A program made the position numbers and the translations under genes. From Sulfitobacter donghicola DSW-25 = KCTC 12864 = JCM 14565 (lineage in GTDB: Bacteria > Pseudomonadota > Alphaproteobacteria > Rhodobacterales > Rhodobacteraceae): DNA of 64,000 nucleotides. Under the pieces are notes generated by a model. It was not told the origin of the DNA and searched no databases. It saw only the letters and a program-made list of their open reading frames with translations. Location: positions 1,612,001-1,676,000 of the forward strand of contig NZ_JASF01000005.1 of the NCBI RefSeq assembly GCF_000622405.1. The letters are read 5' to 3'. Position 1 is the first letter of the stretch. Every line of letters begins with the position of its first letter. Below are positions 1-64,000 of the stretch, one piece after another.

Positions 1-243
1 TTGCAGATGCTTTCAACGATCCTGAATACAGCGTTGTATCTGCCCAAAGGGGGAGAGTTTGGCGCGGCGATGGGGGCTGCACGTCTGGGCATGGTTGCCG
101 CCACAGGGGCATCGGTAGAGGACGTGATGCAAGTACCCGATGTAGAGGAAGTTCTACAGCCTACAAGTGAATTGGTAGGGGCATATGACGATGCCTATCA
201 ACGTTTCCAACGGCTTTACCCAGCATTCAAGTCACTGGTTTGA
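1..243 (+). CDS. xylB: Xylulokinase, C-terminal end (5' end outside window)
   Basis: Only the last 80 codons are in the window; the frame is open from base 1. The visible part has the C-terminal signature of FGGY-family xylulokinases: a GEFGAAMGAARLG glycine/alanine-rich helix, an AATG turn, and the family's usual ending with a Y..Y..LYP.FK pattern. Xylulokinase phosphorylates D-xylulose to xylulose 5-phosphate, feeding the pentose phosphate pathway. The catalytic Asp and most ATP-binding motifs lie upstream of the window, so activity cannot be judged. The TGA stop lies inside a strong hairpin shared with the convergent neighbour. Another FGGY kinase is possible, but the ending fits XylB best. 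Confidence 0.82.
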   Translation: MQMLSTILNTALYLPKGGEFGAAMGAARLGMVAATGASVEDVMQVPDVEEVLQPTSELVGAYDDAYQRFQRLYPAFKSLV

Positions 244-263
244 AGAGGGCTTTCAAACCAGTG
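233..263. terminator. Bidirectional hairpin spanning two convergent stop codons
   Basis: A perfect 12-bp inverted repeat (left arm 233-244, right arm 252-263, 7-nt loop) contains the TGA of the xylulokinase gene and the TGA of the cupin gene on the other strand. It sits where a shared terminator between convergent genes is expected. It has no long U-tract beyond the stem, so its strength is uncertain. Confidence 0.6.
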
Positions 264-1344
264 TTGTGGTGAAATCACCGCGCAAGGCAACCTCGAGCAG
301 TTCAATATCATCTGAGGCGTCGAGATATTGAACAACCATATCTGGCGGAATGACGAACCCGTCTCCGGCCTCCAGCGCGCGGTCTGCTTGCCCGTCAGCA
401 TGTAAGGTCATCGTGCCTTCCATAACAAAGGTGAAATGGATGTCGGCATCATGGGTAAAGGCGGGCGGATCACCCTCTGCGCGCCGAACCACCTGAATAC
501 CTGCAACGCCTTTGGTGCCCTTTGAAATACCTGTATCACGCGCCGTAAAGCCGCCAATGCGAAACGGCTGCCATGTGGCTGTGTCCTTGACGTGGTGCAC
601 AAATGTTTGCCCGTCCCATTCGCGCGCTGGATCACCTTTGCCGTTGGGCAGTGTGAAATCGTGGTCGATGGTGGTGACGTGTTCGGCGGGAACACCGATT
701 TCGATCACCTCGATGTTTGGTGAAGCCTCGACGACGCGGTGACGAATACCGGGAGGTTGAGTGACGCAATCCCCTGCATGCAGGCGGATCATGTCGCCTT
801 GATCCTCATAGAGGACATCCACCCAGCCGCGATAGCAAAAGATAAGCTGGAAGCCGACGGTGTGATAATGAACCATGTCAGGCACGGGGCCACCATCTGG
901 GATGCGAATGTGGCTTGCGATAATAGAACCGCCCAAACGAGAGGGGATCAGATCGCGGTAATGCATACCTGCACGGCCAATGACCCAAGGCGCCTCATCG
1001 GCCAATCTGCGCACAGCGAATTCATGCTGTGTCGTGATGTGTTCCACTTGCGGAGTTAGGGGGACGATGGAGATTTTAGTGCCATTGGGCGCGGTCAGTT
1101 GCGTTTTGCCTTCTGCGAAACCTTCAACATCATCCGTCAGGATCCGCAAATGCCCCGCGGTTACATCAGCGCCTTTTTCGATCCGCACGCGAATGCCATG
1201 CCCTGAAAAGCTGGCCACCGATGGATCATCGGCGGGAAAGATATTTTCCAACCGCATGCCCAAGGTTTTGGTGAAAAAGGGCAAGTCATCGCGCAGCTCG
1301 GTCGTGGGGAGTAGAAATTCAGCAAGGATCGGAGGGCGGGTCAT
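253..1344 (-). CDS. Bicupin protein with N-terminal glyoxalase-like domain
   Basis: The 363-residue protein has three parts. Residues about 1-95 resemble a VOC/glyoxalase half-domain (ILAEFLLPTTELRDDLPFF, typical of beta-alpha-beta VOC starts). Residues about 150-230 form a cupin with a metal-binding HYH motif and a later PPGIRH. A second cupin lies near the C-terminus (FVMEGTMTLH, then AGDGFVIPP). Such bicupins are usually metal-dependent dioxygenases, isomerases or binding proteins; the substrate cannot be read from the sequence. The gene is convergent with xylulokinase, with overlapping terminator arms, and is separated from leuB by 148 bp that include the leuB terminator. The product is probably cytoplasmic, since no signal peptide is seen. 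Confidence 0.7.
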   Translation of the reverse strand: MTRPPILAEFLLPTTELRDDLPFFTKTLGMRLENIFPADDPSVASFSGHGIRVRIEKGADVTAGHLRILTDDVEGFAEGKTQLTAPNGTKISIVPLTPQVEHITTQHEFAVRRLADEAPWVIGRAGMHYRDLIPSRLGGSIIASHIRIPDGGPVPDMVHYHTVGFQLIFCYRGWVDVLYEDQGDMIRLHAGDCVTQPPGIRHRVVEASPNIEVIEIGVPAEHVTTIDHDFTLPNGKGDPAREWDGQTFVHHVKDTATWQPFRIGGFTARDTGISKGTKGVAGIQVVRRAEGDPPAFTHDADIHFTFVMEGTMTLHADGQADRALEAGDGFVIPPDMVVQYLDASDDIELLEVALRGDFTTTLV

Positions 1345-1447
1345 GGCAACGTCCTGTAATGGTGTTGCTATGGATGCTGTCAGTTTTTCTGAGGTGGCTC
1401 AAGCAGGATCGTTTGATCCTTGTCCGATTGTCGGGTCACAGAAAATG

Positions 1448-1482
1448 AAAACGGGCGCACCCTATCTAGGATGCGCCCGTTT
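1448..1482 (-). terminator. Rho-independent terminator of leuB
   Basis: An 11-bp perfect GC-rich stem (arms 1449-1459 and 1472-1482) with a 12-nt loop lies directly downstream of the leuB stop. Read on the minus strand, the stem is followed by a T-rich run (TTTTCATTTTC), which is the canonical arrangement. Confidence 0.82.
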
Positions 1483-1492
1483 CGATTGGGAA

Positions 1493-2599
1493 TTACAGGC
1501 TTGCGTCTAGCGCCGCTAGGATCACGTCGCCCATTTCTGAGGTCGAGATAGGTGTGCCACCTTCTTCGCCCATCAGGTCAGCTGTGCGCGCGCCATCGGC
1601 CAGAACTTTTTCGATAGCCTGCTCTAGGCGGGTCGCCTCATTGCCCTGATCGAAGGAATAGCGCAGCGCCATAGCAAAGCTGAGGATACAAGCGATCGGG
1701 TTTGCTTTGCCTTGGCCTGTGATGTCTGGCGCCGAGCCGTGTACGGGTTCGTACAGCGCCTTTGGGCGGCCATCGGCGTTTGGCGCGCCAAGGGAGGCAG
1801 AGGGCAGCATGCCCAGCGAACCCGTCAACATAGCAGCACAATCAGACAGGATGTCGCCAAACAGGTTGTCGGTCAGGATCACGTCAAACTGCTTTGGTGC
1901 GCGCACCAACTGCATCGCGCCGTTGTCGGCGTACATGTGGGATAACTCAACATCGGGGTAATCTGTGTCGTGCACTTTTTGCACCACTTCGCGCCACAGG
2001 ATGCCGCTCTCCATCACGTTGGCTTTTTCCATCGAGCACACTTTGTTGCCACGGCGGCGCGCCAGTTCAAAGGCCGAACGCGCAACGCGGTCGATTTCGC
2101 TTTCGGTATAGCGCTGGGTGTTGATGCCGACGCGCTCGTTACCTTCTTCGAAGATGCCGCGCGGCTCGCCGAAATACACACCCGAGGTCAGTTCGCGCAC
2201 GATCATGATGTCCAGACCGGCAATCAGATCTTTCTTGAGCGAGGAGAAATCTGCCAGCGCGTCAAAACACTGTGCTGGGCGCAAGTTGGAAAACAGGTCC
2301 ATTTCCTTGCGCAGACGCAGCAGGCCGCGCTCGGGCTTTACCGAGAAATCCAGATCGTCGTATTTTGGGCCGCCAACAGCACCCAGCAGAACCGCGTCCG
2401 CCTCCAGCGCCTTTGCCATTGTGTCGTCGTGCAGCGGCGTGCCGTGTTTGTCATAGGCCGAACCGCCGACCAGATCATGTTCTACATCAAAGGCCAGATC
2501 GCGCTTGGCGCCGAACCAGTCGATAATGCGGGTGACTTGCTCCATTACTTCGGGGCCGATGCCGTCACCGGCGAGGATCAAAAGGGTTGGATTTGCCAT
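1493..2599 (-). CDS. leuB: 3-isopropylmalate dehydrogenase
   Basis: This cytoplasmic enzyme oxidises and decarboxylates (2R,3S)-3-isopropylmalate to 2-oxoisocaproate with NAD+, the third step of leucine synthesis. The 368-residue length is standard. Seen in the translation: the GDGIGPEV start motif, the substrate-loop arginines ([19 protein letters not shown]), [14 protein letters not shown], the catalytic Lys segment (MEKANVMES), the metal-binding [27 protein letters not shown] region, and the NAD-binding [10 protein letters not shown]. It is the last gene of the leucine cluster on this strand, downstream of leuC, leuD, a membrane protein and an EEP-fold gene. It ends in a good terminator. 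Confidence 0.97.
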
Positions 2600-2653
2600 G
2601 CGAAATGCTCCTGAAATTGGTTGCAGTTGGCCTAACGTGGCAAGGCTGGGGCG

Positions 2654-3766
2654 TCAAGGATGGCGCAATGTGACATCTACCCACAGGATCGAATGGCGGC
2701 TGGCATCTGGCACCCTTAACATGCCGTGATCCAGAACTGTCCAATGGATAGAGGGCAGTAGGTAATCCACACGAAGATCGCCTGGTTTGGGGTCTTTGAA
2801 GTCGGCCGTTGGGGATGCGTCAAAAGGGTTTTGCAGCTCAGGGCGAGACAGAAGGTGAAGGATCGCCTCGGGGCGTCCGCTTCCTCTGTCGGGATCGGTA
2901 TTGGCTGTTCCTGCCAATATGAACGGCGCATCGCTGGCGTCTTTGGACAGGTAATCCAGCCAAAATGCGGTTTCGTCGTGGTTTCGCCGCCCGTTTCGAT
3001 CCTCTGGGCCGTCATATAGCGGAGGCGTTGCGTGATAGGTCATCAGGCGCAAGGCACCAATGTCGGGGACTGTAATCGGTACGACCCAATGCCCCCGAGA
3101 GGACAACCGATGGCTTGCGAAAACCTCTGCACCACCAAAAGGTCCGGTAGTTGTCATCGGATAAAGGTGGTTTGGCAGATCGCGCCACAAGAAAGCTGAA
3201 TAGTCTTCGACGGCATCAGTTTCGATTGGAAAACGGGACATAACGGCCATGCTACCCATTCCATAGAACCGCCCATACCCCTGAGCATCGTCCGCATCGC
3301 CAAACCTGCCGTTGCCGTTCATGTCCAACCCCGTGGACTGCCCCGCATTTGGTCGCGCAGAATACAGGAACGGGTAGTTCAGGCCATCAGCCAATGCCCT
3401 AAGGGCGGTTAGACGCAAGTCATAGTCGACACCTTGCAGCGCGATGATGTCTGGCTGAAGGGTTGTGAGAGCGGTTCTAAATGCAGCGATCTGCGGATCG
3501 TCGCCTTTCAACGCATCACGCAACAGCAATCCTGGCCCTTTGCGAATAAGCTCGGCATTGAAGGTGGCAACGCGAATGCTGTCTTGTTCAGCCGTGGCAA
3601 TGGCCCCTGAGCAAGCAAGGGCAATCGCAAAAAATATTCGGCTTAGGCGACCTGCAAGCCGTCTTCGGCCTCTGCATAGGTGCGTTTGCGTTTCTCTTCG
3701 ATCATCTCGGCGATTTTGCCCATAGCAATGCCGCGCATAATGATGCTTGCGGGAAGAAAGGCCCAT
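2654..3766 (-). CDS. EEP-fold (endonuclease/exonuclease/phosphatase) protein with altered active site
   Basis: From about residue 60 the protein follows the DNase I-like EEP fold: RVATFNAEL, DIIALQ, a YH.TPP..DGPEDRNG.RNHDE segment, and a C-terminal RVDYLLP...SRH. A hydrophobic Ala-rich stretch just before the domain (FFAIALACSGAIATA) looks like a signal peptide, so the protein is probably periplasmic. Two expected active-site residues are missing: the Glu after LQ is Gly (LQGVD), and the Asp of the GDxN motif is Thr (AGTANTDP). The start is problematic: no ATG, GTG or TTG lies directly before the signal peptide. The nearest in-frame ATGs (3766, 3781) add about 45 basic residues and lie inside the upstream membrane-protein gene. 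It is probably co-transcribed with leuC-leuD and leuB. Confidence 0.65.
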   Translation of the reverse strand: MGLSSRKHHYARHCYGQNRRDDRRETQTHLCRGRRRLAGRLSRIFFAIALACSGAIATAEQDSIRVATFNAELIRKGPGLLLRDALKGDDPQIAAFRTALTTLQPDIIALQGVDYDLRLTALRALADGLNYPFLYSARPNAGQSTGLDMNGNGRFGDADDAQGYGRFYGMGSMAVMSRFPIETDAVEDYSAFLWRDLPNHLYPMTTTGPFGGAEVFASHRLSSRGHWVVPITVPDIGALRLMTYHATPPLYDGPEDRNGRRNHDETAFWLDYLSKDASDAPFILAGTANTDPDRGSGRPEAILHLLSRPELQNPFDASPTADFKDPKPGDLRVDYLLPSIHWTVLDHGMLRVPDASRHSILWVDVTLRHP

Positions 3767-4479
3767 GCTGCAATTGTCCAAATCAAGGTTTGCGGGTTTT
3801 GTAATGTAATAGGCTCTAGCAGGTCATCGGCTAGCTTGACTATTGCCGGCACGAGGAATGGCAACAAAAATCCAAGGGCGATGTTGATCCGTGCGTCGCG
3901 CTGAAGACGCTCAAGAACATCTCCGCCAGCGGTTGGGTCAAACAAGGGCAGGTTCACCCAAACGTTAAACGCGCCAGACCGTGCAGGCCAGTTCAGGATG
4001 CGAACAAGGATCAAAAACGCGGTCATCGCAATGAGGGAAATCATATAGGCCAGACCAGCAGCCGTGCGAACAAAAGTGACTGTTTCGTAAGACGAATCCG
4101 CAGGTAACATCAGAACAACAAGGCGAACAGGCGAATATGGGAAATCAATAGCGTTCCCAACGATCATTCCGATGGATGTAAGGGCCGAGGTCAAAAGGGT
4201 TGGGGACGTCATCCCTTTCAGGATCGCGCTCAGTAAAAAGACCGTCGCAAAGAGAGAGGCAAAGCGCAGCCGGTTAAAAGGCGCCGCATCTCGGAATTCG
4301 ACAATGCTGGGAAAGACCGAGTTGTATTCAACAAATGTCAGGACCGCAGCCAAAAGCGCCACCAGCAACACAATCTGTGTCGAATCGTTCGCCAGACCAG
4401 GCAAAACAAGTGCCGGAGTCATAATTAGGGTCGCAACCAAAAGTCCACGCGCAGCTGCGCTGGTCATACGTACTATCAA
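3643..4479 (-). CDS. Polytopic membrane protein of unknown function
   Basis: The 278-residue protein has about six or seven hydrophobic segments, for example LLVATLIMTPALVLPGLA, IVLLVALLAAVLTF, FASLFATVFLLSAIL, TAFLILVRIL and the late IWTIAAWAFLPASIIM. It ends in a charged cytoplasmic tail (EMIEEKRKRTYAEAE). I do not recognise the family and see no transporter or enzyme motif. It lies between leuD and the EEP-fold gene on the same strand, with 290 bp upstream, and its 3' end overlaps the reading frame of the EEP protein. Its position inside a leucine operon need not imply a role in leucine synthesis. Confidence 0.75.
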   Translation of the reverse strand: MIVRMTSAAARGLLVATLIMTPALVLPGLANDSTQIVLLVALLAAVLTFVEYNSVFPSIVEFRDAAPFNRLRFASLFATVFLLSAILKGMTSPTLLTSALTSIGMIVGNAIDFPYSPVRLVVLMLPADSSYETVTFVRTAAGLAYMISLIAMTAFLILVRILNWPARSGAFNVWVNLPLFDPTAGGDVLERLQRDARINIALGFLLPFLVPAIVKLADDLLEPITLQNPQTLIWTIAAWAFLPASIIMRGIAMGKIAEMIEEKRKRTYAEAEDGLQVA

Positions 4480-4703
4480 CGTTCTATCCCTTTCAAACTG
4501 GCCAGCCGCGTTTTTCGCGTGCTTGTTCCAACTTGATGCCTTCGGGTCGAGAAGGCCTGCCTCATTGTTGTCACAATCGTGCCTTCTTTCGCCTTAGTTC
4601 TCAAGACTATTGCGTCAGATGACCCCAGAGGTAGGGCGTTTTGAGGGAAGAGGTGGTGCGTTCTTGCATCATTTCAGAGGCCGAAATGTGGCAAGGGCAA
4701 CAT

Positions 4704-4753
4704 CTAGTGGCCACGGCCTGCGCGGCCACTAGAAAATCAGCTCAAATTTGAGC
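4704..4753. other. Hairpin and palindrome downstream of leuD
   Basis: The 290-bp gap between leuD and the membrane-protein gene (4480-4769) has no convincing ORF. It holds a perfect 9-bp inverted repeat (arms 4704-4712 and 4724-4732, 11-nt loop) and a 14-bp palindrome, GCTCAAATTTGAGC, at 4740-4753. Neither has a clear T-tract on the minus strand, so this may be a weak terminator, an RNA-stability hairpin or a protein-binding site. Confidence 0.4.
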
Positions 4754-4769
4754 AAAGATTAATTTAATA

Positions 4770-5375
4770 TTAAACCCATGGGCGGCTTTGTTCGGCCGCT
4801 GCTTCGAATGTATCGATTGAGGCGGCTTTTTCCATTGTCAGACCGATGTCGTCCAAACCGTTCATCAGGCAGTGCTTTTTGAATGCATCTACTTCGAAGG
4901 TGAAAGTATCGCCATCAGAGGATGTAATGTTCTGGTTTTCCAGATCCACTTCGATCCGCGCATTTGCGCCTTTTTCTGCGTCTTTCATCAACACATCTAC
5001 CTGCTCTTGTGGCAGTACGATTGGCAAGATGCCGTTCTTGAAGCAGTTGTTATAGAAGATGTCGGCGAAGCTGGGTGCGATGACGCAGGTGATGCCGAAA
5101 TCGGCGATCGCCCACGGTGCGTGTTCGCGCGAGGAACCACAGCCAAAGTTATCGCCAGCAACAAGGATTTGTGCTTCGCGGTACTGTGGTTTGTTCAGAA
5201 CGAAATCAGGGATTTCGTTGCGGTCATCGTCATAGCGCATTTCGTCAAACAGGTTCACGCCAAGGCCGGAACGTTTGATGGTCTTCAGAAACTGCTTTGG
5301 GATGATCATATCGGTGTCGATGTTGATCAATGGCATCGGCGCGGCGATGCCGCTGAGGGTTGTGAATTTATTCAT
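4770..5375 (-). CDS. leuD: 3-isopropylmalate dehydratase small subunit
   Basis: LeuD pairs with LeuC to isomerise 2-isopropylmalate to 3-isopropylmalate in leucine synthesis. The chosen ATG at 5375 gives 201 residues, the normal LeuD length, and begins [14 protein letters not shown]. Family motifs are present: [32 protein letters not shown] (the swivelling-domain substrate loop) and [21 protein letters not shown] Shine-Dalgarno lies 8 nt before this ATG, which supports internal initiation. The frame is open upstream without a stop into a Tat-signal ORF for another 157 codons, so a longer fused product is possible in principle. Confidence 0.95.
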
Positions 5376-5798
5376 TGGTGTGGTCCTTTCGGAGTGTGTC
5401 GGACTTTTGGAATGCGTTGGGGCGCGTTGTGGTGCGTTGCCTGCCGAGGCAGATGACTGACGCGCCGCACGTTCAAATCCCAACATATCTGGCTTGGTGA
5501 TGTTGCTGACCGCTTTTACCTTTGAGCCACCAATAACGGGTTTCACGAAATTGCTTTCGATCATCTCGCCAATCATGGCTTCGGCCTGCGGAACAGAGAC
5601 TTTCAGACGATGCGCAATGCCTGCGGCGCTGATGTTGGCGCGGGTGCGGGCATGAAAAACGGCCAGACCATATTGATAGCGGTTGTACCCTGCCGCCGCT
5701 GCAGTAGCTCCAGAGCCACCAAGCGATGGCAGGACTGGCGCAAGCGCCGTAGCCCCCATCATGGTCAGAAAATTCCGTCTTTGCATCATCTTCTCCAT
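5376..5798 (-). CDS. Tat-signal protein ORF without its own stop, in frame with leuD
   Basis: Between leuC and leuD lies an ORF with a twin-arginine-type signal ([18 protein letters not shown]). A small helical, winged-helix-like domain follows ([20 protein letters not shown], then [13 protein letters not shown]), then a low-complexity Ser/Thr/Pro/Arg tail. There is no stop codon before the leuD ATG, so the frame continues through LeuD. Two starts are possible: an ATG at 5846 overlapping the leuC stop (TAATG), or the ATG at 5798, which has AGGAAA upstream and gives a more normal Tat signal. I do not recognise the domain. The gene may have lost its stop, or may be translated as a fusion with LeuD. 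Confidence 0.55.
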
Positions 5799-5845
5799 CG
5801 CGGTTTCCTGTGCCCTTTTGACGAAAGGCACAGGAAGGTCGCGCA

Positions 5846-7252
5846 TTACATCATGTCGCGGACATCGGTGAGCTTACCGGTGATCGCGGCTGCCGCTGCC
5901 ATTGCAGGTGACATCAGGTGTGTGCGTCCGCCACGGCCCTGACGGCCTTCAAAGTTGCGGTTGGATGTGGCCGCGCAGCGCTCGCCGGGGGCAAGCTGAT
6001 CGGGGTTCATCGCCAGACACATGGAGCATCCCGCAAGACGCCATTCAAAACCTGCATCCTTAAAGATATCGGCAAGGCCCTCTTCCTCGGCCTGTGCACG
6101 CACAAGGCCCGAGCCTGGAACGATCATGGCACGCATGCCGTCTTTGATCTTTTTGCCTTTCAGGATTTCGGCTGCGGCACGCAAATCTTCGATGCGGCCG
6201 TTTGTGCACGAACCGATAAAGACGGTGTCGATCTCTACGTCTGTCAGCGGTGAACCCGCAGTCAGGCCCATGTAGTCAAGCGAACGCTGGGCGGCGTCTA
6301 CTTTACCGCCTTCAAATTCAGAGGCGGCAGGGACGTTTGCAGTGATTGGCAGAACGTCCTCTGGGGATGTGCCCCATGTGACCACTGGAGCGATGTCTTC
6401 GGCTTTCAACGTCAGAACCAAATCCCATGCAGCATCGTCGTCTGAATAGAGGGTCTTCCACCAGTCAAGGGCAGCTTCCCACTGGGCGCCTTTTGGTGCG
6501 TGGGGGCGGCCCTTGCAGTATTCAAAGGTCTTTTCGTCTGGTGCGATGATGCCAGCGCGCGCGCCGCCCTCAATCGCCATGTTGCAGACGGTCATGCGGC
6601 CTTCCATGGAAAGATCGCGAATGGCTTCGCCGCAATATTCGATGACATAACCCGTACCGCCCGCGGTGCCTGTGGCACCGATGACAGACAATGTGATGTC
6701 TTTTGCGGTCACACCCGGGCGCAATTTGCCGGTGATCTCGACCTTCATGTTTTTGGACTTTTTCTGGATCAGCGTTTGCGTGGCCAGAACGTGCTCAACC
6801 TCAGAAGTGCCGATGCCGTGTGCCAATGCGCCGAAGGCACCGTGGGTGGCGGTGTGGCTGTCGCCGCAAACGACTGTCATACCGGGCAAGGTCCAGCCCT
6901 GTTCGGGGCCAACGATATGCACGATGCCCTGACGCACGTCAGAAACGGGGTAGTAGTGGATGCCAAAGTCTTTTGCGTTCTTGTCGAGCGCTTCAACCTG
7001 AATGCGGCTGTCTTCGGTCATCGTCGTTGCATCGGCGCGATCCAGCGTTGTCGGAACGTTGTGATCGGGAACGGCAATTGTTTTGTCAGGTGCGCGGACC
7101 GAACGGTTGGTCATGCGCAGCCCTTCAAAGGCCTGCGGGCTGGTGACTTCGTGTACGAGGTGGCGGTCGATGTACAACAGGCATGTGCCGTCTTCGGCTT
7201 CATGGGCTACGTGCGCATCCCAGATTTTATCATAGAGCGTTTTGGGGGACAT
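5846..7252 (-). CDS. leuC: 3-isopropylmalate dehydratase large subunit
   Basis: LeuC carries the [4Fe-4S] cluster of isopropylmalate isomerase and acts with LeuD in the cytoplasm. The 468-residue protein shows the expected start ([13 protein letters not shown]), the substrate motif [32 protein letters not shown] (positions about 130-160), the first cluster Cys in [14 protein letters not shown], and the paired cluster Cys in [12 protein letters not shown]. The [24 protein letters not shown] region follows. GGGAGAGG lies just before the ATG. It is the first gene of the minus-strand leucine cluster, so the promoter should lie in the 254 bp between it and the divergent mechanosensitive channel; I could not identify a clear one. 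Confidence 0.97.
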
Positions 7253-7506
7253 TGGGACCTCTCCCTTGGAGATTAAGAATGTATGGATTTAACGACAGGG
7301 CAGCGCGATAGAGGCTATGCGCCGGGAATCATTATAGTCGGGCCAGCACAGTGTGGGTGGCGCCGAAAAACCGTTCACGCAGTCGCGCACGGTCTGTCCG
7401 ATTGAAAACATGGTTCATAAGAGAGCAGATATAGCGCATTGCTCAATGCTGCAAGGGTTGCAGGCTATGCACCTTCATGCGACGATTTCCGAAATAAGGA
7501 AAACCG

Positions 7507-8817
7507 ATGCAAGACCCAACAGATCCATTTGCTGAATTCATCGCAACGATGCAGGCACTTTGGGTTGAAATAGGTGCCTTTCTGACTGGGATTTTAGAGT
7601 CAGGCCCCAGACAAAACCAAATACTGATTATTGCGGCTTTGGTGTTTGTTGCTTGGTGCTTGCATCGTTGGACGGGCCTTTTTCTTAGGAATTGGGTGCG
7701 TTCGCGTGAGAAGTGGCCGAAATGGCGGCTGCGCATCTTTGTTCAATTCAAAAGGCGTCTGGGCTTAATCTGGTTCGCTGTATTGGCGTGGTGTGTTTAT
7801 GCGGTGATGCAAAACATCACATGGCCCTCATATTCCTACCTTATTGGTATTGCGGCAAAGCTGGCCAGCGTCTGGGTTTGCATCGCATTTGCAACCCAAA
7901 TGGTTCGCAACCGACCGATCCGTCGCATCGTGATGTGGTTTTTGTGGATATACGCGACACTCTATCTGCTAAACGTATCAGAGAAGGTAACCGCATTTCT
8001 GGATAACATCGCGCTAGAGCTGGGAGAGTTCCGGCTGTCTGTGCTGTCCCTGATTTCTGCTGTTATAATAATTGGTGTGTTGATCGCGATCGCGCGGATC
8101 ATCTCCCAAGCCACCGCGAGCACCATTCGCAAGAATGATGAGATCAGCCCCTCTATGCAGGTGCTAGCCGTTAAGGCGGTTCAGTTGGCGATGTATGGCT
8201 TTGCGTTTTATATGGGGATCAATGCGGTTGGCATCGACCTGACGGGGCTTGCGGTTTTGTCTGGTGCGATTGGTGTCGGCCTTGGGTTTGGTTTGCAAAA
8301 AGTCGTCTCCAACCTTGTTTCGGGTGTGATTATTTTGCTCGATAAATCCATCAAGCCAGGGGATGTTATCTCGCTAGGTGAGACGTTTGGCTGGATCCAA
8401 ACATTGGGTGCGCGATACGCCTCGGTGGTGACGCGCGACGGCAAAGAGTATCTGATCCCGAACGAAGACTTGATTACGGGGCAGGTGGTTAACTGGTCTC
8501 ACTCCAATGATTTTGTGAGGTTGGATATCTATTTTGGCACCGCCTATGATGATGACCCGCACAAAGTGAGAGAGCTGGCAAAAGGCGCGGCTTTGTCAGT
8601 GGATCGCGTGCTGAGCCACCGTCCGCCTGTTTGTCATATCATCGGTTTTGGCGATAGTTCCGTTGATTATATCCTCCGGTTCTGGATCGAAGACCCGACA
8701 GGGGGGCTAACCAATATTCGCGGCAATGTTTATCTGGCTTTATGGGATGCGTTTCAGGAAAACGACATCTCGATACCTTTCCCGCAAAGAGAAGTGCGGA
8801 TGTTAGATGACCGTTAA
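7507..8817 (+). CDS. MscS-family mechanosensitive ion channel
   Basis: The 436-residue protein has several N-terminal membrane segments followed by the MscS pore and beta domain. The pore helix is glycine/alanine-rich (SGAIGVGLGFGLQKVVSNLVSG), then comes the conserved DKSIKPGDVI, and the beta domain contains TRDGKEYLIPNEDLI. It ends with the alpha-beta C-terminal domain. Such channels open under membrane tension and release solutes during hypo-osmotic shock. It is longer than E. coli MscS (about 286 residues) because of additional N-terminal helices. It stands alone and divergent from leuC. The ATG at 7507 follows AAGGAAAACCG. Confidence 0.92.
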   Translation: MQDPTDPFAEFIATMQALWVEIGAFLTGILESGPRQNQILIIAALVFVAWCLHRWTGLFLRNWVRSREKWPKWRLRIFVQFKRRLGLIWFAVLAWCVYAVMQNITWPSYSYLIGIAAKLASVWVCIAFATQMVRNRPIRRIVMWFLWIYATLYLLNVSEKVTAFLDNIALELGEFRLSVLSLISAVIIIGVLIAIARIISQATASTIRKNDEISPSMQVLAVKAVQLAMYGFAFYMGINAVGIDLTGLAVLSGAIGVGLGFGLQKVVSNLVSGVIILLDKSIKPGDVISLGETFGWIQTLGARYASVVTRDGKEYLIPNEDLITGQVVNWSHSNDFVRLDIYFGTAYDDDPHKVRELAKGAALSVDRVLSHRPPVCHIIGFGDSSVDYILRFWIEDPTGGLTNIRGNVYLALWDAFQENDISIPFPQREVRMLDDR

Positions 8818-9204
8818 ACGCTGGGGTTTTCGCTGCTAGGGCTGATTCTCTTTGGGATATAAACGGGCTGCTAGGCTGGCGGAAATGAGGGTTTCTATTG
8901 GCGCGCCTCTGCGATGATGTCTTCATGGGCAAATAAATGCAGGTGCAAAAAGCTGTGGTGCCGTTGGATGGGGCGCTGGGGAAGCATTGAGTAATTTACT
9001 GATTTTTAAAGAGTTTGCGGGATTTTTGCGTTGCCATTATCTGAACCTAAATTTCATTGTGCATAATTGACGCTAACAAAATCGCCACAGGGTGGGACAG
9101 GAGCTCGCTAAGATGCCAGCTGTCATTGAATTGTAGCGAATGCATTGCTAACTACCCAGCAATCCCCAGCGCCGGGGGTCTGGCGGCGCCCCTTAAGGAG
9201 GACA
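8818..9204. other. Intergenic region before rsfS
   Basis: This 387-bp stretch contains no ORF I would accept. It is locally AT-rich around 8990-9090, where a promoter for rsfS-rlmH would be expected, but I cannot assign convincing -35/-10 boxes. Near its end (about 9163-9192) it has GC-rich complementary runs (CCCC...GGGGG...GCGCCCC) that could fold, followed by the strong Shine-Dalgarno AAGGAGG at 9195-9201. No tRNA or known small RNA was recognised. Confidence 0.4.
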
Positions 9205-9261
9205 ATGTCCTGTCTACGCAAATTCACGCAGGCTCACCTGCGCATGTCGGTGCAGTTGTAA
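9205..9261 (+). CDS. Possible 18-codon upstream ORF coupled to rsfS
   Basis: An ATG at 9205 lies 3 nt after the strongest Shine-Dalgarno in the region (AAGGAGG). It opens an 18-residue ORF (MSCLRKFTQAHLRMSVQL) whose TAA overlaps the ATG of rsfS as TAATG. The alternative is that the same Shine-Dalgarno serves an in-frame CTG start of rsfS at 9210. The two readings are mutually exclusive in frame, and sequence alone does not decide between them. Confidence 0.3.
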   Translation: MSCLRKFTQAHLRMSVQL

Positions 9262-9617
9262 TGGCTGGCCACAAACAAGCGACCAGCGATTTGCTGCTGG
9301 AAACCGTTCTGGCATCTTTGAACGAAGATAAGGCCGAAGACATCGTGCAGATTGATCTGCGCGGTAAAACCGAGATTGGTGATTATATGATCATCTGCTC
9401 GGGGCGCTCAACGCGTCAGGTTAGCGCAATGTCTGAAAGATTGGCTCAACGCGTTAAGGATGAGTTTGGCCATGTGGCCCGTACCGAAGGTAAAGAATCT
9501 GGCGACTGGGTTTTGATTGATACCGGCGACGTGATTGTACATGTCTTCCGTCCGGAAGTGCGCGAATTCTACCAACTGGAAAAGATGTGGTTGCCGCAAG
9601 GCGATACCGCTTCTTAA
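9261..9617 (+). CDS. rsfS: Ribosome silencing factor RsfS (Iojap family)
   Basis: RsfS binds L14 on the 50S subunit and blocks subunit joining in starvation. The core is complete: KAEDIVQIDLRGKTEIGDYMIICSG, the helix STRQVSAMSERLAQRVKDE, then GDWVLIDTGDVIVHVFRPEVREFYQLEKMW, which is the family's C-terminal signature. The ATG at 9261 gives 118 residues, normal for the family, but it lacks a good Shine-Dalgarno. Either coupling to the small upstream ORF or a CTG start at 9210 (17 residues longer, 9 nt after AGGAG) may apply. It is followed after 6 bp by rlmH, the usual pairing in bacteria. Confidence 0.94.
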   Translation: MAGHKQATSDLLLETVLASLNEDKAEDIVQIDLRGKTEIGDYMIICSGRSTRQVSAMSERLAQRVKDEFGHVARTEGKESGDWVLIDTGDVIVHVFRPEVREFYQLEKMWLPQGDTAS

Positions 9618-9623
9618 GGTCGG

Positions 9624-10094
9624 ATGAAGGTACAGATTTGTGCCGTTGGTCGGTTGCGCGCTGGGCCTGAAAAAACACTGATCGACGACTATCTAACGCG
9701 ATTTGACAGAACCGGCCGAGGGCTTTCCCTTGGGCCGGTTTCTGTTTTGGAGGTGGAAGACCGCAAAGGCGGCGGGATGCCTGCCGAGGCTGCATTGCTG
9801 CGGCGTGCAGTGCCGCAAGGTGCGATTATTTGCGCTTTGGATGAACGCGGTACAGTAGAAACCTCGCCGAAATTTGCACGGCGGATCGAAAACTGGCGCG
9901 ATGCGGGTCGCAGTGATTTGACGTTTATCATTGGCGGCGCAGATGGGATCGACCCAGAGCTGCGGGCGCAGGCAGACCACCTGCTTTCCTTCGGCTCAAT
10001 GGTCTGGCCGCACATGATGGTCCGCGTCATGCTGGCCGAACAGCTATACCGCGCGGCCTCTATCCTGTCTGGCGGGCCTTATCACCGTACTTAG
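9624..10094 (+). CDS. rlmH: 23S rRNA pseudouridine-1915 N3-methyltransferase
   Basis: RlmH is a SPOUT methyltransferase that methylates pseudouridine 1915 in helix 69 of 23S rRNA on assembled 70S ribosomes. The 156-residue length is standard. The SAM-binding knot is visible as [18 protein letters not shown] followed by [24 protein letters not shown] and the conserved ending GGPYHR. It lies 6 bp behind rsfS and is surely co-transcribed with it. Its TAG overlaps the TAA of the convergent downstream gene by two bases. Confidence 0.97.
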
Positions 10095-10444
10095 GGCAGC
10101 TTTACCGTTTTTTCCATTTCGGCCCATCCGGTGACGCTGTCGCGGGCCTGCACAACGACTTCTTTTAAGCCGTCAGGAATTTTGACGCCGGAAAGCGACC
10201 GAGTGAAAGGTTGTTCGTTGACGTGGGGGTGCGCGAGAATGCGTTCGCCCAGAACCTTGCCATCCATATCTTTGATGCGCCATGCATCAGCATAGTCATC
10301 CCAGCCGGTATCTGAATGCCGGATTGTGACATTGAAGGTATAGCTATCGCCTCTTTTCGCAACAGAAACGTGCTGTACTTTGGCGGGGTCGGCGAATGCC
10401 GGTGAAGCGCATAGTGCTAATAAAAAAGTGCTTTGTTTTATCAT
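10091..10444 (-). CDS. Small periplasmic protein of unknown function
   Basis: Starting at the ATG at 10444, the 117-residue product has a clear Sec signal peptide ([18 protein letters not shown], cleavage after AFA). A compact beta-rich domain follows: [30 protein letters not shown], then [20 protein letters not shown] and a final [12 protein letters not shown]. It looks like a small conserved immunoglobulin-like periplasmic protein; I do not know its function. An upstream in-frame ATG (10474) would add 10 residues before the signal peptide and is less likely. It lies 36 bp downstream of the DUF599 gene on the same strand. Confidence 0.72.
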
Positions 10445-10480
10445 AATCTTTGTCCAACTATAGGTAGCGAACATAGGTGT

Positions 10481-11179
10481 TTACAGGTTGTCTTCCAAGA
10501 GGGCCTTACGCGATTGTGAGGCGAATTCCCGCCGCCAGATGACAACGGATGTAACAATGGTCGCTGCAATCAGAGGTATAGGCCCAGCTAACCATGCCAC
10601 TGTTGCTAATGCAAAATAGATCGCTCTTAGCCCGCGATTAAAGCTGCGCGCAGCTGTAATATTCAGCTCTGCCGCCTTTTTTGCATATGAGGCGGCTTTT
10701 TCGTGGGCTGGGTCATTCGGAGAAGCGCCCATCATGACCGAGCAATATCCAAACAACCGATTGGACCAGACGAATTTCAAAAACGCATTGGTGAGGAAAA
10801 GCACGATCACAAGAAGTTTCAGTTCCCAAACAATCGCTGGCGCCTGAGCAACGGTAAGATCAGCCGCGACACCAGCGACCTGTTCAGCGTTGCCGATAAG
10901 GGCAAGTGTGCCGCCGATTGCGATGACGCATGTTGAGGCGAAAAAGGAAGTGCCTTGGCGCAGGGTGCCTACGGTTTGTGCGTCAAATATCCGAACCTGA
11001 CGGTCGATCATCTGGTTCATCCACTCGCGGCGGTAGTTGGCCATGATGAACGATGTGGAAGGGTTTGTGGAGGAGGGGTGTTCAATGCGCCAGCCTAAAC
11101 CGCACCACAAAGTGAAAAGGAGCAAAATCGCCCCAAAGTCGTAAAGGTTGAGAAATGACAGGTTTTCAAAAAGGGTCAT
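10481..11179 (-). CDS. DUF599 family membrane protein
   Basis: The 232-residue membrane protein matches what I know of the DUF599 family: an N-terminal membrane helix (FGAILLLFTLWCGLGW), the MANYRREWMNQMIDRQVRIFDAQ segment, LRQGTSFFASTCVIAIGGTLALIGN, and a later pair of helices with NRGLRAIYFALATVAWLAGP. About four membrane helices are visible. The function of the family is unknown. Its 3' neighbour on the same strand is the small periplasmic protein, possibly co-transcribed. Confidence 0.85.
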   Translation of the reverse strand: MTLFENLSFLNLYDFGAILLLFTLWCGLGWRIEHPSSTNPSTSFIMANYRREWMNQMIDRQVRIFDAQTVGTLRQGTSFFASTCVIAIGGTLALIGNAEQVAGVAADLTVAQAPAIVWELKLLVIVLFLTNAFLKFVWSNRLFGYCSVMMGASPNDPAHEKAASYAKKAAELNITAARSFNRGLRAIYFALATVAWLAGPIPLIAATIVTSVVIWRREFASQSRKALLEDNL

Positions 11180-11298
11180 GCTTTCTCCCTAAGAGGTGGC
11201 GGGAGGTAAGGCCAGTAATTCTTTGGTGAGAGGTGGGGAGCGTTGAAGCGGGGGGCTGAAAGCTGGTATTATAACTGGAGTGCTTGCACTTTTCAGAG

Positions 11299-11322
11299 AT
11301 TGGTAATATTATTTTACCAAAT
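11299..11322. promoter_or_regulatory. Inverted repeat upstream of glcD, candidate operator
   Basis: TTGGTAA (11300-11306) and TTACCAA (11314-11320) form a perfect inverted repeat with a 7-bp spacer in the 172-bp gap between the divergent DUF599 and glcD genes, 31 bp before the glcD ATG. Glycolate genes are often controlled by GntR-family (GlcC-like) regulators, whose operators contain TGGT/ACCA half-sites but normally with shorter spacing. No regulator gene is adjacent. Confidence 0.4.
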
Positions 11323-11351
11323 CTACTTACACACCGTTTCGGAGACGTCTG

Positions 11352-12800
11352 ATGGAAATGCCAATCCCGAATGCAAATGTATTGGCCCGTAAGCAGCGCG
11401 TTGTTGAGCGGCTGAGTGCGGTTTTACCAGCTGATGCTGTCATTCAGGATATAGCAGAGACTCGCGCCTATGAATGCGACGCTTTGACGGCCTACCGTTG
11501 CCCGCCAATGGTTGCTGTTCTGCCGCGCACCACTCAGGAGGTTTCGGCCATTCTGAAGATTTGCCATGAAGAGGGTGTGCCAGTTGTGCCGCGGGGCTCG
11601 GGTACGTCGCTTGCTGGGGGGGCTTTGCCTACGGCTGACAGTGTGGTGCTGGGCGTGGCCCGCATGAGCGATGTTATCGAAACAGATTATGACAACCGGA
11701 TCATTCGTGTCCAGACGGGTCGTACAAACCTTAGTGTTACAGGTGCTGTCGAAGAAGACGGGTTTTTCTATGCGCCCGATCCCTCCAGCCAGTTGGCCTG
11801 CGCAATTGCGGGCAATATCGCGATGAATTCCGGTGGGGCGCATTGCCTGAAATACGGTGTCACCACAAATAACCTGATGGGTGTGACCATGGTTATGATG
11901 GATGGCGAGATTGTCGAAATCGGCGGTGCTCATCTTGATGCGGGTGGGTTGGATATGCTCGGCCTGATCTGCGGGTCCGAGGGGCAGCTAGGTGTCGTAA
12001 CCGAAGCAACGCTGCGCATCTTGCACAAACCCGAAGGGGCGCGGCCTGTTTTGATGGGGTTTGATGACAACGAAGTCGCAGGCCAATGCGTTTCGGATAT
12101 CATCAAAGCGGGTGTGCTGCCGGTAGCCATCGAATTTATGGATCGACCCTGCATCGAGGCGACCGAAGCCTTTGCCAAAGCGGGTTATCCGATGTGCGAG
12201 GCTTTGTTGATCGTTGAGGTCGAAGGTTCGGATGCCGAGATTGACCACCAGCTAGAACTGATTATGGAAATTGCACAGCGGCATAATCCGGTTGAACTGC
12301 GCCAAAGCCGCTCTGCCGAGGAAAGCGCCGCAATCTGGTTGGGGCGAAAAAGCGCGTTTGGCGCCATGGGGCAGATAAACGATTATATGTGTCTGGATGG
12401 TACGATCCCCGTTTCGAGCCTCCCTCAGGTGCTGCGGCGTATCGGTGAGATGTCAGAGGAGTATGGCCTGAAGGTTGGGAACGTATTCCATGCTGGGGAT
12501 GGAAATATGCATCCTTTGATCCTGTTCAACGCGAACAAACCTGGTGACCTGGAGCTATGCGAAGCCTTTGGGGCCGACATTCTGAAACTATGTGTCGAGG
12601 TGGGTGGTTGCCTAACCGGCGAACATGGTGTTGGCATTGAAAAGCGCGACCTGATGCATGTTCAATACGAACCAGTAGATTTGGATGCCCAGATGGCGGT
12701 GAAAGATGTTTTTGATCCGCAATGGTTGCTTAATCCGGCAAAGGTATTTCCTTTGGACGCATCTGAAACGCGTCGGGCGCAGGTAACAGATGCTGGGTAA
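11352..12800 (+). CDS. glcD: Glycolate oxidase subunit GlcD (FAD-linked)
   Basis: GlcD is the FAD subunit of glycolate dehydrogenase (GlcDEF), which oxidises glycolate to glyoxylate and passes electrons to the membrane quinone pool. The 482-residue protein has the PCMH-type FAD-binding region: PRGSGTSLAGGALPT, then YAPDPSSQLACAIAGNIAMNSGGAHCLKYG. Its C-terminal FAD-oxidase domain has GNVFHAGDGNMHPLILF and the closing GGCLTGEHGVGIEKRD. It begins a four-gene operon with glcE, a membrane protein and glcF. A D-lactate dehydrogenase of the same superfamily is the alternative, but the GlcE/GlcF partners argue for glycolate. Confidence 0.95.
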   Translation: MEMPIPNANVLARKQRVVERLSAVLPADAVIQDIAETRAYECDALTAYRCPPMVAVLPRTTQEVSAILKICHEEGVPVVPRGSGTSLAGGALPTADSVVLGVARMSDVIETDYDNRIIRVQTGRTNLSVTGAVEEDGFFYAPDPSSQLACAIAGNIAMNSGGAHCLKYGVTTNNLMGVTMVMMDGEIVEIGGAHLDAGGLDMLGLICGSEGQLGVVTEATLRILHKPEGARPVLMGFDDNEVAGQCVSDIIKAGVLPVAIEFMDRPCIEATEAFAKAGYPMCEALLIVEVEGSDAEIDHQLELIMEIAQRHNPVELRQSRSAEESAAIWLGRKSAFGAMGQINDYMCLDGTIPVSSLPQVLRRIGEMSEEYGLKVGNVFHAGDGNMHPLILFNANKPGDLELCEAFGADILKLCVEVGGCLTGEHGVGIEKRDLMHVQYEPVDLDAQMAVKDVFDPQWLLNPAKVFPLDASETRRAQVTDAG

Positions 12801-12840
12801 ATTGATCATGGGCGCCGCCCAGTTAACCCTCTGAGGATTT

Positions 12841-13938
12841 ATGGCCAAAGATGTATTAAATATTCCTTCCACAGAAGGTGAATTGGCAGAACTGATTGCG
12901 GCGGCTACCGATCCGTTTGCCATTCGGGGCGGTGGAACGCGCAACGTTTCTGTTGAAGGTATTGGTCTTAGCACATCTGCGCTAAATGGGATCACTCTTT
13001 ATGAACCTGGTGCCATGACAGTGGTTGCACAGGCGGGAACACCTGTTGCTGATATTGAGCAGGCCTTAGATGCGGAAAACCAGCGTCTTGCGTTTGAACC
13101 TATGGATCATCGCGGCCTACTTTCCACAACTGGTGAGCCAACAATAGGGGGCGTGATGGCGGCGAATGTCAGCGGGCCACGGCGGATCTCTGTTGGGGCG
13201 GCTCGGGATTTTTTGCTGGGTGTGCGGTATGTCGATGGCTTGGGTCGCGTCATCAAAAATGGCGGTCGCGTGATGAAGAATGTCACGGGGTATGACCTCG
13301 TCAAGCTGATGGCAGGCTCCTATGGGACGTTAGGTGTGCTGAGCGAGGTTTCCTTGAAGGTGCTGCCAAAGCCCGAAACGCAAGCAACGCTGGTTTTGCA
13401 TGGGCTAGAGGATGTTGCCGCGATCAACGCCCTTGCAAAGGCGTTGGGTAGCCCCTTTGAGGTGTCCGCGGCTGCACATGATCCAGCGGAAAAGCAAACC
13501 ATGCTGCGTCTTGAAGGTTTTGAGGCATCCGTGAACTACCGCATCCAATCCCTTCAAGCATTATTGGGCGGCGAAACCTCTGTGGATGAAACATGCGCAG
13601 AGCGATGGAAGGCTTGGCGAGATGTGACAGGTTTTGCAGAAGAAGGTGACGATGTTTGGCGGGTATCGTGCAAGCCATCTGATGGGCCGCTGCTCGCTGC
13701 GAAATCTGGCGCGCTGGGCGTTAGATACGACTGGGCAGGGGGTCTGATCTGGCTGCGAACAACCGCAGGGTATGATTTGCGAAAGGCGCTTGGGTCTTAT
13801 GACGGTCATGCGACATTGGTGCGTGGTAACGGGCAAGCGATGTTTGAACCGGAAACAGCAGGTGTTGCGCGCTTGTCAGCAGGGCTTCGTGCCCGGTTTG
13901 ATCCGCGCGGTTTGTTCAATAAGGGACTGATGGGGTGA
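12841..13938 (+). CDS. glcE: Glycolate oxidase subunit GlcE
   Basis: GlcE is the second FAD_binding_4-type subunit of glycolate dehydrogenase. The 365-residue protein shows FAIRGGGTRN, the substrate/FAD segment AFEPMDHRGLL, then TIGGVMAANVSGPRRISVGAARDFLLGVRYVDG and NVTGYDLVKLMAGSYGTLGVLSEVSLKVLPKP. The final LRARFDPRGLFNKG is typical of this family. The gap to glcD is 40 bp. Its TGA overlaps the GTG start of the next gene, so the two are translationally coupled. Confidence 0.94.
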   Translation: MAKDVLNIPSTEGELAELIAAATDPFAIRGGGTRNVSVEGIGLSTSALNGITLYEPGAMTVVAQAGTPVADIEQALDAENQRLAFEPMDHRGLLSTTGEPTIGGVMAANVSGPRRISVGAARDFLLGVRYVDGLGRVIKNGGRVMKNVTGYDLVKLMAGSYGTLGVLSEVSLKVLPKPETQATLVLHGLEDVAAINALAKALGSPFEVSAAAHDPAEKQTMLRLEGFEASVNYRIQSLQALLGGETSVDETCAERWKAWRDVTGFAEEGDDVWRVSCKPSDGPLLAAKSGALGVRYDWAGGLIWLRTTAGYDLRKALGSYDGHATLVRGNGQAMFEPETAGVARLSAGLRARFDPRGLFNKGLMG

Positions 13939-14300
13939 GCTATATCGTCGTCTTCTTGATCGTTTTTGTAGGCGGGCCTTTGGCTTTCCGCGCTTTGACA
14001 AACGGTGGCCCTTCGCCAAAGGCATTTCGCCGATTAACGATGTTTACAGCGATCTGCGCAGCGACCGGACTGGCATTGCGGTATGGGTTTGCTGAATTGT
14101 GGGGTGAAAACCTTGTGGTGACGGGGACTGGCGTTACCTTTATCTGGGGCGGCTGGATTGGGGTGCTGGCCTATGGGGCGCAGGCCATGCGACGAATGGA
14201 TGGGGGTTTGCGAATGCGCAGATGGACCGCTGTGATGGGATCTGTTGGTACAACGGTTCCTTGGTTTGGATTGGCCAGCGCCAATTTGCTGGCAACCTAG
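13935..14300 (+). CDS. Small membrane protein between glcE and glcF
   Basis: The 121-residue protein starts with GTG overlapping the glcE stop (GTGA). It has about four hydrophobic segments: YIVVFLIVFVGGPLAF, LTMFTAICAATGLAL, TGVTFIWGGWIGVLAYG and GTTVPWFGLASANLL. No catalytic motif is visible. Its position and coupling suggest a role with the glycolate oxidase, such as anchoring the complex to the membrane or helping quinone access, but this is inference. The gene is 9 bp from glcF. I do not recognise a named family. Confidence 0.78.
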   Translation: MSYIVVFLIVFVGGPLAFRALTNGGPSPKAFRRLTMFTAICAATGLALRYGFAELWGENLVVTGTGVTFIWGGWIGVLAYGAQAMRRMDGGLRMRRWTAVMGSVGTTVPWFGLASANLLAT

Positions 14301-14309
14301 GAGAGCGGG

Positions 14310-15662
14310 ATGCAGACGACTTTTACCGATGAGCAGCTAAAAGACGCTGGAACAAGTCGCGCAAATGAAATCTTGCGCGCCTGTGTCCACTGCGGTTTTT
14401 GCACGGCGACCTGTCCCACCTATCAGGTTTTGGGGGATGAGTTGGATAGCCCACGCGGGCGTATTTACCTGATCAAAGACATGCTGGAAAACGAGCGTGT
14501 CCCTGATGCCAAAACCGTAAAGCACATCGACCGCTGTCTAAGCTGCCTTGCCTGCATGACCACTTGCCCGTCAGGGGTGCATTATATGCATTTGGTGGAC
14601 CACGCGCGGGACTATATCGAACAACGTTACAAGAGGCCGTTTTCGGATCGCGCCTTGCGGTGGGTTTTGGCCAAAATCCTGCCCTATCCCACGCGTTTCC
14701 GTATCGCTTTGCTAGGCGCCAAGATCGGCCGCCCCTTTGCTCGGTTTCTGCCGGATGAACGGCTGCGTGCGATGTTGGATATGGCACCAAAACATATCCC
14801 CCCCGTGAGCCGGAACGACGATCCGCAAACATTTGCGCCGCAGGTCTCAAAGAAAATGCGCGTGGCGCTCATGACGGGCTGTGCGCAAAAGGCGCTGAAC
14901 ACGGATATTAATGATGCCACCATTCGCTTGCTCACCCGTTTAGGTGCCGAAGTCGTCGTGGCCGAGGGGGCGGGCTGTTGTGGTGCGTTGACACACCACA
15001 TGGGCAAAACAACCGAAAGCCATGACTCGGCGGCTAACAACATCCGCGCGTGGACCAAAGAGATGGATAATGGCGGCTTGGATGCTATTGTGATCAATAC
15101 GTCTGGCTGCGGTACTACCGTAAAGGATTACGGTCATATGTTTCGCAATGATCCAATGGCGGCTGATGCTGCGCGGGTCGCTGGAATTGCCTGTGATGTT
15201 TCCGAAGTCTTGATGAAATTGACAGGGCAAACCGATTGGAATGCAGACCCGAGCTGGCCTGATGTTTTGGGGCAAGGCATGGTTGTTGCTTATCACGCGG
15301 CCTGTTCGTTGCAGCATGGGCAGCAGATCAAAACCCATCCCAAAACGCTATTGAAAAAGGCGGGCTTCACTGTTGTCGAACCCGCGGACCCCCACCTGTG
15401 TTGTGGGTCCGCTGGGACCTATAACTTGATGCAGCCAGAGATTTCAGGCCAGTTAAAGGAACGCAAGGTCAAGACGTTAGAAGCAAAAAATCCTGATGTG
15501 ATTGCAGCAGGGAACATCGGCTGCATGATGCAGATCGGTTCGGCCGCAACAACGCCCATCGTTCATTCGGTAGAATTGCTGGACTGGGCATGGGGCGGAC
15601 CAAAACCTGCAGCCTTAGAGGGGCGGGTCACACAGAAAGATGAAATCCCCCGCTTGCGATAA
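14310..15662 (+). CDS. glcF: Glycolate oxidase iron-sulfur subunit GlcF
   Basis: GlcF passes electrons from the flavin subunits through iron-sulfur clusters. The 450-residue protein has two ferredoxin-type [4Fe-4S] motifs near the N-terminus, CVHCGFCTATCPTY and CLSCLACMTTCPSG. It also has two CCG domains: GCCGALTHHMGK in the middle and CCGSAGTYNLMQPEIS near the C-terminus. Length and order match the GlcF family. It is the last gene of the glc operon. The 70 bp before the next gene hold only a short 5-bp hairpin (15689-15702), not a clear terminator. Confidence 0.96.
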   Translation: MQTTFTDEQLKDAGTSRANEILRACVHCGFCTATCPTYQVLGDELDSPRGRIYLIKDMLENERVPDAKTVKHIDRCLSCLACMTTCPSGVHYMHLVDHARDYIEQRYKRPFSDRALRWVLAKILPYPTRFRIALLGAKIGRPFARFLPDERLRAMLDMAPKHIPPVSRNDDPQTFAPQVSKKMRVALMTGCAQKALNTDINDATIRLLTRLGAEVVVAEGAGCCGALTHHMGKTTESHDSAANNIRAWTKEMDNGGLDAIVINTSGCGTTVKDYGHMFRNDPMAADAARVAGIACDVSEVLMKLTGQTDWNADPSWPDVLGQGMVVAYHAACSLQHGQQIKTHPKTLLKKAGFTVVEPADPHLCCGSAGTYNLMQPEISGQLKERKVKTLEAKNPDVIAAGNIGCMMQIGSAATTPIVHSVELLDWAWGGPKPAALEGRVTQKDEIPRLR

Positions 15663-15732
15663 ACTGATTGCCCTAATTTCGCCGTAACCTCTATGTAGAG
15701 GATGGGCCTAAGAATTAGTTTGGGGAAGTCAT

Positions 15733-16548
15733 TTGCGTCGTTGGATTACCATGTTGGTTTTTGGCTGTATCCTGACCTCTGGCGCTTTGGCGCAGGATGG
15801 CCGGCTAAAAAGATTGGATACTGGTGACGATGCGAAAGCATGGGAAGCAGTTGGCCGCCTTGATATCAACGGAAAAGGCTTTTGCACCGGCGCTTTGATC
15901 GCGCCGAAACTGGTCCTGACCGCTGCGCATTGCATGTTTGACAGTGATACAGGTGAACACATCGGCAAAGGCCATATCGAATTCCTTGCAGGATGGCGAA
16001 ATGGCCGCGCAGGAGCGTATCGCAACATTTCTCGTGTCGTTGTGCACCCTGAGTATATCTATGATGAGTCCCTGTCGTCAGAGCGGGTAAGAAATGATCT
16101 GGCGCTTTTGGAGCTGGATCAACCCATTAGAAATAATTCCATTCGACCTTTTAAGACCACGTCACGGCCTAGAACGGGCGATCGTGTTGGCGTTGTAAGT
16201 TATGCGCTTGATCGTGCCGAGGCCCCGTCATTGCAGGAAGTATGTTCGGTGCTGGCGCGGCAGGACGGTGTTCTGGTGACGTCTTGTGCTGTTGATTTTG
16301 GCTCCAGCGGGGCGCCTATTTTTGTGATTGAAAATGGCGAAGCGCAAATCGTGTCTGTTGTCTCGGCCAAGGCCGAAGTGCGCGGCGAACAAGTGTCGCT
16401 GGGGACTGCGCTGGGCCAACCATTGGCCGAGCTGCAAGCTGAATTGGTTGCAGGGCGTGCTGTCTATATGGGGGCAAAGCGCGGCGAACGCCGCATTCGC
16501 GTTGGCGATGAAAAATCGGATACAGGCGCAAAGTTTGTTCGCCCCTAG
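15733..16548 (+). CDS. Secreted trypsin-like serine protease (S1 family)
   Basis: From a TTG start preceded by GGGGAA, the 271-residue protein has a signal peptide (MLVFGCILTSGALAQ) and a chymotrypsin fold. The catalytic triad is visible: His66 in LTAAHC, Asp122 in NDLALLELD, and Ser192 in FGSSGAP. The oxyanion motif is GSSGAP rather than the usual GDSGGP, so the residue before the nucleophile is Ser instead of Asp. Cys51/Cys67 and Cys171/Cys185 are likely disulfides. The protein is probably periplasmic or secreted; the substrate is unknown. It stands alone after the glc operon. Confidence 0.85.
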   Translation: MRRWITMLVFGCILTSGALAQDGRLKRLDTGDDAKAWEAVGRLDINGKGFCTGALIAPKLVLTAAHCMFDSDTGEHIGKGHIEFLAGWRNGRAGAYRNISRVVVHPEYIYDESLSSERVRNDLALLELDQPIRNNSIRPFKTTSRPRTGDRVGVVSYALDRAEAPSLQEVCSVLARQDGVLVTSCAVDFGSSGAPIFVIENGEAQIVSVVSAKAEVRGEQVSLGTALGQPLAELQAELVAGRAVYMGAKRGERRIRVGDEKSDTGAKFVRP

Positions 16549-16564
16549 GTTCGCCCGGCTACCT

Positions 16565-16592
16565 CTTGAAACCTGAAAAACGATCCCCACAT
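16565..16592 (+). promoter_or_regulatory. Sigma-32 (RpoH) type heat-shock promoter of hsp20
   Basis: CTTGAAA (16565-16571), a 13-bp spacer, then CCCCACAT (16585-16592) closely match the heat-shock sigma-factor consensus CTTGAAA-N(11-16)-CCCCATNT. It lies just downstream of the protease stop codon and points to the small heat-shock protein gene. The predicted start of transcription is near 16600, giving a leader of about 95 nt. Confidence 0.8.
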
Positions 16593-16638
16593 CATTTGGG
16601 ACAGGACGCCTAGATAGGGTCTTGTCGGTTTAGCAATT

Positions 16639-16690
16639 GGGTCTGTCCAACATGGAAGGCCCGTACTGATAATCGCTCTATGATGAGGAT
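16639..16690 (+). promoter_or_regulatory. ROSE-like RNA thermometer in the hsp20 leader
   Basis: Two hairpins are readable. The first pairs GGGTC (16639-16643) with GGCCC (16658-16662) and TCCA with TGGA around an ACA loop. The second sits on the ribosome-binding site: A72 U73 C74 [G75] C76 U77 C78 (last two digits of 166xx) pairs with G85 A86 G87 G88 A89 U90, with G16675 left bulged. The left arm contains UCGCU, matching the conserved U(U/C)GCU of ROSE thermometers, which mask the Shine-Dalgarno at low temperature. The right arm is the Shine-Dalgarno GAGGAU, 5 nt before the ATG. Confidence 0.75.
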
Positions 16691-16695
16691 AAAAC

Positions 16696-17166
16696 ATGCG
16701 TAATTTTGATTTTGCCCCGCTTTACCGCTCGACTGTTGGCTTTGACCAAATCGCGAATATGATGGACCGCGTGCTAACAACCGACAACAGCCAGCCAAGC
16801 TATCCCCCTTACAATATCGAGAAACTGGAAAACGATGCGTACCGGATTTCAATCGCGGTTGCAGGGTTTTCCGATGCGGATTTGAGCGTCGAGGTCCGTG
16901 AAAAATCTCTGATCGTTTCCGCCAAAAAAGCAGATGAAGACGAGGGAAAATCCTATCTGCACCGCGGCATTGCAACGCGCGCGTTCGAGCGCCGTTTCCA
17001 TCTGGCTGACCATGTCGTTGTGACAGGTGCGGCCCACACCGATGGCATGCTGCACATTGAGCTAGAGCGGCAGGTGCCCGACGCGCTAAAGCCGCGACAG
17101 ATCCAAATTGCCTCCGAACGGGCGCAGATCACCAAGGATGTTGCGGGTGCAAAACCTGTGAACTGA
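16696..17166 (+). CDS. Small heat shock protein (Hsp20/IbpA family)
   Basis: This is an alpha-crystallin-domain chaperone that holds unfolding proteins during heat stress. The 156-residue protein begins MRNFDFAPLYRSTVGFDQ, the typical IbpA-type start. The crystallin domain runs from YNIEKLENDAYRISIAVAGF to RAFERRFHLADHVVVTGAAHTDGMLHIELER. The final VPDALKPRQIQI contains the I-x-I tail used in oligomer assembly. A heat-shock promoter and a ROSE-like thermometer precede it and a strong terminator follows, so it is a single-gene heat-induced unit controlled at both transcription and translation. Confidence 0.95.
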   Translation: MRNFDFAPLYRSTVGFDQIANMMDRVLTTDNSQPSYPPYNIEKLENDAYRISIAVAGFSDADLSVEVREKSLIVSAKKADEDEGKSYLHRGIATRAFERRFHLADHVVVTGAAHTDGMLHIELERQVPDALKPRQIQIASERAQITKDVAGAKPVN

Positions 17167-17190
17167 TTTCCCAGACCCTTAGAAATCGGA

Positions 17191-17232
17191 GAGGTCCGGC
17201 GCAATTGGCGCTGGGCCTCTTTTGCGTTTTTT
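17191..17232 (+). terminator. Terminator of hsp20
   Basis: Arms 17191-17202 and 17208-17219 pair over 12 bp (two G-U pairs) around a 5-nt loop and are followed by TTTT and a further T6 run up to 17232. This is a canonical Rho-independent terminator 25 bp after the hsp20 stop. Confidence 0.82.
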
Positions 17233-17305
17233 GGGGGTGATGCATACGAAATATAAAGACCTGGCTGCGATCTTTTTGTGAATAGATGCAGAGGAGGGCA
17301 GTCTG

Positions 17306-18034
17306 GTGTTCAATTTGTCTTGGTGTGCGGGCGCGGTGGTTGGTCTTTTCACCGCGACAAGCCTTTATGCAGGGGCCGTTTCACTGTTTGAGGCTGGCAG
17401 CTCGCGTGGTGCATTGATTACGCCCAAATCTGCTCCTGCCTCTGAAAAGGCGGCTGTGCCCGCCAGCCTGTTTATCGGACGCGAAGGGGCCAGTTTGTTT
17501 GCTCACCCGCCACGGGTGGAAAAGGCTCTCTTGCACTCTGGGTCTGGTTTGAAAGGGGATGCGGTTACGATTGTTCGGCAGATCATCGAACAAGCTGAAT
17601 CGCGCCATGATGGTTATGACGCGGTGCAGCATGGGGCGCGGATTAAGCCGCCCAAACGTCCCACACAAATGACTGTTGCCGAGATTTACGCCTGGATTGC
17701 AGCAACGCCGAACCAGCCGCATGCTATTGGGCGGTACCAGTTCATCCCCGCAACCTTGCGGCGGGTGATGGCAGAGGTTGGGGCCTCTCCCCAGCAACGG
17801 TTTTCGCCGCAACTTCAGGATCAACTGGCAGATGTATTGCTGGCTGATGCCGGTATTCACGACATCAAAGCAGGTCGGCTGAGCCGACGGGCGTTTATGA
17901 ATAACCTCGCAAAAATTTGGGCGGGTTTGCCGAATGATACGGGCAAGTCGCATTATGCAGGTTATGCGGGCAATAAGGCCAGTATGACATGGGCACGATT
18001 TGATGCGCAGATGGCGCAGGCCTTTGCGGAATAG
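17306..18034 (+). CDS. Exported protein with lambda-R-like lysozyme domain
   Basis: From a GTG start with GAGGAGGG upstream, the 242-residue protein has an N-terminal hydrophobic signal or anchor (CAGAVVGLFTATSLYAG), a linker, and a C-terminal domain (from about residue 85). That domain resembles the phage lambda R endolysin (GH104-type lytic transglycosylase). Points of match are a helix ending in Glu98 followed by HDGYDAV, an AIGRYQFIPATLRRV block parallel to lambda's GAGRYQLL, FSPQLQDQLADVLL, and a closing NLAKIWAGLPN parallel to lambda's NIWASLP. It probably cleaves or binds periplasmic peptidoglycan. Glu98 is the likely catalytic residue. No holin or other phage gene is near. Confidence 0.68.
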   Translation: MFNLSWCAGAVVGLFTATSLYAGAVSLFEAGSSRGALITPKSAPASEKAAVPASLFIGREGASLFAHPPRVEKALLHSGSGLKGDAVTIVRQIIEQAESRHDGYDAVQHGARIKPPKRPTQMTVAEIYAWIAATPNQPHAIGRYQFIPATLRRVMAEVGASPQQRFSPQLQDQLADVLLADAGIHDIKAGRLSRRAFMNNLAKIWAGLPNDTGKSHYAGYAGNKASMTWARFDAQMAQAFAE

Positions 18035-18036
18035 AA

Positions 18037-18065
18037 CCGCCGCTAAAGATGAACGATGGCGGCGG
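18037..18065. terminator. Hairpin between convergent genes
   Basis: CCGCCGC (18037-18043) can pair with GCGGCGG (about 18059-18065) around a 15-nt loop in the 43-bp gap between the lysozyme-like gene and the convergent gabD. No T-tract follows on either strand, so termination is uncertain. Confidence 0.35.
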
Positions 18066-18077
18066 CAAAGCGTTTGG

Positions 18078-19550
18078 TTAAACGCTCATGCAGATGTATT
18101 TCATTTCCAGATAGTCTTCGATCCCGTGGTGGCTGCCTTCGCGGCCTAGGCCTGATTGTTTGACACCACCAAAGGGGGCTACCTCGGTTGATATGATGCC
18201 TGTGTTGACGCCTACGATGCCGTATTCCAATGCCTCTGCGACTTTGTAAACGCGGCTGAGGTCGTTGGCGTAGAAATAGCTGGCCAGACCAAAGATGGTG
18301 TCATTGGCCATGGCGATCACGTCATCAACGTCATCAAATTTGAACAGGGGCGCAAGCGGACCAAAGGTTTCTTCTTGGGCGACTTTCATGTCCTGTGTCA
18401 CACCTGTCATGATGGTCGGAGCGAGGAAGTTGCCGTCCATGGCGCCATTCGCACCCAACACGATTTCCGCGCCTTTGGCTTTTGCGTCGTCGATGTGCTC
18501 TTTGACCTTACTGCCAGCCTCTGGGGTGATCAACGGCCCTAGATCAACACCTGCTTCAAACCCATCACCGACCTTCATTTTTTCAACAGCAGCGGTCAGC
18601 TTTTTGGCGAAGGCGTCATAAACTCCCGACTGCACATAGATGCGGTTTGCGCAGACACACGTCTGGCCGTTGTTGCGGAACTTGCACAGGATGGCGCCTT
18701 CGACGGCGGCATCCAGATCGGCGTCATCAAACACGATAAATGGCGCGTTGCCGCCCAATTCCATCGAACACTTCATGACCTGATCAGCGGCTTGCTTCAT
18801 CAGGATGCGGCCAACTTCGGTAGAACCGGTAAAGGTCAGTTTGCGTACGGCAGGGTTTTCGCAGAACTCTTTGCCGATCGCAGAGGAGGAGCTGGACGGC
18901 ACCACGTTGAAAACGCCAGCGGGGATGCCCGCGCGTTCGGCCAACACCCCCATGACGATCGCGCTGAGCGGCGTTTCTGCAGCAGGGCGAGCAACAAAGG
19001 AACAGCCAGCGGCCAAGGCCGGTGCCGCCTTGCGTGTGATCATCGCGTTGGGGAAGTTCCAGGGAGTGATCGAAGCCGCCACACCGATGGGTTGCTTTAG
19101 GACTGTAATGCGCTTGTCACGCTGGTGACCTGGAATGGTTTCGCCATAGATGCGTTTGGCTTCTTCACCAAAGAATTCGATAAAGGACGCGCCATAAGCG
19201 ATTTCACCCTTTGCTTCGGCAAGGGGTTTGCCCTGCTCAGCGGTCAGGATCATGCCTAAATCGTCTTGGTTTGCCATCATCAGGTCGAACCATTTGCGCA
19301 GAACACCAGCGCGTTCTTTACCTGTCCAGCTTGCCCATTCTTTCTGTGCAGCTTCGGCTTGCGCAATGGCGCCAGCGACCTGAGCGCGACTCAGATCAGC
19401 GACTTTTGCAACGATATCGCCGCGCGACGGGTTGGTGACGTCGAATGTGCCGTCTTCCCCGTCGATCCATTTTCCGCCAACATAAGCACGTGTTTCCAAT
19501 AGGCTAGGGTCAGCTAGCATTGATTTTAGATCGGTCGTCAAAGCAGTCAT
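18078..19550 (-). CDS. gabD: Succinate-semialdehyde dehydrogenase (NAD(P)+)
   Basis: This enzyme oxidises succinate semialdehyde to succinate in the 4-aminobutyrate (GABA) shunt. The 490-residue protein (start MTALTTDLKSML, with GGAGAA 7 nt upstream) shows aldehyde dehydrogenase motifs: TPWNFPNAMITRK, FTGSTEVGRILM, catalytic Glu in MELGGNAPFIVFDDADLD, catalytic Cys in NNGQTCVCANR, and EETFGPLAPLFKF. The closing KQSGLGREGSHHGIEDYLEMKYIC is typical of GabD. An upstream ATG would add 13 residues but lacks the ribosome site. It stands alone; no gabT is in the window. Glutarate-semialdehyde dehydrogenase activity is possible. Confidence 0.93.
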   Translation of the reverse strand: MTALTTDLKSMLADPSLLETRAYVGGKWIDGEDGTFDVTNPSRGDIVAKVADLSRAQVAGAIAQAEAAQKEWASWTGKERAGVLRKWFDLMMANQDDLGMILTAEQGKPLAEAKGEIAYGASFIEFFGEEAKRIYGETIPGHQRDKRITVLKQPIGVAASITPWNFPNAMITRKAAPALAAGCSFVARPAAETPLSAIVMGVLAERAGIPAGVFNVVPSSSSSAIGKEFCENPAVRKLTFTGSTEVGRILMKQAADQVMKCSMELGGNAPFIVFDDADLDAAVEGAILCKFRNNGQTCVCANRIYVQSGVYDAFAKKLTAAVEKMKVGDGFEAGVDLGPLITPEAGSKVKEHIDDAKAKGAEIVLGANGAMDGNFLAPTIMTGVTQDMKVAQEETFGPLAPLFKFDDVDDVIAMANDTIFGLASYFYANDLSRVYKVAEALEYGIVGVNTGIISTEVAPFGGVKQSGLGREGSHHGIEDYLEMKYICMSV

Positions 19551-19632
19551 TGCGCATTCTCCTTGAATTCTTACTGGCAGGGAAATCAACTCTGGATATG
19601 ATTGTCCAGTTCGCTTTGAAAGGAACCACGGG

Positions 19633-20424
19633 ATGAAATTCGACGATGCTTATGCAAACGGGGCCTATATCGACGGGGCAGATGCCTATCCAGACCGTTG
19701 GGAAGAGGCGGCTTTAGCCTTTCGTGAAAAACTGGGCGCTCGGGCGCAGCTAGGTGTTTCATATGGGCCATCGGCGCGCCAAACATTCGATTTCTTTCAA
19801 CCGTCGGGCGTCGGGCGCGGAACCATGGTTTTTGTGCATGGTGGATATTGGAAAGCATTTGATAAATCTTCTTGGTCACATCTTGCGGCGGGGGCTTTGG
19901 CACGCGGATGGGCCGTTGCGATCCCAAGCTATGATTTATGCCCTGATGTGCGTATCGCCGATATAACGCGCCAAATCGCCGCTGCGGTAAGTAAGATTGC
20001 TGATCGAACATTTGGCCCGATGGCTTTGGCAGGGCATTCCGCGGGCGGGCATTTGGTATGCCGGATGACTGATCCGTTGATCCTGCCATCGGAAATCAGA
20101 GGGCGGATAAAACAGATTGTATCAATCTCTCCTGTCGCCGATTTGGAACCTTTGATGCAAACCACCATGAACGAGGATCTATATATTGATGCGGCAGAAG
20201 CAATTGCAGAAAGCCCCGTGAACATGCAGCCCCCCCATGGGTTGGATTTGACGATATGGGTTGGTGCAGATGAGCGCCCCGCGTTTTTGGAGCAATCTGA
20301 AAAATTGGCGCGAAGCTGGGGTGCAAAACGTGTGGCCGAAGAGGGGAAGCACCATTTTGATGTGATTGATTCATTAGCAGACCCAGATAGCCCGATGACC
20401 AAGGCGCTGTTGGGGTTAAAGTAG
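19633..20424 (+). CDS. Alpha/beta hydrolase, arylformamidase-like
   Basis: The 263-residue cytoplasmic protein has the HGGYW oxyanion motif (FVHGGYWKAFDKSSW) and the nucleophile elbow GHSAGGHL. It also has a late KHHFDVID segment carrying the likely catalytic His. HGGYW and the overall length match kynurenine formamidases and related esterases that hydrolyse N-formylkynurenine. No other kynurenine-pathway gene is near, so the substrate is uncertain. It is divergent from gabD, with about 80 bp between the starts. Confidence 0.8.
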   Translation: MKFDDAYANGAYIDGADAYPDRWEEAALAFREKLGARAQLGVSYGPSARQTFDFFQPSGVGRGTMVFVHGGYWKAFDKSSWSHLAAGALARGWAVAIPSYDLCPDVRIADITRQIAAAVSKIADRTFGPMALAGHSAGGHLVCRMTDPLILPSEIRGRIKQIVSISPVADLEPLMQTTMNEDLYIDAAEAIAESPVNMQPPHGLDLTIWVGADERPAFLEQSEKLARSWGAKRVAEEGKHHFDVIDSLADPDSPMTKALLGLK

Positions 20425-20520
20425 CACTATTTAACCGAGGTCATTTCGTGGCGGGGCTGTTCAGGCTTCACATTGTGGCGGTGTTTTGCAAAACTTCCCT
20501 CATAGAATGAATGCAGGGGA

Positions 20521-20537
20521 TGTAAATTCAGTTTACA
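20521..20537. promoter_or_regulatory. Inverted repeat in the promoter region of the unknown AAA+ cluster
   Basis: TGTAAA (20521-20526) and TTTACA (20532-20537) form a perfect inverted repeat with a 5-bp spacer, 43 bp before the ATG of the first cluster gene, in a 155-bp intergenic gap. This is a good position for an operator. The half-site does not match a regulator I can name with confidence. Confidence 0.45.
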
Positions 20538-20579
20538 TTGCCTATATATGTGAAAATAATTGATTATACGGAGTTTTTA

Positions 20580-21656
20580 ATGGCTAATCTCGATGCGCAG
20601 GTCCGCGAATCTCAGGCTCAGGTGGCCGAAGCACAAGGCAAAATTGCTGAGCTGACGAGCAGGATTGAAACAGCACGTGCCAAGCTGAAATCGGGCGAGG
20701 CGGCTGAAATTGATATCGAAAACGCCTCCCTTGAAGATGTGCACGCCCACACTGAGGTGATGAACGCCAATATTGCCGAACTGATTATGGGGCTCGACGA
20801 TGTTACTGCGGGCTTTTCCCGAGATTTTGACGAGATGCGCTCAAAGACCGGATGGGAAAGCATTATCGGCATTTTCTCTTCTGCAAAGTCTGACAGCATG
20901 CGCCAAGAGCGCGTTCGCTCGGCCTCGATCGACGACAAGTTGCAGGATCTGATCGCAAAGTCGGATACAATTGTTCAGCTTCTTGAAGGGCAGCTTGCCG
21001 TTTTGGAAGAGCAGAAAACCAAGGTTGAAGGCAATTTGGTCGAAACTCTGGATGACCGCGAAATGACTGTGGCCGAGCTGGAAGCGTTGCGCAACGATAT
21101 TGCTGGCATGGACCCAGAGATCATCAAGCTGGAAAATGCCATTGCCTCGGAAACGGATGCGGCAAAGCGTACGGCGTTGGAAACGCAATTGGCCGAGGCA
21201 AACAGCCGCTACAATGCGATGGTTCAGGAAGAGCAGGTAAAGCTTGCGAAATCCCAGACGTTGGAACGCTACATCGACAAAGGTAAAACTTGGGTAGACA
21301 GTTTGCAGAACCAAGCGGCGACCCAGATGGTGCTGATCAACAAATTGCAGACCGACACCAAACAGCGTGTCGTTCTGTACGATGCGTTGACCAAATCCCT
21401 AAAAACCGCGCAGCAACAGGATGTCGCGCACCGGATTAACGAGATCGGTGTAAAGACAGACCAAGAGGCGCAATCAGCGATGGCGGGTATTGGCTCTGCT
21501 ACCAATGCGCGTATGGCTGAAATGATGGAAAAGCACGAAGATCACATGGTGTTTGCCCGCGACGTGTTAGAGCAGAAAGCCAAAGCAGACGAACGTTTTG
21601 CGCGCCGTTTCCAAAAGATCATCGAAAAGCACGACAGCAATGCGTATGGCGAATGA
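20580..21656 (+). CDS. Long coiled-coil protein, first gene of unknown AAA+ cluster
   Basis: Starting at the ATG after CGGAG, the 358-residue protein is almost entirely helical, rich in Ala, Glu, Gln and Lys, with heptad patterns. It starts with ANLDAQVRESQAQVAEAQGK and continues through VQLLEGQLAVLEEQKTKVEG and LETQLAEANSRYNAM. It has no signal peptide and no membrane segment, so it is probably cytoplasmic or peripheral. The helix pattern faintly recalls TelA/toxic-anion-resistance proteins, but I see no decisive motif. An ORF start 42 bp upstream is less likely for want of a ribosome site. Its stop overlaps the next ORF, pointing to an operon. Confidence 0.85.
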   Translation: MANLDAQVRESQAQVAEAQGKIAELTSRIETARAKLKSGEAAEIDIENASLEDVHAHTEVMNANIAELIMGLDDVTAGFSRDFDEMRSKTGWESIIGIFSSAKSDSMRQERVRSASIDDKLQDLIAKSDTIVQLLEGQLAVLEEQKTKVEGNLVETLDDREMTVAELEALRNDIAGMDPEIIKLENAIASETDAAKRTALETQLAEANSRYNAMVQEEQVKLAKSQTLERYIDKGKTWVDSLQNQAATQMVLINKLQTDTKQRVVLYDALTKSLKTAQQQDVAHRINEIGVKTDQEAQSAMAGIGSATNARMAEMMEKHEDHMVFARDVLEQKAKADERFARRFQKIIEKHDSNAYGE

Positions 21657-21780
21657 TCCCGATGGCAAAACACCTGAAGTTGCCATAACCAAAACCACAA
21701 GGCGTTGGTTTAACTGGTCTTTGGTTTTTGATCTAATTCTGGTGATCCCACGTGAAATTATAGGTTGGGTAAGTCGATGA
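21646..21780 (+). CDS. 44-residue membrane protein of the AAA+ cluster
   Basis: The ATG at 21646 lies inside the end of the coiled-coil gene (11-bp overlap), and the TGA at 21778-21780 overlaps the next gene's ATG as ATGA. The peptide has a charged N-terminus (MANDPDGKTPEVAITKTTRR) and one hydrophobic segment (WFNWSLVFDLILVIPREIIGWV), so it is a likely single-pass membrane peptide. The overlaps at both ends make it likely to be real and translated together with its neighbours. Its function is unknown. Confidence 0.65.
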   Translation: MANDPDGKTPEVAITKTTRRWFNWSLVFDLILVIPREIIGWVSR

Positions 21781-22895
21781 CGGACCCAACCGCCGATCAT
21801 TACGGCCTAAAAGATACTTTCGCCAGCCGCCGTTACTTTGCCAAGTTTCAAGGCATCATGCAGCATATGCTGCGTGTTGCAGGTGTGATGGAGGCCGAAG
21901 GTAAACTGTCGCGTGACGAGGTGAATATCCTCGCAAGCTATGCGGTAAAACTGACCTATACATTCAAAGCGCTGAGTTGGAAGTACCTCTTGGTTGGGCG
22001 CGAAACAGGGCGCTTTTTCGGCTCTCTTATGATTGACGGCCGCGATAGTGGTTTTCCCGTCACCGAAGAATTGATGACCATGGCGAATGATGCACAACAG
22101 GCCAAGGTACATCTTTCGACAATGCCATCGGTTGAGGTGCACAAGGATCGTATGGTCCAGACCATCCTAAGCGAGCAAAAGCTGCCGACAAAACTCCAGT
22201 TTAGTCTCTCACAAAGGCTCTATTACGAGGAATTACTGAGGGGCGATCTGTTTTGGGTCCGCAATGATGCGCAGATCGAATGGATCGGTGAAAAGGATGG
22301 CCGTCGAAGCTATCGCATCCATTGGGCGACTTATGACAGCCAAGTGAACCTGCCAGTTATCTACATCATGGAGGTTGAGGATTCAGGCCGCGAAGCCTTG
22401 CCTCGCGATACGCGCAGATGGCCCGAAGTGCAGGCCCACCTCAGTGCGCAGGCGCTGGGCGGACTGAAGTTGGTGACCATCGCCCGTGGCTTTGACGAAG
22501 ACTTTGACGACCTGCACCCCAAACGCCTGCGCAGATTCCATTTGGGGCCAATGTATAGCCATGCGTATACCCGTCAAAACGGGCCGCTGCGCGATGTGCT
22601 GGCCGAGGCAAAAGCGCCCGAGGGCGATGATTGGGCGATGGTCTGGACCGAAGAAGATTTGCTGTCTGATAGCGTGATCCATGAAAAGTCAGGCTGGTTT
22701 TCAAAGGTCGAACGTCAGATTTTTGCGCTCGACCCAATGGGCGGGCAAATGCCCGACATGGGCGCGACAAGAACCGAGCGTAGCATCATCTTGCCCCAGC
22801 GCCCTTATCAAGTCCTCGAAGAACACAATCCGCCGGGGTTTGCCGGTGTGCGCAAATTTGTTGTGAACAACGCGGGGCGCGTATTGCAATATTAG
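21777..22895 (+). CDS. Protein of unknown function in the AAA+ cluster
   Basis: The 372-residue protein begins MTDPTADHYGLKDTFASRRYF at an ATG overlapping the preceding TGA. An N-terminal helical part (AGVMEAEGKLSRDEVNILAS) is followed by a mixed domain with VRNDAQIEWIGEKDGRRSYRI, LPVIYIMEVED and RRFHLGPMYSHAYTRQNG. It has no membrane segment or signal peptide. Conserved-looking blocks suggest an enzyme or adaptor domain, but I recognise no family. It lies directly upstream of the AAA+ gene (64-bp gap), suggesting a substrate-recognition or partner role. Confidence 0.8.
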   Translation: MTDPTADHYGLKDTFASRRYFAKFQGIMQHMLRVAGVMEAEGKLSRDEVNILASYAVKLTYTFKALSWKYLLVGRETGRFFGSLMIDGRDSGFPVTEELMTMANDAQQAKVHLSTMPSVEVHKDRMVQTILSEQKLPTKLQFSLSQRLYYEELLRGDLFWVRNDAQIEWIGEKDGRRSYRIHWATYDSQVNLPVIYIMEVEDSGREALPRDTRRWPEVQAHLSAQALGGLKLVTIARGFDEDFDDLHPKRLRRFHLGPMYSHAYTRQNGPLRDVLAEAKAPEGDDWAMVWTEEDLLSDSVIHEKSGWFSKVERQIFALDPMGGQMPDMGATRTERSIILPQRPYQVLEEHNPPGFAGVRKFVVNNAGRVLQY

Positions 22896-22959
22896 GCCTC
22901 GTATTTCCGAGCGTCAGATTTTTAGCCCAATGGCATTTTAGAATTTTGGAGAATTTATC

Positions 22960-24894
22960 ATGAGCCAAACATCAGATCAGATGGAACTCCGCGAAGAAGA
23001 CATCGCCAAACACATCAGCATGGCACAGTCACTGATCGAAGGGTTCGATCATGCGCCGCGCATTGGTAAATCGGCTGATGAACCCACACCCGAGCGTTCA
23101 TCGGGCGTTGGTACGCGTCGGCGTTTTCGGTCAACCACGCCAGGGTTGGTGACACAGCGGCGCACGGCCTCTGGCGCTGTTCAGTTGATCGCGCGGGTTG
23201 AGGGGGCTGACGATGACGATGCGTTGATGTCGCCGCTGCAATCTACAGTGCTTCACGCGCTGCGTCGCGCGATTGCCATTGCATTGGCCGTGGCCGAAAA
23301 CTTTGCCGAGCAGTCCAGCCTTGGCGATCTCAAACGCGCTAACCTCGAAGGGTCTCTTCCTGCGGCGCGCAAGGCCGAATTTTCCGAGCTGTTGGCGGCA
23401 GAGGCGCTTGTCACGCTATATGTCTTTGGCAATGCGACCGCCTATCTGTTGTCGTCCCACCTGACCGAAGCCACCGTTGAGGTTGGCGAGGTCGAAGAGG
23501 TGCTGACCGATAACGGCCAGACCGCGCTGCACGGCGCGCTGTGGGAGCTGGATCAGGACATCGCCGCTCATGCCCAAGATGACCCGCGCCTTGTCGCCAC
23601 GGTTAGCGCCTTTGCCGAAATGTTGATGGAAAAGGTCGCCCTTCGCGCCGCCTCTGCCCCGCGGCTAGAGGCGTTTTCGGCGGCCGCATGGCACGTCGAG
23701 GCGGATGATTTCACTGTGCGCGGGTTTAGCCCCGCGTCCAAGGCAAAGTCATCCAAGCTGACCATGACCTTCAAAAAACCGAATGAGGTTGTCGGCAACC
23801 ACATCGCAAAATATCAGGCGATGAAGCTGGCCAAAATGCTGATGGCCTATGACTTTGACCGCCGCTTGAACCCGTTTGCAGAACTTGGAGGGTTCATCTT
23901 TACCTTCATGGGGGATGGCGCACCGGGGACGGGTAAAACCACCCTGATCCAGATGATGGCGGGGCTGATTTCCGATTATTGCGGCAACGTGGATTACCCG
24001 TTCCGCTATCAAAACCTGAGCACCGATAACATCGACAGCTATCAGGGGAAATCGGGCCAGAACGCCAAGGCATTTATCAACAACGTGATTGATCCTTCGG
24101 TCATTGGCTTTGGCACGATCGACGATATCGACCAGCTGGCGGGTAAGCGGGGTGATCGCCAATCCAGCGCGGGCCAGTTGGAAATCACCGCTGTGCTGAT
24201 GGAGAGCTTTGCAGGCGCGAACACCGTTGTGCGCGGGAATTGCACCTTTGGCATGTTCTCGAACTATCCCGAAAACGTGGATGATGCGCTGCGCCAACGG
24301 GCGGGTGCGCGTTTCCTTGTGGATGGTCCGCAAACACGTGATGATTATGTCGATATCCTTTATCTGCTGATGGGCAAAAACCACGATATCCCGCTGGGCG
24401 ATCACGAGGTGTTTGAGGCGCAGGCAATCAAGAAAGCAGTCGCCGCATCGTTTGAAGGCCACTCAAAACCGCATGAAGCAGGGCTGCTCACCGTTTATGA
24501 CGCCGTGCGCGAAAAGGTCGGAGAGCTGGATACAATCAACAAGCTGGGCACCTACCTAAAAGGCATCCAAGAGGCCGACCCAAGGTTCACTGGACGCGCG
24601 ATTAAAAACATCACCGACGCGGTAAAAGTCCGCGCGATGGATTTTGAACTGCCCGATGAATGGATGGAACAACCCGACCTGTTCCTGTTCAAAAACTACG
24701 ATGAAAAGAAAGCAATGATCGAAGACATGCGCCAGCCGATCACGGTGGACATGGTCGTGCAAGAGATCAACCGCTACGCGGATTCCGAATTCCGCTATGC
24801 CGATAAATCGGATGAGGTGGCGATTGAAAACATGGTGCGGGATATGGGCCGGAGTGTTGAGGCGAAGAAGCGATTTTTAGGAGAAGATGGATGA
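22960..24894 (+). CDS. AAA+ ATPase of unknown cluster
   Basis: The 644-residue protein has an N-terminal half (about 1-300) with a basic, probably disordered stretch (RRRFRSTTPGLVTQRR) and helices. An AAA+ module follows. Walker A is GDGAPGTGKTT (318-328, Lys326), Walker B is GFGTIDDIDQ (Asp388, Asp389), sensor 1 is the Asn of FGMFSN (Asn435), and arginine-finger candidates are Arg445 and Arg447 in ALRQRAGARF. All catalytic residues look intact, so it is likely an active remodelling ATPase. It is the only obvious enzyme of the cluster. Its TGA overlaps the next ATG (ATGA). Confidence 0.9.
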   Translation: MSQTSDQMELREEDIAKHISMAQSLIEGFDHAPRIGKSADEPTPERSSGVGTRRRFRSTTPGLVTQRRTASGAVQLIARVEGADDDDALMSPLQSTVLHALRRAIAIALAVAENFAEQSSLGDLKRANLEGSLPAARKAEFSELLAAEALVTLYVFGNATAYLLSSHLTEATVEVGEVEEVLTDNGQTALHGALWELDQDIAAHAQDDPRLVATVSAFAEMLMEKVALRAASAPRLEAFSAAAWHVEADDFTVRGFSPASKAKSSKLTMTFKKPNEVVGNHIAKYQAMKLAKMLMAYDFDRRLNPFAELGGFIFTFMGDGAPGTGKTTLIQMMAGLISDYCGNVDYPFRYQNLSTDNIDSYQGKSGQNAKAFINNVIDPSVIGFGTIDDIDQLAGKRGDRQSSAGQLEITAVLMESFAGANTVVRGNCTFGMFSNYPENVDDALRQRAGARFLVDGPQTRDDYVDILYLLMGKNHDIPLGDHEVFEAQAIKKAVAASFEGHSKPHEAGLLTVYDAVREKVGELDTINKLGTYLKGIQEADPRFTGRAIKNITDAVKVRAMDFELPDEWMEQPDLFLFKNYDEKKAMIEDMRQPITVDMVVQEINRYADSEFRYADKSDEVAIENMVRDMGRSVEAKKRFLGEDG

Positions 24895-25178
24895 CGCTAT
24901 ATGTGATGATCGCGGTGGCATTGGCCGTGGGAATTTTCCTGCCGTTGCGGTGGCACCTGTGGGGGTTTCTGGCCGCGAGTGCCGCTCTCTTTATTGCGCA
25001 GGCGGGGGTTAGTACCGCAGGGGGCTATGAAGGGCTGCCGTTTGCGGAGACGCTGGTGTTTTTTAATGAATCATGGGCGTCTTATGTGGGGTATAATTTG
25101 CAACTCACCTACCGTGCATTTGCCCTGCCGTTGTTTGCCTTGGCGGTGCCGTTTGTGTTCCGTTTGGGCCGGTCGTGA
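24891..25178 (+). CDS. 95-residue membrane protein of the AAA+ cluster
   Basis: It starts at an ATGA overlap with the AAA+ gene. Three hydrophobic segments are visible: LYVMIAVALAVGIFLPL, WGFLAASAALFIAQAGV and ALPLFALAVPFVFRLG. Between the last two is a polar loop (GGYEGLPFAETLVFFNESW). The family is unknown. Coupling to the ATPase gene suggests that the ATPase works at or on the inner membrane. The following 48 bp lead into the Mrr-type endonuclease gene. Confidence 0.75.
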   Translation: MTLYVMIAVALAVGIFLPLRWHLWGFLAASAALFIAQAGVSTAGGYEGLPFAETLVFFNESWASYVGYNLQLTYRAFALPLFALAVPFVFRLGRS

Positions 25179-25226
25179 GAGCGTTGGGTCGGATGGAAAG
25201 TGGGAGCGGTATTTGGAGGGTAGGAG

Positions 25227-26147
25227 ATGAGTAGAACCTTCGAAATTGGAGAGAGTGGTTTCCCTGATTTAGCGGGCATGATGCTGATCACAATTCAGGC
25301 CTTAAAAGAAATGGGTGGCTCGGCTGCTATTTCTGAATTGGATGAAAAGGTTGCTGAGTTAGAAGGGTGCTCTGAAGAGGAGCAATCCTATATGATGTCG
25401 GACGGGAACAGTCCTCGGTTGAACTATTATTTGGCGTGGTCCCGAACTTATCTAAAAAAAGGGGGAGCATTAGAAAACTCAACAAAAGGAGTTTGGTCGC
25501 TAACCAGCGCTGGTTCTAATGTTACTTCGTACCAAAAATCCAAACACCTTTATGATCTTGTTCTAGCAGATGAGCGAGAGAAGGCCCGTGAAAAACGGCA
25601 AGCAAAGAATAAGAGCCTAGCTTTAGAAAAAGTTGTTGTCCCACAAGATGTTTCGGAGTCTAAAAATACACCCGATCGTCCATCTGAGCTGACTTGGGAT
25701 GAAGTGCTACTGTCCGTGCTGCGTAAAATGGACCCAAGTGCCTTTGAAAGGCTTGCTCAACGGCTTCTAAGGGAGGCTGGTTTTACAAAGGTTGAAGTGC
25801 GTGGAAAATCAGGGGACGGAGGCATTGACGGCGTCGGAGTTCTTCGGGTTAATCTGGTATCGTTCCAAGTATATTTCCAATGTAAACGGTACAAAGGTGG
25901 CGTTGCTGCAGGGGAAATTCGGGATTTTCGGGGGGCAATGCAAGGGCGGGCGGATAAAGGGTTGTTTATTACAACAGGCCATTACACTGCCCAAGCTCGT
26001 GACGAGGCTACTCGGGATGGTGCTACGGCGTTGGACTTGATTGATGGTCCGCGGCTTTGTGAGCTTTTGAAGGAAAATGGACTAGGTGTTTCGACGAAGA
26101 TGGTTGAACAGGTCCATATTGATACATCATGGTTTGAGGGTATTTAG
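25227..26147 (+). CDS. mrr: Mrr-type restriction endonuclease inserted in the AAA+ cluster
   Basis: The 306-residue protein has an N-terminal winged-helix domain as in Mrr proteins (DLAGMMLITIQALKEMGG, then YYLAWSRTYLKKGGALEN). From about residue 165 a PD-(D/E)xK nuclease domain follows: DPSAFERLAQRLLREAGF, GDGGIDG with Asp201, and FQCKRYKG with Gln218 and Lys220. Mrr enzymes are type IV restriction enzymes cutting modified foreign DNA. The gene is visibly richer in A/T and uses different codons (TTA, AAA, GGA) from the flanking genes, and it separates genes otherwise joined by overlaps. It probably entered by horizontal transfer. Its TAG is directly followed by the ATG of the next gene. Confidence 0.88.
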   Translation: MSRTFEIGESGFPDLAGMMLITIQALKEMGGSAAISELDEKVAELEGCSEEEQSYMMSDGNSPRLNYYLAWSRTYLKKGGALENSTKGVWSLTSAGSNVTSYQKSKHLYDLVLADEREKAREKRQAKNKSLALEKVVVPQDVSESKNTPDRPSELTWDEVLLSVLRKMDPSAFERLAQRLLREAGFTKVEVRGKSGDGGIDGVGVLRVNLVSFQVYFQCKRYKGGVAAGEIRDFRGAMQGRADKGLFITTGHYTAQARDEATRDGATALDLIDGPRLCELLKENGLGVSTKMVEQVHIDTSWFEGI

Positions 26148-27515
26148 ATGAACCGCCTCATCCGCGCCGGCCTGATGTTCGGCAACCTCTTTCATGTCCA
26201 CTCGCCCGCGCTGGTCGAGCGGTATAACCGCGCGCTGCATCATCTGACGGGGCAGCGGACGAAGCTCTCTGATTTCTACGTCGATATCTCTGGCTATTCG
26301 CCCGAGGTCGGGGATGAGTTGGGCGATCCGCTGTATCTCAACCACAAGGGCGTGAACCGTCAGTTTATCTTGCTGAGTGTGGATCAGCGTACGGCGCCGC
26401 TGCTCAATACGCAGTTCTCGACCTCCAAGGCGATTTTGCAGGAGTTCATCGCGGAAAACGAGGCGGCGCTGTTTGCCCTCACGGCCAAGGATGCCGTCGC
26501 GGGAGAGCTGGTGAACTCGGTCTATGATGTGTCTGACCCCAAGCGCCTGTTTGATATTCGCCGCATCACGATTGACGCCGACACCACAGGCGGCACCGTC
26601 AAAGACGCATCCAAACTGGCCGAGATGGTGGACCAGTTTCGCGATACCGATGACGGGTGGTACGATGATGTGCTCATCGCCGAGATGATCTCGCTTGCGG
26701 GTAAGACGGGGGATGTTGTGCGCAATCCGGTCAAGCTCAAATCCATGAGCTTTGATCAGCGCAATTTCTGGACGGCGCATTTTGGCGGGCTCTATGTGTT
26801 TCAGGATGTCGAGCACCCCGCCGTGATCGCCAGTGAAAGCAAAGAAGACCTTGGCGATATTCCGATGGAGTATGTGTTCGACACCTCCCAACGTAACCGC
26901 ATCGCCCAGTTCTTTCGCCTGAACGGGTTGACCGAAACCATCCTAGAGGCGCGGGGGATTAAATCGGCTGCGATCCTGCGGCAAAAGTTGGACTTTGTCC
27001 TGATTGACGCGGTGGCGGGGCAGGGCGCTGATCTGAGCGACCTGAGCCGTGGTGATCTGCGCCGCCTTGCGCGCCAGCATGCGGATAAACTACCGCCCGA
27101 ATTCCACACGCTGGGGCAGTTGGTGAATTGGGCCGAAAATGGCGGTGCTTTTCCCAGCATCGACAGCGATGATCCGGTGTATTTCTATACGCTGCGCGCC
27201 GCCGATACGCCGGATGCCGAGCTGGTGAATATGCTGCTGGCGCAGCTTGCGCCAAAGGACATCCGCCAGCTGTTTATCTGCCACAAAGACCTGTTCTATG
27301 AGACTTATGCAGGCTGGCCCGAGGCCAAAAAGGCCTATGTTGCTGATTTTCTTGAGCGCGAGTATCAGGTGGACAAGGCGGGGGTGCGTGACGCACTATT
27401 TGGTCATGAACCCGCGTTAGAGGCACCACCGCTGCCACGTAAACGCAAAAAACCACCCCCCGTGCCGGACCGCATCGCGGCAGTTGGCCCTTGGGGCGCT
27501 GTGAAGAGGAGATAG
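26148..27515 (+). CDS. Protein of unknown function in the AAA+ cluster (possibly DUF6638)
   Basis: The 455-residue protein begins MNRLIRAGLMFGNLFHVHSP, and its ATG directly follows the Mrr stop. It has blocks such as KLSDFYVDISGYSPEVGDEL, LNHKGVNRQFILLSVDQR and GQLVNWAENGGAFPSID, plus a long helical C-terminal part ending in a Pro/Lys-rich tail (PPLPRKRKKPPPVPDR). I see no membrane helix and no catalytic motif. It may be the family called DUF6638, of which I am not certain. Base composition again resembles the AAA+ gene rather than Mrr. Confidence 0.82.
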   Translation: MNRLIRAGLMFGNLFHVHSPALVERYNRALHHLTGQRTKLSDFYVDISGYSPEVGDELGDPLYLNHKGVNRQFILLSVDQRTAPLLNTQFSTSKAILQEFIAENEAALFALTAKDAVAGELVNSVYDVSDPKRLFDIRRITIDADTTGGTVKDASKLAEMVDQFRDTDDGWYDDVLIAEMISLAGKTGDVVRNPVKLKSMSFDQRNFWTAHFGGLYVFQDVEHPAVIASESKEDLGDIPMEYVFDTSQRNRIAQFFRLNGLTETILEARGIKSAAILRQKLDFVLIDAVAGQGADLSDLSRGDLRRLARQHADKLPPEFHTLGQLVNWAENGGAFPSIDSDDPVYFYTLRAADTPDAELVNMLLAQLAPKDIRQLFICHKDLFYETYAGWPEAKKAYVADFLEREYQVDKAGVRDALFGHEPALEAPPLPRKRKKPPPVPDRIAAVGPWGAVKRR

Positions 27516-27519
27516 GCCG

Positions 27520-27786
27520 ATGTTCGCACTTGCCCGATTGATGGTTGTCGGATTCATCGTGCTGTCGGTGATCTATGTCTGCCTGTCGCTCTATTCCCGC
27601 GCGGTGCGCAAAGGTAAGCTGCGTGCCGAATGGCATGAGGGACCACAGGACCAGACATTGGAAGAGTTTTTGGACGAGGGGCTGGAGGACTATGACCAAT
27701 CCTTGCGCCGAAAATTGATCCTGTCTGTCTATGTTATTCCGGTGATCCTTGTGTCAGTGATCATCTATCTTACAAATTTTAGTTAA
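27520..27786 (+). CDS. 88-residue two-helix membrane protein
   Basis: Only 4 bp separate it from the preceding gene, and AGGAGA lies before its ATG. It has a membrane helix at each end (LARLMVVGFIVLSVIYVCLSLY and LILSVYVIPVILVSVIIYLTNF) joined by an acidic loop (DQTLEEFLDEGLEDYDQS). With both helices crossing, this loop is likely cytoplasmic. It is conserved-looking and in operon position between the 455-residue protein and the DUF1523 gene. Its function is unknown. Confidence 0.75.
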   Translation: MFALARLMVVGFIVLSVIYVCLSLYSRAVRKGKLRAEWHEGPQDQTLEEFLDEGLEDYDQSLRRKLILSVYVIPVILVSVIIYLTNFS

Positions 27787-27797
27787 AAGGGTTCCAC

Positions 27798-28430
27798 ATG
27801 TTTGGTCTTATCCGTTGGGTGTTTTGGATTACGGTTTGGGTGCTGATCGCAGCGACCTTCCACTATACGCTCCCGCAAGTTGACATCGTTCGGGTTACGG
27901 ACACCTATGAAAAACGTGTCGACCCAGGTGAGAACTCGATGTTTTGGGCGCAGGCTGATGTTGGGTCTGATGGGACGGTCGCGAACCGCGATGTGTTTTT
28001 TATCCAGACGCGCCGCGTTAAGGGCGATGTGATGGTCTACCGCAATGAAGACACGGGTTGGGGATGGCCGCCGTATTTTAAATTCGACACGTCCAACCTG
28101 CAGGCTGAGGCGGGGGATTTGAAATCAACCGAGGAAGAGCCCCGTTATGTCGCGATCAAACACTACGGCTGGCGCAATGAGTTCCTGACAATTTTCCCGA
28201 ATGCGATCAGCGTAAAGCCTGTGGATGGGCCTGATGCGTCCAAAGGTATCCCGTGGCTGAACATCTTTATCATCACCATCTTCTTGACGGTGGTTTATGG
28301 GATCTGGGTGCGCTGGCGTCGGTTCCGCATTGCGCGGATCGATCCGACCATGGAAGCGATCGAAGATGATCTGGCCGATGCGTCGGGTGCTGTTTCCAGC
28401 TGGCTAGGATCGTGGCGTAAAAAGAGCTAG
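27798..28430 (+). CDS. DUF1523 family membrane protein
   Basis: The 210-residue protein has an N-terminal membrane helix (IRWVFWITVWVLIAATFHYTL), a polar domain with the DTYEKRVDPGENSMFW and RDVFFIQTRRVKGDVMVYRNEDTGWGWPPYFKFDT blocks that I associate with DUF1523, and a second helix (WLNIFIITIFLTVVYGIWVRW). The middle domain probably lies in the periplasm. It closes the AAA+ cluster; its stop codon lies inside the terminator hairpin. Its function is not known to me. Confidence 0.85.
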   Translation: MFGLIRWVFWITVWVLIAATFHYTLPQVDIVRVTDTYEKRVDPGENSMFWAQADVGSDGTVANRDVFFIQTRRVKGDVMVYRNEDTGWGWPPYFKFDTSNLQAEAGDLKSTEEEPRYVAIKHYGWRNEFLTIFPNAISVKPVDGPDASKGIPWLNIFIITIFLTVVYGIWVRWRRFRIARIDPTMEAIEDDLADASGAVSSWLGSWRKKS

Positions 28431-28449
28431 GGCCGCCCCAGCTCTTTTT
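28419..28449. terminator. Bidirectional terminator ending the AAA+ cluster
   Basis: AAAAAGAGCT (28419-28428) pairs perfectly with AGCTCTTTTT (28440-28449) around an 11-nt GC-rich loop, giving a U-run in both directions. It serves the DUF1523 gene (whose TAG overlaps it) and the convergent HIT gene. Confidence 0.85.
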
Positions 28450-28467
28450 CGTTGTTAGATAAAGGTG

Positions 28468-28848
28468 TCAGCCCTTGGGCTGCACCATACGGCCCATACG
28501 TTCGCCGCCAAGGATGTGAACGTGCAAATGCGGCACTTCCTGAACGCCGTGTTCGCCTGCATTGCTGATCAGGCGAAAGCCGTCATTTGCATCTAGGGAT
28601 ACACCCTCAAGGCGGCAAACTTCGCCAACGGCGCGGGTGAAATCGACGATCTCGGCATCTGATGCGGCCGCTGCAAAGTGGTCATAGCTAATGTATGGCC
28701 CTTTCGGGATCACCAAGACATGAACAGATGCCTGCGGATAAAGGTCGCGAAAAGCGAGCGAATGCTCGGTCTCTAACACGGTGGTGTTGGGGATTTCGCC
28801 GCGCAGAATTTTGGCAAAGATATTTTGGTCGTCGTAGGCGTAGTCCAA
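28468..28848 (-). CDS. HIT family protein (HinT-like nucleotide phosphoramidase)
   Basis: The 126-residue protein is a histidine-triad protein. The catalytic HLHVHILGG motif lies near the C-terminus (VPHLHVHILGG), and the N-terminal IFAKILRGEIP is the standard HinT start. HinT enzymes hydrolyse AMP-lysine and other nucleoside phosphoramidates. The start appears to be a TTG at 28848, since AGGAG lies 7 nt upstream and no ATG fits. It lies 11 bp behind the glycosyltransferase gene on the same strand. Confidence 0.93.
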   Translation of the reverse strand: MDYAYDDQNIFAKILRGEIPNTTVLETEHSLAFRDLYPQASVHVLVIPKGPYISYDHFAAAASDAEIVDFTRAVGEVCRLEGVSLDANDGFRLISNAGEHGVQEVPHLHVHILGGERMGRMVQPKG

Positions 28849-28859
28849 AGGGAGACTCC

Positions 28860-30437
28860 TTAGTCGGAAAAAAGATAATCTGTGTTGGTGATTTCGAGGG
28901 CTTTGTCACCCGCGATACCTAGAAACTTCACCAGCTCATCAGCGTTTTCCTCGGAAGAAGCGGATTCACGGATGCGGCAATGGTTTTCAAACTGCGCATC
29001 CCGAATGGCGTCGCTTTCGAAAACCATGTCATTGCGAATGGTGGGTAGAAGACGGTCCAATGTTTCTTGGGAAGTTTGCTCACCCGCTAGGCCAACACGC
29101 ATTGCATGGCCGACAAGGTAGTCATCGGTAAAGCTGCAATCAATTTCCAGAATACGCGTCACTGAGCGATCCGACGAAAAATCTTCCAGCAGATCCAGAT
29201 TGCTGGGGTCCATGCAGACGATCAGGCGGTCGGTTTCAAAATAGTCGAACAGCATACGCATCAACGCACGGCGGTGCCGTGTGCGTTTGCCAATGGTTTT
29301 TTCGATACCGCCAAGGGCGGGCAGCTGGGCGTCTTCTTCGTTAAAGACATATTCGATTGCCGGCACATTTGTGGTCTGCCTGATCCGTTCCAATACGCGC
29401 TTTGCCACGTGCCATTTCTTGCAAACGACAATGAGCAGCTCGCGCTCACGGCCCAGTGTGCTTTCGGTTTCCCAGAACCGCGTCGCAAAACGGCGGCCGA
29501 TCCGACCACGACCAGTAAGGAAACGGAACAGGCTGCGACCTTCGTTACTGATTTGGAAATGCACACCTTGGGCCGCGTATAGCAGCCCTAGACGACGTTT
29601 GAGGTCAGACGCATCTGGGCTGATTTTGCGGGCGAATAAATAGTCCTGACTGAGTAATAGATCGTAGTGATCGTTATAAAACGTCACTGGCATTCCATAG
29701 TCAGTGAACATCAAAAACGTCAGGGTGCGGCCCCTAATCTGGTCTTCGGGGACGAGGTGGCGAACCAAGGTCTGGAAGAATGTTTCGTCCGGAATCCATG
29801 TCGTGCGGAAAAACCGGATGACATCACGGCGCTTTTTGCAAAAATCCAGAATCCATTCGATGGTTTGGCGTCTTAGGCACCACCATTGGCTACCAATCTG
29901 AATTTGCAGATCGGCAGGGATCTCACGCGTGAGGCCCAGCTTTTTCTGAAGATTGAACATGCCGTAAAAGAGTTTCTTTTGCGTCCGTTCATTGAACCAG
30001 TGTCTGTATATCAGGCGTTCTTCTTTCCAGCCAGTTTTGATCCAGTCACTTTCGAAATAGTCAAAGCTTTCGACGAAGTCCGCGTCATTATTATCGAGGA
30101 ATTTATGCGTGTATTCGGCAGATTTAATGGCCATGCAGTCACCTGACAGCATGTAAAAATGGGTCGCTCGCGGGAATGCTTCGACGGCGGATTCAACAGC
30201 ATGCAAGGTCGCCTGAACCAGCGACCATTCACCCCACCCGCAGCGAATGCGTTTTGCGGCAAAGGTAACATTTGGGTTGTCATCAAGTGCGTCGCGAATG
30301 GCCTTGTACTGCGCAGGGTCCGCGCTGGCATCAAAGTGGATCGCCATATAGTCGCCGACAGCCGTCAACCGCTCAGCCTGTTTGATGATGGCGTCGGGGT
30401 CTTTGTGACACAGGAGTATGTAGGCGATTTTTGCCAT
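28860..30437 (-). CDS. Core-2/I-branching-type glycosyltransferase with C-terminal extra domain
   Basis: The 525-residue protein starts AKIAYILLCHKDPDAIIKQAERL, typical of the branching beta-1,6-N-acetylglucosaminyltransferase fold (GT14). It continues with MAIHFDASADPAQYKAI, RCGWGEWSLVQATLHAVE and FYMLSGDCMAIKS. The C-terminal 230 residues form a second domain, which I think corresponds to DUF5928 of Rhodobacterales proteins. It lacks a signal peptide, so it is a cytoplasmic enzyme likely building a surface or lipid-linked glycan. It is divergent from a sulfotransferase gene, which suggests that the two act on one glycan. Confidence 0.82.
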   Translation of the reverse strand: MAKIAYILLCHKDPDAIIKQAERLTAVGDYMAIHFDASADPAQYKAIRDALDDNPNVTFAAKRIRCGWGEWSLVQATLHAVESAVEAFPRATHFYMLSGDCMAIKSAEYTHKFLDNNDADFVESFDYFESDWIKTGWKEERLIYRHWFNERTQKKLFYGMFNLQKKLGLTREIPADLQIQIGSQWWCLRRQTIEWILDFCKKRRDVIRFFRTTWIPDETFFQTLVRHLVPEDQIRGRTLTFLMFTDYGMPVTFYNDHYDLLLSQDYLFARKISPDASDLKRRLGLLYAAQGVHFQISNEGRSLFRFLTGRGRIGRRFATRFWETESTLGRERELLIVVCKKWHVAKRVLERIRQTTNVPAIEYVFNEEDAQLPALGGIEKTIGKRTRHRRALMRMLFDYFETDRLIVCMDPSNLDLLEDFSSDRSVTRILEIDCSFTDDYLVGHAMRVGLAGEQTSQETLDRLLPTIRNDMVFESDAIRDAQFENHCRIRESASSEENADELVKFLGIAGDKALEITNTDYLFSD

Positions 30438-30581
30438 TCAGGAACTATTCACCGTATATTTGCTCGATTGTTTACATAGATAATGGTGAACACTCATTGA
30501 ATAAACAGCAAATATTTGCTTTTGTAGATGAAAAGCTGCCCCCAGAGGTAGTATGAGCAGTATGAGCAGGAGTTTAGCGGC

Positions 30582-31400
30582 ATGGGTTTTCCGGGAACTT
30601 GGATGACCGAAAGTGAGAGCGTTGTGTACAGGGTTGTCCCAAAGTGCGCATGTTCGACCATCGGGCAAATCATGTATTATTCTGATCATGGTGAGTTTTT
30701 TGATGGTGACATCCATGATGCAAAGGGCGGAATGCACAAATGGGCCCTCGACGAAAGCCAAGAGCCGATTTCGCGAAATGTGCAAAACCACCAATCGTTT
30801 GCGTTCACTTGTGTGCGAAATCCTTACACGCGGATCCTGAGTTCGTTTTTTGATAAAATTTGCGGCATCCAGCGTAACGGGCGCCGTTACCGTGGCAATT
30901 TGGTCCCGCTTTTGGTTCAGAAATACGGGATCGAAGTCGGCGGTGACGACGGTAAACAAGAGTTTGACCAGATCGCCAGCTTTCGCCGGTTTTTGTTGTT
31001 TGCGCGTGATACCATCCGCTGGCGCCGCCCCATGGACCCCGATATTCACTGGTCTGGGATGTCAGGGCACGTCAGCACGTTTATCGTGAATGGTGGCCGC
31101 TATGACAAAATTATTTGGACCGAGGCATTCAATGACGGCATGCAAGACGTTCTTCAATCGGTGGAAACACCGCATGCAATCGACCTAGCCAAGATTCCCC
31201 GCTTTAACGAAAGCGAAGGCCACGGGCCAAAACGCGCGCATCCAGTCGAAGACTATTTCGACGATCTTTCGATGCATCTGGTTTATGAAATCTACAAGCG
31301 GGACTTTAACCTGTTTAAGTATGATTTCGAGAACCCCGGGAATAAAATGCCGATTGGTGAGATCGACCTTGATGAGGTTCACGCCAAGCTGGGTGATTGA
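30582..31400 (+). CDS. Sulfotransferase family protein
   Basis: The 272-residue protein has the PAPS-binding signatures of carbohydrate sulfotransferases. The 5'-phosphosulfate loop is VPKCACSTIGQIM (residues about 18-30), and the 3'-phosphate motif is FTCVRNPYTRILSSFFDK. Such enzymes move sulfate from PAPS to a sugar or other hydroxyl. AGGAG lies 10 nt before the ATG. Two copies of GTATGAGCA (30551-30568) lie just upstream. No membrane segment is present, unlike Golgi homologues. It is divergent from the branching glycosyltransferase and 42 bp before the FAH-family gene. Confidence 0.85.
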   Translation: MGFPGTWMTESESVVYRVVPKCACSTIGQIMYYSDHGEFFDGDIHDAKGGMHKWALDESQEPISRNVQNHQSFAFTCVRNPYTRILSSFFDKICGIQRNGRRYRGNLVPLLVQKYGIEVGGDDGKQEFDQIASFRRFLLFARDTIRWRRPMDPDIHWSGMSGHVSTFIVNGGRYDKIIWTEAFNDGMQDVLQSVETPHAIDLAKIPRFNESEGHGPKRAHPVEDYFDDLSMHLVYEIYKRDFNLFKYDFENPGNKMPIGEIDLDEVHAKLGD

Positions 31401-31442
31401 TCCTTGGGGTTGGTTTCCAGCGTATTCTGAAAGGCCTTTGAT

Positions 31443-32138
31443 ATGTCCTATGTGTTTGCCGCTCCACCTCAGGCTAGTTTAGCTGTTCAGGGTGAAGAGG
31501 CCCGTTTCCCAGTGCGCAGGATTTTCTGTGTTGGGCGCAACTATGAGGCCCACGCCCGCGAGATGGGGAATGACCCAGATCGCGAACCGCCGTTCTTTTT
31601 CACAAAACCAGCTGATGCTGCCTGTGACACGCCGTGCACTCTTCCATACCCTCCGCTGACCAATGATCTGCATCACGAGATTGAACTGGTCATTGCGATT
31701 GGAAAGGGCGGGGCAAACATCGCGGTTGATGATGTTGCGAACCACATATGGGGGGCATCTGTGGGGATCGACCTAACGCGCCGTGATCTTCAGGCTGACG
31801 CAAAGAAAACGCGGCGGCCATGGGATTGGGCAAAGGCATTTGACTATTCAGCGCCCATCGCCCCGATCAAGCCGATCAAGGACGTGCCGAGCCTGACAAA
31901 AGGCCGCATATGGCTGGCCGTAAACGGTGAGGTTCGCCAAGACGGTGACATTGCTGATTTGATCTGGTCCGTATCCGAACATATCGCCACGTTGAGCGAG
32001 AGCGTAACCTTGGCTGCTGGTGATTTGATTATGACCGGCACACCTGCCGGTGTTGGCGCTGTTGTGACGGGCGATGTGATCACCGGAGGTGTTGAGGGGA
32101 TTGCAGAGCTTGAGGTCACGATAGGCCCGCGCGCCTAG
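31443..32138 (+). CDS. Fumarylacetoacetate hydrolase family protein
   Basis: The 231-residue protein matches the FAH/YcgM family: FCVGRNYEAHAREMGN, PPFFFTKPADA, the metal-binding LHHEIELVIAIG (Glu ligands), GVDLTRRD-like GIDLTRRDLQADAKK, WDWAKAFDYSAP, and the C-terminal AGDLIMTGTPAGVGAV. Members hydrolyse fumarylpyruvate or acylpyruvates, or decarboxylate oxaloacetate; I cannot tell which here. It is cytoplasmic and follows the sulfotransferase gene. A terminator-like hairpin lies between it and the convergent DUF805 gene. Confidence 0.93.
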   Translation: MSYVFAAPPQASLAVQGEEARFPVRRIFCVGRNYEAHAREMGNDPDREPPFFFTKPADAACDTPCTLPYPPLTNDLHHEIELVIAIGKGGANIAVDDVANHIWGASVGIDLTRRDLQADAKKTRRPWDWAKAFDYSAPIAPIKPIKDVPSLTKGRIWLAVNGEVRQDGDIADLIWSVSEHIATLSESVTLAAGDLIMTGTPAGVGAVVTGDVITGGVEGIAELEVTIGPRA

Positions 32139-32139
32139 C

Positions 32140-32169
32140 AAAACCTCTGACTTTCTAGTCAAAGGTTTT
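32140..32169. terminator. Bidirectional hairpin after the FAH-family gene
   Basis: Arms 32140-32152 and 32157-32169 pair over 13 bp with one mismatch and a 4-nt loop; AAAA at one end and TTTT at the other give short U-runs both ways. It sits between the convergent FAH-family and DUF805 genes. Confidence 0.7.
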
Positions 32170-32194
32170 GCGGCTGGGCTTTTTCACCACAAGA

Positions 32195-32788
32195 TTACTC
32201 TAGGCTGGGTGGGTTGCCCCATTGGTTGGCGTGCGCTTGTGTTTGTCCGCAGAAGAAAACAATCAACACGATCCAGCCAATAATTGGGATGCAAACCAAC
32301 AGGTACCACCACCCAACGCGGCCAGTATCGTGCAAGCGGCGGATCGCTACTGCAGTCGTGGGCAAAACCGTTGCCAAAGAGAATATCAGCCCGATTGGCC
32401 CGCTATCCCCAAAACCGATCATCGTATCCAATATGGCTGTGCCAATGCTTAAGATGAGTGACCAAAGGGTCCACCACCAAAACTGAGACCGTGTTGAGCG
32501 GGTTTTGAAATCTACGTATCGGGCAAAGCCATCCTTCAAGGCACCTAGAAAGGTATTGGCATCGGGCCTTGCAGGATCAACGGTATCGCTGATGGGGGCG
32601 TTAGGGGGCATTGCGCTGGCGTTTTGGTTGTTGTTTGCACGACCGAATGGCAACCAATCCTCCATGCCTTCCTGCCAGACCAACGTGTCTCGACGGATTG
32701 TGCCAACAGTTACCAGTTGATCAAATTCTTCTTGGCTGACTGGGCCGTGCGAGGTCCCCTCAACCGCATAATACCATTCGTTACTCAT
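32195..32788 (-). CDS. GYF-like domain fused to DUF805 membrane domain
   Basis: The 197-residue protein has an N-terminal GYF_2-like domain (EWYYAVEGTSHGPVSQEEF, LVWQEGMEDWLPF), a linker, and a DUF805 membrane domain (RYVDFKTRSTRSQFWWWTLW, then RRLHDTGRVGWWYLL). The C-terminal end is typical of DUF805 proteins (GWIVLIVFFC, then NQWGNPP). About four membrane helices are visible. The family's role is unknown; GYF_2 domains probably bind peptides. It lies 64 bp downstream of the TTC38-like gene. Confidence 0.88.
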   Translation of the reverse strand: MSNEWYYAVEGTSHGPVSQEEFDQLVTVGTIRRDTLVWQEGMEDWLPFGRANNNQNASAMPPNAPISDTVDPARPDANTFLGALKDGFARYVDFKTRSTRSQFWWWTLWSLILSIGTAILDTMIGFGDSGPIGLIFSLATVLPTTAVAIRRLHDTGRVGWWYLLVCIPIIGWIVLIVFFCGQTQAHANQWGNPPSLE

Positions 32789-32852
32789 GATCGATCTATC
32801 CCTTAATTCAATATCCTAATCCTAGACCCCGTTATCAATTGGGGCAACGGTT

Positions 32853-34229
32853 TCAGCGAAGCTGATTGGCCAGAGTGTTTGCTGCGCGTTCGCGTGCTTC
32901 TTCTGCAAGGCGGGGGAGGCCGGTTTTTGAATAGACCTCGCCCAATTGCAGGTTCAGGGGCACCCCATCGGGGTCATAGGCGCGTCGCATTTCCAATACC
33001 TGTTGGGCCATAGATGCGCGGCCGTCTTGGATTAGCGCATCAAGGTGTATCTGTTCGAATAGGTCGCGTTGGGCGTGGCTGCCTCCGCATTCTGACATCC
33101 GAGGCAGGGCGCGCGACATTTTGGTGATGGCCGTGTCCCAATCGTTTTTTGCATGCGCCATGATGGCCTCAGCGGCGGGCAGGGCCACGTCACGCCACGC
33201 GATAAAATCATGTTGGGTGTCATCATTTGCGCGATCTTGAATGGCTTTCATCAAAAGGTCGGTTTTGGGGTGGTTCGTGCGGGCCAGCGCATAAAGGTAT
33301 TGCAAGGTGAGAAAGGCATTTACGGTATCCGCACCGCGCTGGGCGATGTGTTCCGCAACATCCGCCCAACGGTCCTCAACGTCGACACCGGCAAATTCCA
33401 TCCGCGCCAACAAAGAGGCCGCGCCAACCTGATCTTGGGCCATGTCCTTTTCCAGCCCCCAGACGTTCGTATCATAAGTGCGGCGCACATCTTCATGACG
33501 CCCGAGGCTGAGGTAAAACAATGCAAGGTGCCACCAGTTATGGCTGCGCATAAAGCTATTCAGATCGGCCCAAGTGTCAGAGACGCTCTCTAGAAACGTG
33601 ACACCTTCTTGCACCCGCCCCTGTGTGAGCATGACATGCGCAATCGCATGGTGTGCCCAAGCATCGTCATGCTGCAATGTCATGGCCTGACGGGCGGATT
33701 CTTCGGCGCGATCCAGTAGGTGGCATTGCTCATAACCAAAGGCAATCATGCCGTGGGTATAGGCAATGTCTTGCGCCTCGGGGAGGGATTTCAGGGCGAC
33801 CCGTAGCATGCCCGTTGCATCGCCTAGATTGAAATAATGACACTGCGCCAGCTTGAGGACCGCCATGTCGCGGGGATAATCATTCAAAATCTTTTCGCAA
33901 ATGTCCAAAAGCGCCGGAATTTCCCCACGCGTCCACGCCGCCGCCGCATCGATGATGAGCGCCTCGCGTTGGGTCACGGTTTCGCGGGCGGCTTGGGCGC
34001 GGGCCAAATAGGGGGCAGCCTTTTGCGGGGCGATGGGGGCTTCCAAAAACATCCATAACAGGGCCGCATAGGCATTTGCTAATGCGCAGTCAGGATCGGC
34101 ATCAGCAGCCGCCAGAATGTTTGCGGCCTTGGGTTGGTAGCTGAGAAAGCCGTGAATAAAGTCATTGATCCCTTCTAGCGTCCTTGGGTTTTCGACACTC
34201 ACGCCAAGGCCATAAAGATCGGTTGTCAT
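32853..34229 (-). CDS. TTC38-like tetratricopeptide repeat protein
   Basis: Starting at the ATG overlapping the upstream TGA (ATGA), the 458-residue protein is helical with TPR units such as LAQCHYFNLGDATGMLRVAL and YGEVYSKTGLP-like LGEVYSKTGLPRLAEEARERA. The segments WAHHAIAHVMLTQGRVQEGV and SHNWWHLALFYLSLGRHEDV match the tetratricopeptide repeat 38 (TTC38) family. The function of bacterial members is unknown. It is the last gene of a long minus-strand operon (peptide ABC transporter, P1 peptidase, hydrolase), so a link to amide or peptide metabolism is possible. Confidence 0.85.
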   Translation of the reverse strand: MTTDLYGLGVSVENPRTLEGINDFIHGFLSYQPKAANILAAADADPDCALANAYAALLWMFLEAPIAPQKAAPYLARAQAARETVTQREALIIDAAAAWTRGEIPALLDICEKILNDYPRDMAVLKLAQCHYFNLGDATGMLRVALKSLPEAQDIAYTHGMIAFGYEQCHLLDRAEESARQAMTLQHDDAWAHHAIAHVMLTQGRVQEGVTFLESVSDTWADLNSFMRSHNWWHLALFYLSLGRHEDVRRTYDTNVWGLEKDMAQDQVGAASLLARMEFAGVDVEDRWADVAEHIAQRGADTVNAFLTLQYLYALARTNHPKTDLLMKAIQDRANDDTQHDFIAWRDVALPAAEAIMAHAKNDWDTAITKMSRALPRMSECGGSHAQRDLFEQIHLDALIQDGRASMAQQVLEMRRAYDPDGVPLNLQLGEVYSKTGLPRLAEEARERAANTLANQLR

Positions 34230-35026
34230 TTGTTGGCTCCCTCGTGCTGCGTGATGAAACGTTTCACATGCTTTGCGACCTCGTCTGCTGCGTCCCAATG
34301 GATGGAATGCCCCGCGTTTTCGATAGAATGGAATGCCGTCCCGCCAAGCGTTGGCTGGGCGAGTTCATAGGGTAGCAAAAGGTCATCCTTTGCCAACAGA
34401 GCTTGAGTTGGGCAGGGGATGCTTGCCGCGAGTTCGGGGGTGTATCCGTCTAGCGCGTCAATTTGATGGGCCATGGCATCACTTGATTGGGCAAACGGAT
34501 AGGCCAGTGAAGCCGCCGCCGCTTGTTCGACGGCGCCCGCAATTTCGTAGAGCGCGGGAGAGAACAGCCAAGGGAAAAGCGCGTTCAGCCACGCGTCAGG
34601 GGCCGCATCACTACGCCGGATTGCCAGCAATGCTTTGAACAGGGCAACGTTTCTTTCCAATCTCAACGGGGCCGAAGCGGCAAGGGTTAGTGTTTTCACT
34701 GCACTGGGGTGTTTACAGGCAAGCCGCATGCCGATCATCCCCCCTAGTGAATGACCCAAGACATGGGCAGGCCCGACTTCCAGATGCTTTAGCAGCGCGG
34801 CGCAGTCGCTTGCGAATAGATCAACAGATGCAGGAGCGTCCCAAGGCGTGGTGCGACCAGTGGTTCGGTTATCAGGGCAGATTAGGGTGAAATGTGGCTC
34901 TAACAAGGGGATTAGGGGTGCCCAGCTGGCGCTGTCACTCATCATCCCTGCGATCATCAACAGGGGTGGCCCCGCGCCAGAGATCTCGTAATAGAGGGAA
35001 AGGGTATCGCGTTCAAAGATCGGCAT
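34226..35026 (-). CDS. Alpha/beta hydrolase
   Basis: From the ATG at 35026 (MPIFERDTLSLYYEISG) the 266-residue protein is a standard alpha/beta hydrolase. It has LLMIAGMMSDSASW, CPDNRTTGRT, the nucleophile elbow GHSLGGMIG (Ser), an acidic residue in LLAKDDLLLPYE, and the catalytic His in ENAGHSIHWD. Chloroperoxidase-, lactonase- and esterase-like activities are all possible. Its start overlaps the 3' end of the P1 peptidase gene and its stop overlaps the TTC38-like ATG, so translation is coupled through the three genes. Confidence 0.88.
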   Translation of the reverse strand: MPIFERDTLSLYYEISGAGPPLLMIAGMMSDSASWAPLIPLLEPHFTLICPDNRTTGRTTPWDAPASVDLFASDCAALLKHLEVGPAHVLGHSLGGMIGMRLACKHPSAVKTLTLAASAPLRLERNVALFKALLAIRRSDAAPDAWLNALFPWLFSPALYEIAGAVEQAAAASLAYPFAQSSDAMAHQIDALDGYTPELAASIPCPTQALLAKDDLLLPYELAQPTLGGTAFHSIENAGHSIHWDAADEVAKHVKRFITQHEGANK

Positions 35027-36008
35027 TGGCGGTTTTCCAACAAGGCATGATGTCTCCGTCCTGCGGTGTGGCCGCATAGACAGCGCGCGCAATTGCGCGG
35101 CTAAGGCATAGGGCGGCGGCGTGCCCTGTTAACAGCACATCAGCGGGTTCTTTTTCAGCCGTCGAAAGAGCAAAAACCAAATCGCCGTCATGTGGCGTAT
35201 GGGCGGGAACACAAGCGCGCCCAATGCCGTCATGGGCGGCCGTGGCAACGCGGTGGCACTCTGCCTTTGTCAGGGCGGCGTCGGTGGCAACGATGGCAAT
35301 GGTTGTGTTTGACCGTGCGACCATCGCCTGTTGTTTGCGGCTTTCCAATGTGAGGCCAAGCCCCCCATTTGGATCAGGGCCAATGCCGCCAAATTCGTCG
35401 CCCATCTCGAAGGGGGCTGCATAGAAATGCCGATCCCCTGGTGTGGTAACAGCGCCAACTGGATTTGCCGCGACCAATGCCGCAACCATGCTTCCATCGG
35501 GAAGTTGCAGTGAGGCAGTTCCTAAACCGCCCTTTAACATAGCCGTGAGCGCCCCTGTTCCTGCGCCAACTGTGCCAATTTCGAATTCAAACTGTGCCGC
35601 ATCATATGCAGCGCGGCCAAGCGCGCGGTAGGGGTTCTCGCTCCAACCTTTGTCACCACCGTTCAGCAGATCAAACAGGATCGCGCCGGGGACAAGCGGG
35701 ATTTGCGCGGGGCCAATAGAAAACCCGCGCCCGTGCGCGCGCAGGCCATCAACAACGCCGGAACAGGCATCTAGCCCAAAGGCAGAACCGCCAGACAGCA
35801 CCAGCGCATCCACCGCCGCAACGGATTTGTCCGGCGCAAGTAGGTCGGTTTCACGGGTTCCCGGCGCCCCGCCCATGACAACAGAGGAGGCGACAAACGG
35901 TTCATCTGCAACAATGACGGTTGTGCCCGTTTTGATCGCATGGTCCTGCGCGTTCCCCACACGCAGCCCTTTGATGTCTGTTATGCTGTTGGTTGGGCCT
36001 GTTTTCAT
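35013..36008 (-). CDS. P1 family peptidase (NylC/DmpA-like, self-processing)
   Basis: The 331-residue protein belongs to the P1 N-terminal-nucleophile family (L-aminopeptidase D-Ala-esterase/amidase, 6-aminohexanoate-oligomer hydrolase). Seen are SITDIKGLRVGNAQD, LVLSGGSAFGLDA, LVPGAILFDLLNGG and the self-cleavage site in ARSNTTIAIVATDAALTKAE. Cleavage is expected between Asn234 and Thr235, with Thr235 as the nucleophile, as in NylC. It directly follows the peptide ABC transporter ATPase with a 4-bp overlap, so it probably hydrolyses the imported peptide or amide. Confidence 0.92.
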   Translation of the reverse strand: MKTGPTNSITDIKGLRVGNAQDHAIKTGTTVIVADEPFVASSVVMGGAPGTRETDLLAPDKSVAAVDALVLSGGSAFGLDACSGVVDGLRAHGRGFSIGPAQIPLVPGAILFDLLNGGDKGWSENPYRALGRAAYDAAQFEFEIGTVGAGTGALTAMLKGGLGTASLQLPDGSMVAALVAANPVGAVTTPGDRHFYAAPFEMGDEFGGIGPDPNGGLGLTLESRKQQAMVARSNTTIAIVATDAALTKAECHRVATAAHDGIGRACVPAHTPHDGDLVFALSTAEKEPADVLLTGHAAALCLSRAIARAVYAATPQDGDIMPCWKTANADL

Positions 36009-37603
36009 GGTCGTTGGCCTTTCAGTTCCGGAAGCACGGGGGCCGCATCGATAAGTGTTTGGGTGTAACTATGTTGCGGGTTTGAAAACACGGTCTCGGT
36101 CTCTCCCTGCTCGACGATCTCGCCTGATTTCATCACCAGAACACGATCGGTGATCGTGCGCACCACGCTAAGGTCGTGGGAGATGAAAAGATAGCTCAGC
36201 GCGTAGGACTCGCAAAGCTCTACCAGCAGATCGAGGATTTGCGCCCGAACCGATACATCAAGGGCGCTAACGGCTTCGTCGAATAGGATTAGCTCTGGTC
36301 GGATAATCAGCGCCCGCGCGATGGCGATACGCTGTCGCTGACCGCCCGAAAACTCGTGAATGAATTTGTTTGCATCAGATGGAGAAAGGCCAACAGCCAC
36401 CAGCGCCTCATCAATGGCTTTCTGGCGTTGCGCACCCATGGGCGGGCTATCAAGCAGGTGGAAAGGCTCGGTTATTTGGCGCCCTACGCGGTGGCGCGGA
36501 TTAAAGCTGCCAAAGGGGTCTTGGAAGACAACTTGAATGCGGCGTCGAACATCCAGATTGGGTTTGTTGCCGGTGAAAACCGGTTCGCCACCCAAAAGGA
36601 TACTGCCGCTTTGAACGGGATCAAGCCCCAGCAACGCGCGTGTAAGCGTAGATTTCCCACAGCCGCTTTCCCCAACCAGACCCAAGCGCTCCCCATGATT
36701 GAGCGTAAAGCTGACGTTGTTCACTGCGCGAAACGACCCTGGTTTGCCAAACAACGTTTTTCGCGGTGTGGTGTATTCTCGGATGACATTTGTGACGTTT
36801 AACAAGGCAGAGGATGGCCCGCCCGCTGGCAATTGCACGGTGTGAGAAGAGGCCGCGAACAGCATTTTCGTATAGTCGTGCTGCATATTATCTAGCAAAT
36901 CGCGGGTCGGGCCTTGCTCGACGATTTCGCCATTTCTCATGACGATGATGCGGTCGGCCATTTCGGCAACAACGGCCAGATCATGGGTGATCATCATCAG
37001 GCCCATACCGTCTTCGCGTGCAAGTTTGGTAAGCAGGGCCAAAATCTGGGCCTGTGTCGTCACATCTAGGGCTGTTGTGGGTTCGTCGGCTATCAACAGG
37101 CGCGGGCGAAGCGCGATGGCCATGGCGATCACAACCCGCTGTCGCTGCCCACCAGAGAGTTCATGCGGAAACCGCGAGAGCGGAAATCTGGATTGGGGGA
37201 GCCCCACCCGTTCCAATGTTTCTGCTGCGCGCTCCATGGCGTCCACCTTGGAAACGGCTTCATGAATGCGGATGGTTTCGGCAACCTGATCCCCGATTGT
37301 TTTCACAGGATTGAGCGCGGTCATGGGTTCCTGAAACACCATGCCAACGTCATTGCCCCGCAGGTCACAAAGCTGCGGCTCACTCAGGGATGTTACGTCT
37401 TTATCGCCTAACAGAATTTTGCCGCTGGTCTGTGCGCCAGTAGGTAGCAGCTGCATCGCGGCTAGTGCGGTCATTGATTTGCCTGACCCGCTTTCACCCG
37501 TGATCGCAACAATTTCACCGCTCGCGATGTCAAAGGTGACATCGTGCAGGATGTCGAATTGGTGAATCGACAGGCTCAGGTTCTGAACAGAAAGCAGGGT
37601 CAT
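36005..37603 (-). CDS. Peptide ABC transporter, double ATP-binding protein
   Basis: From the ATG at 37603 (MTLLSVQNLSLSIHQFD) the 532-residue protein contains two full ABC ATPase domains of the oligopeptide (Dpp/Opp) type. Walker A motifs are GESGSGKSMTA and GESGCGKSTLTRALLG; signatures are LSGGQRQRVVIAMA and FSGGQRQRIAIARAL; Walker B motifs are LLIADEPTTALD and LILFDEAVSALD. It is a natural DppD-DppF fusion serving both sites. The frame is open further upstream, but the ATG at 37603 overlaps the permease stop by 4 bp and fits the domain start. Confidence 0.95.
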   Translation of the reverse strand: MTLLSVQNLSLSIHQFDILHDVTFDIASGEIVAITGESGSGKSMTALAAMQLLPTGAQTSGKILLGDKDVTSLSEPQLCDLRGNDVGMVFQEPMTALNPVKTIGDQVAETIRIHEAVSKVDAMERAAETLERVGLPQSRFPLSRFPHELSGGQRQRVVIAMAIALRPRLLIADEPTTALDVTTQAQILALLTKLAREDGMGLMMITHDLAVVAEMADRIIVMRNGEIVEQGPTRDLLDNMQHDYTKMLFAASSHTVQLPAGGPSSALLNVTNVIREYTTPRKTLFGKPGSFRAVNNVSFTLNHGERLGLVGESGCGKSTLTRALLGLDPVQSGSILLGGEPVFTGNKPNLDVRRRIQVVFQDPFGSFNPRHRVGRQITEPFHLLDSPPMGAQRQKAIDEALVAVGLSPSDANKFIHEFSGGQRQRIAIARALIIRPELILFDEAVSALDVSVRAQILDLLVELCESYALSYLFISHDLSVVRTITDRVLVMKSGEIVEQGETETVFSNPQHSYTQTLIDAAPVLPELKGQRP

Positions 37604-38415
37604 GTACGGCTCACCCTTAGGCGGGGATCGAGGTAATCGCGCAACCCGTCCCCCATTAGGTTGAGGCCTAGCACCGTCAGGATGATCGCAAAACCGGGCA
37701 TTAGGGCCATATGGGGCGCAAAGCTGACCATGGTTTGCGCATCGGCCAGCATCCGCCCCCATGACGGGATCGGGGGTTGAGCACCAAGGCCGACATAGCT
37801 TAGGCCAGCTTCGGCGAGAATCCCCAAGCTGAACTGAATGGTGCCCTGCACGATCAGCAGATTGGTGATGTTGGGGAGGATGTGTTCGATTGAAATGCGG
37901 GTGGCGGATTTCCCAGCAACACGGGCAGCGAGGATAAATTCGCGCTCCCAAAGGGACAGGGCGGCGCCTCTGGTAATGCGTGCAAAGACGGGGATGTTGA
38001 AAATCCCGATGGCGATGATGGCATTGATGGCACCTGCGCCAAAGACAGCGGTGATCAGGATCGCGATGACGAGGCTAGGGAAGGCAAAGACCAGATCATT
38101 GCCGCGCATAATCACCTCATCAATCAAGCTACCACGCCGCGCCGCAGCCCACAGACCCAGCGGAATACCAAGCCCCATGCCGATGCCCACAGCAACCAAA
38201 GCGACTGCAATGGATGTTCTGGCACCGACCATGATTAGGCTTAGGATATCGCGGCCGAAATGATCAGTGCCCAGAAGATGGGTGAGGTTCGGCGATTGCA
38301 GCTTTGACGGGATGTTCAGCGCGGTGTGATCAAAGGGCGTCCAAACAAAGGAAATGATCGCGGCCAGCAGGAAAACGGCGGTTAACGTGCCGCCTAAAAT
38401 TAGATTACGGATCAT
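37600..38415 (-). CDS. Peptide ABC transporter permease (DppC-like)
   Basis: The 271-residue protein has the N-terminal OppC/DppC pattern: a membrane helix, then NLTHLLGTDHFGRDILSLIMVGARTSI. Further membrane helices follow, with the EAA-type ATPase-contact loop (REFILAARVAGKSATRISIEHILPN) and the closing LNLMGDGLRDYLDPRLRVS. It forms the inner-membrane channel with the DppB-like permease. Both ends overlap neighbouring genes by 4 bp. Confidence 0.95.
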   Translation of the reverse strand: MIRNLILGGTLTAVFLLAAIISFVWTPFDHTALNIPSKLQSPNLTHLLGTDHFGRDILSLIMVGARTSIAVALVAVGIGMGLGIPLGLWAAARRGSLIDEVIMRGNDLVFAFPSLVIAILITAVFGAGAINAIIAIGIFNIPVFARITRGAALSLWEREFILAARVAGKSATRISIEHILPNITNLLIVQGTIQFSLGILAEAGLSYVGLGAQPPIPSWGRMLADAQTMVSFAPHMALMPGFAIILTVLGLNLMGDGLRDYLDPRLRVSRT

Positions 38416-39359
38416 GTGCGCGACCTTAGTCTTGGGTCAACGACAGCATAGGCCAGATCGACCGTGAAATTCACAAAGATCACGGCAAAGACCAGCAGCA
38501 TGGTTACGCTTTCCACAACGATCAGATCCCGGGCAGAGATAGATTGAAAAATGAGCCGCCCAAGTCCGGGCAGGTAAAAGACCTGTTCAATGATAATCGC
38601 ACCCGCGAGAAGGAAGGAGAACTGCAAGCCGATGATCGTCAGCACAGGGATCATGGCATTGCGCAACCCGTGCCGCCAAAGGGCCTGACGCGCGTTAAGG
38701 CCTTTTGCACGGGCGGTGCGCATGAAATCTTCGCCCAAAACATCCAACAAAGATGATCGCATCACCCGCGCAAGGATTGCCGCCTGTGGCAGGGCAAGAG
38801 CAATAGCAGGTAACGTGAGGGAGTGGAGTCCAGTGAATAGGCCCTCATCCCAACCGACAAACCCACCTGCCGAAAACCATCGCAGGTTAATGGCAAATAG
38901 CAGCACCAGCATCATTGCGAACCAGAAATTGGGAATAGCCACCCCCAGTTGGGTCGCCCCCATCACGCCAATATCGCCTGCCTTACCGCGACGCGACGCA
39001 GCGAAAATACCTGCTGGAAAGGCAATGAGGGTCGATAGGGTAAGCGCGTAAATTGCCAGCGGTAAAGAAACCCAAAGCCTTTGAGCAATCATATCTGCGA
39101 CAGGGGTTCGGTAGGTGTAGGAGGTCCCGAAATCTCCGGCCAGCATGCCGCTGACCCAGCTAAAGTAGCGTTGCAGTTTTGATTGATCGAGTCCCAGCTC
39201 ACTGCGCAGAGCTGCCAATGTTTCCGGTTGCGCGTTTAGGCCCAACATAAACGATGCCGGATCACCCGGAGCGATTTCGATCACTGCAAAAATCACCAGC
39301 GACGCAACCGCGAGGCTGATCACCAATGATAGCAATCGTTTGAGTGTATAGCGCAACAT
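38412..39359 (-). CDS. Peptide ABC transporter permease (DppB-like)
   Basis: The 315-residue protein matches the DppB family: MLRYTLKRLLSLVISLAVASLVIF, PGDPASFMLGLNA, LGLDQSKLQRYFSWVSGMLAGDFG, the EAA loop (DFMRTARAKGLNARQALWRHGLRNAMIPVL in its usual place), and a final VDLAYAVVDPRLRSRT. About six membrane helices are visible. It lies 90 bp behind the DUF1294 gene and overlaps the DppC-like gene by 4 bp. Confidence 0.95.
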   Translation of the reverse strand: MLRYTLKRLLSLVISLAVASLVIFAVIEIAPGDPASFMLGLNAQPETLAALRSELGLDQSKLQRYFSWVSGMLAGDFGTSYTYRTPVADMIAQRLWVSLPLAIYALTLSTLIAFPAGIFAASRRGKAGDIGVMGATQLGVAIPNFWFAMMLVLLFAINLRWFSAGGFVGWDEGLFTGLHSLTLPAIALALPQAAILARVMRSSLLDVLGEDFMRTARAKGLNARQALWRHGLRNAMIPVLTIIGLQFSFLLAGAIIIEQVFYLPGLGRLIFQSISARDLIVVESVTMLLVFAVIFVNFTVDLAYAVVDPRLRSRT

Positions 39360-39449
39360 TGAAGGAAGCGTAGGCCGTCAATCTGCGGTGGTCCAGTGTG
39401 ATTTAAGAGTTGCCAGAAAAACGTTGGGTTTCTCTTAGGGTATTGGCGG

Positions 39450-39737
39450 TTAAAGAAATTTGATGCCTATGTAACCAGCACAGGCGATGCCAAAAACCAA
39501 TATAACGCCGATCGCGTTTAACTGCCTTCCGAAGGGTTGTTTGGATGATTTGTGGCGCAAGCGCTGTTGTGCAAATTTTGCACCACCCCAACCGCCCAGA
39601 GCGGCGAGAATCAGCAGCCGTTTTTCGGGAACCCGTCTCCCGCTTTGGCGCGCGCGCCGCTTGTCGTGGGCGAAAACGCCAAAGGTAATCAGATTGATCA
39701 GGGCGGCATAGGCCAGCCCCATCTTGAACAGTAACAT
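39450..39737 (-). CDS. DUF1294 family small membrane protein
   Basis: The protein contains the DUF1294 pattern: a first membrane helix (MGLAYAALINLITFGVF), then AHDKRRARQSGRRVPEKRLLILAALGGWGGAKFAQQRLRHKSSKQPF, and a last helix (GVILVFGIACAGYIGIKF). I chose the ATG at 39737 (95 residues); 39722 is also possible. The more upstream ATG at 39776 lies in the loop of a terminator hairpin and would add 13 residues. It lies inside the ABC-transporter gene run but has no evident link to peptide uptake. Confidence 0.8.
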   Translation of the reverse strand: MLLFKMGLAYAALINLITFGVFAHDKRRARQSGRRVPEKRLLILAALGGWGGAKFAQQRLRHKSSKQPFGRQLNAIGVILVFGIACAGYIGIKFL

Positions 39738-39763
39738 CAATAACAAACCCAAACTCGTTAAGG

Positions 39764-39793
39764 GCAAAGGCCCCAACGTTGTGGGGCCTTTGC
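39764..39793 (-). terminator. Hairpin after the binding-protein gene
   Basis: GCAAAGGCCCC (39764-39774) and GGGGCCTTTGC (39783-39793) form a perfect 11-bp stem with an 8-nt loop, 25 bp after the binding-protein stop. No long T-run follows on the minus strand. It may partly terminate transcription or stabilise the abundant binding-protein mRNA, as is common in such operons. Confidence 0.65.
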
Positions 39794-39818
39794 AAATTTC
39801 AAAAGCGGAATAGTGGGA

Positions 39819-41297
39819 TTACTCGGCCCAGCTAACCGCCGTTAAATCGTTCGCCTGTGTTGGCGCATTCGCCCACAGACCCTGAAGGCCTGATTTTGCG
39901 ACAGACAATGCAGCAAGCTGGAACAAGTAGCCGTTCACATAATCCTCAGAGATGATTTTTTGCGCGTCGCCCAGCATGGTTTTGCGCATGTCGGGGTCTG
40001 TTGTTGCGTTCAGCTTGGTCATCAACTCTTGGAAGGTTGGGTTGTCGTATTGGAAGTAATACTCAGGGTTGGCATAGATGCCGATATCCATTGGTTCGGT
40101 ATGGCTAACGATGGTCAGGCCAAAGTTCTTACCCTTGAAAACAGATTCCAACCACTGCGCCCATTCGACATTTGTGATCTCGGCCTTGATGCCAACCTGC
40201 GCCAGCTGAGCAGCGATGATTTCTCCGCCGCGGCGTGCATAGGAGGGTGGAGGCAAGAAGAGTGTTGTTTCAAACCCGTCAGCAAACCCTGCTTCGGCCA
40301 ACAGCGCTTTGGCCTTTTCTGGGTCGTAGCTGCTCATCCCTGTGAAATCGACATAGGCCGGGTTATGCGGCGCAAAGTGGGTGCCGATTGGGGTGCCATA
40401 GCCGAACATGGCGCCGTCGATGATCGCTTGGCGGTCAATCGCGTGGGCCAAAGCCTCGCGGACCTTTACGTTGTCAAACGGCGGCATCTTGTTGTTGGTG
40501 GACAGGATGGTTTCGCCTTCGGTTGATCCGGTGAGAACCTGAAAACGGGGATCGGCCTCAAACTGGGGCAGGTTTTCTGGCGCGGGAAAGCCGGAAAAGA
40601 CATCAATGTCTTCGGCCATCATGGCAGAAAACGCGGCCGTTGGATCCGAGATGAACTTGAACGTGGCCTTTGTTAGAACGGCTGGGGTGCCCCAGTAGCT
40701 GTCATTGCGGCTAAGCTCGATCTTGTCGCCCTGCGTCCAGCTGTCAAACTTGAACGCGCCTGTGCCGATGGGCGTTTGTTTGATGCCTTCGATGCTTTCA
40801 GGTGCAACGATCACGGCATCACCCCATGCAAGGTTGAACAGCATGTTGCCGTTCGCCTCGGCCAGTTTGACCTCGACTGTCATTGGGTCGATGACGTTCA
40901 CTTCGCTGATTGCAGCATAAAGCGCCTTTTGCGCATTGGCGCTGTCTTCGGCGCCGATGCGATCCAGCGAGAATTTCACATCCTCGGCATCCATCGTTGA
41001 ACCATCATGAAAGGTCACACCCTCGTTCAGCATAAAGGTATAGGTGAGCCCGTCTTCGGAAATATTCCAGCTTTTGGCGAGGCCGGGGATCACGCCGCCA
41101 TCGCTGTCAAAACGGGTCAGACCTTCGAAAACGTTTGAATAAAGGACCGAGTCGATCGCACCAGCCGCAGCACTGGTTGGGTCTAGGTGAGGTGGCTCCA
41201 GCTGGATTGCGATGGTGATATCGTCTTTTGCACTTGCGGTTCCTGCAATCAATGCAGCGGCACTAACACCCAGCAGAAGGGTACGAAGATTCAACAT
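39819..41297 (-). CDS. Peptide ABC transporter substrate-binding protein (SBP_bac_5)
   Basis: The 492-residue protein has a Sec signal peptide (LNLRTLLLGVSAAALIAGTASA) and the family 5 solute-binding fold: LEPPHLDPTSAAAGAIDSVL, SNVFEGLTRFD, GLAKSWNISEDGLTYTFML, GVTFHDGSTMDAEDVKFSLDR, and IGTGAFKFDSWTQGDKIEL. It binds peptides, nickel complexes or related ligands in the periplasm and delivers them to the DppBC-like permeases. It is the first gene of the minus-strand operon. The P1 peptidase downstream suggests a peptide- or amide-type ligand. Confidence 0.95.
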   Translation of the reverse strand: MLNLRTLLLGVSAAALIAGTASAKDDITIAIQLEPPHLDPTSAAAGAIDSVLYSNVFEGLTRFDSDGGVIPGLAKSWNISEDGLTYTFMLNEGVTFHDGSTMDAEDVKFSLDRIGAEDSANAQKALYAAISEVNVIDPMTVEVKLAEANGNMLFNLAWGDAVIVAPESIEGIKQTPIGTGAFKFDSWTQGDKIELSRNDSYWGTPAVLTKATFKFISDPTAAFSAMMAEDIDVFSGFPAPENLPQFEADPRFQVLTGSTEGETILSTNNKMPPFDNVKVREALAHAIDRQAIIDGAMFGYGTPIGTHFAPHNPAYVDFTGMSSYDPEKAKALLAEAGFADGFETTLFLPPPSYARRGGEIIAAQLAQVGIKAEITNVEWAQWLESVFKGKNFGLTIVSHTEPMDIGIYANPEYYFQYDNPTFQELMTKLNATTDPDMRKTMLGDAQKIISEDYVNGYLFQLAALSVAKSGLQGLWANAPTQANDLTAVSWAE

Positions 41298-41425
41298 TTT
41301 TAGCTCCCTTACGTTTATGATTACGAGAAGGTTATGGGACTAAACCCTTTCTGGCTAGGAGAAACCTTGCGGCAGGTCGCCTGCTGGGTTAGGGCGTCGT
41401 CTTCTGACGAATAAAGGGGCAGAAC

Positions 41426-42664
41426 ATGGCGGTTCTAGGCATAGATTTTGGTACGTCCAACTCGGCAGCAGGGATCGTGCGAGATGGCGAGCCCTATTTG
41501 ATTGCATTGGAAACGGGTCAATCGACCCTGCCCACAGCGGTCTTTTTCGACTTTGAAGAAAAGAAGATGCTGATCGGCGGAGCGGCGGGCACTGCTTTGT
41601 TAGCGGGTGAAGAGGGGCGCTATATGCGGGCGCTCAAAAGCCTTCTTGGGGCGCCATTGATGCGGGAAAAACGAAATCTTCTGGGTGAAAAGCTAGACTT
41701 TATCGACATCGTCGCGCGGTTTTTGCAGCGGGTGAAACAGCAGGCCGAAAAAGCAACCGGAGAGAGATTTGACCGCGCTTTGTCAGGGCGCCCTGTCCGG
41801 TTTCATCCCGATGATGCGCGCAACGCCCAAGCAGAGGTTGATCTGCGTGAAGCCTATACGCGTGCGGGTTTTGACGATGTGACGTTTATGTTTGAACCAG
41901 AGGCAGCAGCCCTAGCAAACCGTTCGCTGTTGGCCGAAGGGGATCTGGGGCTGATCGTCGACATTGGTGGTGGTACATCGGATTTTACCCTGTTTCGAAA
42001 TCGCGCTGAAGCGATTGATATTTTGGTCAGCCACGGTGTGCGCCTAGGCGGAACAGATTTTGATCGGGTCCTGAGTATCGAAACCGTCATGCCGCATCTG
42101 GGACGTGGCAGTGCCATTCGACATGCCTTTGGGGACGAAACACATGTCGCCCCCGCGACAATTTTTAATGATCTCGCAACGTGGCAGAAAATCCAGTTTC
42201 TTTACGCGCCAGAAAGCCGTCGCCTTGCCAAGGATTTGGAAAAATACGCGGTCGAGCCGGAAAAGTTCGCGCGGCTGGTTTCGGTCCTTACGGATGAGTT
42301 GGGGCATGACATTGCCTTTGCCGTTGAGCAGGGCAAAATTGATGCGAACAACGATGGTGCTGGTGATATCGATCTAAAAATCGTTGAACGCGGGCTGGTA
42401 CCTTCCTTGTCGGGTGAAACGGTGGTCGACCTGTTAGAGCCTTTGACACAGGAAATGGCGAACGCAGCATTGGCAACGGTTGCGCAAGCGGGGATCGAAC
42501 CGGCCGGGGTAACCCATTTGGTTTTCGTTGGCGGGTCTAGCCTGATGAACGTCACAAGAGAGTCGTTGCAAGCTGTATTTCCAAAGGCGGCAGCCCATCA
42601 TGGGTCGGCTTTGACAGCGATCGTGGACGGCCTCAGCTTGGCTGCACAAACGGCGTTTGATTAA
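41426..42664 (+). CDS. Hsp70-like protein (YegD-type)
   Basis: The 412-residue protein has the actin/Hsp70 ATPase fold only: phosphate 1 motif LGIDFGTSNSAAGIV at the start, phosphate 2 VDIGGGTSDFTLF, and the adenosine motif VFVGGSSLMNV near the C-terminus. It lacks the peptide-binding domain of DnaK, so it matches the short YegD-like group, whose role is unclear. The RYMRALKSLLGA segment is typical of YegD. It is divergent from the binding-protein gene, with 128 bp between them. No heat-shock promoter like that of hsp20 is seen. Confidence 0.9.
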   Translation: MAVLGIDFGTSNSAAGIVRDGEPYLIALETGQSTLPTAVFFDFEEKKMLIGGAAGTALLAGEEGRYMRALKSLLGAPLMREKRNLLGEKLDFIDIVARFLQRVKQQAEKATGERFDRALSGRPVRFHPDDARNAQAEVDLREAYTRAGFDDVTFMFEPEAAALANRSLLAEGDLGLIVDIGGGTSDFTLFRNRAEAIDILVSHGVRLGGTDFDRVLSIETVMPHLGRGSAIRHAFGDETHVAPATIFNDLATWQKIQFLYAPESRRLAKDLEKYAVEPEKFARLVSVLTDELGHDIAFAVEQGKIDANNDGAGDIDLKIVERGLVPSLSGETVVDLLEPLTQEMANAALATVAQAGIEPAGVTHLVFVGGSSLMNVTRESLQAVFPKAAAHHGSALTAIVDGLSLAAQTAFD

Positions 42665-42752
42665 AGCAACGAAGCGCGTTGGAGTTTCACGCGGTGCTTT
42701 ACGGATCACGGCGAAACAGACAATCTCGCATCAAATGGGATGCGGCGGATAA

Positions 42753-43607
42753 ATGATAATGACATCAATTCTGAAAAGGACTCGTGCTGCGCTGCGGGAT
42801 GGGTTTGTGCAAATCAGAGCGACGAACCTTGCGTTGATTTCAGCGGGTGTCGCGTTTTATTGCATGTTGTCCCTTTTCCCAGCTATCGCCGCGCTGATTG
42901 CTTTGCTGAGCCTGATTTCTAATCCGTCTGTCGTCATTGCGCAGCTTGAACAGATGCAGGGCTTTTTGCCCCAAGATGTCTACCTCATTTTGCACGAACA
43001 GATCGTGAGCCTTGTCACAGCTAGTTCGGATACATTGGGGTGGGCTGGTGCGATTTCGATTGCCGCGGCGCTTTGGTCTGCGCGGGCAGGGGTGGCTGCG
43101 ATTATGATGGGCCTAAACGAGGTCTATGGCGAGGATAACCGCAATGCCGCCTCGCATTATTTCAGAGCGCTGCTTTTGACGCTTGGCCTTGTAACTGTGG
43201 GTATCGTCGCTCTTTTGACCTTGGTTGTTGCGCCAATTGCCCTTGCGTTTTTCCCTTTGGAGGGGGGTGCTGGTATCATTGTTGAAACCCTACGCTGGTT
43301 GATCGCGGTCAGCGTTCTTTTGATGGGGGTTAGTGTTCTCTATCGGTTTGGCCCAAATCTGGATCGCCCTTCATATCGGTCGGTTCTGTGGGGGGCGATA
43401 TTTGCAGTGGTGAGTTGGGGCAGCCTATCCGTATTATTTTCTTATTACGTGGCCAATTTTGGTAACTATAATCAGGTTTACGGTTCGATCGGTGCCGTGA
43501 TTGCGATGCTACTTTGGCTATGGCTCAGTAGCTTTTTGATTTTGTTGGGTGCGGTTGTGAATGCCCAAATTGATAAGCATGTGATTGGTTCTGTTTTGGG
43601 CGAATGA
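42753..43607 (+). CDS. YihY/BrkB family membrane protein
   Basis: The 284-residue protein matches the YihY/virulence-factor BrkB family: LALISAGVAFYCMLSLFPAIAALIALL, then LWSARAGVAAIMMGLNEVYGE, a middle PIALAFFPL, and the last helices with SYYVANFGNYNQVYGSIGAVIAMLLWLWLSS. About six membrane helices are visible. The family is wrongly called ribonuclease BN in older annotation; its function is unknown. Two ATGs (42753 and 42759) are possible. Confidence 0.93.
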   Translation: MIMTSILKRTRAALRDGFVQIRATNLALISAGVAFYCMLSLFPAIAALIALLSLISNPSVVIAQLEQMQGFLPQDVYLILHEQIVSLVTASSDTLGWAGAISIAAALWSARAGVAAIMMGLNEVYGEDNRNAASHYFRALLLTLGLVTVGIVALLTLVVAPIALAFFPLEGGAGIIVETLRWLIAVSVLLMGVSVLYRFGPNLDRPSYRSVLWGAIFAVVSWGSLSVLFSYYVANFGNYNQVYGSIGAVIAMLLWLWLSSFLILLGAVVNAQIDKHVIGSVLGE

Positions 43608-43706
43608 TGCTCATTTGGCTGCGGAAGGTTTTCGGGGAAAACGGGCGGCGGTTTTTCGTACCGATAATTGCGCCCTGAGGGTACTAGAGGACGAGGAGGC
43701 CTTCTC

Positions 43707-44546
43707 ATGCGTCTGTGGTTATCAGTGTTGTTTCTATTGTTCGTAACATCGGCGCAGGCTGATGGCGCGAAACAATTCGGAGTGTTTGGTGTGGTCGAGC
43801 GGCTTTCCCCGCTTACGGTGAATGGCCAAGAAATCGTTATCCCTGACGAGGTGCCTATCATTAGCTTGTTGGGGCAGGGGCAAAAAATAGGGCTGGGTGA
43901 TACATTGGCTCTTCGGGTGACCCTAAAGGACGATGTGCTGACAGCGGTGCGGGTTCTTGAAGTTTATCCTGTCATTGGTCCAATTTCGGGGGTTGAGGGT
44001 GGCACCGCAACTGTCATGGGAAGCCCCGTTTATCTGCCACCGGATGCTTCGGTAAGGCGGGGGCAATGGGTTGCCGTCAGCGGTTTTTGGAGCGGTGAAA
44101 AGGTTATCACAACCAGACTCCAGAAATTGAGCGGTGGCTGGTTTGGGCACCTCACCGGCGTTGTTGACCCAACTGAAATGCGTTTAGGCGGGAGTGAGCT
44201 GCGAAATGTCGAACCGCCGACGAATGGTTTCGGCAATTCGATCTGGATGTTGAGTGGCGGCCCACAGACTGGCGGGCTCGATGTTCGGCTAATGGCAAAA
44301 GGTGTGTTCGGCGGCGCGGTTGAGATGGCCCTGTGGCAGGGGCATGCTTCCCTGCCCATCGCTTCGCAAACCTATTTGATTTATGGTTCTGGCATCATCG
44401 GTACCGCACAGGATGCGCAGATGCCGGTTGGCGGATCATTGATCCGGCGATGTGCTCAGAACGGGCGTGTTCTCAAAACGGCGCCCGAAGGCTTGGAAGA
44501 TGCTTTTGGCGCGCTGGGCTGTGCTATAGATACTCAGGCGGAGTGA
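43707..44546 (+). CDS. Exported protein with DUF5666-like repeats
   Basis: From the ATG at 43707 (GAGGAGG upstream) the 279-residue protein has a Sec signal peptide (MRLWLSVLFLLFVTSAQA). Two or three OB-like beta modules of the DUF5666 type follow: FGVFGVVERLSPLTVNGQEI, then GDTLALRVTLKDDVLTAVRV, VSGFWSGEKVITTRLQKL and GHLTGVVDP. Cys pairs near the C-terminus (RRCAQNG, LGCAID) may form a disulfide. It is probably periplasmic; its function is unknown. The 3' end overlaps the convergent glutamate-synthase-like gene by 23 bp. Confidence 0.78.
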   Translation: MRLWLSVLFLLFVTSAQADGAKQFGVFGVVERLSPLTVNGQEIVIPDEVPIISLLGQGQKIGLGDTLALRVTLKDDVLTAVRVLEVYPVIGPISGVEGGTATVMGSPVYLPPDASVRRGQWVAVSGFWSGEKVITTRLQKLSGGWFGHLTGVVDPTEMRLGGSELRNVEPPTNGFGNSIWMLSGGPQTGGLDVRLMAKGVFGGAVEMALWQGHASLPIASQTYLIYGSGIIGTAQDAQMPVGGSLIRRCAQNGRVLKTAPEGLEDAFGALGCAIDTQAE

Positions 44547-46143
44547 AGGTTTCGGCGCGCGCACGTGACCAACGATCTTTATATCCCATCTGGTCAGCAG
44601 CATGATCATCGACAAGGAAGCCGATTGGCAGATAGGGGAATGCCTGATTGCCCTGAACCATCGAACGGTCAGATTGCCGTTGCATCAAATGATGCGGCAG
44701 GAAACGACTTGGGTCTGTCAAACCAGCCGCACCTGTCATTTCGCCTAGCGCGTCCAAAGTATTTCGGTGGAAACGTGCAACCCGCTCAGCTTTGTGGACA
44801 GGATTTAAGGCTTGTGCACGTGTTGGGTCTTGGGTCGCTACGCCGACCGGACAATGGTTTGTGTGGCACGCCTGAGCCTGAATACAACCAATCGCAAACA
44901 TAAATCCGCGCGCAGAATTACACCAATCAGCTCCTAACGCCAAAGCGCGGGCGATATCAAAGGCTGATATGATTTTGCCAGCTGCGCCGATCTTGATCTC
45001 GTCACGAATGCCAGCGCCACGTAACGTATTGTGGACAAAAGACAGACCTTCGACCATTGGCATGCCAATATGGTTCGCAAACTCTAGCGGTGCCGCACCA
45101 GTGCCCCCTTCGGTGCCATCGACCACGATAAAATCCGGTATGATACCAGTCTTTAGCATTGCTTTGACCATGCACATGAATTCCCGCTGGTGGCCGATGC
45201 ATAGTTTAAAGCCGACGGGTTTGCCGCCGGACAGTTCGCGTAGCTGGCCTAAGAATTCCATCATTTCAATCGGCGTTGAAAAGGCGGAATGCGAGGCGGG
45301 CGAAATGCAATCTTCTCCCATCGGGATATCGCGTGCCTCAGCGATTTCGGTGGTGATCTTAGCAGCGGGCAACATCCCGCCGTGGCCAGGTTTGGCGCCT
45401 TGCGACAGCTTTACCTCGATCATTTTGACCTGATCCCGTTCTGCCTGTTTCGCAAATTTTTCAGGGCTAAATTGCCCATCCTCTGTTCGACAGCCAAAAT
45501 AGCCAGACCCGATCTCATAGATCAGGTCGCCGCCAGCTTCGCGGTGATAACGGCTGATACCGCCTTCGCCTGTATCATGGGCAAACCCGCCTGCTGCGGC
45601 GCCGTTGTTCAGCGCCGTAATCGCGTTTGCTGAAAGCGATCCAAAGCTCATCGCAGAGATGTTATAGATTGATGCGCTGTAGGGGATTTTACAGTCTTTG
45701 CCGCCAATAGTGACGCGAAAATCTGTGTTTTCGATATGTTTTGGCTGAACTGAATGGGTAACCCAGCTATAGCCGCCCTCATACACACGTTTCTTCGTAC
45801 CAAAGGGGCGGGCGTCCTCCTGACCTTTTGCGCGTTGATAAACCAATGATCGGGCATCACGGCTAAAGGGTTCTTCGTCTTGGTCGTCTTCCAGCAGGTA
45901 TTGGCGAATTTCTGGGCGAATGCTTTCGAGCAGAAAGCGTACGTGGCCCAAAACGGGATAATTTCGCAAAATGGAATGGGAGGTTTGGCGAACGTCATGC
46001 AGCCCCAGCAAGGAAAGCGCGCCGAATATCAGGAAGGGAACAAAAAACCATCCAGACCAAAAAATCGCGATCAAGCTCAACAACGTGAGAACAACAACAC
46101 CAGCAAAGGTGCTGTAACGGGTGAGTTCGGACAGTTTTGGCAT
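44524..46143 (-). CDS. FMN-binding glutamate synthase family protein
   Basis: The 539-residue protein has two N-terminal membrane helices (STFAGVVVLTLLSLIAIFW, WFFVPFLIFGALSLLG). They are followed by the FMN/2-oxoglutarate barrel of glutamate synthase: YNISAMSFGSLSANAITALN, GEGGISRYH, EVKLSQGAKPGHGGMLP, VDGTEGGTGAAPLEF and CIQAQACHTNHCPVGVATQDP. The last has the C-x5-C-x4-C iron-sulfur pattern. No glutaminase domain is present, so this is the stand-alone, membrane-bound type (GltB2-like, Glu_synthase). Its true reaction is not established; a redox role is possible. Confidence 0.92.
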   Translation of the reverse strand: MPKLSELTRYSTFAGVVVLTLLSLIAIFWSGWFFVPFLIFGALSLLGLHDVRQTSHSILRNYPVLGHVRFLLESIRPEIRQYLLEDDQDEEPFSRDARSLVYQRAKGQEDARPFGTKKRVYEGGYSWVTHSVQPKHIENTDFRVTIGGKDCKIPYSASIYNISAMSFGSLSANAITALNNGAAAGGFAHDTGEGGISRYHREAGGDLIYEIGSGYFGCRTEDGQFSPEKFAKQAERDQVKMIEVKLSQGAKPGHGGMLPAAKITTEIAEARDIPMGEDCISPASHSAFSTPIEMMEFLGQLRELSGGKPVGFKLCIGHQREFMCMVKAMLKTGIIPDFIVVDGTEGGTGAAPLEFANHIGMPMVEGLSFVHNTLRGAGIRDEIKIGAAGKIISAFDIARALALGADWCNSARGFMFAIGCIQAQACHTNHCPVGVATQDPTRAQALNPVHKAERVARFHRNTLDALGEMTGAAGLTDPSRFLPHHLMQRQSDRSMVQGNQAFPYLPIGFLVDDHAADQMGYKDRWSRARAETFTPPEYL

Positions 46144-46288
46144 TTGCAGCTCCGGTAGGGTGGCCTTTGGCTATCGTGCAATCGTGTAGGGCGTATTAAC
46201 AGAGGGCGAGGCAATACCAACATAATTTAGCTGACCAGCGTGCGATCTTTGTTGAGTTTTTACTCGGCTTTCTTTCAATATTCTGTAA

Positions 46289-46318
46289 TTCGCGAAAATT
46301 TACACACAAGTCGCGAAA
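46289..46318. repeat. Direct TTCGCGAA-type repeats before the CoA transferase gene
   Basis: TTCGCGAAA (46289-46297) and TCGCGAAA (46311-46318) are spaced 22 bp centre to centre, two helical turns, directly before the ribosome-binding site of the CoA transferase gene. Each copy is itself palindromic (TTCGCGAA). The site may bind a regulator; no known family fits with confidence. Confidence 0.4.
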
Positions 46319-46330
46319 TCGGAGGGCAAA

Positions 46331-47434
46331 ATGGCGGGGCCATTGAAATCACTGAAAGTCGTTGAGTTCTCGGGGCTGGGGCCGGCGCCCTTAGCTGGGC
46401 AGCTCCTTGCTGATCTGGGGGCTGATGTGATCACCGTAGATCGAAAAGCCGCGCCAGCCGACCCATCGGATATCAACAGACGCGGTAAGCGTTCGATTGT
46501 TTTGGATCTCAAAACAACTGCGGGAATTGAAGCTGTTCACAAGCTGATTGCATCAAGCGATGTTTTGATCGAAGGGTTTCGCCCCGGCGTGATGGAGCGA
46601 TTGGGGGTGGGTCCAGACACCTGCCACGACGCGTTGATCTATGCCCGTATGACGGGCTGGGGGCAGGATGGCCCATGGGCGCAGACGGCGGGGCATGACA
46701 TTAACTATCTTGCTTTGACGGGCGCATTGCACGCGATGGGAGATGCGGATCGCCCTCCTGTTCCGCCGCTGAACATGGTCGCGGACTATGGTGGCGGCAC
46801 GATGTTTTTGCTGTTGGGTATTCTAAGCGCGGTGATCGAGCGCGGAATTTCGGGCAAAGGCCAAGTTGTTGATGCGGCGATGGTAGATGGCGTGCCAGCC
46901 ATGATGGGGTTGATCCATGCGATGTTGGCTCAGGGGCGCTGGAGCGAGGAACGGGGCGCAAATTGGTTAGATGGCGCCGCACCGTTTTACCGCTGTTACA
47001 CGTGCTCTTGCGGTGGGTTTATTTCGGTTGGGGCGTTGGAGCCGCAGTTCCACGCAATTTTGTTGGAAAATGCGGGCCTCCCCGTTGATCATCAACAGAG
47101 CCAAAACGACACGCAACATTGGAAGACGCGTTCGGCGCAATACGCCCATGCCTTTTTTCAAAAGAGCCGTGATGAATGGGCCGAGGTTTTTGATGGAACC
47201 GATGCTTGTGTAGCCCCTGTTTTAACATTTTCAGAGGCACAGTTTCATCCCCATATGGCAGAGCGCAAATCATTCATCTCCCCTGATGGGATAACGCAAT
47301 CGGCGCCAGCGCCGCGGTTTAGTCGTTCGATGCCGGATGATCCAAAAACGCCAACTGCGATTGGTGCGGATACCGCAGATATTCTGGCGCAACTCGGCTT
47401 GGATCCGATAGCCGATGAAACCTTGGCAGATTGA
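46331..47434 (+). CDS. CaiB/BaiF CoA transferase (alpha-methylacyl-CoA racemase type)
   Basis: The 367-residue protein is a family III CoA transferase. It shows LKVVEFSGLGPAPLAGQLLADLGADVITV, RGKRSIVLDLK, LIEGFRPGVMERLGVGPD, MTGWGQDGPWAQTAGHDINYLALTGALHAMG (with Asp of GHD as the likely catalytic residue) and GKGQVVDAAMVDG. The GHDINYLALTG form fits alpha-methylacyl-CoA racemases better than formyl-CoA transferases. It would epimerise 2-methylacyl-CoA esters in branched-chain fatty acid or sterol breakdown. CGGAGGG lies before the ATG. It stands alone. Confidence 0.92.
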   Translation: MAGPLKSLKVVEFSGLGPAPLAGQLLADLGADVITVDRKAAPADPSDINRRGKRSIVLDLKTTAGIEAVHKLIASSDVLIEGFRPGVMERLGVGPDTCHDALIYARMTGWGQDGPWAQTAGHDINYLALTGALHAMGDADRPPVPPLNMVADYGGGTMFLLLGILSAVIERGISGKGQVVDAAMVDGVPAMMGLIHAMLAQGRWSEERGANWLDGAAPFYRCYTCSCGGFISVGALEPQFHAILLENAGLPVDHQQSQNDTQHWKTRSAQYAHAFFQKSRDEWAEVFDGTDACVAPVLTFSEAQFHPHMAERKSFISPDGITQSAPAPRFSRSMPDDPKTPTAIGADTADILAQLGLDPIADETLAD

Positions 47435-47506
47435 CTAAAGCTCAGGCACTGCGGAAGGCATCAATTGGGAGTGTAACCTTGTCGTTTATCCCGCTATAAA
47501 AGCACT

Positions 47507-48151
47507 ATGACCGATGCCGATGATTTTCTTTCTGGCCCTCTCGAAAAACTGATTGTTTGCCCCGTCTGTGACGCGGCATACCAATTGCAGCGCCCTAAAC
47601 ATGGCGAGCAAGCGGTTTGCAGTCGCTGTCATACTGTCTTGATCCAACCGCGTCGAAAAGCAGGGATGCAGATAATCGCGGTTTCGATTGCCGTTGTTAT
47701 CCTGATTGTGTTTGCCAGTGTTTTTCCGTTCTTACGGATTAGCGCGGCAGGGCGCAGCAATGCTGTTTCTATTCTGGATGCGGCGTTATCGTTTACGCAT
47801 GGGCCGATGATGGTTCTTGCGTTGTTGACGGCGGGATTTATCATTTTTGTTCCGCTGACGCGCATGTTGTTAACACTATATGTGCTGGTGCCGGTGGTTC
47901 TGGATAAGCCACCTGCGCGATATGCCATCCGTGCGTTTCGATTGTCCGAAGCGATGAGACCTTGGTCCATGGCCGAGATTTTTGCGTTGGGTTGTGCTGT
48001 GGCGTTGGTAAAAGTTGCGGATCTGGCGACGGTTAGCTTTGGTCCGGCGTTTTGGATGTTTGGTGTTTTGGTGGTGCTGGTCATCGCGCAGGACGGATAT
48101 ATGTGTAAGTGGTCTGTATGGAACTCTCTGGAACATCCCAAAAGACGATAA
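47507..48151 (+). CDS. pqiA: PqiA domain membrane protein, first half
   Basis: The 214-residue protein begins with a zinc-ribbon-like Cys set (CPVCDAAYQL, then VCSRCHTVL) and has about four membrane helices, the standard single PqiA domain. E. coli PqiA has two such domains in one chain; here they are separate genes, and this one overlaps the second by 34 bp. PqiA is the inner-membrane part of the Pqi lipid-transport system between the membranes. It is the first gene of the pqi operon (47.5-51.4 kb). Confidence 0.9.
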   Translation: MTDADDFLSGPLEKLIVCPVCDAAYQLQRPKHGEQAVCSRCHTVLIQPRRKAGMQIIAVSIAVVILIVFASVFPFLRISAAGRSNAVSILDAALSFTHGPMMVLALLTAGFIIFVPLTRMLLTLYVLVPVVLDKPPARYAIRAFRLSEAMRPWSMAEIFALGCAVALVKVADLATVSFGPAFWMFGVLVVLVIAQDGYMCKWSVWNSLEHPKRR

Positions 48152-48771
48152 CCGCCCGTTCAGCGGGTGTTGTTGCGTGCACGCGGTGTACGCGGGCGTG
48201 GCCATTGGGTACGCAAATTTGCGGGCGCTGCGGTGCGCCGCTTGTTTCGCGTGATGATCAAAGCCTCCAAAAAGTCTGGGCGCTGTGGATCGTCGGGCTC
48301 ATGTGTTATTTTCCCGCAAACATATACACGATGTTGAACACACAGCAGCTGTTTTCGGAAACGCATAGCACGATCATTGGCGGGGCGGTTGAGCTTGCTC
48401 ATCACGGGTCTTTTGGCGTGGCAGCAATTATTCTCTTTGCCTCTGTGATTATCCCGCTGGGTAAATTCTGGGCAATTGCATTTCTGGCTGTCAGTGTTCG
48501 CTCCCATAGCGGTTTTACCTCTCGCAACCGGATGGTGGTTTATGAGGTGGTCGAGTATATTGGCAGGTGGTCTATGATTGATATCTTTGTTGTTGCCATC
48601 CTGTCGGCGCTGGTGCAACTGCAAGGGCTTGTATCTATCACGCCAGGGCCTGCTGCGTTCTTTTTCGCCCTTTCGGTGATATTCACCATGTTGTCAGCTC
48701 AGGCATTCGATCCGCGAATGATCTGGGACGCGCAGCAAACAGATGACGATGAGGCACGTAAACATGTCTGA
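48118..48771 (+). CDS. pqiA: PqiA domain membrane protein, second half
   Basis: From the ATG at 48118 (MELSGTSQKTITAR) the 217-residue protein carries a second PqiA domain: a Cys set (CTRCTRAWPLGTQICGRC), the helix start with YFPANIYTMLNT typical of PqiA C-terminal halves, and about four membrane helices. It overlaps the first PqiA gene at one end and the PqiB gene by 8 bp at the other. The two halves together equal one normal PqiA. Confidence 0.9.
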   Translation: MELSGTSQKTITARSAGVVACTRCTRAWPLGTQICGRCGAPLVSRDDQSLQKVWALWIVGLMCYFPANIYTMLNTQQLFSETHSTIIGGAVELAHHGSFGVAAIILFASVIIPLGKFWAIAFLAVSVRSHSGFTSRNRMVVYEVVEYIGRWSMIDIFVVAILSALVQLQGLVSITPGPAAFFFALSVIFTMLSAQAFDPRMIWDAQQTDDDEARKHV

Positions 48772-50848
48772 CATGCCCCCCCCTGTTTCGATAAAACCAA
48801 CATCGCAAAGCACTTTGCGCGGTGCGTCCTTGGTTTGGATTATTCCGATTGCGGCTTTGATCGTTGCGATTGCGGTTGCATGGCAATCTTTTGCCGCGCG
48901 CGGTCCTGTCATCATCGTGAGCTTCGCTGATGGTGCAGGCATTGCGGCAGGTGAAACAAAGCTGAAATATCGCGACATCGACGTTGGTGAAGTCGAGGAT
49001 GTTGGCTTTAGCGAGGATCTGGGCCTTGTCGAGGCGCATATCCGTCTCAAGAAAAACATCGCCCCCTATGTCGACGTAAATTCGGTTTTCTGGATCGTGC
49101 AGCCCGAGGTGACGGCCCGTGGCATTAGCGGGCTCAGCACTGTTTTGAGCGGTGTTTACATCGAAGGATCTTGGGATAGCGAAATCGGCGCGTTCGCGGA
49201 TACCTTTCGGGGATCTGACGAGGCGCCGTTGATTAAACCTGGTCAAAGCGGATTGCAGATCGCCTTTAAGACGACGACGAACAGCTCGCTGACGGATAAC
49301 GCGCCGATCCTATTTCGGGGGATCGAAGTGGGCCAGATAGGTCGTGCGCAAATTGCGCGTAGTGGTGCTTTTGCAATTACTGAGGGTTTGATTTTTGAAG
49401 AGCACAGGCACCTTGTGAATTCATCCACACGGTTTTGGGAAACAGCCGGATTTGATGTTTCGATTGGGCCATCAGGTGCCGAGATCGATTTTACATCTAT
49501 CGCAACCCTAATTGGTGGCGGCATCACGTTTGATACTTTTGTTTCTGGCGGGGATGCTGTGCGGGATGGCGAGGTTTTTGATGTCTATACCGAAAGGGAT
49601 GAGGCGCATAACAGCCTGTTCACGACTTCCGATGTTGAACCACTGCGCCTGAGCGTGATCTTTGAAGAGAATGTTTCGGGCCTGACGGTTGGCGCTCCGG
49701 TTGAGTTGAGCGGCTTGCGGATCGGCTCTGTTGATAGTTTGTCTGGCATTGTTGATTTCAATCAGTTCGGCGACAGCCGCGTGCGGCTCAACGTGATTTT
49801 ATCCATTCAACCTGCGCGTCTAGGATTGCCAGGGGAGGTTTCTGCCAATTCCGCGCTATCTTTACTACAAGACCGCGTTACAAATGGCCTTCGAGCACGG
49901 CTTGCAACAACCAGTTTGCTGACCGGTGGTCTAAAGGTAGAACTGATAGAGGTCGAAGACCCGCCCTTTGGCCAGCTAACTATTTCCGGTTTTGACTTGC
50001 CAATCATGCCGACAACAAAAAGCGAAACATCCGATGCCAGCGCGACGGTTGAGGGGGTCTTTAACCGGCTTAATAGCCTCCCGATCGAAGAGTTGCTGAG
50101 CAGCGCGATCAATGTGATGAACTCGGCTGATGCGTTGATTTCCAATCAGGATTTACAGCAGACGCCCAGCGACGTTCGGGCCCTTTTGAACGATTTGTCA
50201 GGGATCGTGGGATCGGATGATGTGAAAAACATCCCAGTTTCGTTGAACGCTACGCTGGTGCGTGTCGAAAGTCTGGTTGCGGAATTGGAAAAGCAACGCA
50301 TCGTTGCCTCGTTGGGTGAAACGTTAGAGGCGGCCTCGGCCGCTGCTGAAACGGTCACTTCATCAGCTGCCGGCGTGCCTGAGTTGATAGAGGATATTCA
50401 GGCAGTTGCTTCAAAGGCAGCAGCGTTAGAGTTTGATACACTGATAAACGAGCTGACTTCGCTGACAACTTCCGCCGAGGCATTGGTGAGCAGCCCAGAC
50501 ACTGCCCAGTTGCCCGTGGCGCTGAAAGGGGCGTTGGATCAACTAAACGCAACCTTGAAAGAATTGCGCGAAGGTGGAGCGGTTGAGAATGTGAACAAGA
50601 CGCTTGCCTCTGCACAGACCGCGGCAGATAGCATCGCAATCAGTGCGCGCGACCTGCCAAAGGTTATCGAGCGCCTGAACGCATTGTTCGTTCAGGCAGG
50701 CCAAACGATTGAGGGCTATAACAAGGGCGACCAGTTGAGCCGCGCTGCCGAGGCTGCATTACGTGATATTCAACAGGCCGCAGGTGCGTTAGAAAAGCTG
50801 GCACGTACCATTGAACGAAACCCGAATTCTCTGCTGCTGGGAAGATAA
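48764..50848 (+). CDS. pqiB: PqiB-type MCE protein
   Basis: From the ATG at 48764, overlapping the preceding stop, the 694-residue protein has an N-terminal membrane helix (LVWIIPIAALIVAIAVAW) and three MCE (MlaD) domains. These start at VIIVSFADGAGIAAGETKLKYR, GLQIAFKTTTNSSLTDNAP and PLRLSVIFEENVSGLTVGAP in order. A long helical C-terminal part rich in Ala, Ser and Glu follows. PqiB forms a periplasm-spanning hexameric tube for lipids. Three MCE domains and a long helix match E. coli PqiB rather than single-domain MlaD. Confidence 0.94.
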   Translation: MSDMPPPVSIKPTSQSTLRGASLVWIIPIAALIVAIAVAWQSFAARGPVIIVSFADGAGIAAGETKLKYRDIDVGEVEDVGFSEDLGLVEAHIRLKKNIAPYVDVNSVFWIVQPEVTARGISGLSTVLSGVYIEGSWDSEIGAFADTFRGSDEAPLIKPGQSGLQIAFKTTTNSSLTDNAPILFRGIEVGQIGRAQIARSGAFAITEGLIFEEHRHLVNSSTRFWETAGFDVSIGPSGAEIDFTSIATLIGGGITFDTFVSGGDAVRDGEVFDVYTERDEAHNSLFTTSDVEPLRLSVIFEENVSGLTVGAPVELSGLRIGSVDSLSGIVDFNQFGDSRVRLNVILSIQPARLGLPGEVSANSALSLLQDRVTNGLRARLATTSLLTGGLKVELIEVEDPPFGQLTISGFDLPIMPTTKSETSDASATVEGVFNRLNSLPIEELLSSAINVMNSADALISNQDLQQTPSDVRALLNDLSGIVGSDDVKNIPVSLNATLVRVESLVAELEKQRIVASLGETLEAASAAAETVTSSAAGVPELIEDIQAVASKAAALEFDTLINELTSLTTSAEALVSSPDTAQLPVALKGALDQLNATLKELREGGAVENVNKTLASAQTAADSIAISARDLPKVIERLNALFVQAGQTIEGYNKGDQLSRAAEAALRDIQQAAGALEKLARTIERNPNSLLLGR

Positions 50849-50849
50849 T

Positions 50850-51410
50850 ATGATACTTTCGAAACCACTCACCGCCATGTTTGCTGGGCTGCTTTTGCTC
50901 GCGGCTTGCGGTGATCCTGATCTCGTTGCGGTGAACCCACCTGCAATCAAAGAAACCGTTCGGATCGGGTTTGCGTCGGTTGAGGTCAAAGACGTTTCTT
51001 TGCCAAGTTATGCGGCGGCGGATGAAATCGCTCAGCAAGCGCCTGATGGCACTATGATTACGTCAAAGGTTCTTTGGGCTGATTCTCCTGAGCGGGCTGT
51101 CGGGCTAGAGTTGAGCCGAAACCTTGCGCGGCTTTCCCGCAAGCGCGTCGCGTCAGAGCCTTGGCCCTTTGAAGAAGATGCGGCGGCGACATTAGATGTT
51201 CGGTTTACCGATTTAGTGGCGGGGACGGATGGCGTGTTCCGTGCGTCTGGGCAGTATTTTGTTGGGGTTTACGAGGGGCGCGAACGGTCGGGGTTGTTTG
51301 ATCTGAGCGTCCCTTATGACCCCGAAGCCGGACCAGCGGCGATTGCACAGGCACGGGGGCAGGTCGTGCTGGACCTCGCTAAATACATAGCACGCAAAGG
51401 GCTGCGCTAA
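50850..51410 (+). CDS. PqiC-like outer-membrane lipoprotein
   Basis: From the ATG just behind pqiB, the 186-residue protein has a lipoprotein signal with lipobox LLLAAC (cysteine in LAACGDPD). The remaining domain (PAIKETVRIGFASVEVKDVSLPSY) is the ABC-type transport auxiliary fold of PqiC. It should anchor the end of the PqiB tube at the outer membrane. The long ORF upstream extension overlaps pqiB and is not needed. Confidence 0.88.
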   Translation: MILSKPLTAMFAGLLLLAACGDPDLVAVNPPAIKETVRIGFASVEVKDVSLPSYAAADEIAQQAPDGTMITSKVLWADSPERAVGLELSRNLARLSRKRVASEPWPFEEDAAATLDVRFTDLVAGTDGVFRASGQYFVGVYEGRERSGLFDLSVPYDPEAGPAAIAQARGQVVLDLAKYIARKGLR

Positions 51411-51455
51411 GGCGGTCCCTTGCGCAAAGGGCGCTAGCGTCCTACATCGCTTTCT

Positions 51456-51944
51456 ATGGCTCAGGTAAAATCATCATCCAAAGCAGACCCGAACTATAAG
51501 GTCATCGCAGAAAACCGCCGCGCGCGGTTTGACTATGCGATCGAGGAAGATATCGAATGCGGCATTATGCTGGAGGGGTCCGAAGTGAAATCCCTGCGCA
51601 TGGGTGGTTCGAACATCGCTGAAAGCTATGCTGCTGTAGAAGACGGTGAGCTATGGTTGGTGAACAGCTATATTGCGCCGTATAAGCAGGCGAAAACCTT
51701 TGGCCACGAAGAGCGCCGCCGCCGCAAACTGTTGGTAAGCCGCAAGCAACTTGCCGATATGTGGAACGCAACCCAGCGCAAAGGGATGACCTTGGTGCCG
51801 ATGGTTATGTATTTTAACCACCGTGGCAAAGCCAAGATCAAGATTGGTATCGCTAAGGGTAAAAAGCTGCACGACAAGCGTGAAGACGCAGCCAAGCGTG
51901 ATTGGTCGCGGCAAAAATCGCGCTTGATGAAGGATCACGGCTGA
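51456..51944 (+). CDS. smpB: SsrA-binding protein
   Basis: SmpB binds tmRNA and brings it to stalled ribosomes for trans-translation. The 162-residue protein shows the family blocks: [65 protein letters not shown] and the tail [16 protein letters not shown]. Length is normal. The gene stands alone after the pqi operon; the tmRNA gene itself was not found in the window. Confidence 0.97.
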
Positions 51945-52061
51945 GAGGCTACTATCCGAATTCCCCGTTACCCCTTTGATCCCGCTTGTTAGCGTTTGTT
52001 CACTTTCGGGAAGCCGTGCTGAAAACACGAAATCACTTTTTTACGGCGTAGGGGATAAGAT

Positions 52062-52334
52062 ATGGAACTTATTATTGGCCTGCTATCAGGCGCAGTAGGC
52101 GGCAACTTAGCTGGCAAAGCAATTGGTGGGCTTAACCAAGGTACGTTGATCAACTCGATTTCAGGTATTGTAGGTGGGGGGCTTGGTGGCTCTATCCTCG
52201 GTATGATCTCTGGTGGTGGTGATCCCACAGCAGGGATGGATATTGGTTCAATCATCTCCCAAGTAGCGGGCGGCGGCATCGGTGGTGGTGTTGTTCTTGC
52301 TGTTGTTGGGATGATCCGCAACAAAATGGGCTAA
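52062..52334 (+). CDS. Glycine-rich small membrane protein
   Basis: The 90-residue protein is almost a third glycine and built of short glycine-zipper-like stretches: GLLSGAVGGNLAGKAIGGL, SGIVGGGLGGSILGMISGGG, then SQVAGGGIGGGVVLAVVGMI. It ends RNKMG. AGGGGA lies before its ATG. It probably inserts in or assembles on a membrane. I do not recognise a named family. It lies alone between smpB and the sulfurtransferase gene and is followed by a hairpin. Confidence 0.75.
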   Translation: MELIIGLLSGAVGGNLAGKAIGGLNQGTLINSISGIVGGGLGGSILGMISGGGDPTAGMDIGSIISQVAGGGIGGGVVLAVVGMIRNKMG

Positions 52335-52344
52335 ACTGCCTAGC

Positions 52345-52371
52345 AGAGCAGGGGGCAAACCCTCCTGCTCT
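52345..52371 (+). terminator. Hairpin after the glycine-rich gene
   Basis: AGAGCAGG (52345-52352) pairs with CCTGCTCT (52364-52371), extended by three inner pairs, around a 5-nt loop, 11 bp after the stop. The following bases (TGCCGTTTCC) are only weakly T-rich. Confidence 0.6.
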
Positions 52372-52425
52372 TGCCGTTTCCGGCCCAGACAGCTAGGCAA
52401 AGAAAACTGTTGTCGAGGGCATGAA

Positions 52426-53280
52426 ATGGCGGACGATCCCAAAACTCTGGTTTCAACCGAATGGTTGGCGCAACATTTAAAGGATCCCGATATTCGGGTG
52501 TTGGATGCGTCATGGTATTTACCAACGGATGAACGCGACCCAAAGGCCGAATATGACGCGGCTCATATTCCGGGTGCTCGGTTCTTTGATATTGATGAAA
52601 TATCAGACGGGCGATCCAGTCTGCCGCATATGGCTCCTCCCATCGAAAAATTCATGTCACGCATGCGCGCCTTGGGCGTGGGTGACGGGCACCAAGTGGT
52701 CGTTTATGATGGCGCTGGCATTATGTCTGCACCGCGCGTTTGGTGGTTGTTCAAGCTGATGGGCCAAGAGAACGTTGCGGTTTTGGACGGTGGTCTGCCG
52801 AAATGGGTGGCTGAGGGTCGCCCCACAGAAGACATGCCGCCAGTCCTTCGTGATCGCCACATGACGGTCCGTTTCCAAAACCAACTTGTCCGCGATGTTA
52901 CACAGGTTGCTCATGCTTCCAAACTGGGGTTGCCGCAGATCGTCGACGCACGTGCGGCCCCCCGTTTTCGGGGCGAAGCACCAGAGCCACGCGAGGGTCT
53001 GCGCGCGGGCCATATCCCTAAATCCCGCAATGTGCCTTTCGCCAGCCTATTGAATGACGGGCAAACGATGAAAACCAAGGCCGAGTGCAAGGCCGTGTTT
53101 CAAGCCGCAGGTTTGGATTTGGCAAAGCCGATCATCACGTCATGTGGATCGGGTGTAACTGCCGCCGTTTTAGCATTGGCGTTAGAACGAATAGGCCACA
53201 GTGAGTGGGCTCTTTATGATGGATCATGGGCCGAGTGGGGAATGTTCCCGACTGTGCCAGTCGCAACTGGAGATGCGTGA
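52426..53280 (+). CDS. sseA: 3-mercaptopyruvate sulfurtransferase
   Basis: The 284-residue protein has two rhodanese domains. Blocks seen are STEWLAQHLKDPDIRVLDASW, DIDEISDGRSSLPHMAP, the inactive N-domain VVYDGAGIMSAPRVWWLF, and the C-domain active-site loop CGSGVTAAV, in which the Cys carries the persulfide. CGSGVTA matches 3-mercaptopyruvate sulfurtransferases rather than thiosulfate types. Its TGA overlaps the ATG of the aminotransferase (TGATG), so the two genes are coupled, which suggests that the aminotransferase supplies the sulfur-containing keto acid. Confidence 0.92.
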   Translation: MADDPKTLVSTEWLAQHLKDPDIRVLDASWYLPTDERDPKAEYDAAHIPGARFFDIDEISDGRSSLPHMAPPIEKFMSRMRALGVGDGHQVVVYDGAGIMSAPRVWWLFKLMGQENVAVLDGGLPKWVAEGRPTEDMPPVLRDRHMTVRFQNQLVRDVTQVAHASKLGLPQIVDARAAPRFRGEAPEPREGLRAGHIPKSRNVPFASLLNDGQTMKTKAECKAVFQAAGLDLAKPIITSCGSGVTAAVLALALERIGHSEWALYDGSWAEWGMFPTVPVATGDA

Positions 53281-54464
53281 TGTTTGAAACCCTAAAACCC
53301 CAACCTGCCGATAAAATTCTGGCTCTTGTCCAGATGTACCGCGAAGATCCGCGCGACACCAAAGTGGATCTAGGTGTTGGTGTTTATAAAGACGCGACAG
53401 GCCTAACGCCTGTTATGCGTGCGGTGAAAGCCGCGGAGCAGAAAATTTGGGAGTCCCAAGACACCAAGGTTTACACAGGTCTGGCTGGTGATCCGGCGTT
53501 TAGTGACGTGATGGTTGATCTTGTCCTTGGGGATGCTGTTGCGCGCGGGAATGTCGCTGCTGCGGCCACACCGGGTGGAACGGGCGCAGTGCGCCAAGCC
53601 TTTGAACTGATCCAAATGGCAAATCCGGATGCGCGGGTTTTCGTATCAAACCCGACATGGCCAAACCATGTTGCCATCCTTGGCTATCTCGGGATCGAAA
53701 CGGTTTCCTATCGCTATTTCGATAGCGAAACCCGTGGCGTTGATTTTGATGGTCTGATCGAGGACCTCAAAACCGCGAAAAAGGGCGATGTGGTTCTGTT
53801 GCACGGTTGCTGCCATAACCCGACCGGCGCGAACCTGAACAGCGCCGAATGGGATGAGGTCATCAAGGTGTTGCTGGAAACCGGCGCGACCCCGATGATT
53901 GATATTGCCTACCAAGGCTTCGGTGATGGTTTGCAAGAGGATGCCACCGCCACGCGCAAGGTTGCTGCGGCGGTTCCAGAATGCCTTATCGCGGCGAGCT
54001 GCTCAAAGAACTTTGGGATCTACCGCGAACGTACCGGCATTTTGATGGCGATCAGCGCAGACGATAGCGCAACGGGCCTAAATCAAGGGACGCTATCCTA
54101 TCTGAACCGCCAGAACTTTAGCTTCCCGCCAGATCACGGTGCGCGCATTGTCACAACAATCCTTTCCGATGCTGACCTGCGCGCCGACTGGCAGGTTGAA
54201 TTGGAAGAGGTTCGCAAATCGATGCTGGGGCTGCGCAGCCAGCTTGCAGAAGAGCTGCAACGCCTTTCAGGTTCTGATCGCTTTGGCTTTCTTGCGCAGC
54301 ACCGCGGTATGTTTTCACGTCTTGGAACGACACCTGAGATGGTTGAGAAACTTCGGGTTGAGCATGGCATCTATATGGTGGGCGATAGCCGTATGAACAT
54401 TGCGGGTTTGAATGCACAGACCGTTCCGGTTTTGGCAAAAGCGATTATTGATTCCGGTATCTAA
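53280..54464 (+). CDS. Aromatic/aspartate aminotransferase (class I)
   Basis: From the ATG at 53280 the 394-residue PLP enzyme shows the aspartate/tyrosine transaminase pattern: MFETLKPQPADKILALVQMY, KVDLGVGVYKDATGLTPV, LHGCCHNPTGANL, IDIAYQGFGDG, and the PLP-lysine site SCSKNFGIYRERTG. The family converts aspartate or aromatic amino acids with 2-oxoglutarate. Coupling with sseA suggests cysteine as a substrate, giving 3-mercaptopyruvate, but this is inference. It ends at a strong bidirectional terminator. Confidence 0.92.
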   Translation: MFETLKPQPADKILALVQMYREDPRDTKVDLGVGVYKDATGLTPVMRAVKAAEQKIWESQDTKVYTGLAGDPAFSDVMVDLVLGDAVARGNVAAAATPGGTGAVRQAFELIQMANPDARVFVSNPTWPNHVAILGYLGIETVSYRYFDSETRGVDFDGLIEDLKTAKKGDVVLLHGCCHNPTGANLNSAEWDEVIKVLLETGATPMIDIAYQGFGDGLQEDATATRKVAAAVPECLIAASCSKNFGIYRERTGILMAISADDSATGLNQGTLSYLNRQNFSFPPDHGARIVTTILSDADLRADWQVELEEVRKSMLGLRSQLAEELQRLSGSDRFGFLAQHRGMFSRLGTTPEMVEKLRVEHGIYMVGDSRMNIAGLNAQTVPVLAKAIIDSGI

Positions 54465-54486
54465 CAGGGTTCCATTTGAACAAGTA

Positions 54487-54520
54487 AAAAGGCCCCGCAT
54501 CAAATGATGCGGGGCCTTTT
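54487..54520. terminator. Bidirectional terminator between aminotransferase and amt
   Basis: A perfect 14-bp stem (54487-54500 and 54507-54520) with GC-rich core and AAAA/TTTT ends around a 6-nt loop stands between the convergent aminotransferase and ammonium transporter genes. It is the clearest bidirectional terminator in the window. Confidence 0.92.
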
Positions 54521-54563
54521 CGTTTGTGTACCCCTCCCTAATCGGGAGGGGCGTTATCTGATA

Positions 54564-55889
<1,326 letters not shown>

Positions 55890-55905
55890 CTTATCGTCCT
55901 TGAAT

Positions 55906-56259
<354 letters not shown>

Positions 56260-56500
56260 TTATTCGCAGATTTTTCTGCATGATGCCGCTGCAGAAAACT
56301 GGATTGAGGCTCCAAAAGGGAAGGTTAGAGAGGTTAAAATTGCATGTTTTTGGCGCTAGTGCGATTAAAAATTAGGCAGCAATCGTTAACTGCTCAAAAA
56401 TCAGTCAGTATTTTGAGATAAACTTAGGCATGAAACGCTAAACAATCGGGCTGTAGGGGGCTAAGGTGGAAAAAAACGAAAGCCGAGCAGGCAAATTAAC

Positions 56501-58753
56501 ATGAATGACACTCCTAAACGCAGGCGGCCGCTGGTTGCCGAGAATCGGTATGGCTCGAAGGCCAAGGTCACGGCAGCTATGCCTGCGGCCAAAGCCAAGG
56601 CAAAACCAAAGCCCAAGCCAAAACGGGCGCCGAAAAAGCCCAAGACACCGCGGAAGCGGCGTGGTGGCATTATGGGGTTCTTTGTCGGGGTGGTGCGTTG
56701 GATCCTTCGGCTGATCTGGGTGGTTACTTCACGATCTGTTTTGGTCGGCATGTTATTGCTGGGGCTGATCGTTGGCTATTTTTATACAACCTTGCCTCCT
56801 CTCGAAGATCTTTTGGATGGGCGCGCGGGTGGCTCTGTCACTATGTTGGATCACGAGGGTGAAGTGTTTGCATGGCGCGGCGATCAGTTTGGCGGCGCAG
56901 TGACCGCCGAAGATGTTTCTCCGCATTTGAAGAATGCGGTGATCGCAACCGAGGACAAGAGGTTCTATCGTCACTTTGGCCTCAGCCCGCGCGGTATTGC
57001 GTCAGCTGTTCGCATCAACCTAAGCGAAGGCCGTGGCCCGCTGTCGGGGCATGGGGGGTCGACGATTACGCAACAGACGGCAAAACTGTTGTGCTTGGGA
57101 GAGCCGTTTGATCCCAGTGCGGGGCAGACCGAGGCTGAGTACGAAGCAGAATGTCGCCGCGGGTCGATCAAGCGTAAAGCCAAAGAAGCTGTTTATGCGA
57201 TGGCGATGGAAGCGAAGTATTCCAAAAACGAAATTCTCTCTATTTACCTAAACCGCGCCTACATGGGGGGCGGTGCCTATGGGGCCGAAGGTGCGGCACA
57301 GCGTTATTTCGGCAAGCACGCAGCCGAGATTGACCCCGCCGAATCCGCAATGCTGGCTGGCTTGCTGACAGCGCCCAGCACCTTGTCGCCGACCTCTAAT
57401 CTAGAACGTTCGCGTAACCGTGCGGCAACTGTGCTGCGCCTGATGAACGAACAGGGTTATCTCACAGATGAGGAAATGGCCGTAGCGCAGGCAAATCCCG
57501 CGACCCTGTCCGAGGCAGCCGAAGCGCGCGCGGGTGGGTATTTTGCCGATTGGGTTATGTCGACAGGGCCTGAATTTTTTACCCGCAAAACAACCGAAGA
57601 CGTGATTATTCGAACAACCCTAGATCAGCGGATGCAGAAAGCTGCCGAAGATGGTTTGAACTGGGTGTTTGATAACAAGGTGCGCGCGGGATCAAAGGCG
57701 CAGGCCGCTATTGTCGTGATGAGCGCAGATGGTGCGGTACGGGCCATGGTCGGTGGGCGCAAAACCAAAGTGTCAGGGGCATTCAACCGCGCCACGCAAG
57801 CGTTGCGCCAAACCGGATCGGCCTTCAAGCCTTTCGTGTATGCGGCGGCACTTGATCTGGGGTATTCCCCGAACGACCTTGTTGATGACAGCCCCTATTG
57901 TCTGAACATTCCTGGCTCGGGCGAATGGTGTCCGAAAAACTATACCAAGCGTTTTGTTGGGCAAACCACAATGACCAACTCGTTGGCGCAATCGTTGAAT
58001 ATTCCTGCGGTGAAGATATCGGAATCTGTAGGGCGGCAAACGGTAAGCACGGTTGCCTCGCAGTTTGGGATCAAAAATGATCTGGCGGCTGGCCCTGCCT
58101 TGGCTCTTGGCGCTTCGGAAAGCACGCTGATCGAAATGACAGGGGCTTTTGCAGGCATCTTGAACGGCGGCTCATCCGTTACCCCCTTTGGTCTGATCGA
58201 TCTACGTCTGCGCGGAGATGCAGAGCCCTTGATGGGAACTGGTGGCGGTATTGGTGAGCGCGTCATTCAGGAGGATGCAGCGGGTCAGCTGATCTATATG
58301 ATGGAAAAGGTTGTGTCTGAAGGCACAGGTAAACGTGCCCAGTTCGGGGATCGTCAGATTGCTGGTAAGACAGGCACAACCTCGGCGGCAAAGGATGCAT
58401 GGTTCATCGGGTTTTCTGCTGACTATGTGGCTGGCGTCTGGATGGGCTATGACGATAATACGCCTCTTAAAGGGGTAACAGGCGGTGGCCTACCTGCTGA
58501 AATTTTCCGCGAAGCAATGCAGCGTGTCCACCAAGGTGTGCCCTTAAAGCCATTGCCAATGGTCGCCCCTGCTCCGGCGCAGGTGATATTCGAAGGCGAT
58601 GTTAACGAGGTCGAGCCGCTAACTCCTCAGGTTCAGCAACAGCCAACCCAACCCAGCCGCCCGACCAACATCATTGATCAGGTGTTGCAGGATATTTTCG
58701 GCGGCACGGGTGACGGCAGTGCCAGTTCCAACCCATCTGGTGGGGATCGGTAG
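56501..58753 (+). CDS. Penicillin-binding protein 1A (bifunctional PBP)
   Basis: The 750-residue protein has a Lys/Pro/Ala-rich cytoplasmic tail (KAKAKPKPKPKRAPKKPKTP), a membrane helix (VLVGMLLLGLIVGYFYTTL), a glycosyltransferase domain with ATEDKRFYRHFG (catalytic Glu) and GGSTITQQTAKLL, and a transpeptidase domain with SAFKPF (nucleophile Ser), SLAQSLN and KTGTT. It links glycan and peptide synthesis in the cell wall. The C-terminal tail is Gln/Pro-rich and probably disordered. Confidence 0.95.
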   Translation: MNDTPKRRRPLVAENRYGSKAKVTAAMPAAKAKAKPKPKPKRAPKKPKTPRKRRGGIMGFFVGVVRWILRLIWVVTSRSVLVGMLLLGLIVGYFYTTLPPLEDLLDGRAGGSVTMLDHEGEVFAWRGDQFGGAVTAEDVSPHLKNAVIATEDKRFYRHFGLSPRGIASAVRINLSEGRGPLSGHGGSTITQQTAKLLCLGEPFDPSAGQTEAEYEAECRRGSIKRKAKEAVYAMAMEAKYSKNEILSIYLNRAYMGGGAYGAEGAAQRYFGKHAAEIDPAESAMLAGLLTAPSTLSPTSNLERSRNRAATVLRLMNEQGYLTDEEMAVAQANPATLSEAAEARAGGYFADWVMSTGPEFFTRKTTEDVIIRTTLDQRMQKAAEDGLNWVFDNKVRAGSKAQAAIVVMSADGAVRAMVGGRKTKVSGAFNRATQALRQTGSAFKPFVYAAALDLGYSPNDLVDDSPYCLNIPGSGEWCPKNYTKRFVGQTTMTNSLAQSLNIPAVKISESVGRQTVSTVASQFGIKNDLAAGPALALGASESTLIEMTGAFAGILNGGSSVTPFGLIDLRLRGDAEPLMGTGGGIGERVIQEDAAGQLIYMMEKVVSEGTGKRAQFGDRQIAGKTGTTSAAKDAWFIGFSADYVAGVWMGYDDNTPLKGVTGGGLPAEIFREAMQRVHQGVPLKPLPMVAPAPAQVIFEGDVNEVEPLTPQVQQQPTQPSRPTNIIDQVLQDIFGGTGDGSASSNPSGGDR

Positions 58754-58905
58754 AGCGTACATAGCGGGGTCGCTATATAAGGAAACTACCTTGTTATCTC
58801 GATGGCTACCTGAGTACAGTTGCCGTGATTTTTACATGTCGTTTGGAAGCTACTGGTATTTTGCGGTATAAAGCCCAAGCGACCGATATTGTTTGAAAGG
58901 TAATT

Positions 58906-60642
58906 ATGCAAAGCGATTTGATAAAACGCGGGCGCGAAGAACTGCGTCAGGTGCGTAAACGAAGCCGCGCTCTTTTCTGGACTGTCGGTTTGTTTTCCGC
59001 TTTTGCGAACCTGCTGATGCTGACGGGCCCGATGTATATGCTTCAGGTGTATGATCGCGTTTTAGGGTCGGGCAGTCAGGAAACTTTGGTCGCGTTGTCG
59101 CTGTTGGTAGTGTTTCTATATGCTGTGATGGGCATTCTGGATTACACGCGCGGACGGATCATGGGGCGCGTCGGGGCTAGGTTTCAGGATGATCTGGATC
59201 GGCGCGTTTTTGATGCTGTTGTCCGAAAGTCAGCGGTTGCGCCGGATTCAAAAACAAATGCAAGCCTTGCGGATTTAGAGTCAGTTCAACGGACATTGAC
59301 CTCTCCGGTTTTGATGGCGGCATTTGATCTGCCTTGGACACCAATCTTTTTCGCTGCGATTTTTGTATTTCATTCCTATTTAGGCATTATGGCGTTGCTG
59401 GGCGGTGCTGTTCTGGTGGTCATTGCGATCGCAAATCAGATGTTGTCACGCGGTGTTCAGGCGCGCGCAAACATGGCGGCACAACACGCGGCAAGCATGG
59501 CGGATCAAATCCGAACCGAAGCCGAGATGGTGCAGGCCATGGGCATGCGCGAGGCCGCCTTTGGGCGCTGGCGGAAAGCGAGAACAGTAGCCTTGGAAGG
59601 GCAAGTTCGCGCAGCCGATGTAGGTGGTACGTTCAGCTCGATGACCAAAACCATTCGCCTGTTCCTGCAGTCTGCAATGTTGGGGATGGGGGCCTATCTT
59701 GTCCTCAAAAACCAACTCACCCCGGGGGCGATGATCGCAGGTTCTATTCTGTTGGGACGTGCTCTTGCTCCTGTAGAAATGATGCTGAACCAATGGCCAA
59801 TTTTGCAACGCGGTATGGTCGGCTGGTCCAATCTGACTGAATTGTTAGGCACAGTCGCTCCGGAAGGACCACGCACCGAGCTGCCAAAGCCAAAGGCAGC
59901 ATTGGTTGCCAAAAACCTAACAGTCGTCCCTCCCGGAGAGAAACAAGCGTCACTGAAATCGATCTCTTTCAAAGTTGAGCCTGGTCAGGCGGTTGGGGTT
60001 ATCGGGCCTTCTGGTGCAGGTAAATCCACATTGGCAAGAACTCTAACGGGAGTGTGGCGCCCTGCGGGTGGGTCGGTGCGTCTGGATGGTGCTGCGCTAG
60101 AGCATTACGGAACAGAAACACTGGGCCAACACATCGGCTATCTGCCACAACGGGTTTCCCTTTTTGACGGAACGATTGCCCAGAATATTGCCCGTCTTGC
60201 GGATGTTCCTGATGACGCGAAAGTTGTCGCCGCGGCAAAGATGGCAGCTGCGCATGAGATGATCCTTGAACTGCCTGATGGGTATGACACGGTTGTTCAG
60301 GCGGGGCAGGTCCGATTATCCGGTGGGCAGATGCAGCGTATTGGGCTTGCACGGGCCCTATATGATGAGCCCGTAATCCTCGTCTTGGATGAACCGAATT
60401 CAAATCTGGACAACACGGGATCTCAGGCTTTGAACCACGCCATTCGCGCCATGAAAGCTGCGGGTCGTTCTGTACTTATTATGGCGCATCGCCCCGCAGC
60501 TATTCAGGAATGTGACACGCTGCTGGTATTGGATGGCGGCATGCGGATGGCATTTGGCCCCAAAGATGAAGTTCTGAAAGGTATGGTGAAAAACCATCAG
60601 GAAATTCAGCAGGCGCCAGCCGGCTCGGGAGGTGTGTCATGA
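58906..60642 (+). CDS. Type I secretion system permease/ATPase (PrtD-type)
   Basis: The 578-residue protein joins an ABC exporter membrane domain (FSAFANLLMLTGPMYMLQVYDRVL, about six helices) to an ATPase domain with Walker A GPSGAGKSTLARTL, signature LSGGQMQRIGLARAL and Walker B VILVLDEPNSNLD. The lack of a C39 peptidase-like domain and the length fit PrtD/AprD-type exporters of proteases, lipases or RTX proteins. It overlaps the adaptor gene by 4 bp. No RTX repeat protein or outer-membrane TolC-like gene is within the window. Confidence 0.93.
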   Translation: MQSDLIKRGREELRQVRKRSRALFWTVGLFSAFANLLMLTGPMYMLQVYDRVLGSGSQETLVALSLLVVFLYAVMGILDYTRGRIMGRVGARFQDDLDRRVFDAVVRKSAVAPDSKTNASLADLESVQRTLTSPVLMAAFDLPWTPIFFAAIFVFHSYLGIMALLGGAVLVVIAIANQMLSRGVQARANMAAQHAASMADQIRTEAEMVQAMGMREAAFGRWRKARTVALEGQVRAADVGGTFSSMTKTIRLFLQSAMLGMGAYLVLKNQLTPGAMIAGSILLGRALAPVEMMLNQWPILQRGMVGWSNLTELLGTVAPEGPRTELPKPKAALVAKNLTVVPPGEKQASLKSISFKVEPGQAVGVIGPSGAGKSTLARTLTGVWRPAGGSVRLDGAALEHYGTETLGQHIGYLPQRVSLFDGTIAQNIARLADVPDDAKVVAAAKMAAAHEMILELPDGYDTVVQAGQVRLSGGQMQRIGLARALYDEPVILVLDEPNSNLDNTGSQALNHAIRAMKAAGRSVLIMAHRPAAIQECDTLLVLDGGMRMAFGPKDEVLKGMVKNHQEIQQAPAGSGGVS

Positions 60643-61943
60643 GCGATAAAAAGAAATGGTCAGCTTGGCGGCCTGTCGCCGTCGGCTTTATCGGGATCGC
60701 TGTTTTATTCGGCGGTTTTGGCACGTGGTCGGTCATGTCAAACATTGCTGGTGCGATTATTGCGTCGGGCCGCATCGAGGTGGATCGGAACCGTCAGGTT
60801 GTTCAACATGACACCGGTGGAACGATCGCTGAAATCCATGTTGACGAGGGCGATTTGGTCAAGGCCGGTGATCTTCTATTCCAACTTGATCCACAGCAGG
60901 CCCAGTCCGAACTGAATTTGATAGAAGGGCAACTGTATGAGTTGATGGCGCGCCGTGGCCGTCTTGAAGCACAGCGCGATGAACTTGAGAGTGTTGTGTT
61001 TGATGCGGAACTCATTGCGGTGGCAGCCGTTCATGCCGACGCTCAGGAATTGATGGACGGTCAATCAAACCTTTTCGATGCGCGCCGCGATAGTATTGCG
61101 CGCGAAACTGAGCAGTTGGAAAAGCAGCGGAATCAAATCGAAGATCAGATTTCCGGCATCACGGCTCAGGAAACCTCGCTGGCCCAGCAATTGAAACTGA
61201 TCGAGCAGCAACTGGATGGCCAGCAAAAACTATTGGATCAGGGATTGGCCCAAGTCGCGTCAGTTTTAGGTTTGCAACGTGAAACGGCACGGTTGACCGG
61301 AGAAATTGGACGGCTGGTTGCATCACGCGCCGAGGCAGAAGGGCGTATAACGGAACTGGAAATCGTAAAGCTGAAATTGGGCACCTCTGGCCGCGAAGAG
61401 GCTATTTCGCAATTGCGGGAAATCCGTTTCCAAGAACTGGCAATTATTGAACAACGCCGCGCGCTGCTGGCGACAATTGACAGGCTGGATATTCGCGCAC
61501 CGGTTTCGGGTATTGTCTATTCCTTGCAGGTTACCACACCCCGTTCGGTTATTCGCGGGGCAGAACCGTTGATGTTCTTGATCCCTCAGGATCGGCCACT
61601 GGTGATCGCAGCGCAGGTAATGCCCACGAATATTGATGAGGTTTCTGTTGGCCAAGAAGTAAACCTGCGCCTTTCGTCTCTGGATCAACGTACAACACCG
61701 GAATTGAAAGGCCGTGTTGAGGTCATTTCTGCGGATGCGCTGGATGATCAAAACACAGGTATCAGCTATTTCCGCGCCGAGATCACTTTGTCTCCGGGGG
61801 AAATTGAACGCCTGCCTGAAGGGACACAATTATTACCAGGCATGCCGGTGGATGCGTTTATTAAAACGGGTGATCGTTCACCACTTACCTATCTGGTGAA
61901 ACCGGTTGCAGCATATTTTGTGAAATCTTGGCGCGAAAGCTAA
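60639..61943 (+). CDS. Type I secretion HlyD-family periplasmic adaptor
   Basis: The 434-residue protein is an HlyD/PrtE-type membrane fusion protein. It has a short cytoplasmic start, one membrane helix (PVAVGFIGIAVLFGGFGTW), a biotinyl-lipoyl half-motif (VVQHDTGGTIAEIHVDEGDLVKAGDLLFQLDP), long coiled-coil hairpin helices (LYELMARRGRLEAQRDEL and following), and the closing beta domain with DRLDIRAPVSGIVYSLQV. It bridges the exporter to the outer-membrane channel. It overlaps the exporter gene by 4 bp. Confidence 0.94.
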   Translation: MSDKKKWSAWRPVAVGFIGIAVLFGGFGTWSVMSNIAGAIIASGRIEVDRNRQVVQHDTGGTIAEIHVDEGDLVKAGDLLFQLDPQQAQSELNLIEGQLYELMARRGRLEAQRDELESVVFDAELIAVAAVHADAQELMDGQSNLFDARRDSIARETEQLEKQRNQIEDQISGITAQETSLAQQLKLIEQQLDGQQKLLDQGLAQVASVLGLQRETARLTGEIGRLVASRAEAEGRITELEIVKLKLGTSGREEAISQLREIRFQELAIIEQRRALLATIDRLDIRAPVSGIVYSLQVTTPRSVIRGAEPLMFLIPQDRPLVIAAQVMPTNIDEVSVGQEVNLRLSSLDQRTTPELKGRVEVISADALDDQNTGISYFRAEITLSPGEIERLPEGTQLLPGMPVDAFIKTGDRSPLTYLVKPVAAYFVKSWRES

Positions 61944-61951
61944 TCCAAAGT

Positions 61952-61970
61952 CTTCCCCCTCTGGGGGAAG
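61952..61970 (+). terminator. Short hairpin after the secretion operon
   Basis: CTTCCCCC (61952-61959) pairs with GGGGGAAG (61963-61970) around a 3-nt loop, 9 bp after the adaptor stop codon. No T-tract follows, so termination is uncertain. Confidence 0.4.
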
Positions 61971-62014
61971 CGGGATAGCGTCGGCTTCAAATCAATGAAG
62001 CAAAGGATTGCAAA

Positions 62015-62473
62015 ATGAGCATCGAAAAACGCCTGTCAGATCTGGGCATTACTCTTCCCGACGCCTCCGCTCCGGCGGCGAACTATGTGCCCTTCGTGCA
62101 GGTCGGAAATACCTTGTATGTTTCAGGCCAGATTTCACGCACGGATGATGCATTGATTCTTGGTGTTTTGGGTGACGACATGAGCGTCGAAGACGGGGCT
62201 GCCGCTGCGCGTACATGCGGGCTTCAGTTGCTCGCGCAGGTCAAAGCAGCCTGTGGTGGCGATATCAATCGCCTAAAGCGCGTTGTGAAACTGACGGGGT
62301 TTGTGAACTCAACCAAGGAATTCACAGACCAGCCTAAGGTCATCAATGGTTGCTCCGACTTTTTGGTTGAAGCATTGGGGGATGCTGGTCGGCACGCACG
62401 ATCGGCTGTTTCAGCAGGTGCATTGCCATTGGGCGTAGCCGTGGAAATCGAAGGTATTTTCGAAATCTCATGA
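62015..62473 (+). CDS. RidA family protein
   Basis: The 152-residue protein matches the larger RidA subgroup (YjgF-like): LGITLPDASAPAANYVPFVQVGNTLYVSGQIS, then AAARTCGLQLLAQVKAACGG, VVKLTGFVNSTKEF, and HARSAVSAGALPLGVAVEIEGIFEI. The Arg in HARSAV is the residue that binds the imine or keto-acid substrate in RidA enzymes, which deaminate reactive 2-aminoacrylate. Its ATG follows AAAGGA. Its stop overlaps the next gene (ATGA). Confidence 0.93.
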   Translation: MSIEKRLSDLGITLPDASAPAANYVPFVQVGNTLYVSGQISRTDDALILGVLGDDMSVEDGAAAARTCGLQLLAQVKAACGGDINRLKRVVKLTGFVNSTKEFTDQPKVINGCSDFLVEALGDAGRHARSAVSAGALPLGVAVEIEGIFEIS

Positions 62474-63240
62474 CGACGACAGGCTTGCCAGAAAGCTTTG
62501 CGCGGGTGCCTTTTGCACACCGCGCATTGCATAATGTCCACGAGGGCCGTCCGGAAAACTCGCGTGCGGCCATCCGTGCGGCCATCGAGGCGGGCTATGG
62601 CATCGAGGTCGATGTCCAGCTGAGTGCAGATGGCGCAGCGATGGTTTTTCATGATTATCACCTTGGGCGATTGACCGAGGTGCAGGGAGTTGTGCGGCTC
62701 ACGACATCAGAAGAGTTGAAGCAAACGGCGTTACGCGGAAATGCTGAAGGGATACCGGACCTTCCCGAGGTTTTATCCCTCGTTGCGGGGCAGGTGCCAC
62801 TACTTATCGAACTCAAAGATCAAGATGGCGCAATGGGAGAGAACATTGGCCAGCTTGAGCGTGCCACGGCACAGGCACTTGAGGGGTATGAGGGCGATGT
62901 AGCGGTGATGTCGTTCAACCCACACTCGGTGAAGCTGTTACAAACCCTTTGCCCTGAGATCCCGCGGGGCCTTACAACTTCGGCCTATCGTTCGCATGAA
63001 TGGCCTTTATCGGATGCGACATGCGACCGTCTTCGCGGCATTCCAGATTACGATACTGTCGGGGCTTCGTTTATCAGCCATGAGGTCGATGATCTGGATC
63101 GGGCACGGGTGGCCGAGCTGAAACAGGCCGGAGCCATGATTTGCTGCTGGACGGTGATCAGCGCAGAACAGGAAGTTGCCGCGCGCGATGTGGCTGACAC
63201 TATTACGTTTGAGGGTTATCCGGCGGCACTAGGCGCTTGA
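62470..63240 (+). CDS. Glycerophosphodiester phosphodiesterase
   Basis: The 256-residue protein has the GDPD pattern: FAHRALHNVHEGRPENS (catalytic His, Glu), GIEVDVQLSADGAAMVFHDYHLGRLT (metal-binding residues, second His), PLLIELKDQDG, and late SFNPHSV. It splits glycerophosphodiesters into glycerol 3-phosphate and an alcohol. No signal peptide is seen, so it is cytoplasmic. It overlaps the RidA gene by 4 bp, and 54 bp later the FemAB-like gene begins. Confidence 0.93.
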   Translation: MTTTGLPESFARVPFAHRALHNVHEGRPENSRAAIRAAIEAGYGIEVDVQLSADGAAMVFHDYHLGRLTEVQGVVRLTTSEELKQTALRGNAEGIPDLPEVLSLVAGQVPLLIELKDQDGAMGENIGQLERATAQALEGYEGDVAVMSFNPHSVKLLQTLCPEIPRGLTTSAYRSHEWPLSDATCDRLRGIPDYDTVGASFISHEVDDLDRARVAELKQAGAMICCWTVISAEQEVAARDVADTITFEGYPAALGA

Positions 63241-63294
63241 ACATCCCGTTTGGGATGCCACTTAATACGGATAGCTGAAATCAAGGACACCTAA

Positions 63295-64000
63295 ATGAGC
63301 GAGCAACAGGTCGAGATCAGGATTATTCAATCACTGTCTGAAATCGATGCCGCTGATTGGGATGCTTGTGCCTGCCCCGACGCCGTTGAGGGTGCGCGCG
63401 CCAAAGACCCGTTCACGACATATAGGTTCCTTAAAGCACTGGAAGATAGCGGCAGCGTTGGCGTGGGAACGGGTTGGCAGCCGCAGTATTTGATCGCCCT
63501 TATTGAGGGGCAGATTATCGGGGTGGCCCCGCTGTATGTTAAATCGCATTCGCAGGGTGAGTATATTTTTGATCACTCTTGGGCCCACGCGTACGAAAAC
63601 GCAGGCGGCAGGTATTACCCCAAGCTTCAGATCGCTGTGCCCCATACGCCAGCCACTGGGCGCCGGTTTTTGACCCGTGAAGGGTTTGAGGAGACGGGGT
63701 TTAACGCCTTGGTTCAAGGCGCAGTGCAGCTGACGGATAACAATAACCTTAGCTCGCTGCATGCAACCTTTTGTACCAGCGACGAAGCGGCGCGCGCCGA
63801 AAGCCTGGGCATGATGGCGCGCAAAACCCAGCAGTTTCATTGGCGCAATGAGGGGTATGAAACCTTTGATGACTTCCTCGCAACGCTAAGTTCGCGCAAA
63901 CGTAAAAACATCCGCAAAGAACGTGCAACCGCACAGGGATTTGGCGGCACTATCCAGACGTTCACGGGGGATGCGTTAACCGCGGATCATTGGGATGCCT
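63295..64000 (+). CDS. FemAB/GNAT-like acyltransferase, N-terminal part (cut by window end)
   Basis: I translated this frame by hand from the ATG at 63295 (SEQQVEIRIIQSLSEIDAAD), and it stays open to the last base (235 codons). The segment DPFTTYRFLKALEDSGSVG, then WQPQYLIALIEGQIIGVAPLYVKSHSQGEYIFDHSWAHAYENAGG, YYPKLQIAVPHTP and GRRFLTREG match the peptidogalycan-biosynthesis-like (FemAB-like, PF04339) family. QQFHWRNEGYETFDDFLATLSSRKRKNIRKER is the family's later block. Members are GNAT-fold acyltransferases of unknown substrate. The C-terminal third is beyond the window. Confidence 0.85.
   Translation, partial: MSEQQVEIRIIQSLSEIDAADWDACACPDAVEGARAKDPFTTYRFLKALEDSGSVGVGTGWQPQYLIALIEGQIIGVAPLYVKSHSQGEYIFDHSWAHAYENAGGRYYPKLQIAVPHTPATGRRFLTREGFEETGFNALVQGAVQLTDNNNLSSLHATFCTSDEAARAESLGMMARKTQQFHWRNEGYETFDDFLATLSSRKRKNIRKERATAQGFGGTIQTFTGDALTADHWDA

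Follow-up and report, generated by a model that had tools for sequence, protein, structure and literature searches.

Known immune operons of the CBASS type consist of a conserved core and exchangeable effectors, with a CD-NTase and a cyclic-nucleotide effector standing beside a TRIP13-like ATPase. Type I restriction operons and similar operons can carry defence genes within them, and membrane remodelling of the ESCRT-III/Vps4 or PspA type joins a coil of the ESCRT-III/PspA family to an AAA partner of MIT type. The locus described here lies in a 64,000-nucleotide stretch of the Sulfitobacter donghicola genome (the window). Like CBASS, it combines a conserved core with a variable gene in the same direction, and its AAA+ protein weakly matches TRIP13 in PADLOC (3.3e-5); unlike CBASS, its putative effector sits in mid-operon, and the core proteins are unrelated by the searches made. 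Membership of CBASS was rejected, as no cyclase/CD-NTase, cyclic-nucleotide effector or HORMA-type family was found among the nine window proteins. Operons of the type I restriction kind offer a second likeness, namely variable co-directional cargo in an otherwise conserved operon, although the AAA+ operon, as host, is not a known defence system, and one gene family found here (family X, below) looks dedicated to its slot. Neither the predicted coil nor the AAA+ protein matched an ESCRT-III, PspA or MIT family in Pfam, and Vps4 reached only 0.82 among PDB sequences.

A first-pass annotation had known of no named system with this composition, and indeed no described system was matched in Pfam, NCBIfam, PADLOC, or PDB sequences and folds. 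PADLOC gave the core weak matches only. In the open-licence PMC literature DUF6638 goes unmentioned and DUF1523 occurs in four papers; among the titles and abstracts listed, none deals with this operon. The S. meliloti tag SMc02733, which may not belong to this operon, is mentioned once, as a ChvI-bound fragment for which no function is given.

The same annotation had presented the run as eight genes forming one ATP-driven, membrane-associated machine. A check of ORFs and translations found all eight in place on a single strand, together with the overlaps reported at 21646, 21777 and 24891; a ninth gene within the run, encoding an Mrr-type endonuclease (25227-26147), had been overlooked. Comparison with 150 related loci revealed three layers of conservation. 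The first is a core of four genes (coil, 372-aa protein, AAA+ and DUF6638) that are either all present or all missing, and about 113 of the 196 genomes sampled from the order have them: AAA+ and DUF6638 were each found in 113 and the coil in 114, and the genomes listed for each coincide with the exception of a weak 28% coil match in one (G018). The order of these four genes is kept in all 12 distant loci (Rhizobiaceae, Vibrio and others). The second layer comprises two membrane genes (88 aa and DUF1523) downstream of the core in Rhodobacteraceae. Gene order is identical in 70 of 70 loci, the 88-aa gene being placed so in 69; the complete order was found in 71 of 80 named loci. The third is a hypervariable cassette site, slot C, between AAA+ and DUF6638, occupied in the window by TM95 and Mrr. 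The 44-aa and 95-aa genes, counted earlier among the eight, vary among the compared loci, as does the Mrr gene. Four genes are universal and fixed in order, two are restricted to the Rhodobacteraceae-type operon, and the others lie in variable slots. The first-pass annotation had named conservation of a few genes amid variable ones as grounds for dropping its proposal, and this is in part what the loci show; as judged by this sequence comparison, the cluster is real but its natural unit differs from the eight genes. Given this layering, a single eight-gene machine is unsupported; what survives of the proposal is a fixed-order AAA+ gene set with small membrane proteins, whose association with the membrane we infer because TM segments are predicted for the 95-aa, 88-aa and DUF1523 proteins. 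Across 70 loci the chromosomal place of the four-gene core (hereafter the chassis) looks mostly vertical, unlike that of a mobile defence island.

Upstream of the run lies an operator-like dyad (TGTAAATTCAGTTTACA, 20521-20537), followed by CCTATAT and placed 59 bases ahead of the coil ATG. This inverted repeat, noted previously, proved both real and conserved among loci: TGTAAA-N5-TTTACA, with at most two mismatches and no more than 300 bp ahead of the coil gene, occurs in 83 of 146 loci versus none of 146 shuffles and, with up to three mismatches, lies at -66 to -40 in 77 of 138 distinct upstream regions, with 73 falling at -62 to -58. The coil gene itself (20580-21656, forward strand, like every gene of the run; 358 aa) accompanies AAA+ from genome to genome, and alignment places its conserved start at ATG 20580; a TTG start at 20538 would overlap the inverted repeat. 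The protein has a single proline, P179, invariant in a 19-row alignment, and relatives in Vibrio and Rhizobiaceae at 38-44% identity; its PADLOC match, to JetC, is weak (2e-4). Identification as TelA was rejected, there being no PF05816 match and the genome's TelA gene lying elsewhere (G000:C5:500225).

In slot A, a variable site, translation gives a 44-aa peptide (21646-21780) with tblastn relatives in one of 80 named loci (L116, 41%) and in none of a set of 70. The ORF is present, as had been reported, but its description as a membrane peptide is uncertain, since no segment exceeds the hydropathy threshold for a TM helix. The second core gene encodes the 372-aa protein (21777-22895), for which a profile search found no Pfam family. 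Its AlphaFold model (pLDDT 88.9) has a helical N-terminal half and a C-terminal part of T-fold-like bb-aa-bb topology. The model gave no significant PDB fold match; the weak ones are dominated by T-fold enzymes (QueF-like, GTP cyclohydrolase, uricase, PTPS, DHNA), whose strand and helix order residues 162-305 are predicted to share.

The third core gene (22960-24894) encodes a 644-aa AAA+ protein that matches PF00004 above the curated cut-off (2.5e-11). The residues picked out in the first reading (K326, D388-D389, N435, R445 and R447) are all present and invariant in two alignments, one of 19 Rhodobacteraceae rows and one of 8 rows including Vibrio, Sinorhizobium, Shinella and Rhizobium. The usual Walker B motif of AAA ATPases is DE, with a catalytic Glu. 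In this predicted ATPase the Glu is absent, Asp389 standing in its place in every row of both alignments (19 and 8). Walker A, the sensor Asn and the arginine fingers are kept in all aligned rows, as in classical AAA ATPases (i-AAA, katanin, fidgetin, Vps4), from which the window protein differs in its IDD Walker B and in some 300 N-terminal residues that match no Pfam family. PDB sequences include weak relatives of it (i-AAA protease ATPase domain 4.6e-4, fidgetin-like 0.06, katanin 0.07), and IetA (0.016) joins TRIP13 as a weak PADLOC match.

The fourth core gene (26148-27515, 455 aa), earlier placed correctly and listed as an unknown, belongs to the named family DUF6638 (PF20343, 1e-222); its AlphaFold model (pLDDT 84.4) has no significant PDB fold match. 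Between it and DUF1523, an 88-aa protein with two TM segments (27520-27786) is encoded in 69 of 70 loci, and the DUF1523 protein (27798-28430, 210 aa, two TM segments), an assignment borne out by PF07509 at 7.8e-69, in all 70. The run ends in a bidirectional terminator (28419-28449), which the sequence confirms as a perfect 10-bp stem, AAAAAGAGCT/AGCTCTTTTT.

The most variable part of the locus is slot C, which spans 28-2382 bp (median 692, 138 distinct loci), whereas the next two junctions do not exceed 41 and 21 bp (69 loci). In the window its first cassette, TM95 (24891-25178), is ATGA-coupled to AAA+, has two TM segments by hydropathy and belongs to a 12-member slot C cluster. The second is a putative nuclease of 306 aa (25227-26147), an Mrr-type (type IV-like) restriction endonuclease with both Mrr domains over the cut-off (Mrr_N 2e-17, Mrr_cat 2.8e-31) and a PADLOC match to mREase_IV (8.7e-30). 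It shares both domains with Mrr and type IV endonucleases, from which it differs in being one cassette of an AAA+ operon, most of its close relatives being encoded elsewhere (strong relatives lie outside the slot in 7 of 9 genomes). Slot ORFs, chosen mechanically as the longest frames, average 10 GC points below the core when at least 140 aa long, and 84% of 79 are lower by more than 5 points; some long ones in GC-rich loci are probably spurious. Small TM proteins adjoin larger cassettes. Of 75 large cassettes, 31 begin in an ATGA that overlaps the AAA stop codon, 43 reach the DUF6638 start through a junction of the same kind, and 27 do both. Of 71 GC-poor cassettes scanned, at most about 11 match a Pfam family (Mrr 2, putAbiC 2, AbiJ_NTD4 2, DUF2971 2, RNase_T+BRCT 1, DUF3825 1). 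The same number of random flank ORFs yielded 69 Pfam families, a count of families and not of ORFs matched, and six PADLOC families with one member each (best 4e-14), so that the PADLOC contrast is modest.

Sequence comparison indicates that marine Roseobacter-group species exchange the gene in this slot for different ones. Pairs of loci at 88-91% AAA DNA identity share a slot ORF as homologues in 8 of 135 cases, and sharing is not monotonic (7 of 29 at 85-88%, 16 of 68 at 80-85%, 211 of 1795 at 75-80%, and 2 of 3 for the closest pairs). Family X, a family of 2TM proteins, diverges without regard to AAA (rho 0.13), whereas DUF6638 tracks it (0.65). A search of the 196 genomes gave 15 family X matches below 1e-30, all of them located between AAA+ and DUF6638 and eight being sequences outside the rows of the query profile; seven weak matches lie outside the slot. 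Family X looks dedicated to the slot; of seven strong matches to family Y, two fall outside it. The N-terminal module of family X is conserved (mean identity 40%) and its C-terminal part variable (16%), and three of its database relatives are named 'putative phage abortive infection protein'. Scars that resemble an AAA tail or a DUF6638 head are seen in a few loci. In the window, just before Mrr, a remnant (25185-25230, forward strand) resembles the 3' end of a foreign AAA+ gene, scoring 42 in local alignment to the AAA tail of locus L159 against 15 to that of the window's AAA+ gene; one of 600 control stretches reached 42 (score 45). For these few scarred loci, the AAA-tail scars point to an exchange of cassettes among copies of this operon.

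We tentatively favour a modular system in which an ATP-driven chassis carries interchangeable, probably anti-phage, cassettes. The chassis would comprise the coil, 372-aa, AAA+ and DUF6638 proteins, with the two membrane proteins added in Rhodobacteraceae, and most likely form an ATP-driven, membrane-associated assembly. A cassette gene at the AAA+/DUF6638 junction, often translationally coupled to either or both, would arrive from other operon copies when the core genes on either side recombine, and scars would be left behind. Its product, whether 2TM with a variable cytoplasmic part, nuclease or Abi/HEPN-like, would act against phages as an exchangeable part of the system that serves as effector or confers specificity, and rapid swapping would then mark an arms race. 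Counting against this reading are the loci that lack a cassette, the Mrr, family Y and weak family X matches outside the slot, the weakness of the core's PADLOC matches, the modest PADLOC contrast with random flank ORFs, the vertical-looking place of the chassis and the non-monotonic sharing of slot ORFs. A bolder form, which we consider doubtful, is a new class of immunity in which a four-part AAA+ chassis (coil, T-fold-like protein, AAA+ ring, DUF6638) takes plug-in effectors, the family X 2TM docking module links hypervariable sensor/effector domains, and the AAA-tail scars are fossils of swapping through flanking-core recombination.

A close rival, itself quite possible, is that the chassis serves a non-immune function, such as envelope or protein-complex remodelling, and that its coupled AAA/DUF6638 junction merely hosts self-sufficient single-gene defence systems. 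Slot C is empty (at most 160 bp) in 15 of 138 distinct loci, and Vibrio and most rhizobial-type loci carry no cassette, which implies that the chassis does not require one; the mostly external Mrr relatives, the matches of Mrr, DUF2971 and exonuclease cassettes to single-gene candidates in PADLOC, and the core's want of a strong match there point the same way. A general docking site does not, however, predict that strong family X copies are confined to the slot, and the ORFs found in slots A and B are of other kinds and mostly small. That the cassettes are toxins or immunity proteins against neighbouring bacteria, delivered or activated by the chassis, seems improbable: the variable end of family X behind its conserved module and the small TM proteins beside larger cassettes would suit such polymorphic competition, but neither a known toxin domain nor any secretion apparatus turned up among the scanned cassettes, and many loci hold a single cassette with no obvious partner. 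It is less plausible still that the slot ORFs are mostly spurious frames in fast-drifting intergenic DNA. Mechanical ORF choice and the probably spurious GC-rich frames would allow it; the curated-family matches, the named relatives of family X, the ATGA junctions, the recurrence of slot C families across genera and the scars all speak against it.

Since the slot gene is swapped between species and sometimes resembles an anti-virus gene, the operon may represent a bacterial defence of modular build that has yet to be described. If the cassettes depend on the chassis, it would be an undescribed modular immune machine, found in 113 of the 196 genomes sampled from the order, and its slot would supply effectors already catalogued. 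If the junction is instead a docking site, an ordinary operon would be housing defence genes, its scars would show the route of exchange, and the slot, so few of whose GC-poor cassettes match Pfam, could be searched for new genes of defence.

Between 20521 and 28449 the window carries a run of nine genes, not the eight counted in the first-pass annotation, which had overlooked a 306-aa ORF at 25227-26147, between the gene for the 95-aa membrane protein (TM95) and that for DUF6638. The product of this ORF has Mrr_N and Mrr_cat domains and a PADLOC mREase_IV match. For the other eight ORFs, among them the gene for the AAA+ protein (22960-24894), which bears AAA ATPase motifs, positions and overlaps agree with the earlier description, and a bidirectional terminator at 28419-28449 closes the operon as proposed. 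Orthologue comparison places the start of the coil gene at ATG 20580. The inverted repeat reported upstream was borne out as a dyad conserved across loci. This dyad, followed by CC(T/C)ATAT (20520-20547), was found with at most two mismatches in 83/146 loci and in 0/146 shuffled sequences, mostly 58-62 bases 5' of the start codon. Its exact form occurs once in the window's genome; in two other genomes (G107 and G147) the exact pattern was also present at further sites. Aldehyde-dehydrogenase-like and hydrolase-like genes lie 5' of the operon (18078-20424), and since the same is seen in many other genera, this suggests an old chromosomal position.

In a sample of 196 genomes of the order, the window's own included, the AAA+ and DUF6638 genes were each identified in 113 genomes and the coil gene in 114, the additional coil match being weak (28%); apart from this, the three sets coincide among the genome handles listed. 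Within the genus, 8 of 13 genomes possess the core set. In one genome (G123, contig C52), coil, AAA+ and DUF6638 persist only as fragments near one another on the same contig, and because all three are broken at one place the whole operon appears to have decayed. The genes for the coil protein, the 372-aa protein, AAA+, DUF6638, the 88-aa protein and DUF1523 had identical order and direction in 70 fetched loci (69/70 for the 88-aa gene), and the operon was complete and ordered alike in 71 of 80 further named loci from Sulfitobacter, Tateyamaria, Ruegeria, Roseovarius, Shimia and others, six of the nine incomplete cases being truncated by a contig end. Loci L132, L164 and L183 have an AAA+ gene without DUF6638 within about 5 kb, and L164 likewise lacks the coil and 372-aa genes near its AAA+ gene; here the operon may be split, rearranged or interrupted by a large insertion.

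A protein search identified AAA+ homologues (40-53% identity) in 10 plasmid records from Sinorhizobium, Shinella, Rhizobium and Vibrio. Across these and genomes drawn from the phylum, the order coil, 372-aa, AAA+, DUF6638 was kept in all 12 distant loci examined, identifying, on gene order, a four-gene core that is older than the Rhodobacteraceae-type operon. Only one of them, L216, which belongs to another class of the same phylum, includes the 88-aa and DUF1523 genes: it harbours a complete Rhodobacteraceae-type operon with a 70% identical AAA+ protein and a slot of about 9 bp between AAA+ and DUF6638, which suggests acquisition by horizontal transfer. Of nine rhizobial-type loci (L202-L204, L217-L222), eight have a DUF2333 gene after DUF6638, and three hold an endonuclease-domain gene in the slot; in S. 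meliloti (L202, 11106-12851) this is accompanied by an IS4-type transposase. In two Vibrio records (L201, L205), mfd lies immediately 3' of the core. An eight-row alignment that includes Vibrio shows no variation at the AAA+ residues K326, D388, D389, N435, R445 and R447. Public sources give several close relatives of the AAA+ protein the name EcfA2 (energy-coupling factor transporter ATP-binding protein), which looks wrong given the AAA ATPase motifs of the window's protein. The predicted model of DUF6638 is confident (pLDDT 84.4), without a significant PDB match, and VIA returned short matches only. For the 372-aa protein (pLDDT 88.9), no fold match to the C-terminal part was significant; the matches were mostly T-fold enzymes, a likeness that may serve as a lead.

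The slot between AAA+ and DUF6638 (slot C) spans 28-2382 bp (median 692) in 138 distinct loci and is at most 160 bp in 15 of them, while the two junctions that follow measure at most 41 and 21 bp (69 loci). Its contents vary by genome, such that 166 ORFs of at least 90 aa, duplicates included, fall into 66 BLAST clusters. Slot ORFs of at least 140 aa (n=79) have a mean GC content 10 points lower than that of the core, a deficit that is absent from the smaller ones (n=87), many of them 3-4 TM proteins. A homologous slot ORF was common to 8/135 pairs of loci at 88-91% AAA DNA identity, 7/29 at 85-88%, 16/68 at 80-85% and 211/1795 at 75-80%, so that the contrast between low slot sharing and core similarity shows most clearly inside single genera, Ruegeria for example. 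An ATGA on the AAA stop opens 31/75 large cassettes from distinct loci and one on the DUF6638 start closes 43/75, with both ends abutting in 27/75. The AAA gene frequently ends in CTGGAGGGGAAGGGG-TGA, which may supply the gene that follows with its ribosome-binding site. Variation extends to slots A (coil/372-aa) and B (372-aa/AAA) as well.

A few loci retain scars. A second, partial AAA tail lies just 5' of the cassette in L153 and L169, and a DUF6638-head fragment within the slot in L051 and L069 (each 2/138 loci); these suggest a route of cassette movement. X proteins, described below, diverge independently of AAA (rho 0.13, n 136), as in L140 and L141 (AAA+ 96% identical, X 38%); AAA and DUF6638 divergence agree (0.65). 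Directly 5' of Mrr in the window, a 46-bp stretch resembles the AAA tail of L159 (score 42, versus 15 against the AAA tail of the window's own operon; 42 was reached by 1/600 controls). Genome G076 has the order TM95-like ORF, AAA-tail fragment, Mrr, and in L151 a closely similar AAA-tail-to-Mrr junction forms the intact arrangement. Together, these imply that the window's Mrr cassette probably derives from another lineage's operon and was stacked behind TM95.

A domain scan of 71 GC-poor cassettes of at least 120 aa identified Mrr, putAbiC, AbiJ_NTD4 and DUF2971 (two each), together with RNase_T with BRCT, DUF3825 and HATPase_c_2 (one each). Family X, with 20 members among the slot ORF clusters, combines a conserved N-terminal 2TM module (40% mean identity) with a divergent C-terminal part (16%); the member in L082 carries putAbiC, and 3 of its 56 relatives in the database bear the name 'putative phage abortive infection protein'. 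All 15 family X matches below 1e-30 in the 196 genomes, eight of them sequences outside the profile rows, lie between their own genome's AAA+ and DUF6638. Family Y is mixed (5/7 strong matches in the slot), and strong Mrr relatives in nine genomes lie twice in the slot and seven times elsewhere, several of the latter broken or partial.

Two readings bear on this combination of anatomy, co-occurrence, slot variability, ATGA junctions and scars in a few loci. The slot could simply be a place where cassettes dock, which would better account for slots that are empty and for Mrr genes that stand on their own; a family as dedicated as X is less well explained by this model, and we consider the model a real possibility that stays clearly below even. 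That same family is more readily explained if the core is a chassis with the cassettes as its working partners, a reading we favour tentatively, as not quite an even prospect. If so, the chassis would be an ATP-driven, membrane-associated assembly, the cassettes would act as its effectors, and phage pressure may drive their swapping.
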